Part shown: one piece after another, positions 1 to 64,000 of the stretch | Layout: the number at the start of each line of letters is the position of its first letter | How positions within the stretch are numbered: position 1 is the stretch's first letter | Origin: Lachnospiraceae bacterium | Lineage (GTDB): Bacteria; Bacillota; Clostridia; Lachnospirales; Lachnospiraceae | Direction: 5' to 3' | Length of the DNA stretch: 64,000 nt | Assembly (NCBI GenBank): GCA_017450485.1 | Contig: JAFSTN010000019.1 | Location: forward strand, 21,014 to 85,013 | Program-made: the position numbers and the translations under genes | The notes under the pieces: generated by a model | Databases searched by the model: none | What the model was told of the DNA's origin: nothing | The model's input: only the letters and a program-made list of their open reading frames with translations

Positions 1-160
1 CGTGATGTATGTAAAGAAGCACAGATCACTCAGCCCCGAAGAATTCGCCCATGTCTGCACGGTATATAACCGCAGGGCCTTCTTCAGCGAGGACCTGATA
101 AACGACATGTACAGAGTGCTGGATCAAAGGTGTGAAGGAGCATTCACTCCCACGGTATGA
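1..160 (+). CDS. C-terminal end of an unidentified protein (partial)
   Basis: An open frame enters from the left edge (first full codon at base 2) and stops at TGA 158-160, giving about 52 residues. The peptide begins VMYVKKHRSL and ends CEGAFTPTV. It is fairly polar, with no transmembrane segment and no motif I recognise. It is the only plus-strand gene upstream of the RND transporter, 53 bp away, and could be co-transcribed with it. Real coding is plausible from the uninterrupted frame and balanced composition, but the family cannot be named from this fragment. Confidence 0.5.
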   Translation, partial: VMYVKKHRSLSPEEFAHVCTVYNRRAFFSEDLINDMYRVLDQRCEGAFTPTV

Positions 161-213
161 GCGCATGCAGATAACGTGCACTATTCTTTATGAAAAGTTT
201 ATAAGCTGTTTCA

Positions 214-3200
214 TTGCTAAAACGTTTTACTGCATTTATAATTCACAATATGTCGAAGTTCAGTGTTAAAAAACCCTTCACCGTACTGGTGGGTGTCATA
301 GTAGCCATCGTACTTGGGGTAGTCAGTATGACAAAGATGCAGCTCGATCTCCTGCCGGAGATCTCGCTTCCGTATCTGCTGGTCATAACAACTTACCCCG
401 GTGCCAGTTCCGAGAAGATCGAAGCCGAGATATGCGAGCCCATGGAAAGCTCATTGGGCACCATCACCGGTATCAAGAACATATACAGTATCTCCAACGA
501 AAACTACGGCATGGTACAGCTCGAGTTCACAGATGATACCGATCTGGACAGTGCCATGGTCAAGGTATCCAGTGCCCTGAATACCCTCCAGCCTTATCTG
601 CCCGATGATGCGGGCGTTCCCTCTATTATAGAGCTGAGCACCGATATGGCCGCCAGCGTATACCTGGCTGTCAGCATGGACGGCATGGAGATGGACGAGC
701 TCTCACAGTTCATCCGCGATGATGTGACTCCGTACTATGAGAAGCAGGCCGGTGTGGCAAGCGTATCCACTCTGGGACTTGTGGATAAGACCATTCAGGT
801 AGAGCTGAATCCCGCTAAAGTCGATAAACTCAATGATAAGATACTCGCCACGGTCGATGATACATTTGCGTCAGCCGTCGAACAGCTCGAAAAAGCCGAA
901 CAGCAGCTTCACGACTCCGAAGATACCATCAAGGATAACAAGGCCAAGCTGGCCGAATCACAGCAGGAACTCAACGACAGCAAGCAGGACCTGATAGACG
1001 GTCAGAATGAACTCAATGACTCCAAATCAGAGCTGGACAAGAACAAATCTGATCTGGCCAACAGCCGTGCGGATCTGGAAAAAGGCGAAACCGAGCTCAA
1101 CGACAAGAAAGCCGAAGCCAACAGACAGATGGCAGACTTAAGCTTCCAGCTCGATCAGGCCTCGGCTCAGGTGGCCACGCTCAAAACTCAGCTGACACAG
1201 GCCGAAGCACAGCTTCCCCAGCTTAAGAGCGGGCTTAATCAGATAAACAGCGGGCTGGAGCAGATAAACGGCGCTTTGGATGCTATTCAGGCTGCAGAGA
1301 CAAACGGCACGACTATTGCCTCACTGGAAAGTAATATGACCAATACTCAAGCTGCTCTGGAAAATGAGATAGCCAAATCGGATGACGAACAGAATGCCGA
1401 CCTTATAAAGCAGTATCAGGATGCTCTGGAACAACTCGGAAAGCTCAAAGCCCTCATGGAAAAGAAAGATGAGTTCCAGTCGCAGAAATCCCAGCTCGAA
1501 TCCCAGAAAACCGGTCTGGCAACACAGGTGACCACTACCGAAGCCACTATCTCCGCTCTCAAAAGTGCCATAGACGAGGCTCAGGGGCAGGTCGAAAGCG
1601 GATATACGGAGCTCGAACGTTCGAAGCTCGAAGCCGCCGAGTCCATCGGCAGTGCAGATGCACAACTACAGATAGGCAAGACCCAGCTCGAATCTGCCCA
1701 GGCTCAGCTCGATTCCGCAAAGGACCAGCTCGAATCCGCTCAGGAGCAGATCGATACCGGTTGGGATCAGATAGCTGACGGTCAGGAACAGATCGACGAA
1801 GGCTGGAAATCCATAGCCGACGGTGAGGAGCAGCTTCAGGACGGCTGGGATGACTATAACGACGCTGTGAAATCCTACGAGAAGCAGAAAGCGGAGGCAC
1901 AACATAACGCCAACGCCAACCAGCTGCTCACTCTGGAAGCGCTGACAGGGCTGATCTATGCCCAGAACTTCGAGATGCCCGCGGGCTACATAGACGATAA
2001 GCTCGACAACTCCTGGCTGGTCAAGATCGGTCAGAACTACGAAGAAGTATCCGAACTCGAAAACATAGTCCTTACCAATATAAACAAAGTAGGCGATGTA
2101 AAACTCGGTGACGTGGCGGACATCACCGTTATCGACAACTCCGAGGACTCGTATGTACGTCTTGGTAATCAACCGGCTGTTATTTTATCCATATTCAAGA
2201 CAAGTACGGCAGGTACCAATGATGTCAGCAAGACCATCACCCGGGCATCCGACGAGCTCATATCCATGCACCCGGGCGTCAATGTGACCACACTGGTTGA
2301 CATGGGTGATTATATCGACCTGATCGTGAAGAGCATACTCCAGTCCATGGCTATAGGTGCCGCGCTTGCCATAGTGATACTTGCTCTTTTCCTTAAGGAC
2401 TTCAAACCCACTCTGGTCGTGGCCATAAGCATTCCCGTCAGCGTACTGACGGCCCTGGTATGTATGTATTTCTCACATATATCACTCAACATGCTCTCCC
2501 TCTCGGGACTGGCGCTGGGCATCGGCATGCTTGTGGATAACTCCATAGTCGTCATAGAGAATATATACAGACTCAGGAACAGAGGCATTGAAGCTCCGAG
2601 GGCTGCTGTACAGGGAGCCAGACAGGTAGCCGGAGCCATCACAGCTTCCACTCTGACTACAGTGTGTGTGTTCCTGCCTATGATCTTCACATCCGGTCTG
2701 GTCAATGATCTGCTGACTCCCATGTGTCTGACCATAGTCTTCTGCCTGATGGCTTCACTGCTGATCGCATTGACGGTCGTACCCGCTGCGGGATCAACTC
2801 TTCTGCGCAGCTCCAAGCAAAAAGAACACAAGTTATTCGATAAAGTCATGGGATGGTACGGCAAAGCCCTTGAGTTCTGTCTGGCCCATAAATACGTACC
2901 GATCCTGACCGCTCTGAGCCTGCTCGTCCTCTCTGGACTCTTGGTATTCCGCATGGGTATAGTAGTCATCCCCGACATGACCATGAACCAGCTTCAGGCT
3001 ACGATAGAGTATTCCGAAGAAACCACCCGTGAGGAAGCATACGATCAGACAGATGCCGTAATAGACAGACTGCTTGCCATAGACGGCATCGGATCAATCG
3101 GCGTGCTGGCCGGAGGAGATGAGACGCTGATGGTATCCCAGGCAGCCGAGAACCCCGACAACTTCCGGACTATGTCATTCATGATGATGACAGAAGATCC

Positions 3201-4500
3201 AAACGCAGGTGAGGAGGAGATCCGCAGGATCATGTCCGAGATAGAGGCTTCCGTAGCGGATATGGATGTAGACTTCAAGCTCGAGACACTATCCTCCGAT
3301 ATGGATCAGCTCACGGGAGGATCCGGACTGTCGATCAACGTATACGGTCAGGACATCGATACTCTCAAGGATATCACTCACGATATCTGCGACATGGTCG
3401 AATCCATCGACGGTTATACAAACGTATCCAACGGCGAAGAAGATGCCGATAAGGTGCTGCACCTGAGCATAGACAAAAATACGGCTATGAGTCTGGGGCT
3501 CAACGTCGTCCAGATCTATCAGGACATCAATGCAAAGCTGACCCATGAGAAAAGCGCCGTCACGATCACCATCGACGGCATCGACATGGATATAGTGGTA
3601 GTCAACGACCTCGACCCGCTGACCTACGAGAACATCCTGGACTATGAATTCGATGTCCAGAAGACGGACGAGGATTACGATACGGTCACCGAGACACATA
3701 AACTGCGTGAATTTGCGAAAATAGAAGTCAACGACAGCTTAAGTACCATAGACCGCAAGAACCAGTCCAGATATATGACTGTCACGGCTGAGGTAGAGGA
3801 AGGCTACAACCTCACACTTCTGACCAGACAGCTGAAGCCCAAACTCGACTCCTACACGCCCCCTCAGGGATATTCTATAGAGATGGGCGGCGAGTACGAT
3901 ACTGTCATCCAGATGCTTAAACAGATGGCTCTGGTCCTAGCATTGGGACTACTGCTCGTGTATATGGTCATGGTCGCCCAATTCCAGAGTTTCCTAAGCC
4001 CGTTCATAGTGCTGTTCACTATCCCGCTTGCCTTTACCGGCGGTTTCCTGGCTCTGTGGATCACACGCGAGAACCTCTCGGTTATCAGTATCATGGGTAT
4101 CATCGTTCTGATGGGTACGGTCGTAAATAACGGTATCGTGTTTGTGGATTATGTAAACCAATTGAGAAAAGAAGGGCTCGACAGGCATACCGCCCTGATC
4201 GCTACGGGTAAAGCACGTATGCGTCCTATCCTGATGACCGCGCTTACCACCATACTCGCCGAATCAAACCTGATCATAGGCGATGATATGGGGGCTCAGC
4301 TGGGACGAGGCATGGCTCTCGTCATAGCCGGCGGTCTGGCATACGCTACACTAATGACGCTTTTCGTTATACCTGTTATGTATGACATTTTCTTCAAAAA
4401 ACAGCCCGTTGACGTAGATACGGGCAGCGATGATCTCGATGACATCCCCAACGATGCCGAAGAATATATGAATCAGGCGGAGCCTGTCAGTCTCTCCTGA
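214..4500 (+). CDS. RND-superfamily transporter permease with a large coiled-coil insertion
   Basis: This is a proton-driven export permease of the AcrB/HAE type by its order of parts. It has a first transmembrane helix (about residues 20-40), a PN-like porter domain, helices 2-6 with the [14 protein letters not shown] signature near residue 775, a second porter domain, and a final block of helices with [13 protein letters not shown]. At 1428 residues it is about 350-400 longer than AcrB-type pumps. The excess lies at about residues 210-583, where AcrB has its docking (DN) subdomain, and is almost pure heptad coiled coil (QLESAQ, QIDEGW and ELNDSK repeats) as in YhgE/Pip-like Gram-positive proteins. 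The listed start is TTG. ATG at 250 is equally possible, since neither has a clear Shine-Dalgarno. No membrane-fusion partner lies downstream. The 3' end overlaps the convergent ugd gene by 14 bp. The substrate is unknown. Confidence 0.9.
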
Positions 4501-5734
4501 AGATATCTCTGGTATAAACCTTATCCTGTACATCATCCAGCACAGCCTCATATCTGTTGGCTATGATGGCATCACACTCTGACTTGAACTTCTCCAGATC
4601 ATTTACCACCAGACTGCCGAAGAACGTGCTCCCGTCCTCGAGAGTCGGCTCATATATGATGACCGATGCGCCTTTTGCCTTGATACGCTTCATGATGCCC
4701 TGGATCGAGGACTGGCGGAAGTTATCAGAGCCGGACTTCATGGTAAGTCTGTATACTCCGACCTTGACCGCCTTCTCCTTGGCGCTGTTATATACTTCAC
4801 TCTCCTCATAGTAGCCCGCCGTATGCAGCACCCTGTCTGCGATGAAATCCTTACGGGTGCGGTTGGCGTTGACTATGGCTTCTATGAGATTCTCCGGTAC
4901 GTCGGAATAGTTGGCGAGCAGCTGCTTGGTATCCTTGGGCAGGCAGTATCCGCCGTATCCGAAGCTCGGATTGTTGTAATGGGTTCCGATCCTGGGGTCT
5001 AAACATACTCCCTCTATGATCGACTTCGTATCCAGTCCCTTTACCTCCGCATAGGTATCCAGCTCGTTGAAATAGCTGACACGCAGGGCCAGATATGTAT
5101 TGGCAAAAAGCTTGACCGCTTCGGCCTCGGTAGTGCCCATAATAAGTATGTCTATGCCGTCCTTGATCGCCCCCTCTTCGAGCAGATGAGCGAACTCTTC
5201 CGCACGCGCCTTAAGCTCCGGATCACCCAGATCTGTACCGACGATGATACGTGACGGGTAGAGATTGTCATACAGCGCCTTGCCTTCGCGCAGGAACTCC
5301 GGTGAAAAAATGATATTCTTCGTACCGAACTTCTGTCTGACGGACTCCGTATAACCTACGGGGATCGTGGACTTGATGACCATGACGGCATTGGGATTGA
5401 CCTCCAGCACAAGCTTGATTACTGCTTCCACAGCCGATGTATCAAAGAAGTTCTTCTGGGGATCGTAATTAGTCGGAGCCGCGATCACAACGAAATCGGC
5501 ATCCTTATATGCCCCGGCTCCGTCCAGCGTAGCTGTCAGATCCAGTTCATGACCTGCCAGGTATTCTTCTATCTCTTTATCTACGATCGGTGACTTACGG
5601 TTATTGATCATCTCGACCTTTTCCGGTATTATGTCAACCGCATATACCTTGTGGTGCTGGGCCATGAGTATCGCATTCGATAATCCCACATATCCTGTTC
5701 CTGCTATGGCTATTGTTTTCCGGTCCTGTGACAT
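4487..5734 (-). CDS. ugd: UDP-glucose 6-dehydrogenase (nucleotide-sugar dehydrogenase)
   Basis: Predicted to oxidise UDP-glucose to UDP-glucuronate with two NAD+, supplying capsule or wall polysaccharide synthesis in the cytosol. The N-terminal Rossmann motif [10 protein letters not shown] is at about residues 12-21, and KSTIPVGYT and FSPEFLREG are the family's usual blocks. The catalytic cysteine sits in [12 protein letters not shown] near residue 263. Its 415 residues are typical of the compact form. GAGGAG lies 5 nt before the ATG. It is the last gene of a long minus-strand run, 35 bp after the alpha-galactosidase, and its stop overlaps the convergent RND gene. A related dehydrogenase (UDP-ManNAc or GDP-mannose) cannot be excluded by motifs alone, but overall length and sequence fit Ugd best. 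Confidence 0.88.
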
Positions 5735-5769
5735 ATCTTCTCCTCGTTTATCCTGTCGGGGCTCTATCT

Positions 5770-8001
5770 TTATACTGCCTGTATGCTCATCAGCCTGCCC
5801 TTGAAATCACCCCATCCCCAGGGATTGAGTATCAGCAGACCGGCATTCATCAACACTTCTCCGCTGTATGTACGCCCGGGGTCATTGCCCACGGCTGCCT
5901 GATCTTCCTCATCTACATATGTTATGCGGTATTTCTTCTGCGGATCAAGTCCTTTAAGCCTGATCCTGCGCGAATGGTAATTGATCCTGTTCAATACCTG
6001 TATATAAGTCATGAGTGCTTCTGTCTTATCCTTGGATACGACCATATAGCAATCGAACTCATGATTATCATAATACGATGCTATACGATAATAGTCACCC
6101 ATGCGCACTATATCGTTATATTTATGATACATTTCCACCTGTGCGGGGATCATGTTGCGGTCCTCTTCGGGGATACGTGTCACATCCAGCTCATATCCGA
6201 ATGTGCCGGCCAGAGCCACATATCCTCTCGTTCTGAAAGGCGTAGTCCTGCCGAGCGCATGATTCGGGCAGTCGCTCACGTGTGCGCCCATGGTGGAAAG
6301 CGGGTATACCAGCGATGTACCCTCCTGAATGGATAATCTCTCGATCGCATCGGTATCGTCGGAGCACCATATCTGCGGGCTGTAATACAGCATACCGGCA
6401 TCGAAGCGGGCTCCGCCGCCGGAACAGTTCTCCAGAAGCAGCTCCGGGAACTCCGTGATCAGGCGTTCCTGAAGTTCATATACTCCCAGCATATAACGAT
6501 GGAAGAACTCTCCCATCCGCTCTGCGGGCAGGGACGCACTGCCGATATCGGTCAGCTGTCTGTTCATATCCCATTTCACGTACTCGATATTTGCGCTGTG
6601 AAGAATCGTGCTCACCTGGTTGTAGGTGTAATCCACCACTTCCGGTCTGGTCAGATCAAGTACATATTGATTACGCGATCTCGCAGGTTCTCTGCCCTGT
6701 ATCGCTATAGCCCAGTCGGGATGTGCTCTGTAGAGGTCCGAATCCGGAGATATCATCTCGGGCTCGAACCAGATACCGAACTTCATGCCACGCTTGTTCA
6801 CCTCATCCACCAGGTACTTAAGGCCGCCCTTCAGCTTGGATTCATTGACGATCCAGTCTCCCAGAGAAGTATTATCATCCTCCCTGTAACCGAACCATCC
6901 GTCGTCCATGACCAGCATCTCTATGCCGAGCTTAGAAGCCTGATCGGCGATGGCTATCAGCTTGTCTGTATCGAAGTTGAAATACGTAGCCTCCCAGTTA
7001 TTGATGAGTATCGGGCGCTTGCGATCCTTATACGGGCTTCTGATCAGATGCTGTCTGTACAGATCATGGAAAGCTCTGGTCATTCCTCCCAATCCCTCCG
7101 ATGAGTGAACCATCACAACCTCGGGAGCATGGAACTCTTCGCCACTCTTCAACAGCCAGGAGAAGTCCACGGGATTTATCCCCATCAGAACACGCAGCGA
7201 ATCAAACTGGTTTACATAACACTCCGCAAGAAAATTGCCCGAGTATACAAATGAGAATCCGTATACCTCGCCTCTGTCCTGATTCGCATCATGCTCGAGC
7301 ACAGCCATAAACGGATGATCCTGATGGCTGGACTCACCTCTGACGGAATTAAGGCCCTGGAAACCGGTTGTGAGAGGGCGTCTGTTGATGCGGCGCTCTC
7401 TTGCCCATGATCCGTGCAGGGTGATCAGGTCGTAATCCTCATTATCCATATCGATCGCAGCGCTTAAGACTCTGGTCAGATAAATATCATCACAGCCGTT
7501 ATTTATCACCTTTACGGAACGGGCGATCGCCTCCGTGTCTTCAAATACCGTATAGTACAGGATCACATCCAGTTTCAGATCCTTGTCGGTGCATTTGATC
7601 ATCAGTGTCGAGCATACGCCGTTCTCGCCGAACGTGGCAGGCAGTCCCGGTATAGCCGGCTTCCCCGCAGCTATTTCATGAGATACGTATCTTAACTGAA
7701 GCGCGGTATTTCCGCCCTTTGTCCTGACGGATATCGCATCATCCCTGAAGTCCCCGACTCCGTGTGTCGGATATTCCATCGGAAAAGTATCCAGGAATGA
7801 TGTCCTGTCTCTCCCGTTTTTCGACGGTACAAAAGGCCCCTCGCCTGTTCTCATGAGATAACCCACGTTCGCATCATCTATACGGGGCCCGTAATATGCG
7901 TGACCTATGAAACCCTCCTCATCCACTATGCCGATCACATATGTGGATGCTTTGGTGTCAAGCTTGAATAATCTTTCTTTTTCGTAAAAAACAATTCCCA
8001 T
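5770..8001 (-). CDS. Alpha-galactosidase, glycoside hydrolase family 36
   Basis: A retaining alpha-galactosidase that would release galactose from raffinose-type oligosaccharides or galactomannan side chains. There is no signal peptide, so it is cytosolic and implies oligosaccharide import. The 743-residue length is normal for bacterial GH36. An N-terminal beta-sandwich is followed by a TIM barrel in which YVKWDMNR (near residue 477) carries the nucleophile Asp and WCSDDTD (near 547) the acid/base Asp; [11 protein letters not shown] is the preceding GH36 block. AGGAG lies 6 nt before the ATG. The gene begins 15 bp after the LacI-sensor/GGDEF gene, so the two are probably co-transcribed, which suggests (inference only) that the sensor responds to a galactoside. 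Confidence 0.92.
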
Positions 8002-8016
8002 AATCTGCTCCTATGA

Positions 8017-10281
8017 TCAGTCTTTGGCTATCTTCTTGCTTCTCTTCTGCTTCTCTCTGTAGAGGTCCTCATCGGCCAGTGTCAATGCTTCCTCCAGCTT
8101 CATGTCCGGCTCCTCGATCCTGTATATACCGACCGATGCGGTAATATTATAAGGCTTATCGCTGGAACGGTTAAAATCATCAAAGCTCTCCCGGAACTTT
8201 TTCTTGATGCTCTCCGGCCCCTCCGTTCCGCGGACTATACATGCGAATTCATCTCCGCCGATCCTTCCGATGACTCCGTCCTCATCTCCCAAAGCTTCAT
8301 GCAGAGTTTCGGCTATCTTGATCAGAGCAAAATCACCATCGTCATGCCCATAGCGGTCGTTCACAATCTTCAGGTTGTCCATATCGACATACATTACCAG
8401 ATAATGAGCATCGTCCTTCAATGTCTCGGAAAGGAATTCTTCCGCAGCTTCGTAGAATCCGCGTCTGTTATATATTCCCGTCATCTGGTCAATTCTGGAG
8501 AGACTATCTAAAAAGATATTGTTACGCTTCAGGACATCATTGGTCTGCTCAAGCTGGTCCATTATCTCCTGGGCACGGGACAGCACATGCAGCATCCTGT
8601 ATGCGGCAGACAGCTGATTGACCAGTATCTCGCCGTTGTCAAGGATCTGATCGCTGACATCACACAGAATATATCCGTATACCTCATCCGTGGAATACAG
8701 CGGAAGCATGGTCATGCTGAATCTGTCATCACCCATATAATCATTACAATACAGGTCATATATGGATGTCTTCTGATTTGAGGCGGTTATATTTCTAACC
8801 TCTCCGTCCTTCATCACGGCCTTCAGATAGAAGTACTCCGGCATATCCATCTTCTCCCCATCGAGATGAACGACCGGTTTCTCCAGCATATACAGATATG
8901 CGTTACGTATGCCCATATACGGAAGATTCTTTAACGGGATCGAGTAGTTCTGATCATAGCCGTTCTCAAACTGCATGATATCCCGGGCTACCATTTTAAT
9001 GGAAAAATCCATGGACTGGTTGGTCTCAACGATATCCCTGATGGTCTCCTGCTGTTTGAAGATAAGCATCCTGAAGAGATCGCTGTAAGCCTGACGGACC
9101 TCCCGGCGGTCCTGTCTGCGCTCCTCTCCGGCCGATATCCTGGTATATATCTCGTCCATCACATCCAAAAGAGTCTCCATATCCGCGTACATGAGTATTC
9201 CGGTATCGAGCGCTTCCCTGAAATCTTCTTTAAGCTGTTCATGGATGGAAACATCCTTTTCACGGGCTGCCATCAGTGACATGCAGTCACGGATGACCTT
9301 TTTATAAGCTTTATACTCTATTCCCCTGGCACCCTGCAGACGATAGAATACCTTATTGTACAGAGCCTTGATCCTGTCGGTGTCCATATCCTCCAGATCG
9401 AAGTGTTCAACCTCGGACCCGAAGGAATCTCTTCTGACCAGCATGGTGTCAAGCGATCTGCTGGGAGTTTTGCGGCCTCTGATCAGGTTGAGGGCCATAT
9501 CGAAGGCCTGTCTCGACAGTTCCATCGGATCAGCCCATATGCTGGACAGCGACGGTCTCATCTGACCGGCTACACGGGAATTGTCGTAACCGAGTACATA
9601 TATATCCCTGCCGGGAACAAGCTCTCTCTCCTCGAGGACATCATACATAGCCACTGCACTCTCATCATTAACGCAGAAGATCACTTCCACTCCGGGGTTA
9701 TTGTCGAGCAGCTCCCTGCACGCATCATGACAATGCCTGGTCAGGTCACCCTCCGTATAATTCTTCTCGGTAAAAGTAATACGCCGCTTGGCCAGCGTCT
9801 GAACCAGCGCTTCCTTACGCTCCACGCAGTCCGTGTTGGACATGGGGCCGCCCAGCATCGCAAATTTAGTACATTCCCTTACATCTATCAGATATTCGAC
9901 ACCTGCTTCGATACCCTTGAAATTGTCGTAGCATATGCATGATTTACCGGGCTGTTTGCTGGCTATCAGTACACTGGGGATCTCATCATACAGATGCACG
10001 AACTCCGCTATTTTCTCACGACTCGAATAATTGCCTATACAATCGGCGGCTATGACCACGGCATCGACATTATCCTCGATGACCAAACTATAGAGTGTAT
10101 TATACTGATACTCATATCTCGTCTCGGCAGACTGCGGTCTGTCCATAAACTTGCCGGGGAGAAAAACCAGATTGACATTCTCCTCCTCCGCACGCTGCAA
10201 GGCTCCCATCTCGATCTCCTTGCAATAATAGTCGCCAAGCTCATGGATCAGATACGCTATTACGTATTTGCCATTCTTCAT
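8017..10281 (-). CDS. Cytosolic diguanylate cyclase with LacI-type periplasmic-binding-like sensor domain
   Basis: Residues 1 to about 290 resemble the ligand-binding half of LacI/GalR regulators (YVIAYLIHELGDYY at the start, VIFCVNDESAVAMYDVLEE, VLGYDNSRVAG) but there is no helix-turn-helix. A helical linker and a possible GAF-like region (about 470-570) follow. The C-terminus is a GGDEF domain with an intact RIGGDEF active site near residue 676 and the substrate-binding VDMDNLKIVND block. The RxxD inhibitory site normally five residues before GGDEF is absent, so product inhibition at that site is not expected. No membrane segment or signal peptide is seen. It would make c-di-GMP from two GTP in response to a small cytosolic ligand, plausibly a sugar given the alpha-galactosidase 15 bp downstream. 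The start has AGGAG 10 nt upstream. Confidence 0.88.
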   Translation of the reverse strand: MKNGKYVIAYLIHELGDYYCKEIEMGALQRAEEENVNLVFLPGKFMDRPQSAETRYEYQYNTLYSLVIEDNVDAVVIAADCIGNYSSREKIAEFVHLYDEIPSVLIASKQPGKSCICYDNFKGIEAGVEYLIDVRECTKFAMLGGPMSNTDCVERKEALVQTLAKRRITFTEKNYTEGDLTRHCHDACRELLDNNPGVEVIFCVNDESAVAMYDVLEERELVPGRDIYVLGYDNSRVAGQMRPSLSSIWADPMELSRQAFDMALNLIRGRKTPSRSLDTMLVRRDSFGSEVEHFDLEDMDTDRIKALYNKVFYRLQGARGIEYKAYKKVIRDCMSLMAAREKDVSIHEQLKEDFREALDTGILMYADMETLLDVMDEIYTRISAGEERRQDRREVRQAYSDLFRMLIFKQQETIRDIVETNQSMDFSIKMVARDIMQFENGYDQNYSIPLKNLPYMGIRNAYLYMLEKPVVHLDGEKMDMPEYFYLKAVMKDGEVRNITASNQKTSIYDLYCNDYMGDDRFSMTMLPLYSTDEVYGYILCDVSDQILDNGEILVNQLSAAYRMLHVLSRAQEIMDQLEQTNDVLKRNNIFLDSLSRIDQMTGIYNRRGFYEAAEEFLSETLKDDAHYLVMYVDMDNLKIVNDRYGHDDGDFALIKIAETLHEALGDEDGVIGRIGGDEFACIVRGTEGPESIKKKFRESFDDFNRSSDKPYNITASVGIYRIEEPDMKLEEALTLADEDLYREKQKRSKKIAKD

Positions 10282-10284
10282 ATC

Positions 10285-11169
10285 TCAGTATCTCCTGATT
10301 CGCTTAAGTTCCTCATAGAAACGTTTATAACGGTTATAGCGGAGCCGGGATATATCTCCTGACCGTGCAGCCTCCGCCACGCGGCATCCGGGCTCGTGTG
10401 TGTGCGAGCAACCGGAAAATCTGCATTCCGATGCGAAGTCAGCAAACTCGGGGTACATATCACCGAGTTCCTCAGGCAGCATCGAATCAATGCTGTAAGA
10501 GGTGAAGCCCGGTGTATCCACTATGAAACTCGTTTCGTCTATGACCAGAATCTCGGCATGTCTGGTGGTATGACGGCCTCGTCCGAGCTTATCGGATATA
10601 ACGCCTGTTTTCATATCCGCATCGGGACATATCCTATTAATAAAAGACGACTTGCCGGCCCCACTTGGTCCAGCTATCGCGGTAGTGTGCCCGATCAAAG
10701 CCTGCCTGAGTCCATCTATACCCTCGCCCGTTCTGACACACACTTCATAGACCGGATATCCGGCCTGCTCAAATCCCTCTCTCTCGCTTACCAGATCCTG
10801 TGCATCGTCATACTCCAGATCGGCCTTGTTGAAAACGATGATCGAATCTATACCCGTTTTCTCCATAGTAATCAGGAGTCTGTCGATCAGTCCCATATCC
10901 GGCTTGGGATCATTACGTGCGAAGAAAATGAGAGCCCGGTCCACATTGGCCAAAGCCGGACGGATCAGGCTGTTAGTACGGGGCAGGATATCCTCGATGC
11001 TGCCCTCGCGAGCTTCTGTATCGGTAACGCTGATATCAACGTTGTCTCCTACGAGCGGAGTGATCCCACGGCTGCGGAATACACCTCTGGCCTTGCATTC
11101 ATACAGACATGAATCCTCGCAGAAAACATAATAGAAACCGGCTATACCCTTAATGATCTTACCCTGCAT
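10285..11169 (-). CDS. rsgA: Ribosome small-subunit-dependent GTPase A
   Basis: A circularly permuted GTPase that assists late 30S maturation. The order of motifs shows the permutation: an OB fold at the N-terminus, then G4 (NKADLE, about residue 115), then G1 (GPSGAGKSS, about 167) and G3 (DTPGF, about 220). The C-terminal zinc knuckle is C-x4-C-x-H-x5-C (ECRFSGCSHTHEPGC). The 294 residues are standard. It sits 5 bp after the PASTA kinase gene, the usual Firmicute order prpC-prkC-rsgA, and 3 bp before the GGDEF gene, so it is deep within one long transcript. Confidence 0.96.
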   Translation of the reverse strand: MQGKIIKGIAGFYYVFCEDSCLYECKARGVFRSRGITPLVGDNVDISVTDTEAREGSIEDILPRTNSLIRPALANVDRALIFFARNDPKPDMGLIDRLLITMEKTGIDSIIVFNKADLEYDDAQDLVSEREGFEQAGYPVYEVCVRTGEGIDGLRQALIGHTTAIAGPSGAGKSSFINRICPDADMKTGVISDKLGRGRHTTRHAEILVIDETSFIVDTPGFTSYSIDSMLPEELGDMYPEFADFASECRFSGCSHTHEPGCRVAEAARSGDISRLRYNRYKRFYEELKRIRRY

Positions 11170-11174
11170 AGGTG

Positions 11175-13490
11175 TTACTCTGCCTCAAAAGTAAGCTCTC
11201 TGGTAACCGTTTTCTCATAATTCTGAGCCGGTGTCGTCGTAGTCTCGCCGGTCTCGGGATCAGTCACGGTCACTTCCTCCGTGCTGACTGTGAATATAAA
11301 TGTAACCGTACCCGTGGATGCATTGATGCCGGTATAGTTGACATCCAGCGGGAATGAAGTCGTAGTAGTGCTGAGCAGTGATGTTCCGTCCGCTGTCGTG
11401 ATCATGACCTGCACGAACATTCCGCTCTGATAGTCCGGATCCTCGGTGGGAGCCGTAATGGACCCTGAGTACTTATAGGTGGCTGATTTCGGCCCTATGC
11501 TGACACGCAGGTCAACAGTAGTCCCGGGATCCACGAATGAACCTGCGGTCACAGACTGATAACATACGTTACCTAATAATGAAGGATCGTCGTTATTCGT
11601 CTCGGATATACTGCCCATCGTCAGACCGGCCTCTGTAAGTATGGCCATAGCGTCCATTTCGGATTTGCCGATAACACTGGGCACACTGATCTTATCCGAC
11701 GCGGTTCCTCCGGAAGAAACAGTGATCATAATGGTACTGCCGGGCGGCGCATATGTATCACCCTCGGGTGACTGGCTGATGACATTGCCCTTTTCCACCG
11801 TGGCACTCTCAGCCTGCAGGATCGATACCTGGAAGCCGTGCTGCTCGAGATTGGAACGGGCTTCTGCCTGAGAGAGCCCCGTAACTATAGGAACAAGCAC
11901 TCCGTCGGTACTCTGGGCAACGGTCAGTACGACCGTATCTCCCTCTGCCAGCTCCGTACCTGTCGGAACACTGGCGGATATGACAGTGCCTTCCTCATAC
12001 TGAAGGCTGGTCTCATACTCTATCTGAGGCGTCAGGCCGAGATCTATGAGCATCTTCTTCGCATCATCGAGCTTCGCGCCTACGATGCCGTCAGGCATAG
12101 TGATAGCGGTTTCGGCGGTCTCCTCGGTTCCATCTTCGCCCAGCCCCGATCCACCTATGAATCCGGTCACGCGTCCGAGTATCAGAAGTACGACCAAACC
12201 GACGATCACGGCACCTACCACGACCAGTATAGTGGTGAGCCTGTCTCCTACACCTTCATCTTCGTCATCATCTTCATCATCATCTTCATAAGGATCGTCG
12301 TCATACTTTTCGGCTTCATACCGGCGGCGTTTGAATTCTTCCTTTTCCATCCTGTCTCTGGTCGCATCTCTGGACGTCCTGACAGGTGTTTTGGATGACT
12401 TGGAGCCGGATTTGGACCCGGACTTGGAGCCGGATTTGGATCCGGACTTTGATTTGTTATTGCCGGATTTGGAGGATTTGGAAGAAGCGGTGCCCTCCTG
12501 CTTGCGCTTACGCTCCCTCTCCTCTTTCTCTATATCTTCCTTGAGTGCGATACCACCAACCAGGTCAGCACGCTCGTTAGAGGCATTCCGGATCTTCTTC
12601 ACATCATCATCCGTGATATTACGCGTCGCCGCATCTTCATCCGGATCGGTGATCCTGACGAAATCACCCTCGGGATCCACCAGAGATTTCTTCAGATCGG
12701 CGATCACCTCACCCATGGACTGGTATCTGCGGTCAGGTGACTTCTGACAGCACTTGAGCACGATCTGCTCCACGCTGTACGGTATGTCATCCGCATAATC
12801 CGACGGATAAGGCAAAGCCTCCTGGATATGCTTGATCGCTATCGCCACGGTTGTATCGCCGTTGAAAGGCACGCGTCCGGTGAGCATCTCGAACATCGTG
12901 ATACCGAGGCTGTATATATCGGATCTCTCATCAGAGAAACCGCCTCTGGCCTGCTCGGGAGAAGTATAATGAACGCTGCCCATAACGTTGGAACTGACGG
13001 TATTGTTGGTGGCTGCCTTCGCTATACCGAAGTCGGTCACCTTTACCTTGCCCTCTTTGGAAATGATGGTATTCTGAGGCTTGATATCCCTGTGGATAAT
13101 GTGATTATTATGGGCCGCTTCGATACCGTTGGATATCTGAATGGCTATGCTGACAGCTTCTTTGGCCGAGAGACGTACCTTTTTCTCAATGTATTTCTTG
13201 AGAGTGATGCCCTCGACAAGCTCCATAACGATATAATGTACGCCGCCCTCACTGCCAACATCGTACACGTTGACAATATTAGGGTGCATAAGGCCGGCGG
13301 CAGCCTGTGCCTCCGTACGGAACTTGTTCACGAAGTTGTTATTCTCCGAAAACTCCTGCTTGAGAACCTTGACTGCTATATTTCTGTTCAGTTTATGATC
13401 TTTTGCCTTGTAGACATCCGACATACCGCCGGTGCCTATCTTCTCGAGGATCTCATATCTGTCCCCGAGCATCATACCGATCTTGATCAT
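11175..13490 (-). CDS. prkC: PASTA-domain serine/threonine protein kinase (PrkC/Stk1/PknB family)
   Basis: A membrane kinase sensing muropeptide or lipid II. The cytosolic Hanks-type kinase domain (about 10-270) has GTGGMSDVY, AVKVLK, HRDIKPQN and DFGIA. A long polar juxtamembrane segment (about 300-415) contains a KSGS tandem tract encoded by 12-bp DNA repeats and an Asp/Glu run. One transmembrane helix lies near 417-440. Three PASTA domains follow (about 455-660), and then an additional beta-rich domain of about 110 residues ending in RELTFEAE, which is not part of a PASTA unit. It lies 15 bp after its partner phosphatase gene. An AAGGAA about 12 nt upstream is the best ribosome site. Confidence 0.95.
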   Translation of the reverse strand: MIKIGMMLGDRYEILEKIGTGGMSDVYKAKDHKLNRNIAVKVLKQEFSENNNFVNKFRTEAQAAAGLMHPNIVNVYDVGSEGGVHYIVMELVEGITLKKYIEKKVRLSAKEAVSIAIQISNGIEAAHNNHIIHRDIKPQNTIISKEGKVKVTDFGIAKAATNNTVSSNVMGSVHYTSPEQARGGFSDERSDIYSLGITMFEMLTGRVPFNGDTTVAIAIKHIQEALPYPSDYADDIPYSVEQIVLKCCQKSPDRRYQSMGEVIADLKKSLVDPEGDFVRITDPDEDAATRNITDDDVKKIRNASNERADLVGGIALKEDIEKEERERKRKQEGTASSKSSKSGNNKSKSGSKSGSKSGSKSGSKSSKTPVRTSRDATRDRMEKEEFKRRRYEAEKYDDDPYEDDDEDDDEDEGVGDRLTTILVVVGAVIVGLVVLLILGRVTGFIGGSGLGEDGTEETAETAITMPDGIVGAKLDDAKKMLIDLGLTPQIEYETSLQYEEGTVISASVPTGTELAEGDTVVLTVAQSTDGVLVPIVTGLSQAEARSNLEQHGFQVSILQAESATVEKGNVISQSPEGDTYAPPGSTIMITVSSGGTASDKISVPSVIGKSEMDAMAILTEAGLTMGSISETNNDDPSLLGNVCYQSVTAGSFVDPGTTVDLRVSIGPKSATYKYSGSITAPTEDPDYQSGMFVQVMITTADGTSLLSTTTTSFPLDVNYTGINASTGTVTFIFTVSTEEVTVTDPETGETTTTPAQNYEKTVTRELTFEAE
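12398..12445 (-). repeat. Four tandem 12-bp repeats in prkC
   Basis: Units alternate ACTTGGAGCCGG and ATTTGGAYCCGG on the plus strand (a 24-bp unit twice). They encode KSGS in the juxtamembrane region of the kinase, a positively charged flexible linker. Confidence 0.8.
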
Positions 13491-13505
13491 ACTGCTTCTG
13501 TTTCC

Positions 13506-14240
13506 TTACTGCCCGGCAAACGGCTCTATCAGAATCACGGAAATGTTATCCCGCCCTCCGTTCTCGTTCGCCATATCTACAAGTCTGTGGGCACGCTCTC
13601 TGAGTGTTCCCTCAGAATTGATCATATCTCCAATAGTCTCATCATCCACCATATTGGTCATGCCGTCCGAGCACAACATAATGACGTCGTCCTTCTCGAG
13701 ACTCACTCTGAACAGATCCACGTCTATATCAGCCATTGCTCCCACGGCTCTGGTTATGATGTTCTTGTCGGGATGATTGCGGGCTTTGGATCTCTCCAGA
13801 CCGCCCATCTGAACCATCTCCTCCACGAGAGAATGATCAACGGATACCTGCTGCATCTCATCTGAGCAGATATACGCACGGCTGTCACCGACGTTCGCCA
13901 CCAGCAGGTCATCTCCGAGACAGGTGCACGCCACAACCGTGGTTCCCATACCCTTGCAGCCTTCTCTGGTCTGAGCCTGCCCCCAGATAGCGCTGTTCGC
14001 AGCCTTGATAGCCGTCTCCAACGCCACCTCGGGTGATACCCCATTCAGGCTCTTCAGCTCATCCTGGATAACCCTGACGCATATCGCGCTGGCCAGCTCA
14101 CCGGCATTATGTCCGCCCATGCCATCCGCTACTATATACAGATTAGGCAAAAGGCCCACCGGGCCGTCCGACACAAATACCCTGTCCTGATTCAATTGTC
14201 TACGACGACCTTTATCGGTCACACCGTAGGAATCGATCAT
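13506..14240 (-). CDS. prpC: PPM-family protein serine/threonine phosphatase (PrpC/Stp)
   Basis: A Mn2+-dependent PP2C-type phosphatase that reverses PrkC phosphorylation. PPM motifs are present in order: the N-terminal TDKGRRRQLNQDR, VADGMGGHNAGE (metal-binding Asp), VANVGDSRAY, DHSLVEEM, and C-terminal LCSDGMTNMVDD and GGRDNISVI. The 244 residues are the usual single-domain size, with no membrane segment. The start codon overlaps the rlmN stop (ATGA), indicating translational coupling, and prkC follows 15 bp later. Confidence 0.95.
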   Translation of the reverse strand: MIDSYGVTDKGRRRQLNQDRVFVSDGPVGLLPNLYIVADGMGGHNAGELASAICVRVIQDELKSLNGVSPEVALETAIKAANSAIWGQAQTREGCKGMGTTVVACTCLGDDLLVANVGDSRAYICSDEMQQVSVDHSLVEEMVQMGGLERSKARNHPDKNIITRAVGAMADIDVDLFRVSLEKDDVIMLCSDGMTNMVDDETIGDMINSEGTLRERAHRLVDMANENGGRDNISVILIEPFAGQ

Positions 14241-15370
14241 CTCAAGTCTCCCGTGTATCTCTTTCGAAGTTGGCCGCAGGCTCCGTCGATATCCTGCCCC
14301 AATTCTCTTCTAATAGTAACATTTATTCCCTGTTTTTCAAGTTTATTTTTGAACGCGCGCACCCCGTCATCGGCAGTCGGAGCGTATCCGCGCCCGGTCA
14401 CCGGATTGACCGGTATGAGGTTCACATGAGCCCCCGTCTGTCTGCACAGAGCGGCAAGCTTACGTGCGCACTCATCGGAATCGTTGGTATCCCTGACCAG
14501 CGCATACTCATAAGTGATCCTTCTGCCTGTCCTGTCAAAAAAGTACTTCGCCGCCTCGGTGATCTCGGCAATCGAATAGCGGTTGGCTATGGGCATCATG
14601 GTACGCCTGAGCTCATCCGTAGGTGCGTGCAGGGATATCGCGAGCGTTACTCCCATATCCTCATCGGCGAACTCCCTGATACGTTCGATCAGGCCGCAGG
14701 TGGATACAGTGATATTACGCCGGCTCAGGTTATAGCCCTCCGGCGACGTCAGTATCCCGAGAAAGGTGATCAATGTGTCGTAATTATCCATCGGTTCACC
14801 CATCCCCATGACAACCACATGGGATATGCGTTCATTGATATCGATCGTTATTCTATATATCTGATCCAGCATTTCCGCCGGAGTCAGGTTTCTGGTAAGT
14901 CCATCCATGGTAGATGCACAGAATCTGCATCCCATGCGGCACCCCACCTGTGAGCTGACGCAAACGGTATTGCCGTACTTATATCTCATCAGGACGCTCT
15001 CTATGAGCTCACCATCAGGAAGTTCAAAGAGATATTTGCGCGTGCCGTCGCGTGACTCCCGGATGTCGACGGGGGCGAGATGAGTTATGTCAGATAACTC
15101 CGGGCACGGTCTGTGTTGTGTTATGTCAACCTGGTGGTCCGACTCGGCAGACTCCCCGTAGCTGTCTTCTCCTGCTTCTCCGGCTGCCCCGGCAGTATCC
15201 TCACGAAGCTTCTCCTTCAGGGCCTTGGGGATATTCGACATATCATCCAGCGAGGCGACGCATTTCTCATGCATCCACTGATAGAGCTGCTTCGCACGGA
15301 AGGAAGGCTCCCCGAGAGAGGTAATGTATTCGGTTAATTCAGGCAATGTGTATGATTTGATGTCCCGCAT
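14237..15370 (-). CDS. rlmN: 23S rRNA (adenine-2503-C2)-methyltransferase, radical SAM
   Basis: It methylates A2503 of 23S rRNA and A37 of some tRNAs. The radical-SAM cluster motif CRMGCRFC is near residues 141-148. GMGEPMDNYD and the C-terminal RRELGQDIDGACGQLR fit RlmN. Compared with the usual 345-355 residues this copy is longer, because a hydrophilic insertion of about 40 residues lies between the N-terminal helical domain and DGTRKYLFELPDG (about residues 54-95). That insertion contains one copy of the TTATGTCAACC word at the DNA level. The gene overlaps prpC by 4 bp and lies 77 bp after rsmB. Confidence 0.95.
   Translation of the reverse strand: MRDIKSYTLPELTEYITSLGEPSFRAKQLYQWMHEKCVASLDDMSNIPKALKEKLREDTAGAAGEAGEDSYGESAESDHQVDITQHRPCPELSDITHLAPVDIRESRDGTRKYLFELPDGELIESVLMRYKYGNTVCVSSQVGCRMGCRFCASTMDGLTRNLTPAEMLDQIYRITIDINERISHVVVMGMGEPMDNYDTLITFLGILTSPEGYNLSRRNITVSTCGLIERIREFADEDMGVTLAISLHAPTDELRRTMMPIANRYSIAEITEAAKYFFDRTGRRITYEYALVRDTNDSDECARKLAALCRQTGAHVNLIPVNPVTGRGYAPTADDGVRAFKNKLEKQGINVTIRRELGQDIDGACGQLRKRYTGDLR
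15116..15131 (+). repeat. TGTGTTATGTCAACCT-type site inside the rlmN insertion
   Basis: Sixteen bases from TGTGTTATG through CAACCT (the last T at 15132) are identical to a site in fmt at 17103-17118. Both lie in segments of their proteins that look like insertions, and both encode VDITQ. Confidence 0.55.
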
Positions 15371-15447
15371 AGTCTCTATAAGGCGCTTACGTCAGCATAT
15401 ATCCGTTGCAGGTACGCTTGGATGTCTGCAAAAGGCATCCGGCTGCA

Positions 15448-16896
15448 TCAGTCGAGTGCAGAGGTACGTCGCGCCAGTACACATATATAAAAGCCGTCCG
15501 ACTTCCATGCATCCGGGAGAATCCGGAGGCCGTGGGTGGGTGCCGGAGCACCTGCGTGGTTCCGGACCGGCATCACAAAGTCACCTTCAGGCGGGGTAAT
15601 GGCCGACCCGGCGAGTGCGTTCTCCGTGATATCGCGAAAACCGTACTTCTCCATTATATATGCCGCCTGATCCTCATTCTCCCTGCGTGATATCGTGCAG
15701 GTCGAGTATACGAGCTTTCCCCCGGGGCGTACATATCTGACCGCAGTGTCTATGATGCTCCGCTGAAGCCCGACCAGTGAATCAATATCAGACGGCTTAA
15801 GGCGATATCGTATGTCACTCTTGTGTCCCAGGACTCCGAGTCCGGAACAGGGCACATCAGCAATGACGATATCGGCTTTTCCTTCCATATCAGGGATAAA
15901 TACCGTAGCATCATGAACTTCAGCAGTTATCATATCCTCCATATCCAGACGCCTGATGTTCTCTGTCATCCTGTCGCATCTGGATGCGGATATATCATAA
16001 CTGTATACATGCGATGTCAGCAATCCTCCTGCCGGATCCGCACCTCTCTCTAGTTTACATAACTCGTCGGCAATATGCACACTCTTCCCGCCGGGAGCGG
16101 CGCACAGATCCATCACGATATCCCCGTGATGAACCCCCGCCAGTTCGCTGACCATCATGGATCCCGTGTCCTGTACAACGAAACTGCCGTCAGCATATCC
16201 GGCCATCTCCGAGACCGATCCTGTATTCTTCAGAAACATCCCATCCGGGATATGAGGATTAGGGCTTACTTCAATGCCTGCCTCAGTCCATGACGAGATC
16301 AGAGCCTGTCTGCGCTCACCGTCATCTATCCTGATCCTGACAGAGAGCCGCTTTTCTTCCATATATGATGCAAGGATGCTCTCTGCGCGGTCCGTCCCGT
16401 GCTCATCAGACAACTGACGCACTATCCACTCCGGACATGAGTACATCACAGACATATACCTGATGCGGTCATCTGTCTTCGAAGGATATCGTATGTTATC
16501 TTTATTCCGGGATATATTGCGGAGAACTCCGTTCACATAGCCTTTCAGTCCGCTTAATCCGCGGGCTGATGTCAGTTTCACGGCTTCGTTGCAGACTGCG
16601 GAATCAGGTACGGCATCCATCCAGATCAGCTGATAAACACTCATACGCAGAATCGCCCGGATCAAGGGCTTCATCCGGGATACGGGAGTTTTGGAATACT
16701 GATCCAGGATATAGTCTATCCTGAGACGGTACTCACTCGTTCCGTCCATGACTTTCTTATAGAAAGCTTTATCGCGCGGGTCTGTATGATCGTATTTATC
16801 CAGTACTGCACTCTCTTCGACAGACAGATATGTATCCGTCCGTTCCATCTCGATCATCGAATCGACGATCAGAGCGCGTATATTGATCTCATTCAT
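15448..16896 (-). CDS. rsmB: 16S rRNA (cytosine-967-C5)-methyltransferase
   Basis: It methylates C967 of 16S rRNA. An N-terminal NusB-like helical domain (about 1-135) is joined to a SAM-dependent methyltransferase domain with MDLCAAPGGKS, DVPCSGLGVLGHK and the catalytic-cysteine block YSTCTIS near residue 400. I chose the ATG at 16896. The frame can be extended to a GTG at 16971, but that would overlap fmt by 50 bp and adds residues without family resemblance. No strong Shine-Dalgarno precedes 16896, so the start is moderately certain. The site of the rare codons TTA-TGT-AAA-CTA at 16053-16062 coincides with a dispersed DNA word. Confidence 0.93.
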   Translation of the reverse strand: MNEINIRALIVDSMIEMERTDTYLSVEESAVLDKYDHTDPRDKAFYKKVMDGTSEYRLRIDYILDQYSKTPVSRMKPLIRAILRMSVYQLIWMDAVPDSAVCNEAVKLTSARGLSGLKGYVNGVLRNISRNKDNIRYPSKTDDRIRYMSVMYSCPEWIVRQLSDEHGTDRAESILASYMEEKRLSVRIRIDDGERRQALISSWTEAGIEVSPNPHIPDGMFLKNTGSVSEMAGYADGSFVVQDTGSMMVSELAGVHHGDIVMDLCAAPGGKSVHIADELCKLERGADPAGGLLTSHVYSYDISASRCDRMTENIRRLDMEDMITAEVHDATVFIPDMEGKADIVIADVPCSGLGVLGHKSDIRYRLKPSDIDSLVGLQRSIIDTAVRYVRPGGKLVYSTCTISRRENEDQAAYIMEKYGFRDITENALAGSAITPPEGDFVMPVRNHAGAPAPTHGLRILPDAWKSDGFYICVLARRTSALD

Positions 16897-16921
16897 ATTA
16901 TCATCGGAATATGCGGCCCGG

Positions 16922-17902
16922 TCAGCTGAGTCTGTCCCCGGCCTCCATGTGCTGACCGAGAAGGAAATCACGCACGCTCATCCGCTTCTTGCCTTCGAGC
17001 TGAAGTTCATCTATGCGAAGTATCCCGTCTCCTGTGCTGACATATACGGATGATCTATCCGTGAATATCACCGTGCCGGGGTGTGAGATGCGGTTACCAG
17101 TCTGTGTTATGTCAACCTTATTGGCGGTGATGACCGTAAGATCATCCACGCTCATGCAGGCCGTCTTCCACAATTTCAGCTGTTTATCTTTATATGTCGT
17201 ATATGCCCCGGGCCAGGGATCCATCCCCCGTACCTGACGCTCGATCTCCACGGCCGGTCTTGAGAAATCTATCTGCCCCATGCTTTTCTTAAGCATGCCC
17301 ACATGGTCGGCACACGTTTCATCCTGAGGAATGGGTGTAAGCTTACCCTGCTCTATCAGTGGCAAAGCCCTCACTATCAGTTCGGCTCCGAGCACGGCGA
17401 GCTTGTCAAACAGCGAGCCTCCCGTATCATCCGCCGTGATCGGGATGCTCTCCTGTATCAGGATATCACCGGTATCCAGCCCCTCATCCATCTGCATGAT
17501 CGTAACACCGCTCTCCTTATCTCCCATCAGGATCGCATGCTGTATCGGAGATGCCCCGCGCAGATGCGGCAGCAATGACGCGTGTATGTTCACACAGCCG
17601 AACCTCGGATAGTTAAGTACTTCCGCGGGCAATATCTGTCCAAAAGCGGCTACTACTATGATATCCGCCGGATAAGCGCTCAACTCCGCTATGGATTCGG
17701 GATCACGAAGTCTGACAGGCTGAAGCACAGGTATACCGTGTTCCACAGCCACTGCTTTGACGGGACTCGGGATCAGTTTATCACTCCTGCCTTTGGGTTT
17801 ATCGGGCTGAGTAACTACCGCGGTCACCTCATATCCTGCATCTATGATGGCTTTCAGAGGTCCTACCGCGAAATCCGGTGTCCCCATATAGATTATCTTC
17901 AT
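16922..17902 (-). CDS. fmt: Methionyl-tRNA formyltransferase
   Basis: It formylates initiator Met-tRNA with 10-formyl-tetrahydrofolate. The N-terminal domain has MGTPDFAVGPL, the catalytic block VNIHASLLPHLRGASPIQ and MDEGLDTGDIL. The C-terminal OB-like domain ends with ELQLEGKKRMS. An insertion of about 18 residues (around ACMSVDDLTVITANK) lies in the C-terminal domain and includes a TTATGTCAACC word at the DNA level, sharing 16 identical bases with a site in rlmN. It lies 15 bp after def, the usual pairing. Confidence 0.96.
   Translation of the reverse strand: MKIIYMGTPDFAVGPLKAIIDAGYEVTAVVTQPDKPKGRSDKLIPSPVKAVAVEHGIPVLQPVRLRDPESIAELSAYPADIIVVAAFGQILPAEVLNYPRFGCVNIHASLLPHLRGASPIQHAILMGDKESGVTIMQMDEGLDTGDILIQESIPITADDTGGSLFDKLAVLGAELIVRALPLIEQGKLTPIPQDETCADHVGMLKKSMGQIDFSRPAVEIERQVRGMDPWPGAYTTYKDKQLKLWKTACMSVDDLTVITANKVDITQTGNRISHPGTVIFTDRSSVYVSTGDGILRIDELQLEGKKRMSVRDFLLGQHMEAGDRLS
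17103..17118 (+). repeat. TGTGTTATGTCAACCT site inside the fmt insertion
   Basis: The second copy of the 16-base identity shared with rlmN about 2 kb away. Confidence 0.55.
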
Positions 17903-17917
17903 ATATTATTACGCTCG

Positions 17918-18451
17918 TTATTCTTCTGGGGTATCGGCATGATCATCCAATGCCGCGCTTCCGTCCTCATCATCAGTGTCTTCGCCGGCAGCGGCCACAT
18001 TCATCAGCTCGCCTTCAACCTTTTCCACATACATATGGCCGTCCAGATGGTCCAGCTCATGAACTATGGCTCTGGCAAGCAGTTCCTCACCCTCGAGCTC
18101 GAACTCATTCATATCCGTGTCATAGGCTTTGACCTTCACATAGTTGGGTCTGGTCACGATACCGGTCTTGCCGGGCAGAGAAAGGCACCCCTCGGCTCCG
18201 GTCTGCTCCCCTGACGTCTCCAGGATCTCGGGGTTGATAAGTACATGCGGATCCTCTCCGGTGGTGTCTATGACCACAACACGCTTAAGAATACCCACCT
18301 GCGGTGCGGCCAGTCCTACTCCGTTGGCCTCATACATGGTATCAAACATATCATCTATCAGTTCTTTTATTCGGGGTGTGACCTCTTTGATCTCCTTGCA
18401 TCTCTTCTCAAGTACGGGGTCTCCCATTATACGTATATTTCTCAGTGCCAT
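17918..18451 (-). CDS. def: Peptide deformylase
   Basis: A metal-dependent enzyme removing the N-formyl group from nascent proteins. All three motifs are present: GVGLAAPQVG, EGCLSLPG and HELDHLDG (metal-binding Cys and two His). I chose ATG 18451, which has AAAGG about 9 nt upstream and gives the family-typical N-terminus MALRNIRIMGDPVL; a GTG-initiated extension to 18505 is unlikely. The C-terminus carries an acidic tail of about 28 residues (EDTDDEDG) beyond the catalytic fold. A promoter candidate overlaps the end of priA just upstream. Confidence 0.96.
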   Translation of the reverse strand: MALRNIRIMGDPVLEKRCKEIKEVTPRIKELIDDMFDTMYEANGVGLAAPQVGILKRVVVIDTTGEDPHVLINPEILETSGEQTGAEGCLSLPGKTGIVTRPNYVKVKAYDTDMNEFELEGEELLARAIVHELDHLDGHMYVEKVEGELMNVAAAGEDTDDEDGSAALDDHADTPEE

Positions 18452-18519
18452 TTTTGCAACCTTTCTGCTGTATGCTGCCGTTTCAATATCTCCGGCCAAA
18501 TGCACGCCGTAGCTTTAAT

Positions 18520-18548
18520 ATCATATCATGATACCTAATCGAAATCAA
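18520..18548 (-). promoter_or_regulatory. Candidate sigma-A promoter for def-fmt-rsmB and downstream genes
   Basis: On the minus strand TTGATT (18543-18548) and TATGAT (18520-18525) are separated by 17 bp, with a TG one base before the -10. The -35 lies within the final codons of priA. The predicted start site would give a leader of roughly 60 nt before def. Confidence 0.5.
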
Positions 18549-20763
18549 AAAAGGTAAGTACCCGACGCGCCGGATGAGTCTGCATGTAGCTTTCTATAAG
18601 GTCCTTGATGCATACCAGCTCTTCCATATCCGTATGCTTGACATACAGAACATGCCGGTACTTATCGCGCAGCTTGATTATCGCCGCCGGAGCCGGACCG
18701 ATGGAATATCCCTGTCCCGCAGCGCCTGCTATATGTTCATCGGCTATGGTCTTGTATGCGCCTGCTACGCCGAAACCTTCATCTTCATCATCGGATACCA
18801 CCATGATCTCGAGCAGATGACGAACCGGAGGATATGATGCGAGCGTCCTGAACTCTATCTCTTCATCATAGAAAGCACGATAATCCTGAGATGCCGCGGA
18901 CACAATGCTGTAATGCTCCGGCTGGTAGGTCTGGATCACGACCTCCCCGGGATGTTCGCCACGTCCCGCTCTGCCGGCAGCCTGTGTCAGCAGCTGGAAC
19001 GTCCTCTCTGCCGCGCGGTAATCCGATATCGACAGAGACATATCGGCTGCCAGTATCCCGACCAGCGTGACCAGCGGAAAATCATGCCCTTTGACTATCA
19101 TCTGTGTACCGATCAGGATATCCGCATTATGATCCTTAAAGGTACGCAGGATCTCTTCCATACTTCCGCGCTCTTTCGTAGTATCGGCATCCATCCTGAG
19201 TACTCTCGACTGAGGATACATGCGTGCCACCTCGGTCTCTATCTGCTCCGTACCTACCCTGAATCCCGCTATGTACTTCGATCCACACTCGGGACATGTC
19301 TTCGGCATGGGGGCGGTATGACCGCAGTAATGGCATACCAGCCTGCCTCCGCGATGCTCTGTCATGGACACGTCACAGTGGGGGCATTTGACCACATGTC
19401 CGCAGCTCCGGCAGGAAACGAAACCGGCAACTCCGCGCCTGTTTATGAACAGCATGACCTGCTCGCCGCGGGACAGCTTCTCATCCATCAGTTCCCGGAG
19501 TTTATCCGAGAAAACAGTCCTGTTCCCGCTCCTCAGTTCATCACGCAGATCTACGATATGTACCTGCGGCAGTGTGCCGCCTGTAAGCCTTTCATCCATG
19601 GTGAACAGAGTATAATCCCCACGCATGGCCTTGTAGTACGACTCCATCGAAGGTGTCGCCGATCCAAGCACCAGACTTGCTCCGCGGACACCGGCTATAT
19701 ATTCCGCGCAGTTCACTGCCTTATATCTCGGGACATTCTCAGACCTGTAACTGGTCTCATGCTCCTCGTCTATGATGATGGCTCCCAATCTCGTGAACGG
19801 CGTAAAAAGCGCGGATCTGGGGCCTATGATGACATCGATCTCTCCTCTTCTCGCTCTCAGATACTGATCATATCTCTCTCCCTGAGTCATGGAAGAGTTG
19901 ACCACGCTGACTCTGTCACCGAATCTCTTATAGAATCTGAGCAGAGTCTGATATGTCAGCGATATTTCCGGTATCAGCACGATCACCTGAAACCCGCGCC
20001 TGACAGTCTCGTCGGCTATGCCGATATATACCTCGGTCTTGCCGCTCCCGGTAATGCCATGTATCAGGTATTTACCGGGGTTTCCGCGATCAAAGCTGTC
20101 TATAACGGTTGTTATTATCTCTTTCTGGCGGGGGCTCAATTCATACTGTGTGTGTGCCTGAGCATCGGTCACAACAGGATTCCTGTAGTACTCTGTCTCG
20201 GTCACTCGCAGGTAGCCCTTTTCCTCCAGGCTTCTGATGGTGGGCGAGGTGACACCCAGCTTATCTCTCACCAGCTCGTAAGGCAGAGTCGGCTCGCTCA
20301 GCAGTGCGGACAGCAGACGGAGCCTCGCAGTGTGATGCTTACGCTCGCATTCCTCTATAACGACACCGAGAGTTTCGCGATCCAGAGTCAGATCGACACG
20401 CTTATGCGTCTTCACCGTCATCTTCTTTTTCACCGGAATGACAGTCTTGAGGGCCTGGATCATGGTACCACCGTAGTGAGACCTCATCCACCATGCCAGG
20501 GCGATCATATTTCCCTCGGCACCCATCTCGCCCGATCTGATCTCAATGATGCTCTTGAGCTTATCCTCGGGATAATCGGGAGTGTCCTTTAATTCGATAC
20601 AGTAGCCGCTGATAACCTTGTTTGCACGGCCAAAAGGTACATTTACGCTGTCTCCGACGCGCAGAATACCGCGCAGCTCATCCGGAACGGTATATTGGAA
20701 CGGCCGATCAAGCTGCTCGTGTGAGATCTCTATGATAATGTCTGCATAAAGGGGGGCAGTCAT
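18535..20763 (-). CDS. priA: Primosomal protein N' (replication restart helicase PriA)
   Basis: A 3'-5' superfamily-2 helicase that reloads the replisome at stalled forks. The N-terminal DNA-binding domain is followed by Walker A GITGSGKTEVY near residue 239, IIDEEHE and GSATPS. A zinc-binding insert has eight cysteines in CxxC pairs (CRSCGHVVKCPHC through CPECGSKY, about 445-490), then the C-terminal helicase motifs QAAGRAGR. The 742 residues are typical. It begins 11 bp after the YolD-like gene. The long plus-strand frame opposite it is a shadow. Confidence 0.97.
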   Translation of the reverse strand: MTAPLYADIIIEISHEQLDRPFQYTVPDELRGILRVGDSVNVPFGRANKVISGYCIELKDTPDYPEDKLKSIIEIRSGEMGAEGNMIALAWWMRSHYGGTMIQALKTVIPVKKKMTVKTHKRVDLTLDRETLGVVIEECERKHHTARLRLLSALLSEPTLPYELVRDKLGVTSPTIRSLEEKGYLRVTETEYYRNPVVTDAQAHTQYELSPRQKEIITTVIDSFDRGNPGKYLIHGITGSGKTEVYIGIADETVRRGFQVIVLIPEISLTYQTLLRFYKRFGDRVSVVNSSMTQGERYDQYLRARRGEIDVIIGPRSALFTPFTRLGAIIIDEEHETSYRSENVPRYKAVNCAEYIAGVRGASLVLGSATPSMESYYKAMRGDYTLFTMDERLTGGTLPQVHIVDLRDELRSGNRTVFSDKLRELMDEKLSRGEQVMLFINRRGVAGFVSCRSCGHVVKCPHCDVSMTEHRGGRLVCHYCGHTAPMPKTCPECGSKYIAGFRVGTEQIETEVARMYPQSRVLRMDADTTKERGSMEEILRTFKDHNADILIGTQMIVKGHDFPLVTLVGILAADMSLSISDYRAAERTFQLLTQAAGRAGRGEHPGEVVIQTYQPEHYSIVSAASQDYRAFYDEEIEFRTLASYPPVRHLLEIMVVSDDEDEGFGVAGAYKTIADEHIAGAAGQGYSIGPAPAAIIKLRDKYRHVLYVKHTDMEELVCIKDLIESYMQTHPARRVLTFFDFD

Positions 20764-20764
20764 A

Positions 20765-20775
20765 TTATGTTAACC
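20765..20775 (+). repeat. Dispersed word TTATGTTAACC at the yolD-like/priA junction
   Basis: One copy of the TTATGTNAAC word. It occupies nearly all of the 11-bp gap between the stop codon of the YolD-like gene and the priA start, so most of it is not constrained by protein coding. Confidence 0.5.
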
Positions 20776-20990
20776 TATGGGGCATCCAGATCTTCGGCAG
20801 TAAAGATCACACTGTCTTCTGCCACGGCATTCTGCTCGCCGGCTTCATCTATCATCTCATCATATCCCGTCAAAGCGGCAAACGGTGCAAACTGTGCTGC
20901 CCTGTCGGACCGGGACATATGCGGATGCTTAGTCGACACATGTCGCGGCATATCGATTATATCACTGTAATCAGGTTTCATCTCGTTCAT
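20775..20990 (-). CDS. YolD-like small protein, partner of the Y-family polymerase
   Basis: A 71-residue protein beginning MNEMKPDYSDI, with the block RSDRAAQFAPFAALTGYD that I recognise from small proteins encoded beside DNA polymerase IV/V-like genes in Clostridia. I chose ATG 20990 because GGGAGG lies 11 nt upstream. The frame can be read back to a TTG at 21032, but that region carries the ribosome site. It lies between the SOS-controlled polymerase and priA, so it probably modulates or assists the translesion polymerase; the molecular role of this family is not established to my knowledge. No membrane or catalytic motif is seen. Confidence 0.75.
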   Translation of the reverse strand: MNEMKPDYSDIIDMPRHVSTKHPHMSRSDRAAQFAPFAALTGYDEMIDEAGEQNAVAEDSVIFTAEDLDAP

Positions 20991-21013
20991 AGGATCAAAT
21001 GCCTCCCGGTTTC

Positions 21014-21024
21014 GGTTTACATAA
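21014..21024 (-). repeat. Dispersed word TTATGTAAACC between polymerase and YolD-like genes
   Basis: With the YolD-like start at 20990, this copy lies in the 60-bp gap after the polymerase stop. Together with the copy at 20765-20775 it flanks the small gene. Confidence 0.5.
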
Positions 21025-21050
21025 CGCACCAACTCCCCGTCATCAGGGTG

Positions 21051-22595
21051 TCAGGCCTTATGCCCTCCCACCTGAGCGTTCCTGTCGCGGGCGGTAGCTC
21101 CCTCCTCGAAGTTCATCCCCTTGAGGATCGCATTCTTGCCGTATCGCTCCTTTATCGCCAGGACAGCTTCCTGCATGCGGCGTTCTTTCTCGATCGTCTC
21201 ATCGTGCACCTTCTGTTCCTGCTGCATGGCCGCATAATCGGTAAACAGATCCAGCTGGACGAATTCCTCATCCTGCTTTCGGACCTCCTTTGCCTTTCTG
21301 TCCGTAAGTACACGGCAGGCAGCTATGGACATGCGTCTGGACAGCAGATTCGGGTCCGCTATCCTGTCAAAGAGCTCCATGGCCGCATCTATGATGATCC
21401 GCCCCGATGAGGTGTATTCACCGAGATTAGCCGTGCCGTGGGCATGCTTGGGAACAAGTCTGCCGTAATAATCGGCCTTCACCTCGCCTGTATAGTTCTT
21501 ACGACGATCGTCATCCTTCAGGTTGGCTATATCATACCCTATGGTCAGCACTATCTGATCGGTCATCAAACGCTTTCTCACCAGATCGAGTACCAGATTA
21601 TCCGCCATCTCCTTCACTATCAGCCTGGTCTTGTCATGCGGATATGGCTCACTGAGGACCTGGCCCGTGCTGATCGAATTCGCCTCCGGGCGGTAAGCCT
21701 TGATATCAGCTATGGTCGCGTTCTCCCAGCCCCAGGCGTGATCGATGAGCAGCTCGGCATTGATGCCGAACATATCGTACAGCAGGTCTTCATTATAGTA
21801 ATCCTGCGGTCCCCCAAGGGAACATCTGGCGACATCTCCCATGGTATACAGGCCCTGGGCCTCCAGCTTACGGGCATATCCCCGCCCCACACGCCAGAAA
21901 TCCGTGATCGGTCTGTGCCCCCACAGCAGCCTGCGGTAGCTCATCTCATCGAGCTCGGCTATCCGCACACCGTATTCATCGGCATCCATATGCTTCGCCT
22001 CGATATCCATGGCGATCTTCGCCAGGTACATATTCGTACCTATGCCGGCAGTCGCCGTGATCCCGGTCTGGCTGAGCACATCCCTGATCATGGTGATCGC
22101 CAGCTCCCTCGCGGTCATATGGTATGTATCCAGGTAATGCGTGACATCGGCAAATATCTCGTCCACAGAGTAGACGTGTATATCCTCCGGAGCGACATAC
22201 TTCATATATATATTGAAAATATTCGTCGAATACTCCATATAGAGCTTCATGCGCGGCGGGGCCGTGATATAGGAAAGCTCAAGCCCCGGATCGGAGTCAA
22301 GCTCATCGGCGTCATCGGATGAAGCATGGAAAACACCGCCCGGCGCCTTCATCCTGCGCAGGGCATTGACCTCACGGACCTTCTCGACCACTTCAAAAAG
22401 TCTGGCACGCCCGGGTATGCCGTAGGCCTTGAGCGACGGCGTGACCGCCAGACATATGGTCTTCTCCGTACGGGTAGGGTCAGCCACTACAAGGTTCGTC
22501 TTAAGAGGATCCAGTCCACGGTCACGACACTCCACGGAAGCATAGAAGCTCTTCAGATCTATGGCTATATATTGTCTATCTTCATTATTCGACAT
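21051..22595 (-). CDS. Y-family DNA polymerase (DinB/UmuC type), SOS-controlled
   Basis: A translesion polymerase. Palm motifs are IAIDLKSFYASVE at the N-terminus and YSVDEIFADVTHY (catalytic acidic residues); helix-hairpin-helix and little-finger regions follow. At 515 residues it is longer than DinB (about 350-400), resembling the UvrX/UmuC-like clade that pairs with YolD. I chose ATG 22595. The frame extends to 22658, but the extension runs through a consensus promoter and the transcription terminator of the next gene. The promoter's SOS box and the YolD-like partner downstream fit a damage-induced role. The -10 lies 6 nt before the ATG with no Shine-Dalgarno, so the message may be leaderless. 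Confidence 0.93.
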   Translation of the reverse strand: MSNNEDRQYIAIDLKSFYASVECRDRGLDPLKTNLVVADPTRTEKTICLAVTPSLKAYGIPGRARLFEVVEKVREVNALRRMKAPGGVFHASSDDADELDSDPGLELSYITAPPRMKLYMEYSTNIFNIYMKYVAPEDIHVYSVDEIFADVTHYLDTYHMTARELAITMIRDVLSQTGITATAGIGTNMYLAKIAMDIEAKHMDADEYGVRIAELDEMSYRRLLWGHRPITDFWRVGRGYARKLEAQGLYTMGDVARCSLGGPQDYYNEDLLYDMFGINAELLIDHAWGWENATIADIKAYRPEANSISTGQVLSEPYPHDKTRLIVKEMADNLVLDLVRKRLMTDQIVLTIGYDIANLKDDDRRKNYTGEVKADYYGRLVPKHAHGTANLGEYTSSGRIIIDAAMELFDRIADPNLLSRRMSIAACRVLTDRKAKEVRKQDEEFVQLDLFTDYAAMQQEQKVHDETIEKERRMQEAVLAIKERYGKNAILKGMNFEEGATARDRNAQVGGHKA

Positions 22596-22601
22596 AGAGT
22601 A

Positions 22602-22630
22602 ATTATATCGGGGAACATATGTTCTGTCAA
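22602..22630 (-). promoter_or_regulatory. Consensus sigma-A promoter with embedded LexA (SOS) box
   Basis: TTGACA (22625-22630) and TATAAT (22602-22607) are both perfect hexamers separated by exactly 17 bp on the minus strand. The spacer contains the perfect palindrome GAACATATGTTC (22613-22624), which matches the Gram-positive LexA/DinR core GAAC-N4-GTTC. LexA bound there would block RNA polymerase directly. The start site is predicted at or beside the ATG at 22595. Confidence 0.85.
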
Positions 22631-22654
22631 GATGTGCCCGCACGCTCTCCATAC

Positions 22655-22689
22655 GCAAAAAACCTGCGGGGATCGCTCCTCGCAGGTTT
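22655..22689 (-). terminator. Rho-independent terminator of the PAP2 gene
   Basis: A 13-bp stem (one G-T wobble) with a 4-nt loop, arms 22660-22672 and 22677-22689. On the minus strand it is followed by a run of six T. It lies 23 bp after the PAP2 stop codon, immediately upstream of the polymerase promoter. Confidence 0.85.
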
Positions 22690-22712
22690 CATCAGGCATT
22701 TGGTCATATATA

Positions 22713-23678
22713 TTATGCGGCCGCCTTTTCGGTTTCCTTCTGAGCAGCCTTCATAATAAACATCGGCCAGACGGCTACTGCGAAGAAGTTGATCAACAGG
22801 CTCGATACCATATTTCCCCAGTTTCTTCCGAATGCGGTAACGAATATAGCCGGTCCCATGTACTGAGTCCACGAGAAAACTATTCCGACACCCACTCCGG
22901 TCATCAGAGGCAGCGACGCGGCTCCCTTCGGAATCTCATAGTGGATATAATGACGCTCTACATATGAACCGATGATCAGTCCGAGCAGACCTCCGCAGCC
23001 CATGAAGCAGTCCTTCATCATCTTCACGGGATCTACCAGCAGCTCGCCATCCACGTAATCCATGGGATAGGGCTTAACCAGTATGTAGACGAGTGCGGCT
23101 ATGATGAAGATCACTCCGGCAACGGACAGAATGTCGTATACTTTCTCACTGCCGTCCGCCTTCTTGACCACTATACCGATCACAATCAGGAGTAAACTGG
23201 TCTCTGCAAAGGATACAAGCACGTCCTGAGGTGTATGCACACCGAGGAAATTCCTTGAAAAAGCAGTGAGAGCTATAGCTACTGCACACAGTACTGCCAG
23301 CCAGCGCCTTTTATCCCGCTGCCAGATGAATACACTTCCGTACATGGCCGTGGCACACAAGGTATGTCCGCTGGGGAAAGAATATCCCGTAGCTGCAACC
23401 TTCGAATCACCGGCCGGTTCTATCAGGTCGGATCGGATCCAGGGTCTGTAGGCGCATACGGTAAGTTTCACGAGCCCGTTGATGACTTCGCCAACCCATC
23501 TGACGGCCATAAACCTATACCCCCAGGCCTTATCCACAGCCCAGAAGATCAGAAAAGGCAGGAAAACCATGACATCAACAGCGATCTTGGACAAGGCATT
23601 AAAGAATTCGTCAAATATGCCGCCGGTGGCATTTCTCAGATCCTGAAGTATCAGCAGATACTGGATATCAAAACTCAT
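22713..23678 (-). CDS. PAP2-family membrane phosphatase
   Basis: A polytopic membrane protein with the three acid-phosphatase motifs: K-x6-RP (KLTVCAYRPW), PSGH (GYSFPSGHT) and SR-x5-H-x3-D (SRNFLGVHTPQDV). Such enzymes dephosphorylate undecaprenyl diphosphate or phosphatidate on the outer face of the membrane; the substrate is not decided by sequence. About seven hydrophobic segments extend to the C-terminus, where the final 100 residues form extra helices ending KETEKAAA. GAAGGGAAG precedes the ATG. It is a separate unit with its own terminator. Confidence 0.88.
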   Translation of the reverse strand: MSFDIQYLLILQDLRNATGGIFDEFFNALSKIAVDVMVFLPFLIFWAVDKAWGYRFMAVRWVGEVINGLVKLTVCAYRPWIRSDLIEPAGDSKVAATGYSFPSGHTLCATAMYGSVFIWQRDKRRWLAVLCAVAIALTAFSRNFLGVHTPQDVLVSFAETSLLLIVIGIVVKKADGSEKVYDILSVAGVIFIIAALVYILVKPYPMDYVDGELLVDPVKMMKDCFMGCGGLLGLIIGSYVERHYIHYEIPKGAASLPLMTGVGVGIVFSWTQYMGPAIFVTAFGRNWGNMVSSLLINFFAVAVWPMFIMKAAQKETEKAAA

Positions 23679-23727
23679 AGTGATCGACTTCCCTTCTTAT
23701 AGTATATGTACAGTATAGCATATATGG

Positions 23728-25080
23728 TTAAACAACGCTGCGTGAACCGCCAAAACGGCGTCCTGTCCCGGCCGGCCCCAGCGTCTCACCCATGATCAGG
23801 CATATCCCCAGTATCGTACCGAGCAAAGCCCTGCATGTAAAAAAATAATGGAGCACCGAGTGGTTACGAAGCGCAATGAATCTGACAAGCGGTATAACGG
23901 CAATCGCCAGATAGATGAGCACTACCCCGATACGTGCTCCGGGTCTGCAGTGCACATATCCGGCATATACACAGCCAAGCAATAAAATCACACCCGCTAT
24001 CGCTCCGGCCGTTCCCAGCGAAAAAGGCAGTATCGTCCTGAAATTCTTGATCATAGGTCCGAAGAATGTAAAGTAGGCCATGTCAAGCACCAGCCCATTT
24101 ACTCTCTCAGCGGCATTGCCGGTCACATGATCCAGAGCATTACCGGACAGGATAAGTGAAGCCAGTCCCCATTTGATCACAAACATCCCTGCATATCCCA
24201 TCGCCCAGGCTATAGCAGATCGGATCGACAGAAAGAGCAAATCCCTCACATCCGACCCCCGGCGTGCTAAAAGGCATACAGCAAGCAACAGCGGCACAGT
24301 TAATGTCAGGGTCTCCGCGGTCAGGAAATCAAGATATGCACATACGATGCCGCTGACCATAAGAACCGCTGTGATCCTGCCGCCGGTCCCAGGCTTGGAA
24401 TAACTCACTCCCATGATGACATGAGCCGATACCAGCATCACAAGATATACCCAGGTATATTCCAGGCTGAAAGGAACAAACCATGAGAAGGTCAGTACCG
24501 CACCCAATACGATCCCGACAGTACAAAAATACTCTTTCGCGCGTATGAGACGCCACAGGAGCGTGATCAGAAGCAAAAGCAAAACAACTCCCCAGAATAT
24601 ATATATTCCCTGCAGTGACATGATGATCAGGAGCGGACGTACCAGAGCAACGGAACCGTGCCAGTATCTGAGATATTCCCGGTTGGGAGAAAGCTCATCG
24701 TATACCGCATCACGCAGATTAAAGTTTTCATTCTGACCATCCCGGTAATAGTATGATGATTCCATCACGGACCGGATGGGATGAGCACTGTCATAGTTCC
24801 ATGCGATGTTTAAGAGAATGGAGTCGGCATAGTGGTCGATCTTACTGGCCGGCACACCATCCCAAATCACTCCGAACAGCTCCGTATCACATAAATAATC
24901 CGCGGAAGCTGCCATATGATCAGCAAGCAGCTTACGCGGAATAAATGCAGACAGTACGAGAAAACCGGTAAGAACGGTCACCGTAGCGATATAGATCAGG
25001 AACAGACGAATGATGCGGGATACATATCCCGTATGCGGAGCACTCTCCGTCCGGTTGTCCAGGTTCCTGCCGGGGTTCAT
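23728..25080 (-). CDS. Polytopic membrane protein of unknown function
   Basis: 450 residues with roughly ten hydrophobic segments. A large non-membrane loop between helices 1 and 2 (about 55-150) contains YLRYWHGSVALVRPL, reminiscent of GT-C-type glycosyltransferase or O-antigen/polymer membrane proteins, but there is no DxD or similar catalytic motif I can defend. The gene starts 3 bp after the secreted protein gene upstream, so they form one operon and may cooperate at the envelope. Function unassigned. Confidence 0.7.
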   Translation of the reverse strand: MNPGRNLDNRTESAPHTGYVSRIIRLFLIYIATVTVLTGFLVLSAFIPRKLLADHMAASADYLCDTELFGVIWDGVPASKIDHYADSILLNIAWNYDSAHPIRSVMESSYYYRDGQNENFNLRDAVYDELSPNREYLRYWHGSVALVRPLLIIMSLQGIYIFWGVVLLLLLITLLWRLIRAKEYFCTVGIVLGAVLTFSWFVPFSLEYTWVYLVMLVSAHVIMGVSYSKPGTGGRITAVLMVSGIVCAYLDFLTAETLTLTVPLLLAVCLLARRGSDVRDLLFLSIRSAIAWAMGYAGMFVIKWGLASLILSGNALDHVTGNAAERVNGLVLDMAYFTFFGPMIKNFRTILPFSLGTAGAIAGVILLLGCVYAGYVHCRPGARIGVVLIYLAIAVIPLVRFIALRNHSVLHYFFTCRALLGTILGICLIMGETLGPAGTGRRFGGSRSVV

Positions 25081-25083
25081 CGG

Positions 25084-26046
25084 TTATTTACCGGCAGTTC
25101 TTTCGGTAGGGAACAAAGTCTTCAGGTAAAGGAATCCCACATAGCCTTTTTCATCCAGATACGGATGCAGATCCGTACCGGCGGGTATGGTGGTGATCAG
25201 ACGGTCACCTTTAAAGCCACCCTCAAGATATGAGAGCTTAACGGTCAGATCCGGCCTGCCGGAAATGGCATCAACAACAGCCTTGTTGATAACAAGCCAT
25301 CTGCTGGTCTTTATCTCGACCGTGCTCCCTTTGGGAGCCTTTTCAATCTTATCAATGGAATTCTTAATAAACGCAAATATACCAGATTCGGGGATGCGAT
25401 ACTTCGCATCACCGCATTCGCATATGTATGCCCACTCTCCGTCTACTTCCTCAGTCGTTTCTCTGGTCTTAATCCAGGTATAGGTATGCTCGTGAGGCGG
25501 AAGCTGAAGTCCGTCTTCTTCCTCTTTTGATTCATTTTTTGCTGCGGGGCGGGACGGACGTGCAACCAAATATATTTTGCTTATAGTATAACCATTCTGC
25601 GCCAGGTCTTCTATTTCCCAATATCCAAAAGTAAAATTATCAGGACCGTTATAGGTTGGATCACCGCCGCCTTCTCTTATCTGGATTATCACTTGTTCAT
25701 AACTCAACACCGTATACTTTGCCGTGTCCGCTGAGCCAATATCATTATGATCTCCCTTGCCCAGGTTTATCGGTGTCTCATTATACTGTTTTCCATCAGG
25801 AACTCTATAATATACCACTGGAAAATTTGTTACTGCAACAGCATCACCCGGCTCCCACGTAATCACGCTGCCGGAAGGACACCCTATTCCTAGAGGAAAA
25901 CGGCCATTATCAAAATCAGCAATCTGTATTGCGTGCGAATCAATAACAGGAGCGCTCACCAGTAGAACGAAAACCAGCAGCAACGAAAAAAACTTCTTCC
26001 TGCGTGCTGCAATTCTCTTTTTTGTGTTTTCTAAAGAAGCATCCAT
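25084..26046 (-). CDS. Secreted protein of unknown function with C-terminal Lachnospiraceae-type domain
   Basis: A signal peptide is clear: a Lys/Arg-rich start (KKRIAARRKK), then FFSLLLVFVLLVS and a likely cut after DSHA. A beta-rich region is followed by HEHTYTWIKTRETTEEVDGEWAY, a CxC pair (ICECG) and a C-terminal domain (PKGSTVEIKTSRWLVINKAV to GYVGFLYL) that I recognise as recurring in exported Lachnospiraceae proteins of unknown role. AAGGAG precedes the ATG by 8 nt; a TATAAT at 26098-26103 is a possible -10. The 5' half is visibly richer in A+T than its neighbours, hinting at a different history. Confidence 0.75.
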   Translation of the reverse strand: MDASLENTKKRIAARRKKFFSLLLVFVLLVSAPVIDSHAIQIADFDNGRFPLGIGCPSGSVITWEPGDAVAVTNFPVVYYRVPDGKQYNETPINLGKGDHNDIGSADTAKYTVLSYEQVIIQIREGGGDPTYNGPDNFTFGYWEIEDLAQNGYTISKIYLVARPSRPAAKNESKEEEDGLQLPPHEHTYTWIKTRETTEEVDGEWAYICECGDAKYRIPESGIFAFIKNSIDKIEKAPKGSTVEIKTSRWLVINKAVVDAISGRPDLTVKLSYLEGGFKGDRLITTIPAGTDLHPYLDEKGYVGFLYLKTLFPTERTAGK

Positions 26047-26182
26047 ATGACAGTCTCCTTAAAGCCTCAATATTATGTCATTTGTTTTCCTCGGGAAATT
26101 ATACTCCTGCGTTTTCAAAATATAAACCCCGAAAACATAAATAGTATATGTTTTTTATTGATGTGCTTAACATAACAAGAAG

Positions 26183-27433
26183 CTATATACGCGCACCCGA
26201 AATATACACTTCACGATCTGCCAGATCACAGTCGCATACGATGAAATCGGCATGCTTTCCGACCTCTATGGATCCGACATATTTATCCGCACCAGCTACG
26301 GATGCGGGTATGATAGTAGCGGAGTCTATCGCTTCGCTTAAGTCTATGCCGAAGCTGACCGCATTTTGCACACATTTCCATAAATCCGTGGCACTGCCGG
26401 CCAGATGACCGTCAGGCAGATACGCAGCGCCCCCTGTCAGACTTATGTCCTGACCTCCGAACTCGTACTCTCCCTCCTCCATGCCGCAGCATCTGAGAGC
26501 ATCGGATATCAGACATATCCTGCCCGGAAAGACTTTAAATGCCATTCTCACTACACTCTCGTGCACATGGATCCCGTCACAGATGATCTCGGTCGTGACA
26601 TCATCCGATTCCGATGCAGCACCGATCACACCGGGAGCTCTGTGGTGAATGCCCGGCATTGCATTATAGAGATGTGTCAGATGCGAAGCACCGGCGCCGA
26701 TTGCCCGTAAGCCTGTCTCATAGTCGGCTTCGGTATGTGCGAGAGAGATACGGCATATCTTCGATACTTCATGTATGAACTCTTCGGCGCCCTCCAGTTC
26801 CGGTGCGATATCCACTATGCGAATACGCTCGCCGGATAGCCGGTATAATCCAACGAACTGTTCAATGCTTGGTTTACATAAATCAGCGGCATTCTGAGAT
26901 CCTTTTCTCCCGGGAGACAGATACGGGCCCTCCATACGCAAGCCCAGCACCCTCGCGCCGGTTCCCGCGTATCCGGCTGCCTGTATGCTCCCGGAATCTG
27001 CCCCCTCAGAAAATAAGGGCATATCCGCTATCATGCCACATGCTCTCTCCAGGTCCGCTTCGGGAAGTGTGGCCAATGTCGGCAGAAACGATGTGACACC
27101 TCTTGATGCCAGAAATGCAGCCATGGTGCGTAAACCGACCGGATCCCCATCCGAGCAGTCCGCTCCGGCACATCCGTGTATATGGATATCCACCAGTCCG
27201 GGGATCACATGCCGTCCGCCCAGGTCGATAACGTCTTCACCGCCGGTATCATCCGTGCCCGGTAAACTGCCATGATAGCGGTCTCTATCGTAGCCGCTAT
27301 AGTCGTCTCCGATGTGTTCGCTATGATGGTCATCCTCGACGGATATCAGCGCAAACCGTCCATCCTCAACAACGAACGAACCGCGTCTGAATCCGTATCC
27401 GCTTTGATATATCAGTGCATTAGTGTATCTCAA
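26183..27433 (-). CDS. nagA: N-acetylglucosamine-6-phosphate deacetylase
   Basis: It deacetylates GlcNAc-6-P to GlcN-6-P in amino-sugar and cell-wall recycling. Amidohydrolase motifs are VDIHIHGCAG, the metal-binding EGPYLSPGRKG, LAHTEA, HLYNAM, CDGIHVH and LISDALRCCG. The start is TTG with GGAG 8 nt upstream. Between the N-terminal beta-domain strands there is a hydrophilic insertion (about residues 33-67) rich in Asp, His, Tyr and Gly that is not typical. No nagB neighbour is in the window. It starts 41 bp after a permease gene that looks truncated. Confidence 0.92.
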   Translation of the reverse strand: MRYTNALIYQSGYGFRRGSFVVEDGRFALISVEDDHHSEHIGDDYSGYDRDRYHGSLPGTDDTGGEDVIDLGGRHVIPGLVDIHIHGCAGADCSDGDPVGLRTMAAFLASRGVTSFLPTLATLPEADLERACGMIADMPLFSEGADSGSIQAAGYAGTGARVLGLRMEGPYLSPGRKGSQNAADLCKPSIEQFVGLYRLSGERIRIVDIAPELEGAEEFIHEVSKICRISLAHTEADYETGLRAIGAGASHLTHLYNAMPGIHHRAPGVIGAASESDDVTTEIICDGIHVHESVVRMAFKVFPGRICLISDALRCCGMEEGEYEFGGQDISLTGGAAYLPDGHLAGSATDLWKCVQNAVSFGIDLSEAIDSATIIPASVAGADKYVGSIEVGKHADFIVCDCDLADREVYISGARI

Positions 27434-27474
27434 TCCGTTATCTCCACTTCAAGCCATCCACCGTTTGTCCGGAA

Positions 27475-28380
27475 TCAGCGTAGCGCATAAGCCAGAACAA
27501 ATGCGATCCCCGCCACCATAACATTCGTTATCAATACTTGTGCTCCGGCGAGCAGGATTCTTTTCCCTGCCGAAAATGCCCGATAAAAAGTCCTGTCGGT
27601 ATATGCCGTATCATATATGCACAGCCCGCATACACCGGCAAGCATTATTGCGAATATCAGCCGTTCAAGCCGTCCGGCCCGCGACTCTGCTTCTGACTCA
27701 GCCGTCGAGCCTGCATCAGCTTCAATGTTCAGCCACCCGTCTGCCCGGCCTTTACTTATATCCCTGATCTCATATATCTCCAGATCAAGTTCATCCATAT
27801 GTTCCCTGTACCGCTCTGCAACATATGCAGCCGCCTCGTCTGCCCGGCCTGATAAGACATCCTCCGACAGTGCCGGATATGATCCGTGAACATAGTCATT
27901 CAAATCATCTTCAGCCAAATATTCCGCGATGATGGGATAAACCATCTCTCTCACTACATACCCGTCCACCGAACCGGCAGTCTGGTATATCCTCGCATTC
28001 GCATCCTCTCCGAAAATAACTCCGCATGATACATCCCCGGTACTGACACGGGATATCAGTTGATCCTCACTATCCACCGGCTCGTATACAAATCCTTCCG
28101 GTGTATGTTCAGACAGATACCGGCAGCACCATTCTCCGGCGGTGAACTCATCCGGCTGCATATCATGGCCGGAGGAAACAGAGTCCGTCTGCTCTCCGGA
28201 ACCGGAGGAAACGGCATCCGGTGCATACAGCAGCACCACCGTATCTGCACTGTACTGTCCTATCACCCGCCGCATCAATATCAAAGCCAGTGCCATAAGT
28301 ACGGTCATCAGCCAGAACGAAACACTTCGAATATTCACTTTCATGCGGGTTACAACCCATCTGCACAACAGTTTGGCCAT
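27475..28380 (-). CDS. ABC-2-type exporter permease, possibly C-terminally truncated
   Basis: One N-terminal helix (about 18-38), a large extracytoplasmic domain (to about 240), and then only two further helices before the stop after FVLAYALR. The partner permease next to it has about five helices after the same kind of domain, so this 301-residue protein appears to lack its last helices. It is the third gene of an ATPase-permease-permease set. Substrate unknown; such pairs often export peptides or drugs. Confidence 0.72.
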   Translation of the reverse strand: MAKLLCRWVVTRMKVNIRSVSFWLMTVLMALALILMRRVIGQYSADTVVLLYAPDAVSSGSGEQTDSVSSGHDMQPDEFTAGEWCCRYLSEHTPEGFVYEPVDSEDQLISRVSTGDVSCGVIFGEDANARIYQTAGSVDGYVVREMVYPIIAEYLAEDDLNDYVHGSYPALSEDVLSGRADEAAAYVAERYREHMDELDLEIYEIRDISKGRADGWLNIEADAGSTAESEAESRAGRLERLIFAIMLAGVCGLCIYDTAYTDRTFYRAFSAGKRILLAGAQVLITNVMVAGIAFVLAYALR

Positions 28381-28394
28381 ATGTGTCAGTATAT

Positions 28395-29711
28395 TTAATC
28401 GTGTTTTAATAATTCCCGTCTATACAGTAAAACCGCTATTCCAAGCAGGATCACATCGGTTATAAGCGTAACGATCAATCCCTCTATACTGCTCATTCCT
28501 CTGAGGCGCCTGCTGTTCCACATCCCGGATATCAGCATCCTGTGTAATGCTCCCGCAGGGAGGTAGTCCGAGACAGCCCGTACAGGCTCCGGGAGGTAGA
28601 CGATGGGTATGACAGCCCCCGCTCCGATCAGCATGATCAAAACGGTAACCACATATGTCACACGGAAGTGCGGTGTATCCGTTCCTATGATCGAAGATAT
28701 GAAGTGTATCCAGACAGCCACTGACAGTGCGGTTATCCATATTGCTATGTGGAAACGCACACCGGAGGAGAGCCTGATAAGCTGTCCGTCCACATTGATA
28801 TTTGCTTTTATTAAAGCCAGTTTTAATAAATATCCTATAATTTCTCCCCATATCCCCAAGGATATCCACATGGCGCATACCTTACTGACGGTAGCGGAAA
28901 GCAAAGCTAACCGGCCGCCCCGGCATATCGCGCTCTCCAACCTGATATCCTGCCTGCCGTATATGCCGAACAGGGTCACGCTGCCTATGATGATCATGCA
29001 CAGCACTGCTGCCGTCAGATAGAACCTGATTACATCATAAGAACCGTACGCGGATACATTTTCCACATCTATCCTCTCAGTTCTGTCCGTGAATCCCGCA
29101 TATGTGGCACTCAGCAGCTGCCATTCCATATCCGATCTTGCTACAGGCATGTCATAGGCAGCCATTCCGTCATACATGCTCAATATTTCAGCATCAGTGA
29201 TCTCCATCAGTCCCGTGACGCTCCCGAGCATGGCGAGCAGTTTATACTCTGTTTTGGTGGGCTTACCGTCCGTATATATGATCAGTCGGGCATCTCTCAT
29301 CGACGATGCCTCCTCATAGAAGTCGTCCGGTATCTCTATGATCATGCTCACATCACCCGAACTCAGGTTATCCACAGCCTCATTCATGTCCATTCTGACC
29401 AGACTGCATATCCCGGTCACGCCGGAGATATCTTCCGTCAGGCCGAGTATGTAATCCGTAAAGACCGTATCATCCGACACTACCGCCACATCTATCAGAC
29501 CGCCCGATCCGTCACTCTCCCGCATTCCACCGTCACTCATATCGCCGGACAATGCGGTTCCGCTTTCGGTATCTCCGCTTGTCGTCGCTCTCATATACAC
29601 TCGGAAAATGCCAAACAGCACTCCAAAAAGGACTGCCATGATAAGCAGTCCGAGTGTTACTCTCCTAAATGATGATTTAAGCTGAAGGATAAACAGTTTA
29701 AAGCTTCTCAT
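28395..29711 (-). CDS. ABC-2-type exporter permease
   Basis: 438 residues: a cytoplasmic N-terminus, a helix at about 17-40, a large extracytoplasmic domain (about 41-235) with the DVAVVSDDT and GDVSMIIEIPDDF strands typical of ABC-2 permeases (YhaP/YhgE-like), and about five C-terminal helices. The 5' end overlaps the ATPase gene by 14 bp and the other permease gene follows 14 bp later, so the three form one transporter. Confidence 0.82.
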   Translation of the reverse strand: MRSFKLFILQLKSSFRRVTLGLLIMAVLFGVLFGIFRVYMRATTSGDTESGTALSGDMSDGGMRESDGSGGLIDVAVVSDDTVFTDYILGLTEDISGVTGICSLVRMDMNEAVDNLSSGDVSMIIEIPDDFYEEASSMRDARLIIYTDGKPTKTEYKLLAMLGSVTGLMEITDAEILSMYDGMAAYDMPVARSDMEWQLLSATYAGFTDRTERIDVENVSAYGSYDVIRFYLTAAVLCMIIIGSVTLFGIYGRQDIRLESAICRGGRLALLSATVSKVCAMWISLGIWGEIIGYLLKLALIKANINVDGQLIRLSSGVRFHIAIWITALSVAVWIHFISSIIGTDTPHFRVTYVVTVLIMLIGAGAVIPIVYLPEPVRAVSDYLPAGALHRMLISGMWNSRRLRGMSSIEGLIVTLITDVILLGIAVLLYRRELLKHD

Positions 29712-30312
29712 TGATACCGTCGGTTATTCTATAACATGTGTTACACATATTCAGCTCATCATAATCATGGCTCACCAGAATGACAGTCGTACCCATCTCG
29801 GCCATACGGCGCATATCACTCCGGATCAGCTGTTTATAGTGCATATCAAGTGCGGCCGTGGGTTCATCCAGGATCAGAATATCCGGGCGCGATACTGTGG
29901 CACAGGCTACCGATACTCTGCGTCTCATACCTCCCGAGAGCCTGGATATCTTCATCCGGGCGATCCCGTCCAGCTCATAATCATACAGGGTATTGTCCAT
30001 GTCCTCCCGGGATCCGGCCCACAGCTTCAGGCATTCTTTTACCCGCAGTTCTCCGGGCAGAGGATCTGTCTGTGGGACATATCCGATACGGTCAGTCAGA
30101 TTACGGATCGCATATATGCTCCTGCCGTCAAGCTTCACTTCTCCCTTATCCGGTCTCTCCACACCTGCCAGGATCGAGAGCAGGGTACTCTTACCGCAGC
30201 CGTTATCGCCGGAGAAGCCGATGATCTCACCACCCGCAGCTTCGAAGCCGATCCCCCGCAATATCACACTGCGGCCGTATGCCTTTCTCACACCCTTACA
30301 CACAAAATCCAT
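29698..30312 (-). CDS. ABC transporter ATP-binding protein
   Basis: Walker A GDNGCGKST, Q-loop PQTDPL, signature LSGGMRRR, Walker B ILILDEPTAALD and switch His VSHD are all intact, so it should hydrolyse ATP to power the two ABC-2 permeases downstream. I chose ATG 30312 (MDFVCKGVRKAYG). The frame can be read to 30387, but that would run through the divergent promoter palindrome. There is no Shine-Dalgarno, and a consensus -10 ends 7 nt before the ATG, so translation is probably leaderless. Confidence 0.9.
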   Translation of the reverse strand: MDFVCKGVRKAYGRSVILRGIGFEAAGGEIIGFSGDNGCGKSTLLSILAGVERPDKGEVKLDGRSIYAIRNLTDRIGYVPQTDPLPGELRVKECLKLWAGSREDMDNTLYDYELDGIARMKISRLSGGMRRRVSVACATVSRPDILILDEPTAALDMHYKQLIRSDMRRMAEMGTTVILVSHDYDELNMCNTCYRITDGINEKL

Positions 30313-30316
30313 AATC

Positions 30317-30357
30317 TGTATTATATCATATGCCGTATCTCCATATGTTATAATACA
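30317..30357. promoter_or_regulatory. Divergent murE/ABC promoter palindrome
   Basis: Two 16-bp arms (30317-30332 and 30342-30357) match as an inverted repeat at 15 of 16 positions around a 9-bp centre. Each arm contains a TATAAT: minus-strand 30320-30325 for the ABC ATPase and plus-strand 30349-30354 for murE. Neither has a good -35 at 17 bp. The -10 elements are only 23 bp apart, so the two promoters overlap and should compete or share a dimeric regulator. Confidence 0.65.
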
Positions 30358-30389
30358 AAGTATAAAAACACCACAAAAAGGAGTCACAT

Positions 30390-31904
30390 ATGAAAACCCT
30401 TAAGCATCTTCTCTCCGGTCTCACATACACCTGCCTCCACGGCAATTCCGATATAGACATATCATCCGTTATCTATGACTCCCGCAAGGTTAATCCGGGC
30501 AGCCTGTTCATATGCATCGTGGGAGCCAACTCCGACGGACATAAGTTCATCCCCGACGTAGTTGCAAAAGGAGCTGCCTGCATAGTGGTCTCCCGGGATA
30601 TCCCGGAGATTGAGGCTATGCTGATTGACGGAGACACTCCGTATATGATCCCCGACACCGTCACCGTCATCAAGGTTGAAGATACCCGCTATGCCATGGC
30701 ATTCATATCGGCCGCCTGGTTCGGAAATCCTGCCGAGAAGCTGACCGTCATCGGTGTCACGGGCACGAAGGGCAAGACCACGACCACCTACATGGTCAAA
30801 TCCATTCTCGAGCATGCCGGTCTTAAATGCGGACTGATCGGTACCATAGAGATCATAATAGGCGATGAACATATCCATGCCGAAAACACCACTCCGGAAT
30901 CCTATCTCGTACAGGAATACTTCTCCCGTATGGTTGAAGCTGGGATCACGCACGTGGTCATGGAAGTATCTTCTCAGGGTCTGATGCTCCACCGTACCCA
31001 GGGATTTATCTTCGATATAGGTATATTCACGAATCTGGAGCCCGACCACATCGGTCCCAACGAACACAGGGATCTGGATGATTATATACATTGCAAAAGT
31101 CTGCTGTTCAAGCAGTGCAGGCACGGCATATTCAACACAGACGATTCACATACGTCACGGATCCTCGAGGGACATACCTGTGATGTCCTGACTTACGGCA
31201 TCACTACGGATGATGCGGATATCAAAGCCGATAACATACAGCTGATCAACCGTCCGGGCATACTGGGAGTTGAATTCGACGCACGTATCCCCGACAGAGA
31301 GCAGCCGGTACACATCACCCTGCCCACTCCCGGCTACTTCAGCGTATATAACGCACTCTGCGCAATATCCATATGTCACATGCTCGGGATAGCCGAGGGT
31401 GTCATGCAGGCCGGGCTGGCGAACACGAAGGTCAAAGGGCGTGTAGAGCCTATCCACGTATCGGATGACTACACCCTTCTCATAGACTATGCACATAATG
31501 CCATGGCTCTGGAGAGCCTGCTCACCACACTTAAAGCTTATGATCCCGGCAGACTGGTATGCCTCTTCGGATGCGGCGGCAACCGTGCCAAATCCCGTCG
31601 TTACGAGATGGGGGAAGTCAGCGGCAGACTGGCGGATCTGACCATCATCACCTCCGACAACCCGAGAGACGAGGAGCCTCAAGCCATCATAGATGATATC
31701 AAAACCGGCATATCCAAGACTGACGGAAAATACGTAGAGATATCGGACCGCAAGGAAGCGATCGCCTACAGCATGAAAAATGCCCTCCCCGGAGACATCA
31801 TCGTACTCGCAGGCAAGGGCCATGAAGATTATCAGGAGATCCACGGTGTCAAGCACCCCATGGATGAACGCGATCTTATCGCCGATATTCTGAAGGAGCT
31901 ATGA
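30390..31904 (+). CDS. murE: UDP-N-acetylmuramoyl-tripeptide synthetase, predicted meso-DAP adding
   Basis: A cytosolic Mur ligase adding the third residue of the peptidoglycan stem peptide. The ATP-binding loop GVTGTKGKTTTTYM is near residue 125, the carbamylated-lysine region and HYxxDHIGPNEH blocks follow, and the C-terminal domain has DNPRDEEP near residue 421. DNPR is the known signature of meso-diaminopimelate-adding enzymes. AAGGAG lies 6 nt before the ATG. It is transcribed alone, divergent from an ABC exporter, and its stop overlaps the convergent EAL gene by 6 bp. Confidence 0.95.
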   Translation: MKTLKHLLSGLTYTCLHGNSDIDISSVIYDSRKVNPGSLFICIVGANSDGHKFIPDVVAKGAACIVVSRDIPEIEAMLIDGDTPYMIPDTVTVIKVEDTRYAMAFISAAWFGNPAEKLTVIGVTGTKGKTTTTYMVKSILEHAGLKCGLIGTIEIIIGDEHIHAENTTPESYLVQEYFSRMVEAGITHVVMEVSSQGLMLHRTQGFIFDIGIFTNLEPDHIGPNEHRDLDDYIHCKSLLFKQCRHGIFNTDDSHTSRILEGHTCDVLTYGITTDDADIKADNIQLINRPGILGVEFDARIPDREQPVHITLPTPGYFSVYNALCAISICHMLGIAEGVMQAGLANTKVKGRVEPIHVSDDYTLLIDYAHNAMALESLLTTLKAYDPGRLVCLFGCGGNRAKSRRYEMGEVSGRLADLTIITSDNPRDEEPQAIIDDIKTGISKTDGKYVEISDRKEAIAYSMKNALPGDIIVLAGKGHEDYQEIHGVKHPMDERDLIADILKEL

Positions 31905-33854
31905 ACGTCCCTCCAGAAAACTCAGGAACTCTTTGGCGGGTAGCGGCTTACAGAAATAGAATCCCTGCATAAGCTCACATCCCTGGATCAGATCAGCTGC
32001 AAGATCCGAGAACTTACGGGCTACAGCTTCCTGCTCGACACCCTCGACCAGTACTTCTATGCCCATTTCCTTGAACATCGCTATGGTATCCTGTATCACT
32101 ATGCACATCTGAGGATCATCTATCATATCCACGAAACTCTTATCCAGCTTGACCTGATTGATGGGCAGGCCGGTGGTCCGCTTTATATTGGAATATCCGG
32201 TACCGTAGTCGTCCAGGGCTATCTGCACACCGAATTCATGTAACTTATGAATGTTCATATCCACGATCTCGGGGTTCATGTCGGTAGCCGCTTCGGTCAG
32301 CTCGAAGCTCAGATGTCTGGGTTCAACACCGTGTTCAAACATCAGCGAACGTATCTTATCGACCAGATCCACCTCTATACACTGTGATGCGGACAGGTTC
32401 ACCTCTATATATCTGAGACCCAGCTTATCCATATCCAGTGTGGAAATGAATCTGATGACGTCTTCGAAGACAAACTCTCCTATGTCATGTATATATCCGT
32501 TGATCTCGGCTGCGGGAATGAATAATGCCGGCGGGACCTGACCGTAAACAGGATCATTCAGACGGATCATAGCTTCTGCAGCCACGAATTTCTTCTCTTT
32601 TACGGAGTAGATAGGCTGATAGTACATCTCGAAGCCGTGATTCTCTACAGCTCTGCGCAGGATCTCGTCCAGATCATTCCTGACCTGATATTCCTTATTA
32701 TCCTTGAAATCCCTGTAATAATGCACTTCTTTGGTGTCGGGAAGTGTACGGTGGAAGTTCGTGCTCAGCGAGAACAGCGTCTGGGCATCATGTACATCCT
32801 GCGGATGGAAGACCACACACATCCTGACATCCGGGATAACCGTCAGATTCGCAAAATGAGTCTCGGCGGACAGCTTCTCCATGATCTGCTCTGCCGTACG
32901 GGATACACGCTCCTCATCGGTGCCTTCACACACCACTGCATAGAGACCGTTCTCCATATAGTAGATATCGTCATTCAGTCCGTTATCCATGCACAGCTTG
33001 TGGGTCTGTCCGGTCACGAAGCTCAGGAACTCATTATGCCCCTTCAGTCCCAGATACATATGCAGGTTGTTATTGTTCATGATCTTTACGAAGATCAGCG
33101 ATATGGGCTTCATTGAATACGAGTTCTTGGTCATGCGTTCCGTGAAGCTCGTATATTTCAGCGCGCCCGTGATGGGATTGACCTGATTGTCATCCCTTCT
33201 CTCCATTACCATGAAGAAAAGTACCGCCAATGCTATGGAGTAGCACTCTACAAGCATTACGGAGTAGAACATCTGTATCGTAAGTCCTACTAGCACTATC
33301 GAGAAAAGGAAAAAAAGCGTGGTCATTTTTCTCCGGTCTATATACTTCCTGTATTTGATGAGAATGATAAATACCCAGGCAATATAGACGGCTGCCACCA
33401 CATAGAACACGCTCACCCACGGTCCGCGTTTATATACCACATCGGGTGTTATTGTAAATACCGTGATAAACGATCCGTTCAGCAGGAGGACTATCACATC
33501 TACGATCACAAGAGTCCACCACAGTATCCTCTGATACCTGCTGTTCATGAACAGATGCCATATATCTATACTTGAATAAACATACAGCACATAGAATGGC
33601 AGGAGCAGATTGTGGGCCGCAAAATAGATATAGTTGAACAGATATGCCAGGATTATGTTATTCTCTCCGCCCGATACATAATTATTCATGGAAGCGGCAC
33701 CCAGATCCGCCGTCACTGCGACAAGGACAAGGGTGAGCATCCTGAACATTATTCGATTGGAACGGGTGGTGTGCTCTTTACGCGCTATTGCCGATATCCA
33801 GAACAGCAATACTATGACGAAAGCACACTCATCAAATGTAAGTATCTGTTGCAT
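31899..33854 (-). CDS. Membrane-bound EAL-domain c-di-GMP phosphodiesterase (copy 2)
   Basis: About seven N-terminal helices (to residue 225), a degenerate GGDEF-like domain with no GGDEF motif (about 235-385), and a C-terminal EAL domain. Catalytic residues seem present: the Glu of AEAMIRL, NLSASQC, ELTEAA, DDYGTGYSN, KLDKS, and EGVE near the end. The name motif reads EAM instead of EAL. A short extra stretch precedes QGFYFCKPLP (IQGCELMQGFYF). Predicted to cleave c-di-GMP to pGpG. It directly follows a paralogue of identical length (651 residues). Confidence 0.88.
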   Translation of the reverse strand: MQQILTFDECAFVIVLLFWISAIARKEHTTRSNRIMFRMLTLVLVAVTADLGAASMNNYVSGGENNIILAYLFNYIYFAAHNLLLPFYVLYVYSSIDIWHLFMNSRYQRILWWTLVIVDVIVLLLNGSFITVFTITPDVVYKRGPWVSVFYVVAAVYIAWVFIILIKYRKYIDRRKMTTLFFLFSIVLVGLTIQMFYSVMLVECYSIALAVLFFMVMERRDDNQVNPITGALKYTSFTERMTKNSYSMKPISLIFVKIMNNNNLHMYLGLKGHNEFLSFVTGQTHKLCMDNGLNDDIYYMENGLYAVVCEGTDEERVSRTAEQIMEKLSAETHFANLTVIPDVRMCVVFHPQDVHDAQTLFSLSTNFHRTLPDTKEVHYYRDFKDNKEYQVRNDLDEILRRAVENHGFEMYYQPIYSVKEKKFVAAEAMIRLNDPVYGQVPPALFIPAAEINGYIHDIGEFVFEDVIRFISTLDMDKLGLRYIEVNLSASQCIEVDLVDKIRSLMFEHGVEPRHLSFELTEAATDMNPEIVDMNIHKLHEFGVQIALDDYGTGYSNIKRTTGLPINQVKLDKSFVDMIDDPQMCIVIQDTIAMFKEMGIEVLVEGVEQEAVARKFSDLAADLIQGCELMQGFYFCKPLPAKEFLSFLEGRS

Positions 33855-35810
33855 TTATTCACTCCCGGCAGTCTGTGCATTCCTTTCACGCACAAACTCC
33901 AGATAATCTTTCGCAGGCAGGGGTTTGCTGAAATAGAAGCCTTGGATGTAGTCACATCCTATATCGATGAACTTATTCAGTGCTCTCTTATCTTCCACGC
34001 CCTCAACCAGTATCTTTTTATTCATTCGTTTGAGCATTCTGACTGTATTGCATATCACTGCCCACATGGACGGTATGTCCATATCATCGACCAGTGATTT
34101 ATCCAGCTTCACTATATCGAGCGGAAGCTGTACCACCCGGGTGATATTCGAATACCCGGTTCCGTAATCGTCAAGAGAGAATCTGATACCGTCTGCGGAC
34201 AGTTTGTTGATGTTCCTGTCAGTCACTTCGGGATCGTAATCGGCTGCGGTCTCGGTGATCTCCAGGTTAACCTGATCGGGACGTACACCGTACCTGTCCA
34301 TACTCTCGCGAATGCGTTCATACAGATCGTTCTCTATACATTGCGCGGCAGAGAGGTTGATCTCGATATAATCCAGGCCGAGCTCTTCGAAATTCAGAGA
34401 ACCTATGAACCTGCAGACTTCATCGATCACATAGTCGCCTATATCATGTATGGCACCGCTGTCCTCAGCCGCGGGAATAAAGATACCGGGAGACACAAAT
34501 CCATATTCTTCATCAATAAGTCTGATCAAAGCCTCTGCGGTGGCGAACCTGCCCTTTTCCACGGAATAGATAGGCTGGTAATACATCTGGAACTTATGCT
34601 TCTCTATCGCACGGCTGATGATGGTATCCATATCGCTGCGTATACGGAAATCTGAATCCTTCAGGAGCTGCGACACACATACGACACGGTCGCTCCGGGG
34701 TATCTTCGTATTATAGGTACCCTCGAAGTTAAGCAATCCGTCCTCGGTATCGATATCCTCGGGACATCTGACCAGACAAATGGCCGTCTCGAGCATGACC
34801 TCCATATGGTGAAGAGCAATGGGATGCGACACGTAGGAGTTGATAGCATGACCTGCATTCAGGATATGATCAAACATATGGGCGGCACCTGATACGACAA
34901 ATGAGCCCTGCTCCAGATAATATGTCTCAAACATGGGACTCACGGATGCGGATATCTGGTTTATCCTGGTGGCTATCGCTCTGATGAGCTCGGTATAGTT
35001 ATTCATCCCCAGGCTGCGGCGAAGGAGCCTGTAATTGTTCACACGGATCATCAGATAGTTGATCGGTGCGGATGAAGTATAATCCCGGTGAACCGCGCTC
35101 AGGAAAGCCTTGTAGCTCTGCATGTTCATCACTTCATCCACCATATCCTCTGGGCGGTGAACGAGTATCGCCAGGCCCATACACATGATAGTCGTGGCGA
35201 ATATCTCTATACGCAGAGCGGGAATAAAGTACTGAACAAATACCGCGATACCGTTAAGCGGCAGAAAAAGCAAGAGGAGCCAGAAAAGAGCCCCCCTCAG
35301 AAGTCTCCTGTAATGGATCAGAACACCGATCTCAAAAAACATGTAAAAGATTGCAACGACATACAGCATCAAAAACCACGATCCGTGATGGAACTCCAGA
35401 TTCTGATCGTAGTAGAACATCTTGTGATTGGCCACATTGATGAGCAGAAGAATGATATCTATGTTATACGGCACTATCCACAGATATATAAGCGGACCGC
35501 CGGAGCGGAGCTTGTGCCATATACCCATAATGGATGCTATATACAGGAAATACAGCGGAGCCATCAGGTTATGAAGCAGATAATAAGCCAGATTCAGAAA
35601 ATATCTTATTGGTGTAAGTCCCGGGCGTACGCCGGCGAAATGATCCATGTATTCGGACCCGATATCGAACAGGCCTGCCAGAAAAAGGACAACACAAAAG
35701 AAGAGGAACAACCTGTTGTTTCTTCCCTTGTACAAGCCTCTTGTGATAAGTGCCATAATGAGCGTTGCAAGCGCAACTACGGCACATACGTTATACATCA
35801 GATATATCAT
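33855..35810 (-). CDS. Membrane-bound EAL-domain c-di-GMP phosphodiesterase (copy 1)
   Basis: Same architecture and length (651 residues) as the gene that follows: N-terminal helices with LAYYLLHNLMAPLYFLYI, a degenerate GGDEF-like domain, then EAL with canonical AEALIRL, NLSAAQC, EITETA, DDYGTGYSN, KLDKS and CDYIQGFYFSKPLP. All catalytic residues look intact. Its stop codon abuts the next start with no spacer. The two are divergent tandem duplicates. It lies 16 bp after the DUF4317 gene, tying c-di-GMP breakdown to the purB-purA-aspS transcript. Confidence 0.9.
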   Translation of the reverse strand: MIYLMYNVCAVVALATLIMALITRGLYKGRNNRLFLFFCVVLFLAGLFDIGSEYMDHFAGVRPGLTPIRYFLNLAYYLLHNLMAPLYFLYIASIMGIWHKLRSGGPLIYLWIVPYNIDIILLLINVANHKMFYYDQNLEFHHGSWFLMLYVVAIFYMFFEIGVLIHYRRLLRGALFWLLLLFLPLNGIAVFVQYFIPALRIEIFATTIMCMGLAILVHRPEDMVDEVMNMQSYKAFLSAVHRDYTSSAPINYLMIRVNNYRLLRRSLGMNNYTELIRAIATRINQISASVSPMFETYYLEQGSFVVSGAAHMFDHILNAGHAINSYVSHPIALHHMEVMLETAICLVRCPEDIDTEDGLLNFEGTYNTKIPRSDRVVCVSQLLKDSDFRIRSDMDTIISRAIEKHKFQMYYQPIYSVEKGRFATAEALIRLIDEEYGFVSPGIFIPAAEDSGAIHDIGDYVIDEVCRFIGSLNFEELGLDYIEINLSAAQCIENDLYERIRESMDRYGVRPDQVNLEITETAADYDPEVTDRNINKLSADGIRFSLDDYGTGYSNITRVVQLPLDIVKLDKSLVDDMDIPSMWAVICNTVRMLKRMNKKILVEGVEDKRALNKFIDIGCDYIQGFYFSKPLPAKDYLEFVRERNAQTAGSE

Positions 35811-35826
35811 ATATCTACCGTGATGA

Positions 35827-37050
35827 TCAGATATCGGTCTCGTGCCCGTTGATGACTATGGAATCATCATCGGTAACGGGGATCAGTACGAATTTCTGAT
35901 CATCTATGATCCGTGAACTGATGCGTCCCTCCAGGGACGGGTCTACATTGACTATAACATCGCCCTCAGTGTTCGTCACGGATAATCTCTCTTTAAGCTG
36001 TGCGTTTTCTTTGACGAGCTCTCTCTCCCGTCTCTCAGCTCTGCCCTTCTCCAATTCCTTCTCAGTCACGAGGTTTTCAAGCAGAGGCGCTTCATCGGCA
36101 AATTCATCATGACAGATATCTTTGATCGACTGAGCCTGCGAGCCTTTTACATCATTTTCTTCAAGGATCTCATCGATGACCCTGTCATTCAAAACGACCG
36201 GAGATGCACTCGAAACACCGTTCTCGGCATCAGCGCGCAGCTCCTCGACACGATTGCCTATGCTCTCGGCTATGTCACTCAGCACCAGCTTCGCCTGCTC
36301 CTCATCCCGCCCGTAAGCACTCTTAACGATCGCTTGAAATTTCTGTTTAAGCTCGGTAGCGGTACGTCTGACACTGCATCCCAGCACTTCCTCTATAAAC
36401 TCGGGATGTGAATCCTTCGCATCCCTGATATAATAATCAGCCTTGTGTATATCGGAACTTCTGTCATTAAACGCGGGAAAAAGGAATCCGGTCTCCGGAG
36501 CACCTACGATCCAGTCTCTGATACGCGCTCCGATCCTTTTCTCATCCTCCCTGTACCCCAGACCGGGCTTGGACAGATCCACGGGACATATGCTCACCAG
36601 GATATACTCATATACTTCCTCGGACTCGTCCAGCTTCATATTATCGCTGGTACGGCTCATGATATCATAGGTGTCCTTGAATACGAGGATCAGATAATTG
36701 CCGGTATGAACATAGTTCTCGATGATCAGATCATAGAGCCTCTCCAGCAGATCCTCGTTCTTTAAATCACTGCTCTTAAGCCCCATGTAGAACTGCTGAC
36801 GTCCTCCGGGCTCCTCTTCTTCGCCGGGGAAGTCCAGCTCCAGCAGGTTGTTGCCTATGGTTCCGCCCAGAGTTTTCTTGGCCAGATCCATATATTTATA
36901 GAACTCCTCCTCCGGGAGGTTTAGGAAGTTCTCATTAAATGTCAGCAGCTTATTCTTATATGCGTCCACATAGCACCCTGCCAGACGGCTGATGGTGCAG
37001 TTATCCTTCTTGAATCTGCGACGCAGCTCCATCACATCGCGTTTATTCAT
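35827..37050 (-). CDS. DUF4317 family protein
   Basis: 407 residues beginning MNKRDVMELRRRFKKD, with the YVDAYKNKLLTFNENFLNLPEEEFYKY block that I associate with DUF4317, a family common in Lachnospiraceae and of unknown function. A short helical stretch with acidic and coiled-coil character is near 300-370. No signal peptide or membrane helix. It overlaps aspS by 8 bp, so it is translationally coupled to it. Confidence 0.82.
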   Translation of the reverse strand: MNKRDVMELRRRFKKDNCTISRLAGCYVDAYKNKLLTFNENFLNLPEEEFYKYMDLAKKTLGGTIGNNLLELDFPGEEEEPGGRQQFYMGLKSSDLKNEDLLERLYDLIIENYVHTGNYLILVFKDTYDIMSRTSDNMKLDESEEVYEYILVSICPVDLSKPGLGYREDEKRIGARIRDWIVGAPETGFLFPAFNDRSSDIHKADYYIRDAKDSHPEFIEEVLGCSVRRTATELKQKFQAIVKSAYGRDEEQAKLVLSDIAESIGNRVEELRADAENGVSSASPVVLNDRVIDEILEENDVKGSQAQSIKDICHDEFADEAPLLENLVTEKELEKGRAERRERELVKENAQLKERLSVTNTEGDVIVNVDPSLEGRISSRIIDDQKFVLIPVTDDDSIVINGHETDI

Positions 37051-38818
37051 CTGCTGCCTCGCTCTCAGGTAATTCTATCCTGATATGTACGTCACGAAGC
37101 TGCTGCTCTCCCACCTCTGCGGGAGCACCCATCATGATATCGCAGGCATTCTTGTTCATCGGGAAAGGAATGATCTCCCTGATGCTCTCTTCACCGCAGA
37201 TGAGCATGATCATACGATCCACTCCGGGCGCAATGCCGGCATGCGGAGGCGCTCCGTAGCAGAAAGCATTGTACATGGCGGGGAACTTCGCCTTCACATC
37301 ATCTTCTCCGAGACCTACGAGCTTAAATGCTTCGATCATGATCTCGGGATCATGGTTTCTGACAGCACCGCTCGACAGCTCCACTCCGTTGCATACGAGA
37401 TCGTACTGATATGCCAGGATGCTGAGCGGATCCTTATCTTTAAGAGCATCCAGTCCTCCCTGAGGCATCGAGAAAGGATTATGACAGAACTCAAGCTCTC
37501 CGGACTCCTCCCCTATCTCGTACATCGGGAAATCCACGATCCAGCAGAACTCATATGTGTCTTTCTTCATGTGCTTATCGGAAGCGGCACCGAGCAGTTT
37601 GCGCAGTGCGCCCGCGCTCTTGAGCGCTGATCCCTTATCTCCGCAGGTCAGTCCCACGAAATCTCCGGGTTTGATATTCAATTCCGACTTCACGCTGTCG
37701 GCACGATCCTGCAGGAATTTGGCTATACCGCCTGCTATCGCACCGGACTCATCCACCTTGAACCAATACCCCTTTCCGCCGGATGTTACCTCGACCTCAG
37801 CCATGATCGCATCTATCTGCTTACGGGTAGCTTCAAAGCCGTCTACCACGATGGCCTTGATCACATCAGCTTCATCGAAGGGTCCGAATCCGCAGCCCTT
37901 CATCAGGTCTGTTGCGTCGGTAAGCACCAGATCTATACGCAGATCGGGCTTATCCGTGCCGTACTTCTCCATGGACTCTAAGTAAGGGATCCTCTTGAAC
38001 GGCGCTTTGGATGCCGATTTATATACTCCGTGCTCCTCGAAAACAGGCGGAAGTACCTGCTCTACAACCGCAAATACATCCTCCTGTGTGGCAAAAGCCA
38101 TCTCCATATCCAGCTGATAAAACTCTCCGGGAGAGCGGTCAGCTCTCGCATCCTCGTCTCTGAAGCAGGGTGCTATCTGAAAATATCTGTCAAAGCCGGA
38201 TGCCATCAGGATCTGTTTGAACTGCTGAGGAGCCTGAGGCAGGGCATAGAATTTGCCCGGATGATTACGTGCGGGTACGAGATAGTCCCTGGCACCCTCC
38301 GGTGATGAGCAGGTAAGTATAGGAGTCGTGATCTCAAGGAAGTCCAGATCGTTCATGCGGCGTCTGAGTTCCGATACTATACGGCTGCGCAGAACCATCT
38401 TGCTCTTGACCGCAGGATTTCTGAGGTCCAGATATCTGTACTTCAGTCTGGTATTCTCATCTGCCTCGGTGGATCTGTTGATCTCAAAAGGAAGCTCGTT
38501 GTAGATGCATTTGCCGAGTATCTCTATCGCTTCGGGAACGACCTCGATATCACCGGTAGGGATATTGGAGTTTTTGCTTGATCGTTCTCTGACGATACCC
38601 GTCACCGACAGAGTGGACTCATTGTTCACCCCGTCTATGATGTCCATCATATCCTCGGTCTCGATGACCACCTGTGTAGTGCCGTAGAAATCCCTGAGTA
38701 TCAGGAATCCAAGGTTTTTGGACACCTTACGCAGATTCTCGTACCATCCGACGATGGTGACCTTCTCGCCTGCGTTCTCTATTCTTAATTCATTACAGTT
38801 ATGTGTTCTGCTTTGCAT
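37043..38818 (-). CDS. aspS: Aspartate--tRNA ligase
   Basis: Class II aminoacyl-tRNA synthetase. An N-terminal OB-fold anticodon domain (VGWYENLRKVSKNLGF) is followed by motif 2 (FRDEDARADR), the bacterial GAD insertion domain (about 290-410) and motif 3 (GIAPGVDRM). The 591 residues match the bacterial form. GGAG lies 5 nt before the ATG. It is third in the purB-purA-aspS run. Whether it also charges tRNA-Asn cannot be told from the window. Confidence 0.97.
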   Translation of the reverse strand: MQSRTHNCNELRIENAGEKVTIVGWYENLRKVSKNLGFLILRDFYGTTQVVIETEDMMDIIDGVNNESTLSVTGIVRERSSKNSNIPTGDIEVVPEAIEILGKCIYNELPFEINRSTEADENTRLKYRYLDLRNPAVKSKMVLRSRIVSELRRRMNDLDFLEITTPILTCSSPEGARDYLVPARNHPGKFYALPQAPQQFKQILMASGFDRYFQIAPCFRDEDARADRSPGEFYQLDMEMAFATQEDVFAVVEQVLPPVFEEHGVYKSASKAPFKRIPYLESMEKYGTDKPDLRIDLVLTDATDLMKGCGFGPFDEADVIKAIVVDGFEATRKQIDAIMAEVEVTSGGKGYWFKVDESGAIAGGIAKFLQDRADSVKSELNIKPGDFVGLTCGDKGSALKSAGALRKLLGAASDKHMKKDTYEFCWIVDFPMYEIGEESGELEFCHNPFSMPQGGLDALKDKDPLSILAYQYDLVCNGVELSSGAVRNHDPEIMIEAFKLVGLGEDDVKAKFPAMYNAFCYGAPPHAGIAPGVDRMIMLICGEESIREIIPFPMNKNACDIMMGAPAEVGEQQLRDVHIRIELPESEAADE

Positions 38819-38861
38819 GATGACTCCTAACTCATTCTCATATATATTGCCTGCCGAAGGA

Positions 38862-40157
38862 TCATTTCTTCAGCTTGCTGTCACGATAGATCACATCGCT
38901 TCTCTTCGGTCCGTTGGAAACCATGGTGATCGGATATCCGATCTGCTCTTCAATGAAGTTTACATAATTCTGTGCTTCGATCGGCAGTTCCTCGAACTTA
39001 TTGATGCCCCTGATATCACATTTCCATCCGGGGAATACCTTAAGTACAGGCTTGGCTTTCTCCAGCAGACTGGTAACGGGGAACTCCGTGGTGACCTCAC
39101 CGTCTATCTCATATCCCACACATACAGGTATCTCATCGAGATATCCGAGCGCATCGAGAACCGACAATGCCACATCGGTACAGCCCTGCAGGCGGCATCC
39201 GTATTTGGAGGCCACGCAGTCATACCATCCCACTCTTCTCGGACGTCCCGTGGTAGCACCGTACTCTCCGCCGTCTCCGCCGTGATCGCGAAGCTCCTGG
39301 GCGGCGTCATCGAATATCTCCGATACAAAAGCACCTGCGCCTACAGCCGATGAATATGCTTTGGATATAACTACTATCTGCTTGATCTCATACGGAGGGA
39401 TACCTGCTCCGATAGCGCCGTATGCTGCCAGCGGTGATGATGATGTGACCATGGGATAGATACCGTGATCGGGATCCTTCATGGTACCGAGCTGACCTTC
39501 GAGCAAAATGGTCTTGCCTTCCTTTATGGCCTTATCCAGATAGAGCGATACATCCCCGATAAAAGGTTTTACACGCTCACGTACCGACTTGATCCAGTTC
39601 AGTATTCCGGCCTGGTCGAGAGGGTCGGTATTGTAGAGGTTCACAAGCAGCGCGTCCTTGATGGCTGCTATGCGGGCGATCTTTTCCTTCAGGACATCAT
39701 CATCCTGATAGAACTCGTTGATCTGCCAGCCGATCTTTGCATATTTATCCGAATAGAAAGGAGCGATACCGGACTTGGTCGATCCGAATGACTTACCTGC
39801 AAGTCTGGCCTCCTCCAGAGTGTCAAAAAGTACATGATACGGCATCATGACCTGCACACGGTCAGATACCATGATCTGCGGCATCGGTACATTCTTGGAC
39901 GTGATATCATCGAGCTCCTTCATGAACTTCTCTATATCAAAAGCCACACCGTTTCCGATGATGTTCATGATCTTCTGATGAAAAACTCCCGACGGCATCG
40001 TATGGAGCGCGAACTTTCCGTAATCGTTAACTATCGTGTGACCTGCGTTGGCGCCACCCTGAAAACGGATAACTATATCCGCATCCTCAGCGAGCATATC
40101 GGTAAACTTACCTTTTCCCTCATCTCCCCAGTTAGCGCCTACTACTGCTTTAACCAT
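38862..40157 (-). CDS. purA: Adenylosuccinate synthase
   Basis: It joins IMP and aspartate with GTP, the first committed step to AMP. The N-terminal NWGDEGKGKFTD P-loop, FQGGANAGHTI, EGQLGTMKD and TTGRPRRVGWYD are the family signatures. The 431 residues are standard. AGGAGG lies 6 nt before the ATG, 20 bp after purB, which catalyses the next step. Confidence 0.97.
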   Translation of the reverse strand: MVKAVVGANWGDEGKGKFTDMLAEDADIVIRFQGGANAGHTIVNDYGKFALHTMPSGVFHQKIMNIIGNGVAFDIEKFMKELDDITSKNVPMPQIMVSDRVQVMMPYHVLFDTLEEARLAGKSFGSTKSGIAPFYSDKYAKIGWQINEFYQDDDVLKEKIARIAAIKDALLVNLYNTDPLDQAGILNWIKSVRERVKPFIGDVSLYLDKAIKEGKTILLEGQLGTMKDPDHGIYPMVTSSSPLAAYGAIGAGIPPYEIKQIVVISKAYSSAVGAGAFVSEIFDDAAQELRDHGGDGGEYGATTGRPRRVGWYDCVASKYGCRLQGCTDVALSVLDALGYLDEIPVCVGYEIDGEVTTEFPVTSLLEKAKPVLKVFPGWKCDIRGINKFEELPIEAQNYVNFIEEQIGYPITMVSNGPKRSDVIYRDSKLKK

Positions 40158-40177
40158 CTCAATCCTCCTATGTATCC

Positions 40178-41629
40178 TCAGACATTGATCTCGGCTGATG
40201 CACCGAGCATACTCTCATGCGAAGCGCGTATCGGATCTACGACCGATGCGATGAATTTGTCTACCTGCAATTCGGATCTGCCCACATATTTAGCAGGATC
40301 CATAGCTGCCTCAAGCGACTCGAGGTCGGTACAGAAAGCTTCATCGGCAGCTATCAGCTCGAGCAGGTTATTCTCAAGTCCAAGCTTCTTGACATTATTT
40401 CCGGCTTCCATAGACAGCTGACGTATACTCTCATGCAGCTCCTGTCTGTTACCGCCGTTCTTGACCGCATCCATCATGATGTTCTCGGTAGCCATGAATG
40501 GAAGCTCACTCATCAGATGCTTGTGAATGACCTTATCATTGACTACCAGCCCGTCTACGACATTCAGGCACAGATCCAGTATACCGTCCGTAGCCAGAAA
40601 TGCTTCCGGAATGGATATCCTCTTATTTGCCGAATCATCCAGCGTACGCTCGAACCACTGTGTGGCCGAGGTGATCGCGGGATTCAGCGCATCTATCATC
40701 ACATATCTGGACAGCGAAGCTATACGCTCGCTCCTCATGGGATTACGCTTATAAGCCATCGCGGATGAACCGATCTGACCTTTTTCAAAAGGTTCTTCAA
40801 CTTCCTTCAAGTGCTGCAGAAGTCTGATGTCATTGCTCATCTTGTGAGCCGATGCCGCAATACCTGCAAGTATATTGCATACTCTGGTGTCGACCTTACG
40901 CGAATATGTCTGTCCCGATACCGGATAGCACTCTTCGAATCCCATCTTGTGCGCTATCATCGGGTCGATCTTATCTATGGTCTCCTGATCTCCGTTGAAG
41001 AGTTCCTGGAAAGATGCCTGTGTACCTGTGGTGCCTTTGGAGCCGAGAAGTTTAAGCGTGCCGAGTACATACTCCAGATCCTCTAAGTCCATAGCGAATT
41101 CCTGAGTCCACAGCGTCGCTCTCTTGCCCACAGTGGTAGGCTGTGCGGGCTGGAAATGCGTGAATGCAAGTGTCGGCAGCGCCTTATACTCATCGGCGAA
41201 CTTACCCAGCTCGTCTATAACACACACCAGTTTGCGGCGTATCAGCTCGAGCGCTTCCCTCATGATGATGATGTCGGTATTGTCCCCGACATAACAGCTG
41301 GTAGCTCCGAGGTGAATGATGCCGGCAGCTTTGGGACACTGCTGTCCGTATGCATATACATGGCTCATAACATCGTGACGTACCACTTTCTCACGTGCTC
41401 GTGCCACATCATAGTTGATGTCATCGGCATGAGCCTTGAGCTCATCTATCATCTCCTGGGTTATGACAGGCTTACCGTCCTGTGACAGCCCCAGTTCCAT
41501 CTCGGTTTCCGCGAGTGCTATCCAAAGCTTTCGCCATGTGGTAAATTTCTTGTCCTGGGAAAAGATATACTGCATTTCCCTGCTGGCATATCTCTCCGAT
41601 AAAGGACTGGTATAAACATCTGTAGGCAT
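40178..41629 (-). CDS. purB: Adenylosuccinate lyase
   Basis: It releases fumarate from adenylosuccinate and SAICAR. The fumarase-superfamily signature GSSAMAYKRNP (catalytic Ser loop) and the HLGATSCYVGDNTD and TGTQASFQELF blocks identify it. GGAG lies 7 nt before the ATG. It is the first gene of the purB-purA-aspS operon, with its own promoter overlapping the end of the preceding gene. Confidence 0.96.
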   Translation of the reverse strand: MPTDVYTSPLSERYASREMQYIFSQDKKFTTWRKLWIALAETEMELGLSQDGKPVITQEMIDELKAHADDINYDVARAREKVVRHDVMSHVYAYGQQCPKAAGIIHLGATSCYVGDNTDIIIMREALELIRRKLVCVIDELGKFADEYKALPTLAFTHFQPAQPTTVGKRATLWTQEFAMDLEDLEYVLGTLKLLGSKGTTGTQASFQELFNGDQETIDKIDPMIAHKMGFEECYPVSGQTYSRKVDTRVCNILAGIAASAHKMSNDIRLLQHLKEVEEPFEKGQIGSSAMAYKRNPMRSERIASLSRYVMIDALNPAITSATQWFERTLDDSANKRISIPEAFLATDGILDLCLNVVDGLVVNDKVIHKHLMSELPFMATENIMMDAVKNGGNRQELHESIRQLSMEAGNNVKKLGLENNLLELIAADEAFCTDLESLEAAMDPAKYVGRSELQVDKFIASVVDPIRASHESMLGASAEINV

Positions 41630-41672
41630 GATCCGTCTCCTTCTAACTTATCCGGGTCCAAAACCCCAATAA

Positions 41673-41701
41673 ATACTACCAAAGCTCATATCGAGCGTCA
41701 A
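41673..41701 (-). promoter_or_regulatory. Sigma-A promoter of purB-purA-aspS
   Basis: TTGACG (41696-41701) and TAGTAT (41673-41678) lie 17 bp apart on the minus strand, with an extended TG upstream of the -10. The -35 overlaps the last codon of the coiled-coil gene. Predicted leader about 37 nt, too short for a purine riboswitch. Confidence 0.7.
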
Positions 41702-43020
41702 GGAATCTCGAAGCCGCCGAGCGCAGCTCCCGATTCCGAGTTGAACCTCGCTTCATATTCGGCTACAAGCGCCATGATCTCGCCGGAATACTTGGGATAA
41801 GATTCAACCAGATCCTTGATCTCATTCTGTGCGTTACCGGCTACGACCTCACGGTTATACTCCATACGCTTGCGCAGCGACTGTCTGCGGACTATCAGAC
41901 TGTGACGTATCTCGACCATCTCCTTGTGATCCAGGATAGCATCGGTCTGATTTAACCATATCGCGGTATCACCTATCTGGTATCTGCGGAGTATATGCAT
42001 GAGTTCGTTTTCACACAGGTCGAGTGCCATTTGCGACTGACGCATGGCGGCTCTGCGTTCTTTCTCCTCATTGAACTGCTTCCACAGCTTGTTCAGCTCC
42101 TTGGCGGAGTCTACCCTGTACTTCATGCAGAGATAATCGAGCAGGTTCGTATTGTTGACATACCTGATCTTGACACGGTTCTGAAGCATGATCAGTCTGT
42201 TCGTCTCTGCACGCAGCTTCTTATATTCGGAGGAAGCCTCCCTGTATTTATGGAAAACAAACAGATAGAAAATGGCGGCGCCGCCTGCTGCCAGCACGTA
42301 CCCCATAGACGCGTTCATCTTGAAGCCGAACTGCAGGACAATGAGGGCCAGCATACATACCGCTACCGCTACGGTACACACCACGGTCATCCCCTGGCAG
42401 TCCTCCATCTCGCCTATCAGTTCGCCTCTTCTGTATCTGAACGCACCCCTCTCATTATCCAGGCGACGCAGATCGGCCTTTATCTTCTGCTGATATTCTT
42501 CGGCTTCGTTCAGCTTGCGGATACCGTCTTCCACATCCGAATCAAGCATCATCAGCTGAGCATACTTTGCATCCGACATACCCTTTTTGAGTGCCTGGGC
42601 ATCCTCTTTGGCACGCTCTCTGCGGATCGAGGATACCTTCGCAGCCGCAGTCTCAAGTGCTGCCTTTTCCTCGACGGGCAGATTCTCGATCTCCTCCATA
42701 TCCTTCAGATATGAGGTGACCATGTTGTACTCGTACTCCAGATTCTCAAGCTCTCTGGTCGCTTCGGCTATCTGCTCGAGACAGCTGATCACATAGTCAT
42801 GTCTCTGCTTGTGGTCATGGATATCTATATGCTCGCGGGTGTAGATGACCTGTTCCCAGTCTCGTCCGCCGATGCCGGTCGCATCCGAAGGATCGCCGTC
42901 CCCGTAGTCTTCCTTCTCATCAATACTGCTGTCGGCATCCCATTCATTCCAGTCATCTAAGTCATCCCAGTCATCGGAAAAGCTTGATATTCTTTTTTTG
43001 AAGTTATTCCATAGACCCAT
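41698..43020 (-). CDS. Coiled-coil protein with a central membrane pair; fourth gene of the DUF5717 operon
   Basis: 440 residues from ATG 43020, which has GGAG about 5 nt upstream and leaves a 10-bp gap to the previous gene; the longer frame to 43086 overlaps that gene. An acidic Asp/Trp-rich N-terminus (DDWDDLDDWNEWD) is followed by long coiled coil (about 80-220), two close hydrophobic helices (about 230-275; MTVVCTVAVAVCMLALIVL and the next) and more coiled coil. No catalytic motif. It may anchor the operon's products to the membrane. Not recognised as a named family. Confidence 0.7.
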   Translation of the reverse strand: MGLWNNFKKRISSFSDDWDDLDDWNEWDADSSIDEKEDYGDGDPSDATGIGGRDWEQVIYTREHIDIHDHKQRHDYVISCLEQIAEATRELENLEYEYNMVTSYLKDMEEIENLPVEEKAALETAAAKVSSIRRERAKEDAQALKKGMSDAKYAQLMMLDSDVEDGIRKLNEAEEYQQKIKADLRRLDNERGAFRYRRGELIGEMEDCQGMTVVCTVAVAVCMLALIVLQFGFKMNASMGYVLAAGGAAIFYLFVFHKYREASSEYKKLRAETNRLIMLQNRVKIRYVNNTNLLDYLCMKYRVDSAKELNKLWKQFNEEKERRAAMRQSQMALDLCENELMHILRRYQIGDTAIWLNQTDAILDHKEMVEIRHSLIVRRQSLRKRMEYNREVVAGNAQNEIKDLVESYPKYSGEIMALVAEYEARFNSESGAALGGFEIP

Positions 43021-43030
43021 AAAACTCCGA

Positions 43031-43879
43031 TCAGCCCGAAACCATCTCACGATACGAACTCTTGAGCTCATCCAGGAGCTTATCAAGCTGTTCGTAGTAC
43101 GGTGTGGTCTGTTCGCCGTAGCTGGTAGATTCTTCGCGAAGCATCTTCATGGTCATGATCGAGCGGTATTCGTCGGTTCCCACAAAAGCTCCCTCGGCCT
43201 GGCTTATGCTTTTCTCCACCCTGTGGGACATCTCATAGAATTCGGGATGGCCCGCTATATAATCCAGATATTCCTTATCATCCTTGGACATCCTGAGTGC
43301 GGTCAGGAACTGTTTGAGACTGTCATCCTCAGGCAGAGTCTTATATGCGCAGTAATATGCTTTGGCCGCCTCCGCGAATCTGAACATTCTGGTATATGCA
43401 TATCCGCAGTTGTGCCAGATCGAAGCACGAACCTTTTTTTCATTCTCGGGTATGGACTCGAGCAGCTCGTTATATGCGGACAGAGCCATGGTCACACGTC
43501 CGCACATCAGATAGTAATCCGCACGGGCTTTACCTTTCTCATAAGTTGACAGAGAAGCGTTGTCGCGTATCACGGCACAGGTCTGGTCTATGTCCTCCGC
43601 ATCGTAGAATCCCACATACTCCATGATGATACGTGCATACATATCCACGCTGCTCTCGCGTCTGACCGCATCCGTGAGCTCTGAGCACAGATCCTCCAGA
43701 CCGCACTCTTCACCCAGCCATTTAGCCAGTTCTTCACACGCAAAGCTCTCATCGAGGAGATAGGCATCCAGCATGATACAATAGCAAAGCTCCTCCGGAG
43801 AATAAACCCGGATCATCATCTTCTCGATCAAATATGGATTATCGGTCCTGTGTCCACAGGCTAATCTGACCTTATCCAT
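43031..43879 (-). CDS. Helical-repeat (TPR-like) protein of the DUF5717 operon
   Basis: 282 residues, all-helical, with TPR-like pairs around ADYYLMCGRVTMALSAYNELL and NCGYAYTRMFRFAEAAKAYYCAYKTLPEDD (about 125-190). No signal peptide. It starts with MDKVRLACGHRTDNPYLI, where the C-x-H may be coincidental. It begins 4 bp after the DUF5716 gene, so it is translated from the same message. A TPR scaffold would suit assembly with a chaperone-like partner; the role is inferred from context only. Confidence 0.72.
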   Translation of the reverse strand: MDKVRLACGHRTDNPYLIEKMMIRVYSPEELCYCIMLDAYLLDESFACEELAKWLGEECGLEDLCSELTDAVRRESSVDMYARIIMEYVGFYDAEDIDQTCAVIRDNASLSTYEKGKARADYYLMCGRVTMALSAYNELLESIPENEKKVRASIWHNCGYAYTRMFRFAEAAKAYYCAYKTLPEDDSLKQFLTALRMSKDDKEYLDYIAGHPEFYEMSHRVEKSISQAEGAFVGTDEYRSIMTMKMLREESTSYGEQTTPYYEQLDKLLDELKSSYREMVSG

Positions 43880-43883
43880 GTAC

Positions 43884-45146
43884 TCACACTTCTATCGTAA
43901 AGTCCCACTCTTTCTGACTCGAGGGGAATAACTCGCCGAATCCGATGTCCTCGATATGCATATGCACAGTGGAAACATCACTCATTGACATCACAAGTTT
44001 CATACGCAATGTATCGGGATCACGCTCAGGGAGGTCATACAGCTCTATATCCCTGACATCATGCTCTCCTCCGTCGAGGGGTATGATCTCCAGACTAAGC
44101 ACCCCGTCCTCGGGAACGAAAAGCTCATACTCACATTTCACGTCGTACCAGTTGATACCCGCATCGAGCAGTGCCAGGTATGATCTGCGTCCGCGTCTGA
44201 GCACGTTCATGCCGATATTGCAGCGGAGCTTGTCCACGCCCAGATATACGTGCGACTTCGCATTCTCATCAGGCTCATACTTGTCTCTCAGGCTGTAGCA
44301 GGCTCCTCTGCTGAAGAGATCGTTGCCCACGAACAGACGTCTGTTGTGCGCGAGCAAACCTACGGACTTCGTATACCACTGCTCCTTAAATCCGTCACCG
44401 AGCAGATATATACTGGAGAAAAACTCTTCGCCCAGAGCATCCCGCATATGATCCGAGAACTGCTTATCCAGCCTGTCATATGCCGCGGGGCGCGCGTCCT
44501 CGCTCACTATCTGCGGCATAGGCATCCTGTAGGGATCGGATGTATCCACAAAAGCTACTACAGGCTTCGTCCTGGGATTGCGGCTGAATACATAATCGGT
44601 CACATCCGTCCCGTCATAATATGTGCACATCACATTATCACGCCAGAGCTCACGATCCTGATGGATCATATAGTGATATATGCTCTCGGCATAACTCTGG
44701 AAATACACATTGCAGTTAGACAGCTGCAGGCCCTCGGACACACGGCCCATAACATCCACCACCTCAGTGTCCAGCCTTTCACAGGTGAACATGATGTCCG
44801 TGATGGAACCGCTCACTCTGGAACCGCCGAGGATAGACAGGCTGCGCTTGATAAAGAGGGTCAGTAAAGCTATGCCCTCTATCTCTTCGCCGTCAACATT
44901 TTCACGTTCGCCGCGTATCGCTTTCTGCAGAAGGCCGTCCACCAGGAATCCCTCTCCGCGTTCGTGCTGTCTGAGAGCTTCGCGGCCATAGAACCACTGA
45001 TTGACCCCGCGCCTTTTGCACAGGACCATCGGAATGTTGAACACCTGAGATCCTATTATCTGCTCTGCCGTGGCAGGTTCATCCATGCCCGAGCGATAAT
45101 AGCTGATCTGCACCGTATACCTGCCGAGATCAAATCCCACTACCAT
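43884..45146 (-). CDS. DUF5716 family protein, putative degenerate Hsp70/actin-fold ATPase
   Basis: 420 residues. The N-terminus MVVGFDLGRYTVQISYY has the look of the phosphate-1 loop of the actin/Hsp70 fold (DLG-x-x-x-T). RRGVNQWFYGREALRQ resembles the Hsp70 G-x-x-A stretch, and the segment GLQLSNCNVYFQSYAESIYHYM parallels the Hsp70 region ending NEPTAAALAYG. The C-terminus (LRMKLVMSMSDVSTVHMHIEDIGFGELFPSS) is beta-rich, like a small substrate-binding sandwich. The phosphate-2 loop (CTYYDGTDVTDYVF) is degenerate. I recognise the family as DUF5716; the ATPase-fold assignment is my inference. ATG 45146 has AAAGG 9 nt upstream and lies 4 bp after the DUF5717 stop. Confidence 0.8.
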   Translation of the reverse strand: MVVGFDLGRYTVQISYYRSGMDEPATAEQIIGSQVFNIPMVLCKRRGVNQWFYGREALRQHERGEGFLVDGLLQKAIRGERENVDGEEIEGIALLTLFIKRSLSILGGSRVSGSITDIMFTCERLDTEVVDVMGRVSEGLQLSNCNVYFQSYAESIYHYMIHQDRELWRDNVMCTYYDGTDVTDYVFSRNPRTKPVVAFVDTSDPYRMPMPQIVSEDARPAAYDRLDKQFSDHMRDALGEEFFSSIYLLGDGFKEQWYTKSVGLLAHNRRLFVGNDLFSRGACYSLRDKYEPDENAKSHVYLGVDKLRCNIGMNVLRRGRRSYLALLDAGINWYDVKCEYELFVPEDGVLSLEIIPLDGGEHDVRDIELYDLPERDPDTLRMKLVMSMSDVSTVHMHIEDIGFGELFPSSQKEWDFTIEV

Positions 45147-45150
45147 AAGC

Positions 45151-48100
45151 CTAACCTTTATGCATTCCAAACAGTCTGCCGGACATATACTCCTGGCGGT
45201 AATACTCTTCCATGAGAGCATCCACCGTGGAATAATCCCTGAGCGCCCTGCCTATGCACATATCATCTATGAGACCGAACCTGCCCTTTGCGACCGAATC
45301 ACCCATATCATTCCTGATGAGGGTGTTGGACTCGGACAGTTTCTCTCTCTCGTTATCGGATCCCTCGGTGATGTAATACATGATCTTCTCACCGAAAAAG
45401 ATCGTGAACACCTTTGAATAAACGCCCTTATACACTTCATTCATCGGCTCGGCGTTATAGTCATCGTCCTCGCTCTCCACGATATAGTGTATATCCACAC
45501 GTGTACCGGGAGCGGTACGATACTCAACTATGACACTGTCCGCAAATCTGGACATGGAAGGCATGAAGTCTGCCAGCTCCTTGAAACAGGAGATGACGAC
45601 ATCGTCTGCCAGCAGTCTGTGCAGGACATCCCGCAGGATCGGGCGTGTACGCTCATCTATGCGGGTCATATCCTCCGACATATATCTGGCATAAGCCAGA
45701 TCGCATATCTTGCCGAGCCCGAGTTCACTCTCATAAGCATCGGTCATTACGTCAAAGGTCTGATCGGATATAACGGCTCCCTCCACGAAGTTCTCGTAGG
45801 ATGCGGATGCGAGCGCGGCGCGCAGCACATCCTTATCGGGCTCATGATATGCGTAGTCACGCAAGATCTCTGCTTTTTCTTTGACATAAGCACCGGTATA
45901 GAGAATCTGGATCAGGATCTTCTCTTCTATGCCACGGCGGTCAGCCTGCAGTTCGCCGGCTCGGAACCATGTGTCGCGCAACATCCTGAGAGTACCGTTT
46001 ATATGCTCACATTCATACTGCACCGCAGGAAGTGTCACGCGTCCCGAATCCAGACACGAGAAAACCAGCTGTGTGAGCAGTTTCTCATACTCACCGGGTT
46101 CATCGCGGTGTATCGGCAGCCATCCGTATATCAGATCGCTCAAGACGACCTTGTCCACACCTTCGGGACCGTATCTGTATATCCAGTCTATAGCTTTGTC
46201 ATATAGGTTTCTTTTGACCAGCATGCGGATGCACTCCGCTCTCTCATACTCGGCCACATCCTCACTCCTGAGTTTATCCAGAAATGAATCCAGCTCTTCG
46301 GTCTTATCCTGATCATAATAGAATCTGGCCAGCTTCATGGTGACGTTACGCGCATACTCGGGCGAGAATCTCTGCTTCTCCAAGAGATGTCTGAACCGGA
46401 ACTCGTTCTCGGGCTTCATATCGGCGATCGTACGATGCTCGATACAGCTATGGGTATCTATGCCTATATGATCCTTTACATTGAGCTGGAGTGACAGAAG
46501 TATGCGTCCGGGCGGCATCAGCATAGCCGGTTCCATGGATATGGTGGCAACAGAGCGATTGCCGTATGCATCTTCTGCGGCGATGCAGTGGTCATCACTG
46601 TAGATCGGCAGATACGCATGTCCGCCCGTCACGGGATAGCTTTCCTCGCCGTCACGGTGGTCATAGCACAGTATCACATTCCTGATATCGGGATACCCGG
46701 TCAGATCCACTTCATGTATGAAATATATGTCGGCGACCTTCGAGGCCGTCTCGGGGTCATCGAGCATGCTGTTATCTATGACGTCGCGATATAGCACCGA
46801 CAGATACCGGTTATTGCGGCCGGCGCTGAGCTGATCGGACACGAACTCCGTGATCTGTCTCAGATACTTCGAATACATATCGGGATCACGGTCACGGTTG
46901 TTCACGATATAGGCATACAGATATGCATTGGTCTCATAGTCGAGATCCGACTGGAACGAGAAATACATCAGCACGATACGCGGTATCTCGGACTGTGTGT
47001 TCATATCGATGCTGTACATATAGTACTCGTAGAGTCTGGTGATCTTCAGCTCCTGCATGACAGCATAACCGTACCATCTGTGTGCCGCGTGATCTCTGCA
47101 GTTCCCGCGTATGAGCTGTGTACATATGATCGTGAGCAGCTCATCATTGGGATAATCCTGATAGCAGAAAGCAAGCAGACGGATGAGCGACGGTGAATAC
47201 TCTTTGATATGCTCCGCTATGGTCCGGATGATCATGGCCAGCTCATTATTCATCAGGCCTTTTTTGCACATATACCTGATGACCTGCATATCGAAGCCCT
47301 CAAGCTTGGATATGATGGTCGGATTATCCTGAACTATGCGCGCAGCCTCGAGAAAGATAGCCGGTGATTTACATCCGCGCTTATACGCTTCCTCATACAT
47401 CTCCCATCTGTGCAGGCCATTGCGGTAATCATCGCTCATGACGGACAGCAGCCAGCACAGTCTCCAGTTATCGGGATCGGTCTTATAGCAATACTCCACC
47501 TCTTCGGTCAGGGTATCGATATCCATATCACCCTCTTCGATAAGCGAATTCAGATACAGGTAATAGCACCAGAGATATGAATTCTCACTGCGGACCGCCT
47601 GTGCCTGCTCCTTCACTTTCCGCAGGTTCCATAAGGCTTCGTTGCTGTGGCCCCTCGTGATCATCAGATGAACCTGATACAGTCTCGCGCGCAGATCCTC
47701 GGTATCCCTGGTGAGCATCTCCCTGACTATCGACTCGCTCTCATCAAGCCATGTACGGGTGGATATCTTCTTCAGCCTGTGAGACTCGTAGTATTCCATC
47801 AGCGATACCACGCCTCTCATCCGGTCATGTACCATATCCATCAGGTGCTTGCGTTCTCCGGTCACCTTGACCGTAACCGGTATGACCTGTTCCTCTCTGT
47901 CGGAGATCAGATGTATGGCGCCGAAATTACGTCCAACATGCAGACCCGACGGATCTATGTAGTAATACATCTGATATCTGTTACCCAGGAAGGAATCGTA
48001 AGTGACTTCACTGTCCTCTACGGAAAGGAAATCGCCTTCGGCTTCGATCCTGAATCCGGCATATCCCCATCCGTTCCTCACGATATCCATGCTGTATCTG

Positions 48101-48726
48101 CTGGGTTCGTCGGGATCGTTTATCTCTATGCTCTTTTCCGCGGGGATGAACTCTATCGGTGTCTTCTTACGCAGCGAGATGAGGAACTCATCCATGTTGC
48201 GCTCGGATCCCTTCACGCCGGAGAGGCATCTGTACAACGACAGGTACTCACGATCGGATCCTGTGAAAAGATTGATAAAGTGCGGATCATAGAACATCTG
48301 CACCGCTTCCGGCCATTTAGACCTGGCCAGGTTGGTGAAATGAAAAAGATTACGTATCGGTCCTACGGAAGAATCCAGGGCATCGGCATCGGCATGTATG
48401 CAGAAAGGGATCTGATACTCACCGCGATTTGTCACCAGGATAAAGTTACCTCTTACCTCCTGTCCGGGGATCATGTCGCCGGTACGGAACCGGTAGGCTA
48501 TCTCATCCTGCACTCCCGAGAATTCGGTAGTGATACACTCCATCCGGTAATCATCGGAGTAAACGTATCCCTCGGTCAGGTGATGCTCTGCGGCCGTAAC
48601 ACTAAAAGAGCCCTCGCATACCGCGCCGGGCAAAACAGTGTGTTCTATACTCATGACAGAGAATCCGAGTGTGCCGAAATCCCTGTCTATCTGACCATTA
48701 TTTATGTCCTCGATAAATCTTCTCAT
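45151..48726 (-). CDS. DUF5717 family large protein
   Basis: 1191 residues from ATG 48726. An N-terminal beta-rich domain (about 1-130), a middle alpha-solenoid with irregular TPR-like helices (about 300-1000; LYQVHLMITRGHSNEALWNLRKV, AECIRMLVKRNLYDKAIDWIYRYG) and a C-terminal beta domain (VDIHYIVESEDDD to FFGEKIMYYITEG). No signal peptide or membrane helix. I recognise it as DUF5717, found beside DUF5716 in Clostridia; function unknown. The frame extends to 48801 but crosses the htpG terminator. A consensus extended -10 ends 10 nt before the ATG and no Shine-Dalgarno is visible, so it is probably leaderless. First gene of a four-gene operon. Confidence 0.85.
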   Translation of the reverse strand: MRRFIEDINNGQIDRDFGTLGFSVMSIEHTVLPGAVCEGSFSVTAAEHHLTEGYVYSDDYRMECITTEFSGVQDEIAYRFRTGDMIPGQEVRGNFILVTNRGEYQIPFCIHADADALDSSVGPIRNLFHFTNLARSKWPEAVQMFYDPHFINLFTGSDREYLSLYRCLSGVKGSERNMDEFLISLRKKTPIEFIPAEKSIEINDPDEPSRYSMDIVRNGWGYAGFRIEAEGDFLSVEDSEVTYDSFLGNRYQMYYYIDPSGLHVGRNFGAIHLISDREEQVIPVTVKVTGERKHLMDMVHDRMRGVVSLMEYYESHRLKKISTRTWLDESESIVREMLTRDTEDLRARLYQVHLMITRGHSNEALWNLRKVKEQAQAVRSENSYLWCYYLYLNSLIEEGDMDIDTLTEEVEYCYKTDPDNWRLCWLLSVMSDDYRNGLHRWEMYEEAYKRGCKSPAIFLEAARIVQDNPTIISKLEGFDMQVIRYMCKKGLMNNELAMIIRTIAEHIKEYSPSLIRLLAFCYQDYPNDELLTIICTQLIRGNCRDHAAHRWYGYAVMQELKITRLYEYYMYSIDMNTQSEIPRIVLMYFSFQSDLDYETNAYLYAYIVNNRDRDPDMYSKYLRQITEFVSDQLSAGRNNRYLSVLYRDVIDNSMLDDPETASKVADIYFIHEVDLTGYPDIRNVILCYDHRDGEESYPVTGGHAYLPIYSDDHCIAAEDAYGNRSVATISMEPAMLMPPGRILLSLQLNVKDHIGIDTHSCIEHRTIADMKPENEFRFRHLLEKQRFSPEYARNVTMKLARFYYDQDKTEELDSFLDKLRSEDVAEYERAECIRMLVKRNLYDKAIDWIYRYGPEGVDKVVLSDLIYGWLPIHRDEPGEYEKLLTQLVFSCLDSGRVTLPAVQYECEHINGTLRMLRDTWFRAGELQADRRGIEEKILIQILYTGAYVKEKAEILRDYAYHEPDKDVLRAALASASYENFVEGAVISDQTFDVMTDAYESELGLGKICDLAYARYMSEDMTRIDERTRPILRDVLHRLLADDVVISCFKELADFMPSMSRFADSVIVEYRTAPGTRVDIHYIVESEDDDYNAEPMNEVYKGVYSKVFTIFFGEKIMYYITEGSDNEREKLSESNTLIRNDMGDSVAKGRFGLIDDMCIGRALRDYSTVDALMEEYYRQEYMSGRLFGMHKG

Positions 48727-48736
48727 AGTTATTGAA

Positions 48737-48765
48737 ATTATACCAAATCTCAGCTGTATAAACAA
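48737..48765 (-). promoter_or_regulatory. Extended -10 promoter of the DUF5717 operon
   Basis: TATAAT at 48737-48742 with a TG one base upstream, and TTGTTT at 48760-48765 after a 17-bp spacer. The weak -35 overlaps the T-tract of the htpG terminator. The start site is predicted 3-4 nt before the ATG at 48726. Confidence 0.7.
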
Positions 48766-48821
48766 GAAAAAGCCCCTGCGATTTCCGTGTTTTCGGGACA
48801 CCCACGGATAGTCGCAGAGGC
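48761..48821 (-). terminator. Rho-independent terminator of htpG
   Basis: Arms 48772-48789 and 48803-48821 form a long stem interrupted by small mismatches around TTT/TAG. On the minus strand it is followed by TTTTTCTTGTTT. It begins 13 bp after the htpG stop codon. Confidence 0.8.
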
Positions 48822-48833
48822 GTGATCTTAAGC

Positions 48834-50945
48834 TTATTTCGTAAGCAGCATCATGATATCGTTGCTTCGCTGTACGAATCTGGTCATTGCATCGGCTTCA
48901 AGCGGCGCCTGCTGCAGCATAGCCAGGTCATAGAGCTGCTCACAGATCATCTCGGTGTTCTCGCCGTCCTTATGTTCAAGGATATACTGTACCAGCGGAT
49001 GGTTGGCATTGAGTACGAGTGTCGTGCCCTCACCGTCCTGACCGAATCCGCCCATTCCCATACCGGGCATGGAGTACATCTTCATCATATCCTGCATACG
49101 TCTGGTCTCCTCGGACAGAGTGAGCAGTGATGAGATCTTCTTGTTCTTGAGTTTCTCAACCTTGACCGCAAGTTCCTTTTTCTTCAGAGCTTTCTTCACT
49201 ATGCCCGCGATCTCCTCGGCCTGGGCATCGAACTCCTCCTGAGCCTTCTTGGAAGTACGGGACTTAAAGTCATCCGTGATGTCCGCATCGATACGCTGGA
49301 AGTGTATACCCTCATTCTTCGACTCAAGCTGTGAGATGAACGGCTGGTCGATATTGTGGGTCAGCACTACGGCATCCATCTTGGCTGCCCTGAACATATT
49401 GATATACTGGCTCTGCTGCTGGGGATCGGTCACATAGTAGATGGTCTTCTCTTTCTTTTCCTCATCTGCTGCCTCTCCGTCTGTCGTACCCTCATCACCG
49501 GAGGCATCTGCGGGGATCTCCTCGGTCTCTACGGTATTGCCGTTTTCATCGGTGGCTGCACTCTTATCTCCGTCGGTCTGCTCGCCGTCTTCGCCGACTT
49601 CATCGGGATCGATCTTGTTGACCTCGAGGCACTCGGGCAGAGTCAGATACTTGCCGTCGATGTTCTTGAAGAGGATATAGTCGGTCATCTTCTCGCAGAA
49701 CTTGTCATCTCTCAAACAGCCGTACTTGATGAAGGGAGCGATATCGTCCCAGTATTTCTCATAATCTTCCTTCTCCGTCTTGCACATGCCTGACAGCTTG
49801 TCAGCCACCTTCTTGGATATGAACTCGGATATCTTCTTCACGAAGCCGTCGTTCTGCAGAGCGGATCTGGATACGTTAAGCGGCAGGTCGGGGCAGTCGA
49901 TCACACCCTTTAAGAGCATCAGATACTCGGGAATGACCTCCTTGATATTGTCAGCTACGAAGACCTGATTGTTATAGAGTTTGATAGTGCCTTCGATCGA
50001 ATCATACTCTGTGTTGATCCTCGGGAAGTACAGGATACCCTTCAGGTTGAAAGGATAGTCCATGTTCAGATGGATCCAGAACAGAGGCTCCTTATAGTCA
50101 TTGAACAGCTTGCGGTAGAACTCGAGATACTCTTCTTTGGTGCAGTCATTGGGATGCTTGGTCCACAGGGGGACAGTCTCGTTCAATGTGTCGTATGTCT
50201 TCGGTCTGGTCGCATTCTTCTTGTCATCATCACTCAAGTCATCATAAGCTTTCTTCTCGGCTTCGATCTCCTCGAGAGTCTTGGCCAGGTATTTATCCAG
50301 CTCATCAGCCTCGTCAGCCTTGGCCAGATATATCTCGAAAGGCATGAATCCGCAGTACTTCTTGATGACCTCGCGGGCCTTGTATTCATTGCAGAACTCG
50401 AGGCAGTCCTCATTCAGGAAAAGGGTGATGGTGGTACCTATTTCAGTCTTATCGGAATCCGACATCGAGTACTCGGCTCCACCCGTGCACTCCCAGTGTA
50501 CCGCCTTTGCTCCGTCCTTATATGACAGCGTATCGATATGTACTTCATCGGATACCATGAATGACGAATAGAATCCCAGACCGAAATGACCTATGATCTG
50601 GTCGTCGCCGGTCTTGTCCTTATATTTCTCGACGAAATCGGTAGCACCCGAAAATGCCACCTGATTGATGTACTCCTCTACCTCATCGGCAGTCATACCG
50701 AGTCCGTTATCGATGATCTTGATCGTCTTATCCTCGGGATTGACTATTACTTTGATACGGGGTTTGAAACCTTCGGGGAGTTCGTACTCTCCCATCATGT
50801 CCAGTTTCTTCAGCTTGGTTATGGCGTCGCATCCGTTGGAGATCAGCTCCCTGTAGAAAATATCGTGGTCGGAATACAACCACTTCTTTATGATCGGGAA
50901 CATATTCTCGGAATTGATCGACAGATTGCCTTTCTTGTCAGCCAT
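48834..50945 (-). CDS. htpG: Molecular chaperone HtpG (Hsp90)
   Basis: Cytosolic Hsp90. The GHKL ATPase domain has FYRELISNGCDA, IDNGLGMT and GHFGLGFYSSFMV; middle and dimerisation domains follow. Its 703 residues exceed the usual 620-640 because of an acidic Thr/Asp/Glu-rich insertion at about 441-501 (GDKSAATDENGN to DEEKKEK). ATG 50945 is preferred over the ATG three codons earlier, because AAGGAG is 9 nt before it and directly abuts the other. A CIRCE element in its leader predicts HrcA repression. It follows the PrsA-like gene and precedes the DUF5717 operon. Confidence 0.97.
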   Translation of the reverse strand: MADKKGNLSINSENMFPIIKKWLYSDHDIFYRELISNGCDAITKLKKLDMMGEYELPEGFKPRIKVIVNPEDKTIKIIDNGLGMTADEVEEYINQVAFSGATDFVEKYKDKTGDDQIIGHFGLGFYSSFMVSDEVHIDTLSYKDGAKAVHWECTGGAEYSMSDSDKTEIGTTITLFLNEDCLEFCNEYKAREVIKKYCGFMPFEIYLAKADEADELDKYLAKTLEEIEAEKKAYDDLSDDDKKNATRPKTYDTLNETVPLWTKHPNDCTKEEYLEFYRKLFNDYKEPLFWIHLNMDYPFNLKGILYFPRINTEYDSIEGTIKLYNNQVFVADNIKEVIPEYLMLLKGVIDCPDLPLNVSRSALQNDGFVKKISEFISKKVADKLSGMCKTEKEDYEKYWDDIAPFIKYGCLRDDKFCEKMTDYILFKNIDGKYLTLPECLEVNKIDPDEVGEDGEQTDGDKSAATDENGNTVETEEIPADASGDEGTTDGEAADEEKKEKTIYYVTDPQQQSQYINMFRAAKMDAVVLTHNIDQPFISQLESKNEGIHFQRIDADITDDFKSRTSKKAQEEFDAQAEEIAGIVKKALKKKELAVKVEKLKNKKISSLLTLSEETRRMQDMMKMYSMPGMGMGGFGQDGEGTTLVLNANHPLVQYILEHKDGENTEMICEQLYDLAMLQQAPLEADAMTRFVQRSNDIMMLLTK

Positions 50946-51022
50946 TACTATCATCTCCTTGTGATTTGGTTATTGTAAAACGGTTAGTGCAAATACAGTT
51001 GTTCTGAACCCTGAGCATAATT

Positions 51023-51049
51023 TTAGCACTCACAGGCGGTGAGTGCTAC
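51023..51049. promoter_or_regulatory. CIRCE element (HrcA operator) upstream of htpG
   Basis: TTAGCACTC (51023-51031), a 9-bp spacer, then GAGTGCTAC (51041-51049). This matches the consensus TTAGCACTC-N9-GAGTGCTAA at 17 of 18 positions. A TATAAA -10 candidate on the minus strand (51057-51062) would place the transcript start at the edge of the element, about 105 nt before htpG, the usual CIRCE geometry. Confidence 0.92.
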
Positions 51050-51095
51050 TAAAATTTTTATAAACTATTGATCCATGCAAATATGCGGGGGATCG

Positions 51096-52178
51096 TCAGC
51101 TTCGGGATATCACCAGATTCTCGTCGGCTATCTTAAAGAAATCGCTGGTATCATATTCATCCCCGTGCAGAAAACCGATCTCACTCCACAGCTGATCGTT
51201 GAGCTTACGTGTCAGATCGGCCACATAGGCGTCATATGTTTCGGAGAATACGCTCTCCCTCTCACGCTCGACTATCTTGATCTTGTTTAAGTCGGTTTCC
51301 TCGAGGTTATATGTGCTCAGGCAGCGTGCTATCAGGTATCCGTCATCGGTCGAGAGCACATCTGATATCTCATCATTCGACAGATCGAACAGCGCATTTC
51401 TGATGTAAGCATTCGATATATCGTCCTTACCCAGGGACACGACCATGTCGGATGAATCACTGTACTCTGCCACCAGAGAATCGAACTCCTCACCCTCCAT
51501 GGCTCTGGCATGAGCTTCATTTGCCCGGGCATAGGCTGCTTTGTTCTCATCCTCTGACATGTTGACCCTGCGTCCGGTTCCGTCTGTGGTGAATGTATAG
51601 ATATATATGTATTCGATGGTTATATTGCGTGCTTCATCGTCACTCACCTCGGGATTCACATCCGAGATGATCTCACCATATACCCGCTGTGCGATCAGAT
51701 ACTCACGATAGAGATTATAGATGGTGTCGCGATTGATCCCCATCCCCTCTATCTCGGCATTACTGAGAGACCCGTAGTAGATGTCCGTAGCGCTATCGAC
51801 CGACTTGAGTTCCTCCGGTGTCAGCGTAACGCCCAGCGATCCGGCCATCAGATTCATGGTCTTGACCTGTGCCATCTTGGCTAGAGCATTTTCTTTGACG
51901 CGTTCCTCCAGAGTCGTGCCGTCCGCCTCGGTCTCCCATATCCTCTCACCGTACACGTTTTCATACTGGTTCTGGATATTCGTGATATACACCATCATCT
52001 CGGGACGTGTACAGCTGATAGTCTCTATGCGAAAAACTTCATCCTTATTCAAGCCGGTCGTAAGAACTATCTTTGTGTCGGACAGATCGGATCCGCAGCC
52101 GGCAGTGCACAGCATCACCGCACATAAAAGCAGGCACAGAAACCCGGTATTTGATTTTCTATATCGGTCATTTCTCAT
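51096..52178 (-). CDS. PrsA-like peptidyl-prolyl isomerase lipoprotein
   Basis: A lipoprotein signal with lipobox CTAGC (Cys near residue 28) places it on the outer face of the membrane. An N-terminal SurA/PrsA-like helical region (about 60-180, with LAKMAQVKTMNLMAGSLGVTLTPEEL) is followed by a parvulin-like domain (about 180-300; DDEARNITIEYIYIYTF, EEFDSLVAEYSDS). The foldase signature is weak, so PPIase activity is uncertain. It would assist folding of exported proteins. It lies upstream of htpG, but the CIRCE promoter between them makes htpG independently inducible. No clear Shine-Dalgarno. Confidence 0.75.
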   Translation of the reverse strand: MRNDRYRKSNTGFLCLLLCAVMLCTAGCGSDLSDTKIVLTTGLNKDEVFRIETISCTRPEMMVYITNIQNQYENVYGERIWETEADGTTLEERVKENALAKMAQVKTMNLMAGSLGVTLTPEELKSVDSATDIYYGSLSNAEIEGMGINRDTIYNLYREYLIAQRVYGEIISDVNPEVSDDEARNITIEYIYIYTFTTDGTGRRVNMSEDENKAAYARANEAHARAMEGEEFDSLVAEYSDSSDMVVSLGKDDISNAYIRNALFDLSNDEISDVLSTDDGYLIARCLSTYNLEETDLNKIKIVERERESVFSETYDAYVADLTRKLNDQLWSEIGFLHGDEYDTSDFFKIADENLVISRS

Positions 52179-52228
52179 GCCTGCTCACTTTCGTACTGTA
52201 ACTATAACTGTAGTTGTCGGTTATCCGA

Positions 52229-53254
52229 CTATTTGATTGTGCAGATCCAGCCCTCGGGAGCTTCGATGCGTCCCATCTGGATACCGGTCAGGGTATCATA
52301 GAGCTTCTTGGTGACCGGTCCCATCTCGGTCATACCGCTGGGAAGACGGATCTCTTTGCCATGATCCACGATGCATCCTACGGGTGAAATAACCGCAGCG
52401 GTACCGCACAGGCCACATTCTGCCATATCGGGAAGCTCATCCAGGAACACCTCTCTGTGCTCTACAGTGAGACCCAGATACTTCTCGGCAACTATCATCA
52501 GAGAACGTCTGGTGATGGAAGGAAGGATGGAATCCGACTTGGGAGTTACTACCTTGCCGTCTTTGGTCACAAAGAGGAAGTTGGCACCGCCGGTCTCCTC
52601 AACCTTGCTTCTGGTAGCGGGATCAAGATACATATTCTCATCATAACCCTCTTTATGAGCGGTCACGATAGCATGCAGACTCATCGCATAGTTAAGTCCG
52701 GCCTTGATATGTCCGGTTCCGTGCGGAGCCGCACGGTCGAAGTCGGATATCTTGATGGTCAGGGGCTTAACACCGCCCTTGAAATAAGGTCCCACGGGAG
52801 TCACGAGGATACGGAACTGATACTCATCGGCAGGCTTAACACCGATAACAGGGTTGGTACCCATCATATAAGGTCTGATATACAGAGTTGCACCCGATCC
52901 GTAAGGGGGAACCCAATCTTCATTGGCAGCTACGACTTCCTTGACTGCCTCTATAAATCTGCCCTTGGGAAGTACAGGCATCTCAAGTCTTTCACATGAC
53001 TGATCCATACGCTCTGCATTGAGGTCAGGTCTGAATGTAACGATATGTCCATCCTCTGTGGTATATGCTTTCAGTCCCTCGAAACAGGTCTGAGCATACT
53101 GGAATACACCGGCGCACTCGTTAAGTACGATGTTCGGATCATCTATGATGGCACCGTCATCCCACTTGCCATCCTTGTAATTAGTAACATATCTCTTATC
53201 GGTAACCTGATATCCGAATCCCAGGTTAGCCCAATCGATGTCCTTTTTTGCCAT
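52229..53254 (-). CDS. ilvE: Branched-chain amino-acid aminotransferase
   Basis: PLP fold-type IV transaminase for Leu, Ile and Val. CFEGLKAY, YIRPYMMGTNP, the PLP-lysine region GTGHIKAGLNYA, and the LDELPDMAECGLCGTAAVISPVG block are typical of the 340-residue class II BCATs. GGAGG lies 9 nt before the ATG, behind its own promoter. It is a single-gene unit or is read through into the lipoprotein gene 50 bp downstream. Confidence 0.95.
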   Translation of the reverse strand: MAKKDIDWANLGFGYQVTDKRYVTNYKDGKWDDGAIIDDPNIVLNECAGVFQYAQTCFEGLKAYTTEDGHIVTFRPDLNAERMDQSCERLEMPVLPKGRFIEAVKEVVAANEDWVPPYGSGATLYIRPYMMGTNPVIGVKPADEYQFRILVTPVGPYFKGGVKPLTIKISDFDRAAPHGTGHIKAGLNYAMSLHAIVTAHKEGYDENMYLDPATRSKVEETGGANFLFVTKDGKVVTPKSDSILPSITRRSLMIVAEKYLGLTVEHREVFLDELPDMAECGLCGTAAVISPVGCIVDHGKEIRLPSGMTEMGPVTKKLYDTLTGIQMGRIEAPEGWICTIK

Positions 53255-53300
53255 AATTCATATCCTCCCGCTGATTATTTGTGTAAAATATACCTCACAG

Positions 53301-53330
53301 ATTATACACCCGGTGTCGCCCGGATGTAAA
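53301..53330 (-). promoter_or_regulatory. Promoter of ilvE
   Basis: TTTACA (53325-53330) and TATAAT (53301-53306) on the minus strand with an 18-bp spacer, about 46 bp before ilvE. No T-box-like leader fits the short distance. Confidence 0.65.
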
Positions 53331-53340
53331 CGAGTTAAGC

Positions 53341-53832
53341 TCACTTGACTCTGGTGTACTTAAGAAATCTGTAGGTCAGGTCAAAATAAACCTGCTCATC
53401 GGATTCGGCGGTTATCTCCCATTCGGGTGACTCATCCAGATTCGGGAAATATGCATCCGCTTCATATTTATGATCGATCTTCGTCACATGGACGGTGTCC
53501 ACATAGGGAAGCATCAGCTCATAGACACTGGCACCGCCGATGATATAGATATCCTGATCGTCGAACTCTTTGAGCTTCCTGATCAGTCCCTCCAGACTGT
53601 GTACTATGATCGCATCGCCTGCCCTGTAATGGGGATCACGGGACAGGATGATGTTCGTGCGGTCACCCAGAGGCTGCTTCTGCGGAAAAGTCTCGAGCGT
53701 CTTACGGCCCAGGACCACGACCTTGCCGATCGTCTCGTTGCGGAAGTTCTTGTGGTCCGCGGGGATACGCACCAGGAGTGAGCCCTTATTGCCGATGGCC
53801 CAGTTTTCGTCTACGGCGACTATCATGTTCAT
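53341..53832 (-). CDS. folA: Dihydrofolate reductase
   Basis: NADPH-dependent reduction of dihydrofolate. AVDENWAIGNKGSLLVRIPADHKNF contains the substrate Asp; VLGRKTLETFP and IYIIGGASVYELM are the cofactor motifs. The usual Trp of the LLW block is replaced by Val. The 163 residues are typical. GAGG lies 8 nt before the ATG. It follows thyA by 21 bp, the classical coupling because thymidylate synthase produces dihydrofolate. Confidence 0.95.
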   Translation of the reverse strand: MNMIVAVDENWAIGNKGSLLVRIPADHKNFRNETIGKVVVLGRKTLETFPQKQPLGDRTNIILSRDPHYRAGDAIIVHSLEGLIRKLKEFDDQDIYIIGGASVYELMLPYVDTVHVTKIDHKYEADAYFPNLDESPEWEITAESDEQVYFDLTYRFLKYTRVK

Positions 53833-53853
53833 AGGTATTACCTCAAAAAAATA

Positions 53854-54702
53854 CTAAATTGCTATCGGGATGTCCGTGATCTGTGGGCCGGTCTCGTAGC
53901 CCTCCACGATCACGTCATTACGGGTGAAAGAATAAAAGTCATGCACATCCGGATTGAGGGTGACCTTCGGAGCCGGATGCTTCTCGCGGGTGATGAGTTC
54001 CTCGATGATCGGCACATGCCTGTCATAGATGTGTGCATCCGCTATCACATGCACGAGTTCTCCGGGGATCATGTCGTTGACCTGAGCCACCATCATCAGC
54101 AGGACCGCATATTGCACCACATTCCAGTTATTCGCTGCGAGCACATCCTGACTTCTCTGGTTCAGAACCATGTTCAAAACCAGCCTGTCAGATGATGTGT
54201 CATGTGTCACATTATAGGTCGCCGAGTAGCAGCACGGATCAAGTTTACCGGTGGCCAGATCATGGAACTGATAGAGGTTCGTCATGATGCGGCGGCTGTA
54301 GGGATTCTCTCTAAGCTGTCTCAGTACGTAGTCCATCTGATCGGTCTCTTCACCCTTGTACATGAATTTCTCGCCGACCACATATCCGTATGCTGTACCG
54401 ATGGATCCGTCGGGATCGGCCCACTCGTCCCAGATATGCGAGTGCAGGTCATGTATATTATTCGACTTCTGCTGATAGATCCAGAGTACCTCATCCGTAG
54501 CGGACTTGATCGCGGTCTTACGGAGTGTCAGTGCGGGAAACTCCTCGCGCAGGTCGTATCTGTTGACCACTCCGAACTTCTTGATCGTATATGCACTCTC
54601 TCCGTCCGGCCAGTGCGGACGCACCAGCTCTCCTCTGGTATCGGTGCCGTTATCCAGTATGTCACGGCACATGTTTATGAATATATCATCTGCTCTGCTC
54701 AT
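53854..54702 (-). CDS. thyA: Thymidylate synthase
   Basis: It methylates dUMP to dTMP with methylene-tetrahydrofolate. The catalytic Cys is in KLDPCCYSATYNV, and NQRSQDVLAANNWNVVQYA matches the RSxD...N block. Divergent residues around the active-site loop (DPCC in place of PPCH) are a known variation in clostridial ThyA, as far as I recall. Its start codon abuts the stop codon of the beta-CASP nuclease gene; folA follows. Confidence 0.94.
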   Translation of the reverse strand: MSRADDIFINMCRDILDNGTDTRGELVRPHWPDGESAYTIKKFGVVNRYDLREEFPALTLRKTAIKSATDEVLWIYQQKSNNIHDLHSHIWDEWADPDGSIGTAYGYVVGEKFMYKGEETDQMDYVLRQLRENPYSRRIMTNLYQFHDLATGKLDPCCYSATYNVTHDTSSDRLVLNMVLNQRSQDVLAANNWNVVQYAVLLMMVAQVNDMIPGELVHVIADAHIYDRHVPIIEELITREKHPAPKVTLNPDVHDFYSFTRNDVIVEGYETGPQITDIPIAI

Positions 54703-56295
54703 TTACCTGTCCCACTTATCACACAGTGAATTGATCTGATCAGCGAACTTCGCCAGATCCTTGTTCGTACCGCCCTTGTTATGCGCAATGACGGCGATGA
54801 GTCTCGCGCCTGCTGCCTCGAGACGTGCGAATACCTCGGATACGATCTTCTTCTTCGTGATCGGAGCAGGCTCCGCGCGGAATATATACTCGCCTTCCAG
54901 CAGATCAAATCTCGTACCGCTGTACGGAGCATCGGCCGCGGCATTCAGGTCTGTACGTATGGACTCACACAATGCTTTGACGGAATCATCATCGCCGTGA
55001 ACGATGAAGTATTTCTCCGGCACATTCGTAAATGCTGCTGCCCACTTCATCAGTCCGTCCTTATCTGCGTGACCGCTCAAGCCTGTCATCTGGCAGATGT
55101 CCGCGCGTACCTCTATGGGTTCACCGAAAAGCTTGACCTCCTCTGATCCGTCGACAAGTGCACGTCCGAGAGTTCCTATCGCCTGATAACCGACGAAGAG
55201 GATCGTCGACTCGGGACGCCACAGGTTGTGCTTGAGGTGGTGTCTGATACGGCCGGCCTCACACATACCCGATGCGGATATGATGACCTTCGGCTCGGGA
55301 TCGGAGTTTATATATATGGATTCATCGCTGGTGATCGAGAGTCGCAGATTGGGGAATCTGAGAGGATTGATGCCCTTATTGACCAGGGCGAGCGCATCCT
55401 CGTCGAAGCATTCTCTGATATTCTTCTGGAATACGTTCGTGGCTTCCACTGCCATCGGAGAGTCCACATATACCGGGAAGTTATCGTGTCCGGATACGAG
55501 TCCTTCGGCCTTGATCTGCCGGATGAAGTAGAGGATCTCCTGTGTCCTGCCGACCGCAAATGAAGGTATTACCAGATTGCCTCCGCGGTCCAGAGTCTGC
55601 TGGATATATGCGGCCAGTTCCTTGACGTTATCGCCTTTTGCTTTCTCATGGAGACGGTTACCGTAGGTAGACTCCATGACTACATAATCGGCGTAGCTGG
55701 TATACTCGGGGTCTTTGATCAGAGGCTGATTGAAGTTACCTATATCACCGGAGAAGACGATCTTACGTTCCTCACCGTCCTCGGAGGCCCAGACTTCGAT
55801 ACTCGACGAACCGAGCAGATGGCCTACGTCGGTGAAACGGATGTCCACACCGTCCAGGATCGTGATCCTTTCTCCATAGGGACAGGGAACCAGCATGCGG
55901 ATCGTGTTATCCGCATCCTCCATCGTATAAGCGGGGATCACTTCGCCTCCGCCGTTACGCTTGTTCTTACGGTTCTTCCACTCTGCTTCCTGCTGCTGGA
56001 TATGTGCACAGTCACGGAGCATGATGCTGCACAGGTCTGCAGTCGCATAAGTGCAGTATATCTTGCCTCTGAACCCTCCCGCATAGAGCTTGGGCAGCAT
56101 ACCCGAGTGGTCGACGTGCGCGTGAGTCAGCAGAACAGCATCGATCATGGCATCCTCGACGGGCAGGTTCACGTTCTCGTATATGTTCACCCCCTGCTCC
56201 ATACCGTAGTCAACCAGAATGTTCATATCTCCGACATTCAAGTAGTGACAGCTCCCGGTGACCTCATGATCGGCGCCTATAAACATTAATTCCAT
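54703..56295 (-). CDS. MBL-fold beta-CASP RNA-processing exonuclease-like protein
   Basis: The metallo-beta-lactamase motif LTHAHVDHSG binds two zinc ions; beta-CASP motifs A (MESTYGNR), B (PSFAVGRTQE) and C (SASGM), GLSGHADKDG, and the C-terminal FIVHGD follow. Family members process or degrade RNA. The 530 residues match YsiA/CPSF-like bacterial members rather than RNase J (no RNase J C-terminal domain). A GGGGG ribosome site and its own promoter precede it. It heads an operon with thyA and folA. Confidence 0.88.
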   Translation of the reverse strand: MELMFIGADHEVTGSCHYLNVGDMNILVDYGMEQGVNIYENVNLPVEDAMIDAVLLTHAHVDHSGMLPKLYAGGFRGKIYCTYATADLCSIMLRDCAHIQQQEAEWKNRKNKRNGGGEVIPAYTMEDADNTIRMLVPCPYGERITILDGVDIRFTDVGHLLGSSSIEVWASEDGEERKIVFSGDIGNFNQPLIKDPEYTSYADYVVMESTYGNRLHEKAKGDNVKELAAYIQQTLDRGGNLVIPSFAVGRTQEILYFIRQIKAEGLVSGHDNFPVYVDSPMAVEATNVFQKNIRECFDEDALALVNKGINPLRFPNLRLSITSDESIYINSDPEPKVIISASGMCEAGRIRHHLKHNLWRPESTILFVGYQAIGTLGRALVDGSEEVKLFGEPIEVRADICQMTGLSGHADKDGLMKWAAAFTNVPEKYFIVHGDDDSVKALCESIRTDLNAAADAPYSGTRFDLLEGEYIFRAEPAPITKKKIVSEVFARLEAAGARLIAVIAHNKGGTNKDLAKFADQINSLCDKWDR

Positions 56296-56339
56296 GCGAT
56301 AATCCCCCTATGAGTCTACAACATATAGTCCCTCTATAC

Positions 56340-56368
56340 ATTATAGCTCTACCATATATTGGGCGCAA
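56340..56368 (-). promoter_or_regulatory. Promoter of the nuclease-thyA-folA operon
   Basis: TTGCGC (56363-56368), a 17-bp spacer, and TATAAT (56340-56345) on the minus strand. Predicted leader about 38 nt. Confidence 0.65.
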
Positions 56369-56388
56369 GCGTTTAAGCCAACCCGCAA

Positions 56389-56640
56389 TTATGCGAGTGC
56401 TTCGTCCAATGCCTTAGCAAGCTGGTCGGCACATGACGTGCCTCTGTTTTTGCACAGATTTCCGCGCAGGGTATCTGCGGCGTATTGCGCATCCTGGCCT
56501 TCAAGGAGCCTGCCGATGGCCTTCAGATTACCGTTACAGCCTCCCGTGAATTTAAGATTGTGGATTTTCTTTTCATCATCCAGTTCGTACTCGATCAGAA
56601 CCGAGCACACTCCGCTGGGTTTGTATGTGTACTGCTGCAT
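56389..56640 (-). CDS. TIGR03905/TSCPD domain-containing small protein
   Basis: 83 residues with the conserved run FTGGCNGNLKAIGRLLEG and a C-terminal RGTSCADQLAKAL, characteristic of the TSCPD family, which is related to a C-terminal domain of adenosylcobalamin-dependent ribonucleotide reductases. Conserved Cys at CNGN, CKNRG and SCAD suggest metal or thiol chemistry. AGGAGG lies 6 nt before the ATG, behind its own promoter. Function unknown. Confidence 0.88.
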   Translation of the reverse strand: MQQYTYKPSGVCSVLIEYELDDEKKIHNLKFTGGCNGNLKAIGRLLEGQDAQYAADTLRGNLCKNRGTSCADQLAKALDEALA

Positions 56641-56694
56641 ATTGAACCTCCTGTATATATCCGGATGTCGATCGATATCCTGTCTGTATCATTA

Positions 56695-56724
56695 AATATA
56701 CTTTCTTATACGACTTATGTGCAA
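56695..56724 (-). promoter_or_regulatory. Promoter of the TSCPD gene
   Basis: TTGCAC (56719-56724), an 18-bp spacer, and TATATT (56695-56700) on the minus strand, about 55 bp before the ATG. Confidence 0.55.
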
Positions 56725-56750
56725 GGTTTTTGAAGGAATCGGACCCGGTC

Positions 56751-56781
56751 AAAAAAACAGAGATCCCGGCATCCCGGGATC
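56751..56781 (-). terminator. Rho-independent terminator of the kinase operon
   Basis: A perfect 8-bp stem, GATCCCGG (56762-56769) with CCGGGATC (56774-56781), and a 4-nt loop. On the minus strand a run of seven T follows within 5 nt. It is about 100 bp after the histidine kinase stop. Confidence 0.85.
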
Positions 56782-56883
56782 CCCGCTTTATCAATTTTTC
56801 CACAATCGGACAAAGTAGCTCTTTCTGTCTTCAGTATCGGACAGCGCGATGATTATTCAACGGATAAGTCGTGAACCGTATGT

Positions 56884-58290
56884 TTATTGATGTGAACCGA
56901 TCATCATCACATTCAGAACGAACACATTTCCCCGTTCATCCTCTTCCTGCCTGATCTCTATCTCACCGTTGTATTTGCGTGCGATATTCCTGATATTCTT
57001 AAGCCCGTATCCGTGTCCGTCTTCGTTTTTGGCCGAATACGGTATTCCGTCATCCGACATATCAGATACCCTGCCCCCAGTCCGGTTTTTCACATTCAGG
57101 ATATATGTCGTCCCCCTGACGACAGATGTGACAGACACAGTCGGATCATCAATACAGACAGATGCTTCATATGCATTCTGCAACGCATTGGACAGTACAA
57201 CGCACATATCAAATGGATCGATATTCAGCTTCACCGGAAATATAAAAGATGCTTCAAACGGGATGCCGGCTTCCGCAAACCGGTCTGCAAAGCCCGATAG
57301 CGCAGCATCGGTGAACGGATTCCCGGTCCGTACGCGCGGAGTCAGATCTTCCAGGTTCTTTTGCCACCTGTCTATATACTCCGAAGCTTCACTGCGTTCT
57401 CCCGACTCTATCAGCCCCTGTATGACCGCCATATGATTACCCATATCATGTCGCATGGCACGCATCATCTCATAGGTATCCTCTATCTGTTCCATGTGAT
57501 GATGAATGTCTTCCGTCTGACTTTCCAGTGCTCTTCGCGCGTACTCCTCTTCCTGCCTGTCCCTGATCTGCTGATAGAAAATGATGATCACGAGGATCGA
57601 TGCATATGACAGTATGCAGAAAACGATCCTGTACGGATCGCCGGGGATATTCCCCTCGATACTTCCATTCTCGATCCCGTCCATCCACAGATAGAAATAT
57701 GACTGGATGATGGGCTTTACCACCAGAAAGGTACTGGTTGGAGCAAGCAGCATCACAAACTCCCGCCACGTGAGTTCCTCGCTCTTGCGTCTGTATTTCT
57801 TATGGAGCAGCCTGAATGAGAAAAAGAGTATCACTATCGCCAGACCATAAAAGACAACATTGTATACAACGAACTCGACCACGGCCACGGTAACGCTGCT
57901 TATCATCTGCTCAAACGAAAAAACGATATCTCTTTCATAGAAGCCGAGTTCGGACAGCATCTCCAACATGATCCACCATATCAGCGAAAAGACCGTGCAT
58001 ATGAATACTTTTTGCAAAGGATTCCGGCGATCGTCCAGCAGAAAAAGAACCAGACACGGCAGAACGAAACCGGTTATGGCCATTATCCTGCCCACCCATT
58101 GCGGCGCGTCCGTATACCGTCCGACGAGACCGATCAGCCAGTACAGAAAAGCAGCAAAATAGGCTGCACGTTTATTCCGAACAAAAGGTCCGGTCCAATA
58201 AGCATACAAAACGGCTGTGGCCGCGAAGAAAACCTCAAGTGTTATATTCATGAAAGTGTCAAAGAACTCAACGGAGACCTGCTCTGTCAT
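56884..58290 (-). CDS. GHKL-type sensor histidine kinase (AgrC-like)
   Basis: About six N-terminal helices (to residue 250), a coiled-coil linker, an H-box RHDMGNHMAVIQG near residue 280, and a GHKL ATPase domain with N-box SNALQNAYEA (about 372) and G-box DGHGYGLKNI (about 430). This is the class that pairs with LytTR regulators. Its start overlaps the regulator stop (ATGA). No agrB or agrD peptide genes are adjacent, so the signal is unknown. A terminator follows. Confidence 0.9.
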   Translation of the reverse strand: MTEQVSVEFFDTFMNITLEVFFAATAVLYAYWTGPFVRNKRAAYFAAFLYWLIGLVGRYTDAPQWVGRIMAITGFVLPCLVLFLLDDRRNPLQKVFICTVFSLIWWIMLEMLSELGFYERDIVFSFEQMISSVTVAVVEFVVYNVVFYGLAIVILFFSFRLLHKKYRRKSEELTWREFVMLLAPTSTFLVVKPIIQSYFYLWMDGIENGSIEGNIPGDPYRIVFCILSYASILVIIIFYQQIRDRQEEEYARRALESQTEDIHHHMEQIEDTYEMMRAMRHDMGNHMAVIQGLIESGERSEASEYIDRWQKNLEDLTPRVRTGNPFTDAALSGFADRFAEAGIPFEASFIFPVKLNIDPFDMCVVLSNALQNAYEASVCIDDPTVSVTSVVRGTTYILNVKNRTGGRVSDMSDDGIPYSAKNEDGHGYGLKNIRNIARKYNGEIEIRQEEDERGNVFVLNVMMIGSHQ

Positions 58291-59027
58291 AGTCGCTCCA
58301 ATCTCGTATAGTAAGACATATACGCTTTTACAAAATCGGGGTATTTGCCCCGAGCCACGGGGATGGGATTACCCATGACCGCAACGGACTTCGAATCATA
58401 TGAGCTCACATATTTCAGATTGATCAGATAAGCCCTGTGGATCCGGAAGAAATCGCTTCCCGACACGTGCTCGAGCTCGGTCATGCGACCATAGAATTCT
58501 ATGCACTCCTTGTCCTGCATATGCAGTACGATCCTGCGGTCAAATACCTCCGCATATGCTATGTCAGTCAGAATAACCCGTCTGTTGACACCGCCGCTTT
58601 TGACCGTAAACGATCTCGGCGGTACCTCTTCTTCATGTTCTCCCGAAAGAATATCAGCCACCGCTTTCCGCTCGTTTGCGACGGTTATTGCTTTACGGAT
58701 CGCGTCTGTCAGCCTGGACTTATCAAAAGGCTTAACGATATAATGAACCGCATCCACTTCAAACGCTTCAAAGACCGCATCTTCCAGGGCCGTCACAAAA
58801 ACAATGACAGCCCGGGATCCGGTGGTGCGCAGGATCCTGGCTGCCTTCATCCCGTCCATGCCGGGCATCTGGATATCCAGAAAAACGATATCGGCATCAG
58901 AGCCGTCCCTGAGAAGATCACCGGCATTCGGGAATGTAAGGATGTCGACATCAGATGAAACCTCTCTTACGCATTTTTCCAGGTAATTCCTTATGTCCTT
59001 TTCATCATCACATATCGCCAGTTTCAT
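58287..59027 (-). CDS. LytTR-family response regulator (AgrA-like)
   Basis: The receiver domain MKLAICDDEKDIRNYL has phospho-acceptor Asp in IVFLDIQMPGMDG and a KPF block. The LytTR DNA-binding domain (about 150-245) has the FFRIHRAYLINLKYV signature. ATG 59027 has GGGAG 6 nt upstream; the longer frame runs back through a hairpin. It lies 87 bp after the coiled-coil gene and is coupled to the kinase by a 4-bp overlap. It probably binds the LytTR-type repeats at 60172-60201, which would make the operon autoregulated. Confidence 0.93.
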   Translation of the reverse strand: MKLAICDDEKDIRNYLEKCVREVSSDVDILTFPNAGDLLRDGSDADIVFLDIQMPGMDGMKAARILRTTGSRAVIVFVTALEDAVFEAFEVDAVHYIVKPFDKSRLTDAIRKAITVANERKAVADILSGEHEEEVPPRSFTVKSGGVNRRVILTDIAYAEVFDRRIVLHMQDKECIEFYGRMTELEHVSGSDFFRIHRAYLINLKYVSSYDSKSVAVMGNPIPVARGKYPDFVKAYMSYYTRLERL

Positions 59028-59047
59028 AATCGCTCCCATAAACCCAC

Positions 59048-59088
59048 GGCAGCACCCGGCTGCATGAAAAGCATGCTCAGGTGCTGCC
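59048..59088 (-). other. Stable intercistronic hairpin before the LytTR gene
   Basis: A perfect 9-bp outer stem (59048-59056 with 59080-59088), a small internal loop, an inner 5-bp stem GCATG/CATGC and an AAAAG loop. No T-tract follows on either strand, so it is more likely an mRNA processing or stability element, or a partial attenuator, than a terminator. Confidence 0.6.
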
Positions 59089-59114
59089 ATTGTAAATGTG
59101 TACAACACAATACT

Positions 59115-60041
59115 CTAAACCTGTTCGTCCACGACCGCTCCCTTGACATCAGTCTCGATAAGCTTGAGCTTATTCATGAGTTTGTTTATCTCACTGTCCG
59201 GATCGGATGTGTCCAACTCTTTAACGGACATCCTGTCCGCAGCCTCGAGGATCTCTTCGGTAAGTTCCTCTCGTTCTTCCTTTTTCTCTTTTGCGGCTTC
59301 GATACGCTCTTCGAGTTTCTCTTTCTCCTCTTTGGCTTTCTCTGCCTCCTCGCGTTTCTCCTCGATCTGCTCGTCGATATGAGCCATGGCGTCGCCTATG
59401 ACCATGCCTGCGACTTCTTTGCCTGCAGCCTCCATGATCGAATCAGCCCGGTCCCATGCATCACCTGCCGGATCGGTCTTCAGACGTTCGACTGTCATAT
59501 CACGCATCGTCATATTCTCTATGCGTACGCCTGTCTCAGCTTCTTTAAGTTTATCCTGATGAACTTTCTTCTCACGAAGAAGAGGAAGTGCACGTTCCTG
59601 ATACTCGGTCAGCCCGGATGGGACCTCCTCGTCATCAACCAGCGTCCTTAACTCCTTCTCCTCCTGTGAATCCGGATCAACGCCGTATTTCTCGCGCAGA
59701 TCACTGATCTCATTATCTATGTCCTTAACAGCCTTCTGCGATTTATTTATCGTTCGGGAAAGGTCACCGATACGAGCATTACGTGCTTTCATATCCTCAT
59801 CGATACTCAGGTCTCCGGCGAGAGCATCACGTATAAACTTCATTGCCTGCTGCCTGGCCTTACCGAGTCTTGCGCCTACAGGATCCAATGCCTCTGCCAA
59901 ACCCGAAGCATTGACTGATCTAATATTCTTTTTTGAAGCCGGTGATCGTCCGGTATTCCCGACCGGAATACCTCCAAACTGCCCCGTCGATGCAGAGCGG
60001 TCCCCTGAATACGGGTATATTGAATTTATTCTCCCTGCCAT
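59115..60041 (-). CDS. Coiled-coil protein of unknown function, first gene of the LytTR operon
   Basis: 308 residues from ATG 60041, which has GGAGG 7 nt upstream; the ATG two codons earlier is too close to that site. The N-terminus is low-complexity (GDRSASTGQFGGIPVGNTGRS), the middle helical, and residues about 225-275 a highly charged coiled coil (EEAEKAKEEKEKLEERI). There is no signal peptide or membrane helix. I do not recognise the family. It is transcribed from a promoter 11 bp from a LytTR-type box, so it is a likely direct target of the two-component system it precedes. Confidence 0.72.
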   Translation of the reverse strand: MAGRINSIYPYSGDRSASTGQFGGIPVGNTGRSPASKKNIRSVNASGLAEALDPVGARLGKARQQAMKFIRDALAGDLSIDEDMKARNARIGDLSRTINKSQKAVKDIDNEISDLREKYGVDPDSQEEKELRTLVDDEEVPSGLTEYQERALPLLREKKVHQDKLKEAETGVRIENMTMRDMTVERLKTDPAGDAWDRADSIMEAAGKEVAGMVIGDAMAHIDEQIEEKREEAEKAKEEKEKLEERIEAAKEKKEEREELTEEILEAADRMSVKELDTSDPDSEINKLMNKLKLIETDVKGAVVDEQV

Positions 60042-60064
60042 AGTCATTCCTCCGTGAATGAAGT

Positions 60065-60106
60065 CCGGTGCTCTGCACCGGTTTCAGCGTACGAAATCCG
60101 TTTCGT
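60065..60106 (-). other. Two adjacent 5'-UTR hairpins upstream of the coiled-coil gene
   Basis: CCGGTGC/GCACCGG (60065-60081, loop 3 nt) and ACGAAA/TTTCGT (60091-60106, loop 4 nt) are both perfect stems. They lie in the predicted leader between the promoter and the GGAGG site. Role unknown. Confidence 0.55.
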
Positions 60107-60128
60107 TACTATTGGGGTTACTATTTGG
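60105..60128. repeat. Two tandem 12-bp repeats in the leader
   Basis: GTTACTATTGGG followed immediately by GTTACTATTTGG (one mismatch), near the predicted transcription start. The 12-bp period does not match the LytTR 21-bp spacing. Confidence 0.7.
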
Positions 60129-60132
60129 AGTA

Positions 60133-60161
60133 ATCATATCAAGGCGGCAGTCTGTTTACAA
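60133..60161 (-). promoter_or_regulatory. Promoter of the coiled-coil/LytTR/kinase operon
   Basis: TTGTAA (60156-60161), a 17-bp spacer, and TATGAT (60133-60138) with an extended TG on the minus strand. The start site is predicted near 60126, giving a leader of about 85 nt. Confidence 0.65.
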
Positions 60162-60171
60162 TGCATATGTC

Positions 60172-60201
60172 GTGAACGGAAGAAAAAACGACGTGAACGG
60201 T
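60172..60201 (-). promoter_or_regulatory. LytTR-type direct-repeat operator
   Basis: On the minus strand ACCGTTCAC (60193-60201) and TCCGTTCAC (60172-60180) start exactly 21 bp apart (9-bp repeats, 12-bp spacer). Each matches the LytTR consensus [TA][AC][CA]GTTN[AG][TG] at 8 of 9 positions. The proximal repeat ends 10 bp before the -35, the expected position for activation. Confidence 0.75.
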
Positions 60202-60205
60202 AAGC

Positions 60206-61057
60206 TTATTTGATATGAGCGGATCGATCTGCAGTTTTTCCGTAAGTGATGGCATTGTATCTGCACGCTTTACGGCATTCGCCGCAGTGGATGCATTCGC
60301 GGTCACCCACGTGCTTCGTATCCATGAGGCAGTGGCTGATGCAGGCATTGCATCCCACGCATTTATCCGGATCAACGTGTATGCCGAAGAAAGCTATCGG
60401 ATTGAAGAAAGAATATATCGCGCCGAGCGGACAGATAAAACGGCAGAACGCTCTGAAACAGACCATGCATATCAGGATACACAGCACCAGAATGAATACT
60501 TTCCATGAGAAAAGGAATCCTGCCTTAGATTTAAGCATCTCACTCATGGCAACCAGCGGGATGCCGGCTTCGAGAGTACCGGCCGGGCAAATGTATTTGC
60601 AGAAGCCGGGAACAAGTCTGACTATCGGGATCGCGATCACGAAGACCGCCAGGATCACATATTTCAGGCAGGAAAGGATGGCTGTTGCGCGGTTCTTTTT
60701 GATCTTCGGAAGCGGGATCTTATAGAGAAGCTCCTGGATCAGGCCGAAGGGGCACAAGAAACCGCATATGACACGTCCAAGCAAAACACCGAAGAACAGC
60801 AGCGTACCGAAGACATATAACGGAAGGCGGTATGAAGAAGATGATATCGCATACTGAAGACTGCCGAGCGGACAGGACGCTACGGCTCCGGGACATGAGT
60901 AGCAGTTAAGGCCGGGAACACACACGCCCTTAAGCTGTCCCTTGGAGATGGTCCCGCGCACGAAGCCCGGCAGATTGCAGTTGTACATAACAGCCGTGAT
61001 CAGCTGGATGTATCTGCGCCGGTATTCTCTGAGATTATCCGCAAGCTTAGCCTTCAT
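60206..61057 (-). CDS. Membrane 4Fe-4S-binding protein (NapH/NosR-like)
   Basis: Several membrane helices with conserved Cys-Pro pairs (GFLCPFG, KYICPAG, RFICPLG) and a C-terminal pair of ferredoxin clusters (CVGCNACISHC and CIHCGECRKAC). It would pass electrons across or along the membrane. I chose ATG 61057 because it overlaps the CXXC mini-protein stop as ATGA; a GTG at 61072 is the longer alternative. With the mini-protein and the TlpA lipoprotein it forms a redox trio seen in other Clostridia. The redox partner is unknown. Confidence 0.88.
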   Translation of the reverse strand: MKAKLADNLREYRRRYIQLITAVMYNCNLPGFVRGTISKGQLKGVCVPGLNCYSCPGAVASCPLGSLQYAISSSSYRLPLYVFGTLLFFGVLLGRVICGFLCPFGLIQELLYKIPLPKIKKNRATAILSCLKYVILAVFVIAIPIVRLVPGFCKYICPAGTLEAGIPLVAMSEMLKSKAGFLFSWKVFILVLCILICMVCFRAFCRFICPLGAIYSFFNPIAFFGIHVDPDKCVGCNACISHCLMDTKHVGDRECIHCGECRKACRYNAITYGKTADRSAHIK

Positions 61058-61209
61058 CCTATCCCGATGCACTCCATACAGATACGGACCGCACGGGCCC
61101 TCACATCATCAAAAGCTCCGGTAACGAAGCCGATGACCAGCAATGTGACAGATGTCATAAGAAGTGCCCATTTGATTATTGTTTTGAGATTTATCCCGGT
61201 TCTGTCCAT
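61054..61209 (-). CDS. CD1871A-family CXXC mini-protein
   Basis: 51 residues, too short for most gene callers. One hydrophobic helix (IIKWALLMTSVTLLVIGFV) is followed by a C-terminal ICMECIGIG, the hallmark of the CD1871A-type CXXC family (here C-x2-C). GGAAG lies 4 nt before the ATG at 61209. Its stop overlaps the 4Fe-4S gene start by 4 bp and the TlpA gene ends 57 bp upstream. It probably sits in the membrane as a thiol redox relay between those two proteins (inference). Confidence 0.85.
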   Translation of the reverse strand: MDRTGINLKTIIKWALLMTSVTLLVIGFVTGAFDDVRARAVRICMECIGIG

Positions 61210-61266
61210 ATTCTTCCAATCAAGTTCAGATTACGGCACGGAGTTATTTCAGATAACTGTTTTATA

Positions 61267-62097
61267 TTATTTCAGATAACTGTCCAGTTGCTTCATCGTC
61301 ATGTTAAAATCGGCGCCGTCCAGTATGCCGCCGATCATTCGCCCCTCTCTGTCAACGAAGAATGAGGATGGTACATACTGGATATCATAGATGACATATG
61401 CCAGCTCGTCATCCAGACACAGATTGGTAAAATCTGCTCCGGCCCCGTCGAGGATCTGCTGTGCATATGTCGCGCCGGCCGTGTCGTCTTCATATACATC
61501 GCAGACTACCGCTATCAGATTGACGTTGTCGGGTAGATTCGGATATGTCCCGGCATAGTCAGGCATTTCAGAGATGCACGGCCCGCAATAGGTCCCCCAG
61601 ATATGTACGATAGTGATATCGTAATCCGAGAAGATGTCCTCAGTCACTCGCTCTCCGTCCAGAGTGCGTGTGGTAAAAGTGATAGGATCTCCGCTTCCTG
61701 ATGGTACGTTAGATACGGTCTGAGTGCCGGATGCGGCTTGAGTGTCGGATGCGGCCTGAGTGCCGGATGTACCTGCAGCCGGAGCCTGTCCGGATCCGTC
61801 GTCATCGTTCTGTGCCGGCATATAACTGTCCGAGAATCCCGCACCCATCACGGAGTCAATAACAGCATCGTAATTCGAATCAAATGTATCCTCATCGAAC
61901 TCGCCCGATAGGATATCCGAATCAACGGCACCGGACTCCGTCTCCGATCCGTAAGCATCCGTCAGCTCATCATCTTCATCGATTATCCCGACAACGTCCG
62001 ACGGCTCATCTTCAAGCATTTCGTCCAGCATGCCGCACCCTGTGAGCATGCTTGCAGTCAGTACTGCGGCCAGTATTACAGCTGTATATTTCTTCAT
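61267..62097 (-). CDS. TlpA/ResA-like thioredoxin-fold lipoprotein
   Basis: The lipobox LTGC (Cys near residue 21) anchors it outside the cell. A long acidic and Ser/Thr/Ala-rich linker (about 25-130), including three TQAASD-like units from an 18-bp DNA repeat, leads to a thioredoxin fold with the redox motif WGTYCGPC near residue 169 and cis-Pro region YVPSSFFVD. It would exchange thiols on exported proteins or pass electrons to the neighbouring CXXC and 4Fe-4S proteins. Its ATG overlaps the YwaF-like stop (ATGA). Confidence 0.92.
   Translation of the reverse strand: MKKYTAVILAAVLTASMLTGCGMLDEMLEDEPSDVVGIIDEDDELTDAYGSETESGAVDSDILSGEFDEDTFDSNYDAVIDSVMGAGFSDSYMPAQNDDDGSGQAPAAGTSGTQAASDTQAASGTQTVSNVPSGSGDPITFTTRTLDGERVTEDIFSDYDITIVHIWGTYCGPCISEMPDYAGTYPNLPDNVNLIAVVCDVYEDDTAGATYAQQILDGAGADFTNLCLDDELAYVIYDIQYVPSSFFVDREGRMIGGILDGADFNMTMKQLDSYLK
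61721..61774 (-). repeat. Three tandem 18-bp repeats in the TlpA linker
   Basis: Units 61721-61738, 61739-61756 and 61757-61774 differ by only a few bases and encode six-residue TQAASD-like units. This is an in-frame tandem array that could vary in copy number without affecting the catalytic domain. Confidence 0.8.
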
Positions 62098-62840
62098 ATC
62101 TTTTTCCTTTTTGAACCACTGACTCCGTCCCCGGGGGTCATTTTTTGAAATAAGAGGTTTATGAGCACTATCTCGGCGATCACTGTCACACCGAAAGCAG
62201 CCATATATGCCCCGTAGCCATATCTATTATACACGGAAGTGAACGGTGATCCCAGAGAAGGATTGAGCAGAAACATGTAGTTCGCATGGAAATGCCTGTC
62301 AAAGATATAAACGGGAACCGCAACGATGCAGAGAAATACCAGGCTCTTATAAGCTTCCCTTACAGCCGGAACGATCTCTCCGTCCATGAGCAGAATCGCC
62401 GTATACAGTATGATAAGCGTGTGAAACAGATTGCTCTCGATCGTGATGAAGTGTATGGGCGGATACATCGTGCCGTCGGTAAAAACGATCGCCATGACCG
62501 CACCGGGCCCTAGAACCGCAAATACAGCCTGTCTAAGTACGGATACCGCATACTCCGGTAAAGCCTTTCCGAAGTACTCATAAACAAAACAGACAAATCC
62601 GGCTATGCTGCACAGATGAAGCGGCAGATCATAAATGATATTGTCTCCGGCCAGGCACACATACAGCTGGCGAAGTGCGATCAGCAGTATCATGCCTGCT
62701 GCCATGCATCGCCTCATGACCGGCTTACCGGACGAACTGAGCCTGCGATACAGGATACAGCCTGCAACGATCAGGCAGATACACAGTATCATTATCGTGA
62801 TATGCTCGCTGTGAAACAGTTCGTATTTCTCACAGCCCAT
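62094..62840 (-). CDS. YwaF/TIGR02206-like integral membrane protein
   Basis: 248 residues with about seven hydrophobic segments and the characteristic LPLHLCSIAGF and PPIHFITIESNLFH blocks of the YwaF/TIGR02206 family, whose function is unknown. GGAGG lies 9 nt before the ATG. The ribosome site and first codons are nearly identical to those of the upstream hydrolase gene. It heads the TlpA-CXXC-4Fe-4S run and is coupled to TlpA by a 4-bp overlap. Confidence 0.82.
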   Translation of the reverse strand: MGCEKYELFHSEHITIMILCICLIVAGCILYRRLSSSGKPVMRRCMAAGMILLIALRQLYVCLAGDNIIYDLPLHLCSIAGFVCFVYEYFGKALPEYAVSVLRQAVFAVLGPGAVMAIVFTDGTMYPPIHFITIESNLFHTLIILYTAILLMDGEIVPAVREAYKSLVFLCIVAVPVYIFDRHFHANYMFLLNPSLGSPFTSVYNRYGYGAYMAAFGVTVIAEIVLINLLFQKMTPGDGVSGSKRKKI

Positions 62841-62855
62841 TCTTCAGCTCCTCCA
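62832..62855 (-). repeat. Duplicated translation-initiation segment (copy at YwaF-like start)
   Basis: 24 bp covering GGAGG, the spacer, ATG and first codons; 23 of 24 bases match 63711-63734. Confidence 0.75.
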
Positions 62856-62909
62856 ATGATCTAAAGGGTAAGCGGGACCGTGAACACCCGCATATCTCAA
62901 TTCCGGTAT

Positions 62910-63719
62910 TTACTCCCTGCAAAACGCAAATGCTCTGTCATAGAAGTCCTTTGCCTCTTCAAAAGTTCCGTGGCCAAGCCCTTCATATACAAACAGTTCG
63001 CTGCCGGATATCCCGTTTTTCAATTCTCCGGGAGCATCGTTTCCTACCGTTTTATCATCACTCCCGGCTATGATGAGCGTCGGGCAGCTGATCTTTGACA
63101 GTTCATTGCGGACGTCAAACCGCAGGATCGCATTTGCATTTTTCAGAAAACGGTCATATGATGACGGTCTGGTAAATCGGGCAAGCAGCGGGAAAAACCT
63201 CCGGTTCTTCTGCAGATATCTGTCAGAATACATTCTTTCCGCAGTATCCACCATCAGGGCTGTGTGATCTCCGCGCTTCGCCATGTCGAACCAGGTCGAA
63301 ACGGAATCTGTTGCAACAGCATTGGCATACGGAGCCGTAACAGCAAGGATCAGTCGCTCCACAACCTCCGGGTGCCTGATTGCAATGCACTGTGCGATCA
63401 TGCCTCCCTGAGAAACCCCAAGTACGCAGGCCCTGTCGATCCCAAGATCCTTCATCACCATGACCTGATCATCTGACATATCCTCAATACTGTATCCTTC
63501 CGGCATAGCATTCTTCCTGCTGAACATATAGACAGTGCAGTCAGCGAAAAACTTTTTATATGGCGCAGAAAGCAGCATAGCCTTTCCTTTAACGGTTGCA
63601 AGTCCGTCCGATAAGCCCGGCAGGACAACCACTTTTTTCTCCCCGGTTCCAAAAGATACATAATACATATCGGTATCTCCGATTTTCACGCATCCGTTGA
63701 CTATATTTTTACAGCCCAT
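62910..63719 (-). CDS. Alpha/beta hydrolase
   Basis: 269 residues. The nucleophile elbow GVSQGG (Ser near residue 102), a catalytic Asp in AGSDDKTVG and His in GLGHGTFEE form a complete triad; LPGLSDG near residue 35 is the likely oxyanion region. No signal peptide, so it is cytosolic. The substrate (ester, lactone or other) cannot be told. It precedes the YwaF-like gene by 69 bp, and the two share nearly identical initiation regions. Confidence 0.87.
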   Translation of the reverse strand: MGCKNIVNGCVKIGDTDMYYVSFGTGEKKVVVLPGLSDGLATVKGKAMLLSAPYKKFFADCTVYMFSRKNAMPEGYSIEDMSDDQVMVMKDLGIDRACVLGVSQGGMIAQCIAIRHPEVVERLILAVTAPYANAVATDSVSTWFDMAKRGDHTALMVDTAERMYSDRYLQKNRRFFPLLARFTRPSSYDRFLKNANAILRFDVRNELSKISCPTLIIAGSDDKTVGNDAPGELKNGISGSELFVYEGLGHGTFEEAKDFYDRAFAFCRE

Positions 63720-63734
63720 TCTTCAGCACCTCCA
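63711..63734 (-). repeat. Duplicated translation-initiation segment (copy at hydrolase start)
   Basis: Pairs with 62832-62855, 879 bp away. The identity stops on both sides, so only the initiation segment is shared. Confidence 0.75.
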
Positions 63735-63864
63735 AATGACCTTTATCTACGTAAAACCCAGTGTTTTCACAGCTTAACAGATTTTTCTACCACGAAAAAG
63801 GCCCGGTTCAACAAAAAAAGAACTCCCTTTTTACAAAAGTGTTTCTATATGTACAAACTTGAAT

Positions 63865-64000
<136 letters not shown>

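Follow-up and report, generated by a model that had tools for sequence, protein, structure and literature searches.

The window, a 64,000-nucleotide stretch of DNA from a Lachnospiraceae bacterium, contains four minus-strand genes that encode a DUF5717 protein, a DUF5716 protein, a TPR-like protein, and a coiled-coil protein. They are separated, in that order along the operon, by gaps of 4, 4, and 10 bp, and the ORF calls agree in all of this with the initial annotation. Coordinates are positions in the whole window, and the gene assignments are based on ORF calls and Pfam profiles.

45151..48726, minus strand: gene for the DUF5717 protein, 1191 residues (ORF call, Pfam)
43884..45146, minus strand: gene for the DUF5716 protein, 420 residues (ORF call, Pfam)
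43031..43879, minus strand: gene for the TPR-like protein, 282 residues (ORF call, Pfam)
41698..43020, minus strand: gene for the coiled-coil protein, 440 residues (ORF call)
48737..48742, minus strand: perfect -10 element TATAAT with TGG just before it (read from sequence)
48760..48765, minus strand: weak -35 element TTGTTT, 17 nt upstream of the -10 element (read from sequence)
48760..48821, minus strand: hairpin and T run after htpG, likely terminator (RNA fold -28.4 kcal/mol, z -4.33)
51023..51049, minus strand: CIRCE element of the neighboring gene htpG, one mismatch

The 1191-residue protein matches the Pfam models DUF5717_N (9e-271) and DUF5717 (2e-81), and the 420-residue protein matches DUF5716_C (5.5e-89), which covers only about its C-terminal 70%; both exceed the curated cut-offs and are clear family members. 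The 282-residue protein has a weak match to TPR_2 (4e-5), and the 440-residue protein gives only three Pfam matches, all far under the cut-off. The ATG of the DUF5717 gene begins 10 nt past the TATAAT, a leaderless-like arrangement with a spacing that recurs in 5 of 74 related loci (L113–L117). The proposal of one promoter for the operon is plausible in view of the perfect -10 element, but the -35 element is poor and the pair was not listed by a consensus promoter scan. The hairpin, which a simple terminator scan did not list, is likely the htpG terminator and separates htpG from the operon promoter; htpG is thus a neighbor with its own terminator, outside the unit. The CIRCE element previously noted ahead of htpG is real, with one mismatch to the consensus, and a search for CIRCE before the DUF5717 operon found none, so that there is no sign of HrcA heat-shock control of the operon. 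The operon does directly follow htpG and a PrsA-like gene here, but with the hairpin between, and this neighborhood is not general: among the best 80 of 374 related loci, many of them cut by contig ends, htpG was present in 36 and PrsA in 21.

Within Lachnospiraceae, DUF5717 was found in 248 of 250 genomes and DUF5716 and the TPR gene each in 247, so that the trio is near-universal in the sampled family. The coiled-coil gene is an optional member, with matches to a profile built from near relatives in 101 of the genomes and none in the other 149. In the best 80 of the 374 related loci, a sample that favors near relatives, the TPR and coiled-coil genes come after DUF5716 in every case (79 of the TPR genes by ORF call and that of locus L188 by tblastn), and DUF5717 comes before it in 78, the remaining two loci starting at a contig edge. 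The genes are therefore conserved together across loci and genomes, as the initial annotation would require, and their linkage exceeds chance. The co-evolution signal is modest; when the window's own clade (12 loci) is left out, values of 0.63–0.91 within the operon overlap with those of 0.49–0.68 for PrsA.

The AlphaFold2 model of the DUF5717 protein (pLDDT 85.2, pTM 0.55) comprises the following predicted domains, of which only the region of residues 16–291 was well tested against PDB structures.

Residues 27–119 and 192–288: N-terminal Ig-like (PapD/ASH-type) β-sandwiches (AlphaFold2, PDB comparison)
Residues 294–668 and 741–1061: α-solenoids (AlphaFold2)
Residues 670–719 and 1064–1137: further β-sandwiches (AlphaFold2)

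This predicted combination of Ig-like β-sandwiches and long α-solenoids is consistent with the scaffold role originally suggested for DUF5717. The suggested membrane tethering is partly supported: the coiled-coil protein has hydrophobic segments at residues ~211–229 and 238–256 that would form a membrane hairpin, but it is matched in fewer than half of the family genomes.

The structure model of the DUF5716 protein comprises an actin-like nucleotide-binding domain (NBD) that lacks most of subdomain IIB, followed by an SBD-β-like domain (residues ~309–420), at whose strands the chain stops, so that the α-helical lid is absent. DUF5716 falls within the Hsp70 fold superfamily, in agreement with the Hsp70 likeness first proposed. 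Against this, a search of PDB sequences with the DUF5716 profile alone retrieved no Hsp70, and the window protein is not matched by the Pfam HSP70 model. The first loop reads DLG-x-x-T (DLGRYT), not DLG-x-x-x-T as initially given. Among 73 family DUF5716 rows, Asp8 is kept in 68 and Thr11 in 2, and Lys70, the catalytic Glu, and the phosphate-2 GGGT are each kept in none. Subdomain IIB of Hsp70 provides the GrpE docking site and the adenine clamp; opposite this region (DnaK 195–289), Lachnospiraceae DUF5716 proteins have 23–29 residues as compared with 76–80 in the DUF5716-like proteins of sister families. ATP hydrolysis by DUF5716 is predicted from these sequences to have been lost; residual nucleotide binding is possible because Asp8 and the overall cleft are kept. 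Six of the 13 invariant columns (Gly330, Arg375, Asp400, Gly402, Phe403, and Gly404) fall in the SBD-β-like domain.

A larger operon is present in 18 of 20 loci read from sister families of the order (Lachnospirales), a kinship that the initial annotation missed. It encodes DUF5717, either in halves or as one chain, along with a TPR protein, a GrpE-like protein, and four Hsp70s without a lid: three intact ones (A, B, and one vWA fusion) and a degenerate one that is DUF5716-like. The coiled-coil gene is only sometimes part of it. Hsp70-A is present in 48 of 49 sister-family genomes as compared with none of 150 Lachnospiraceae genomes. Shared flanks and trees indicate that the intact Hsp70s were lost in place, and descent of the Lachnospiraceae trio by loss from a multi-Hsp70 operon is well supported.

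From the computed fold, active-site residue loss, linkage, distribution, and descent, we consider it somewhat better than an even chance that the trio forms an ATP-independent pseudo-Hsp70/scaffold complex, the remnant of an undescribed multi-Hsp70 machine, that cooperates with DnaK. On this reading, the larger machine persists in the sister families, where the intact Hsp70s A, B, and vWA fusion share an operon with the GrpE-like protein and with a DUF5716-like Hsp70 that is already degenerate. On the way to Lachnospiraceae, loss in place removed the GrpE-like protein together with the intact Hsp70s, the DUF5717 halves joined into a single chain, and DUF5716 lost most of its IIB lobe. DUF5716 would then be an atypical, catalytically inert Hsp70 (a pseudo-Hsp70), a fixed subunit for docking or client binding in a complex with DUF5717 and the TPR protein; in genomes that have the coiled-coil hairpin protein, the complex would be held at the membrane on its cytoplasmic side. 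We infer that the present job is most likely that of a co-chaperone or assembly scaffold that works independently of ATP and passes clients on to the cell's DnaK, and perhaps to HtpG, in the way that Ssz1 serves Ssb.

The nucleotide-switch Hsp70 with dedicated scaffolds envisaged in the initial annotation, in which DUF5716 would cycle between ATP and ADP states by way of an altered site, is improbable, given that DUF5716 has lost the ATPase residues along with most of its IIB lobe and that intact Hsp70-A is absent from all 150 sampled family genomes; the retained Asp8, DLG-like loop, and predicted NBD fold speak for it. Rather less improbable, but still unlikely, is a repurposed platform without a chaperone role, in which the Hsp70 fold survives only as an actin-like building block for a scaffold of the envelope or of cell shape that is associated with the membrane. 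The hairpin protein, Ig-like domains, solenoids, and lack of a CIRCE element before the operon fit such a platform, but the membrane protein is unmatched in 149 of 250 genomes and the SBD-β-like domain, with almost half of the invariant columns, is kept. The least probable reading, by a little, is a conflict or defense system of the GAP1-N2 type (Hsp70, GrpE, FNIII-TPR; Kaur et al., 2020) of which only the scaffold is left. That class (PMC7159879) has similar kinds of parts to the sister operon; against it, presence of the trio in 247–248 of 250 genomes is unexpected for a conflict system, no GTPase was found in the sister operon proteins or 10 neighboring proteins (six loci) scanned, and the window proteins have no PADLOC match.

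Lachnospiraceae include many gut bacteria, and the trio is a conserved, unstudied, near-universal feature of the sampled family; among the open-access papers searched, no title or abstract describes it. It offers a natural case of a multi-Hsp70 machine that has lost its intact ATPases and kept a degenerate Hsp70, in which a pseudo-Hsp70 scaffold role can be tested in bacteria, and an unstudied four-Hsp70 operon is brought to light in the sister families.

DUF5716 shares with canonical Hsp70 (DnaK) the NBD and SBD-β fold and the motif order, and its stretches IPTVL..QWxYGxEA and xDxGxG align with those of DnaK, but its catalytic residues and lid are missing, as is most of the IIB lobe, and the Pfam HSP70 model does not recognize it. 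The Pfam families PF18984, PF18983, and PF18980, to which the DUF5717 and DUF5716 proteins clearly belong, carry no function, and the DUF5716 model omits the Hsp70-like N terminus. Kaur et al. (2020, PMC7159879) list in the GAP1-N2 class, which is marked by neighboring zinc-ribbon GTPase and GAP1 genes, Hsp70, GrpE, a further Hsp70 without a peptide-binding domain, and FNIII-TPR fusions. The sister operon resembles this set of Hsp70, GrpE, second reduced Hsp70, and FNIII/TPR protein but differs in its Hsp70-vWA fusion, in the lack of a GTPase match among the proteins scanned, and in the near-universal presence of the derived trio in Lachnospiraceae. Ssz1, which was among the top rows in the structural comparison of DUF5716, tied with DnaK, is described as an Hsp70 without SBD-α or an efficient ATPase cycle that still binds ATP (PMC8476630). 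DUF5716 resembles it, by structure and decay only, in having an Hsp70 fold without a lid, whereas Ssz1 binds ATP and pairs with the J-protein Zuo1, and DUF5716 has lost key site residues; Pfam matched no J domain in the products of the four genes or in the sister operon proteins scanned. We suggest tentatively, at somewhat less than even chances, that an undescribed chaperone machine of one bacterial order, encoded in a single operon with four paralogous lidless Hsp70s (one degenerate, one a vWA fusion), a GrpE-like factor, and an Ig-like/solenoid scaffold, has been stripped in Lachnospiraceae to the scaffold and the dead Hsp70. What is left would be a near-universal complex for proteostasis that works independently of ATP and is, in kind, a bacterial counterpart of the ribosome-associated complex built on Ssz1.

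The initial annotation described four minus-strand genes spaced by 4, 4 and 10 bp, and the open reading frames of the window confirm this arrangement.

45151–48726, minus strand, DUF5717, 1191 aa
43884–45146, minus strand, DUF5716, 420 aa
43031–43879, minus strand, TPR-like gene, 282 aa
41698–43020, minus strand, coiled-coil gene (CC), 440 aa

The Pfam match of DUF5717 spans almost the full length of the protein and that of DUF5716 covers approximately the C-terminal 70%; the match of the TPR-like protein is weak, and for the CC protein nothing in Pfam came close to the cut-off. Downstream of the operon are purB and purA (38862–41629). Among related loci, of which the best 80 of 374 were compared, purB is present at 63; at two loci, L120 and L098, the genes ahead of it are, by eye, an amino-acid ABC transporter, purC and purF. 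At the other boundary, RNA folding identified a strong hairpin and T run 3' of htpG, which a simple terminator scan of the window did not list; the sole CIRCE site in the window is upstream of htpG. Beyond this hairpin the operon has its own TATAAT, with TGG just before it, and the DUF5717 start codon is 10 nt past the TATAAT (48727–48742), with no Shine-Dalgarno word at this start. Among 74 related loci, the 10-nt spacing is common to five (L113–L117), a Shine-Dalgarno-like word is close to the start in 34, and a -10-like hexamer is 30–38 nt upstream in 30, the two kinds of word being of our own choosing and some matches perhaps due to chance. A leaderless DUF5717 mRNA is likely in the subgroup to which the window belongs, judging from these sequences.

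Profile searches of 250 Lachnospiraceae genomes, each at least 90% complete, found DUF5717_N in 248 and DUF5716_C in 247; the TPR gene is present in 247 and CC in at least 101, a lower bound because its profile was built on near relatives. None of the four genes was found in two genomes of this sample (G270 and G323), and a third (G329) has DUF5717 without DUF5716 and TPR. In a phylum sample, DUF5716_C occurs in 4 of 249 genomes, all four of them Lachnospiraceae. Most of the 80 loci are titled Lachnospiraceae or a genus thereof; the titles of a few say no more than Bacillota, Clostridium, Clostridiales, uncultured bacterium or, in the case of one MAG, Muribaculum. In all 80, DUF5716 is followed by TPR and CC (79 by ORF calling and L188, where an antisense ORF masked the TPR gene, by tblastn), and DUF5717 is upstream in 78, the remaining two being contig edges. 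DUF5717, DUF5716 and TPR are also adjacent at all of 20 more diverse family loci, with CC detected at eight. HtpG is found at 36 and PrsA at 21 of the 80 loci, many of which are cut by contig ends. Because CC, HtpG and PrsA occur only partly across loci and genomes, the core of the unit comprises three genes, DUF5717, DUF5716 and TPR.

DUF5716 has an Hsp70 fold with a decayed active site. In 73 distinct family rows (26 + 47, some of them near relatives or one genome under two labels) aligned to the DnaK of the same cell as the window, Asp8 is kept in 68, Thr11 in two and Lys70 in none; the catalytic Glu is absent from all 73 and replaced by His (51), Tyr (21) or Phe (1), the switch proline is kept in eight, and GGGT in none. 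Subdomain IIB provides adenine contacts and the docking site for GrpE; opposite the stretch of DnaK that contains it (195–289) only 23–29 residues are left. DUF5716 is therefore probably inert as an ATPase. The DUF5716-like proteins of sister families (16 rows) retain 76–80 residues in the IIB stretch, with Lys70 in none, Glu in one, Thr11 in five and GGGT in none. The genome of the window (91% complete) has a single DnaK-like locus in an HSP70-profile search, which also matched a 337-aa ORF that is probably MreB and, weakly, a 733-aa ORF.

In an order-level sample of 147 genomes, DUF5717_N occurs in 68 (19 Lachnospiraceae and 49 outside) and DUF5716_C, whose profile also matches Hsp70-B outside Lachnospiraceae, in 66, with both in 65. 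Among the 20 of the 49 out-of-family loci that were read, Hsp70-A follows the DUF5717 genes in 18 (17 as ORFs and G531 by tblastn), representing seven family labels; in three further labels it is, by coordinates, a few kb from DUF5717 on the same contig (G497, f112; G506, f121; G511, f126). The genes typically run DUF5717-N, DUF5717-C (the two fused at some loci), Hsp70-A, GrpE-like, DUF5716-like, Hsp70-B, Hsp70-vWA and TPR, with small or inserted ORFs between some genes; CC is present in six of the 20, and two loci end before its position. In two f112 genomes, G620 (L078) and G594 (L089), the DUF5717 halves are separate from the Hsp70 genes and, by eye, adjoin a PAS-GGDEF-like gene. Also by eye, lipoprotein-like paralogs are inserted within the operon of G550 (L088, L207) and two metallo-beta-lactamase-like genes within that of G520 (L084). 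At locus L085 the Pfam HSP70 matches are 3e-75 (A), 7e-61 (B), 8e-95 (vWA fusion) and 5e-20 (DUF5716-like), and none of its Hsp70s meets the NCBIfam DnaK cut-off; six of seven GrpE-like members match Pfam GrpE. In the fusion (L085:12267–14342; L074:12517–14676) a vWA domain takes the place of the helical lid. At E ≤ 1e-100, Hsp70-A was found in 48 of the 49 out-of-family genomes bearing DUF5717 (G504 being the miss) and in G538, and in none of 10 order genomes lacking DUF5717, 150 Lachnospiraceae genomes or 236 genomes of a class sample.

In a tree built from DnaK, 16 DUF5716-like proteins, 26 of the 73 family rows and 17 proteins from each of the three Hsp70 groups, family DUF5716 falls within the DUF5716-like proteins, closest to that of G496 (UFBoot 100), and the combined clade is sister to Hsp70-B (UFBoot 100). 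The nearest relatives agree in a midpoint-rooted FastTree of the DUF5717 C terminus (14 of 33 family rows and 20 outside). The G496 operon (L072, L205) has an intermediate form, with a shortened GrpE-like protein of only 279 aa and vWA-Hsp70 and TPR frames each split into two ORFs. A divergent aminotransferase gene is near the operon at 11 of 20 loci outside the family and at 12 of 100 within it. These 12 all belong to the diverse set of 20; the gene adjoins the operon at 10 of them, and is one gene off in L093 and ~4 kb off in L109. ValS is downstream at five of the 20 out-of-family and three of the 100 in-family loci. A tblastn search of these 100 in-family loci gave no match for GrpE-like, Hsp70-A or Hsp70-vWA; those for Hsp70-B were weak and fell at the DUF5716 position. 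Given the trees and the flanking genes common to in-family and out-of-family loci, the simplest account is that Hsp70-A, Hsp70-B, Hsp70-vWA and GrpE-like were lost in place, absence being genome-wide for Hsp70-A and relating to the 100 loci for the others.

Pairwise distances are strongly correlated among the operon proteins. With HtpG as background, partial correlations in 16 thinned loci are 0.71–0.88 within the operon as compared with 0.51–0.64 against PrsA, a fast-evolving neighbor used as control; when the clade of the window is left out, leaving 12 loci, the two ranges overlap (0.63–0.91 and 0.49–0.68). With PurB as background, a set that has no fast-evolving control, the within-operon values are 0.74–0.97. 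These correlations mildly favor a complex of the operon proteins. The ciliary central-pair structure 7n6g was matched both as Hsp70A (by DUF5716-like) and as the top beta-sandwich (by DUF5717), which is probably a coincidence.

DUF5716 may be fixed on the DUF5717/TPR scaffold as an ATP-free, Hsp70-shaped adapter, and its SBD-beta-like end, which holds six of the 13 invariant columns in a 26-row alignment, would bind a partner or client. By analogy, it may serve the DnaK of its own cell as the atypical Hsp70 Ssz1 serves Ssb (PMC8476630). An open-access literature search by DUF names turned up only unrelated work. The sister operon and the neighbor proteins scanned gave no GTPase match and in this differ from the GAP1-N2 GTPase systems, whose Hsp70/GrpE theme is the closest published system that we found (PMC7159879).
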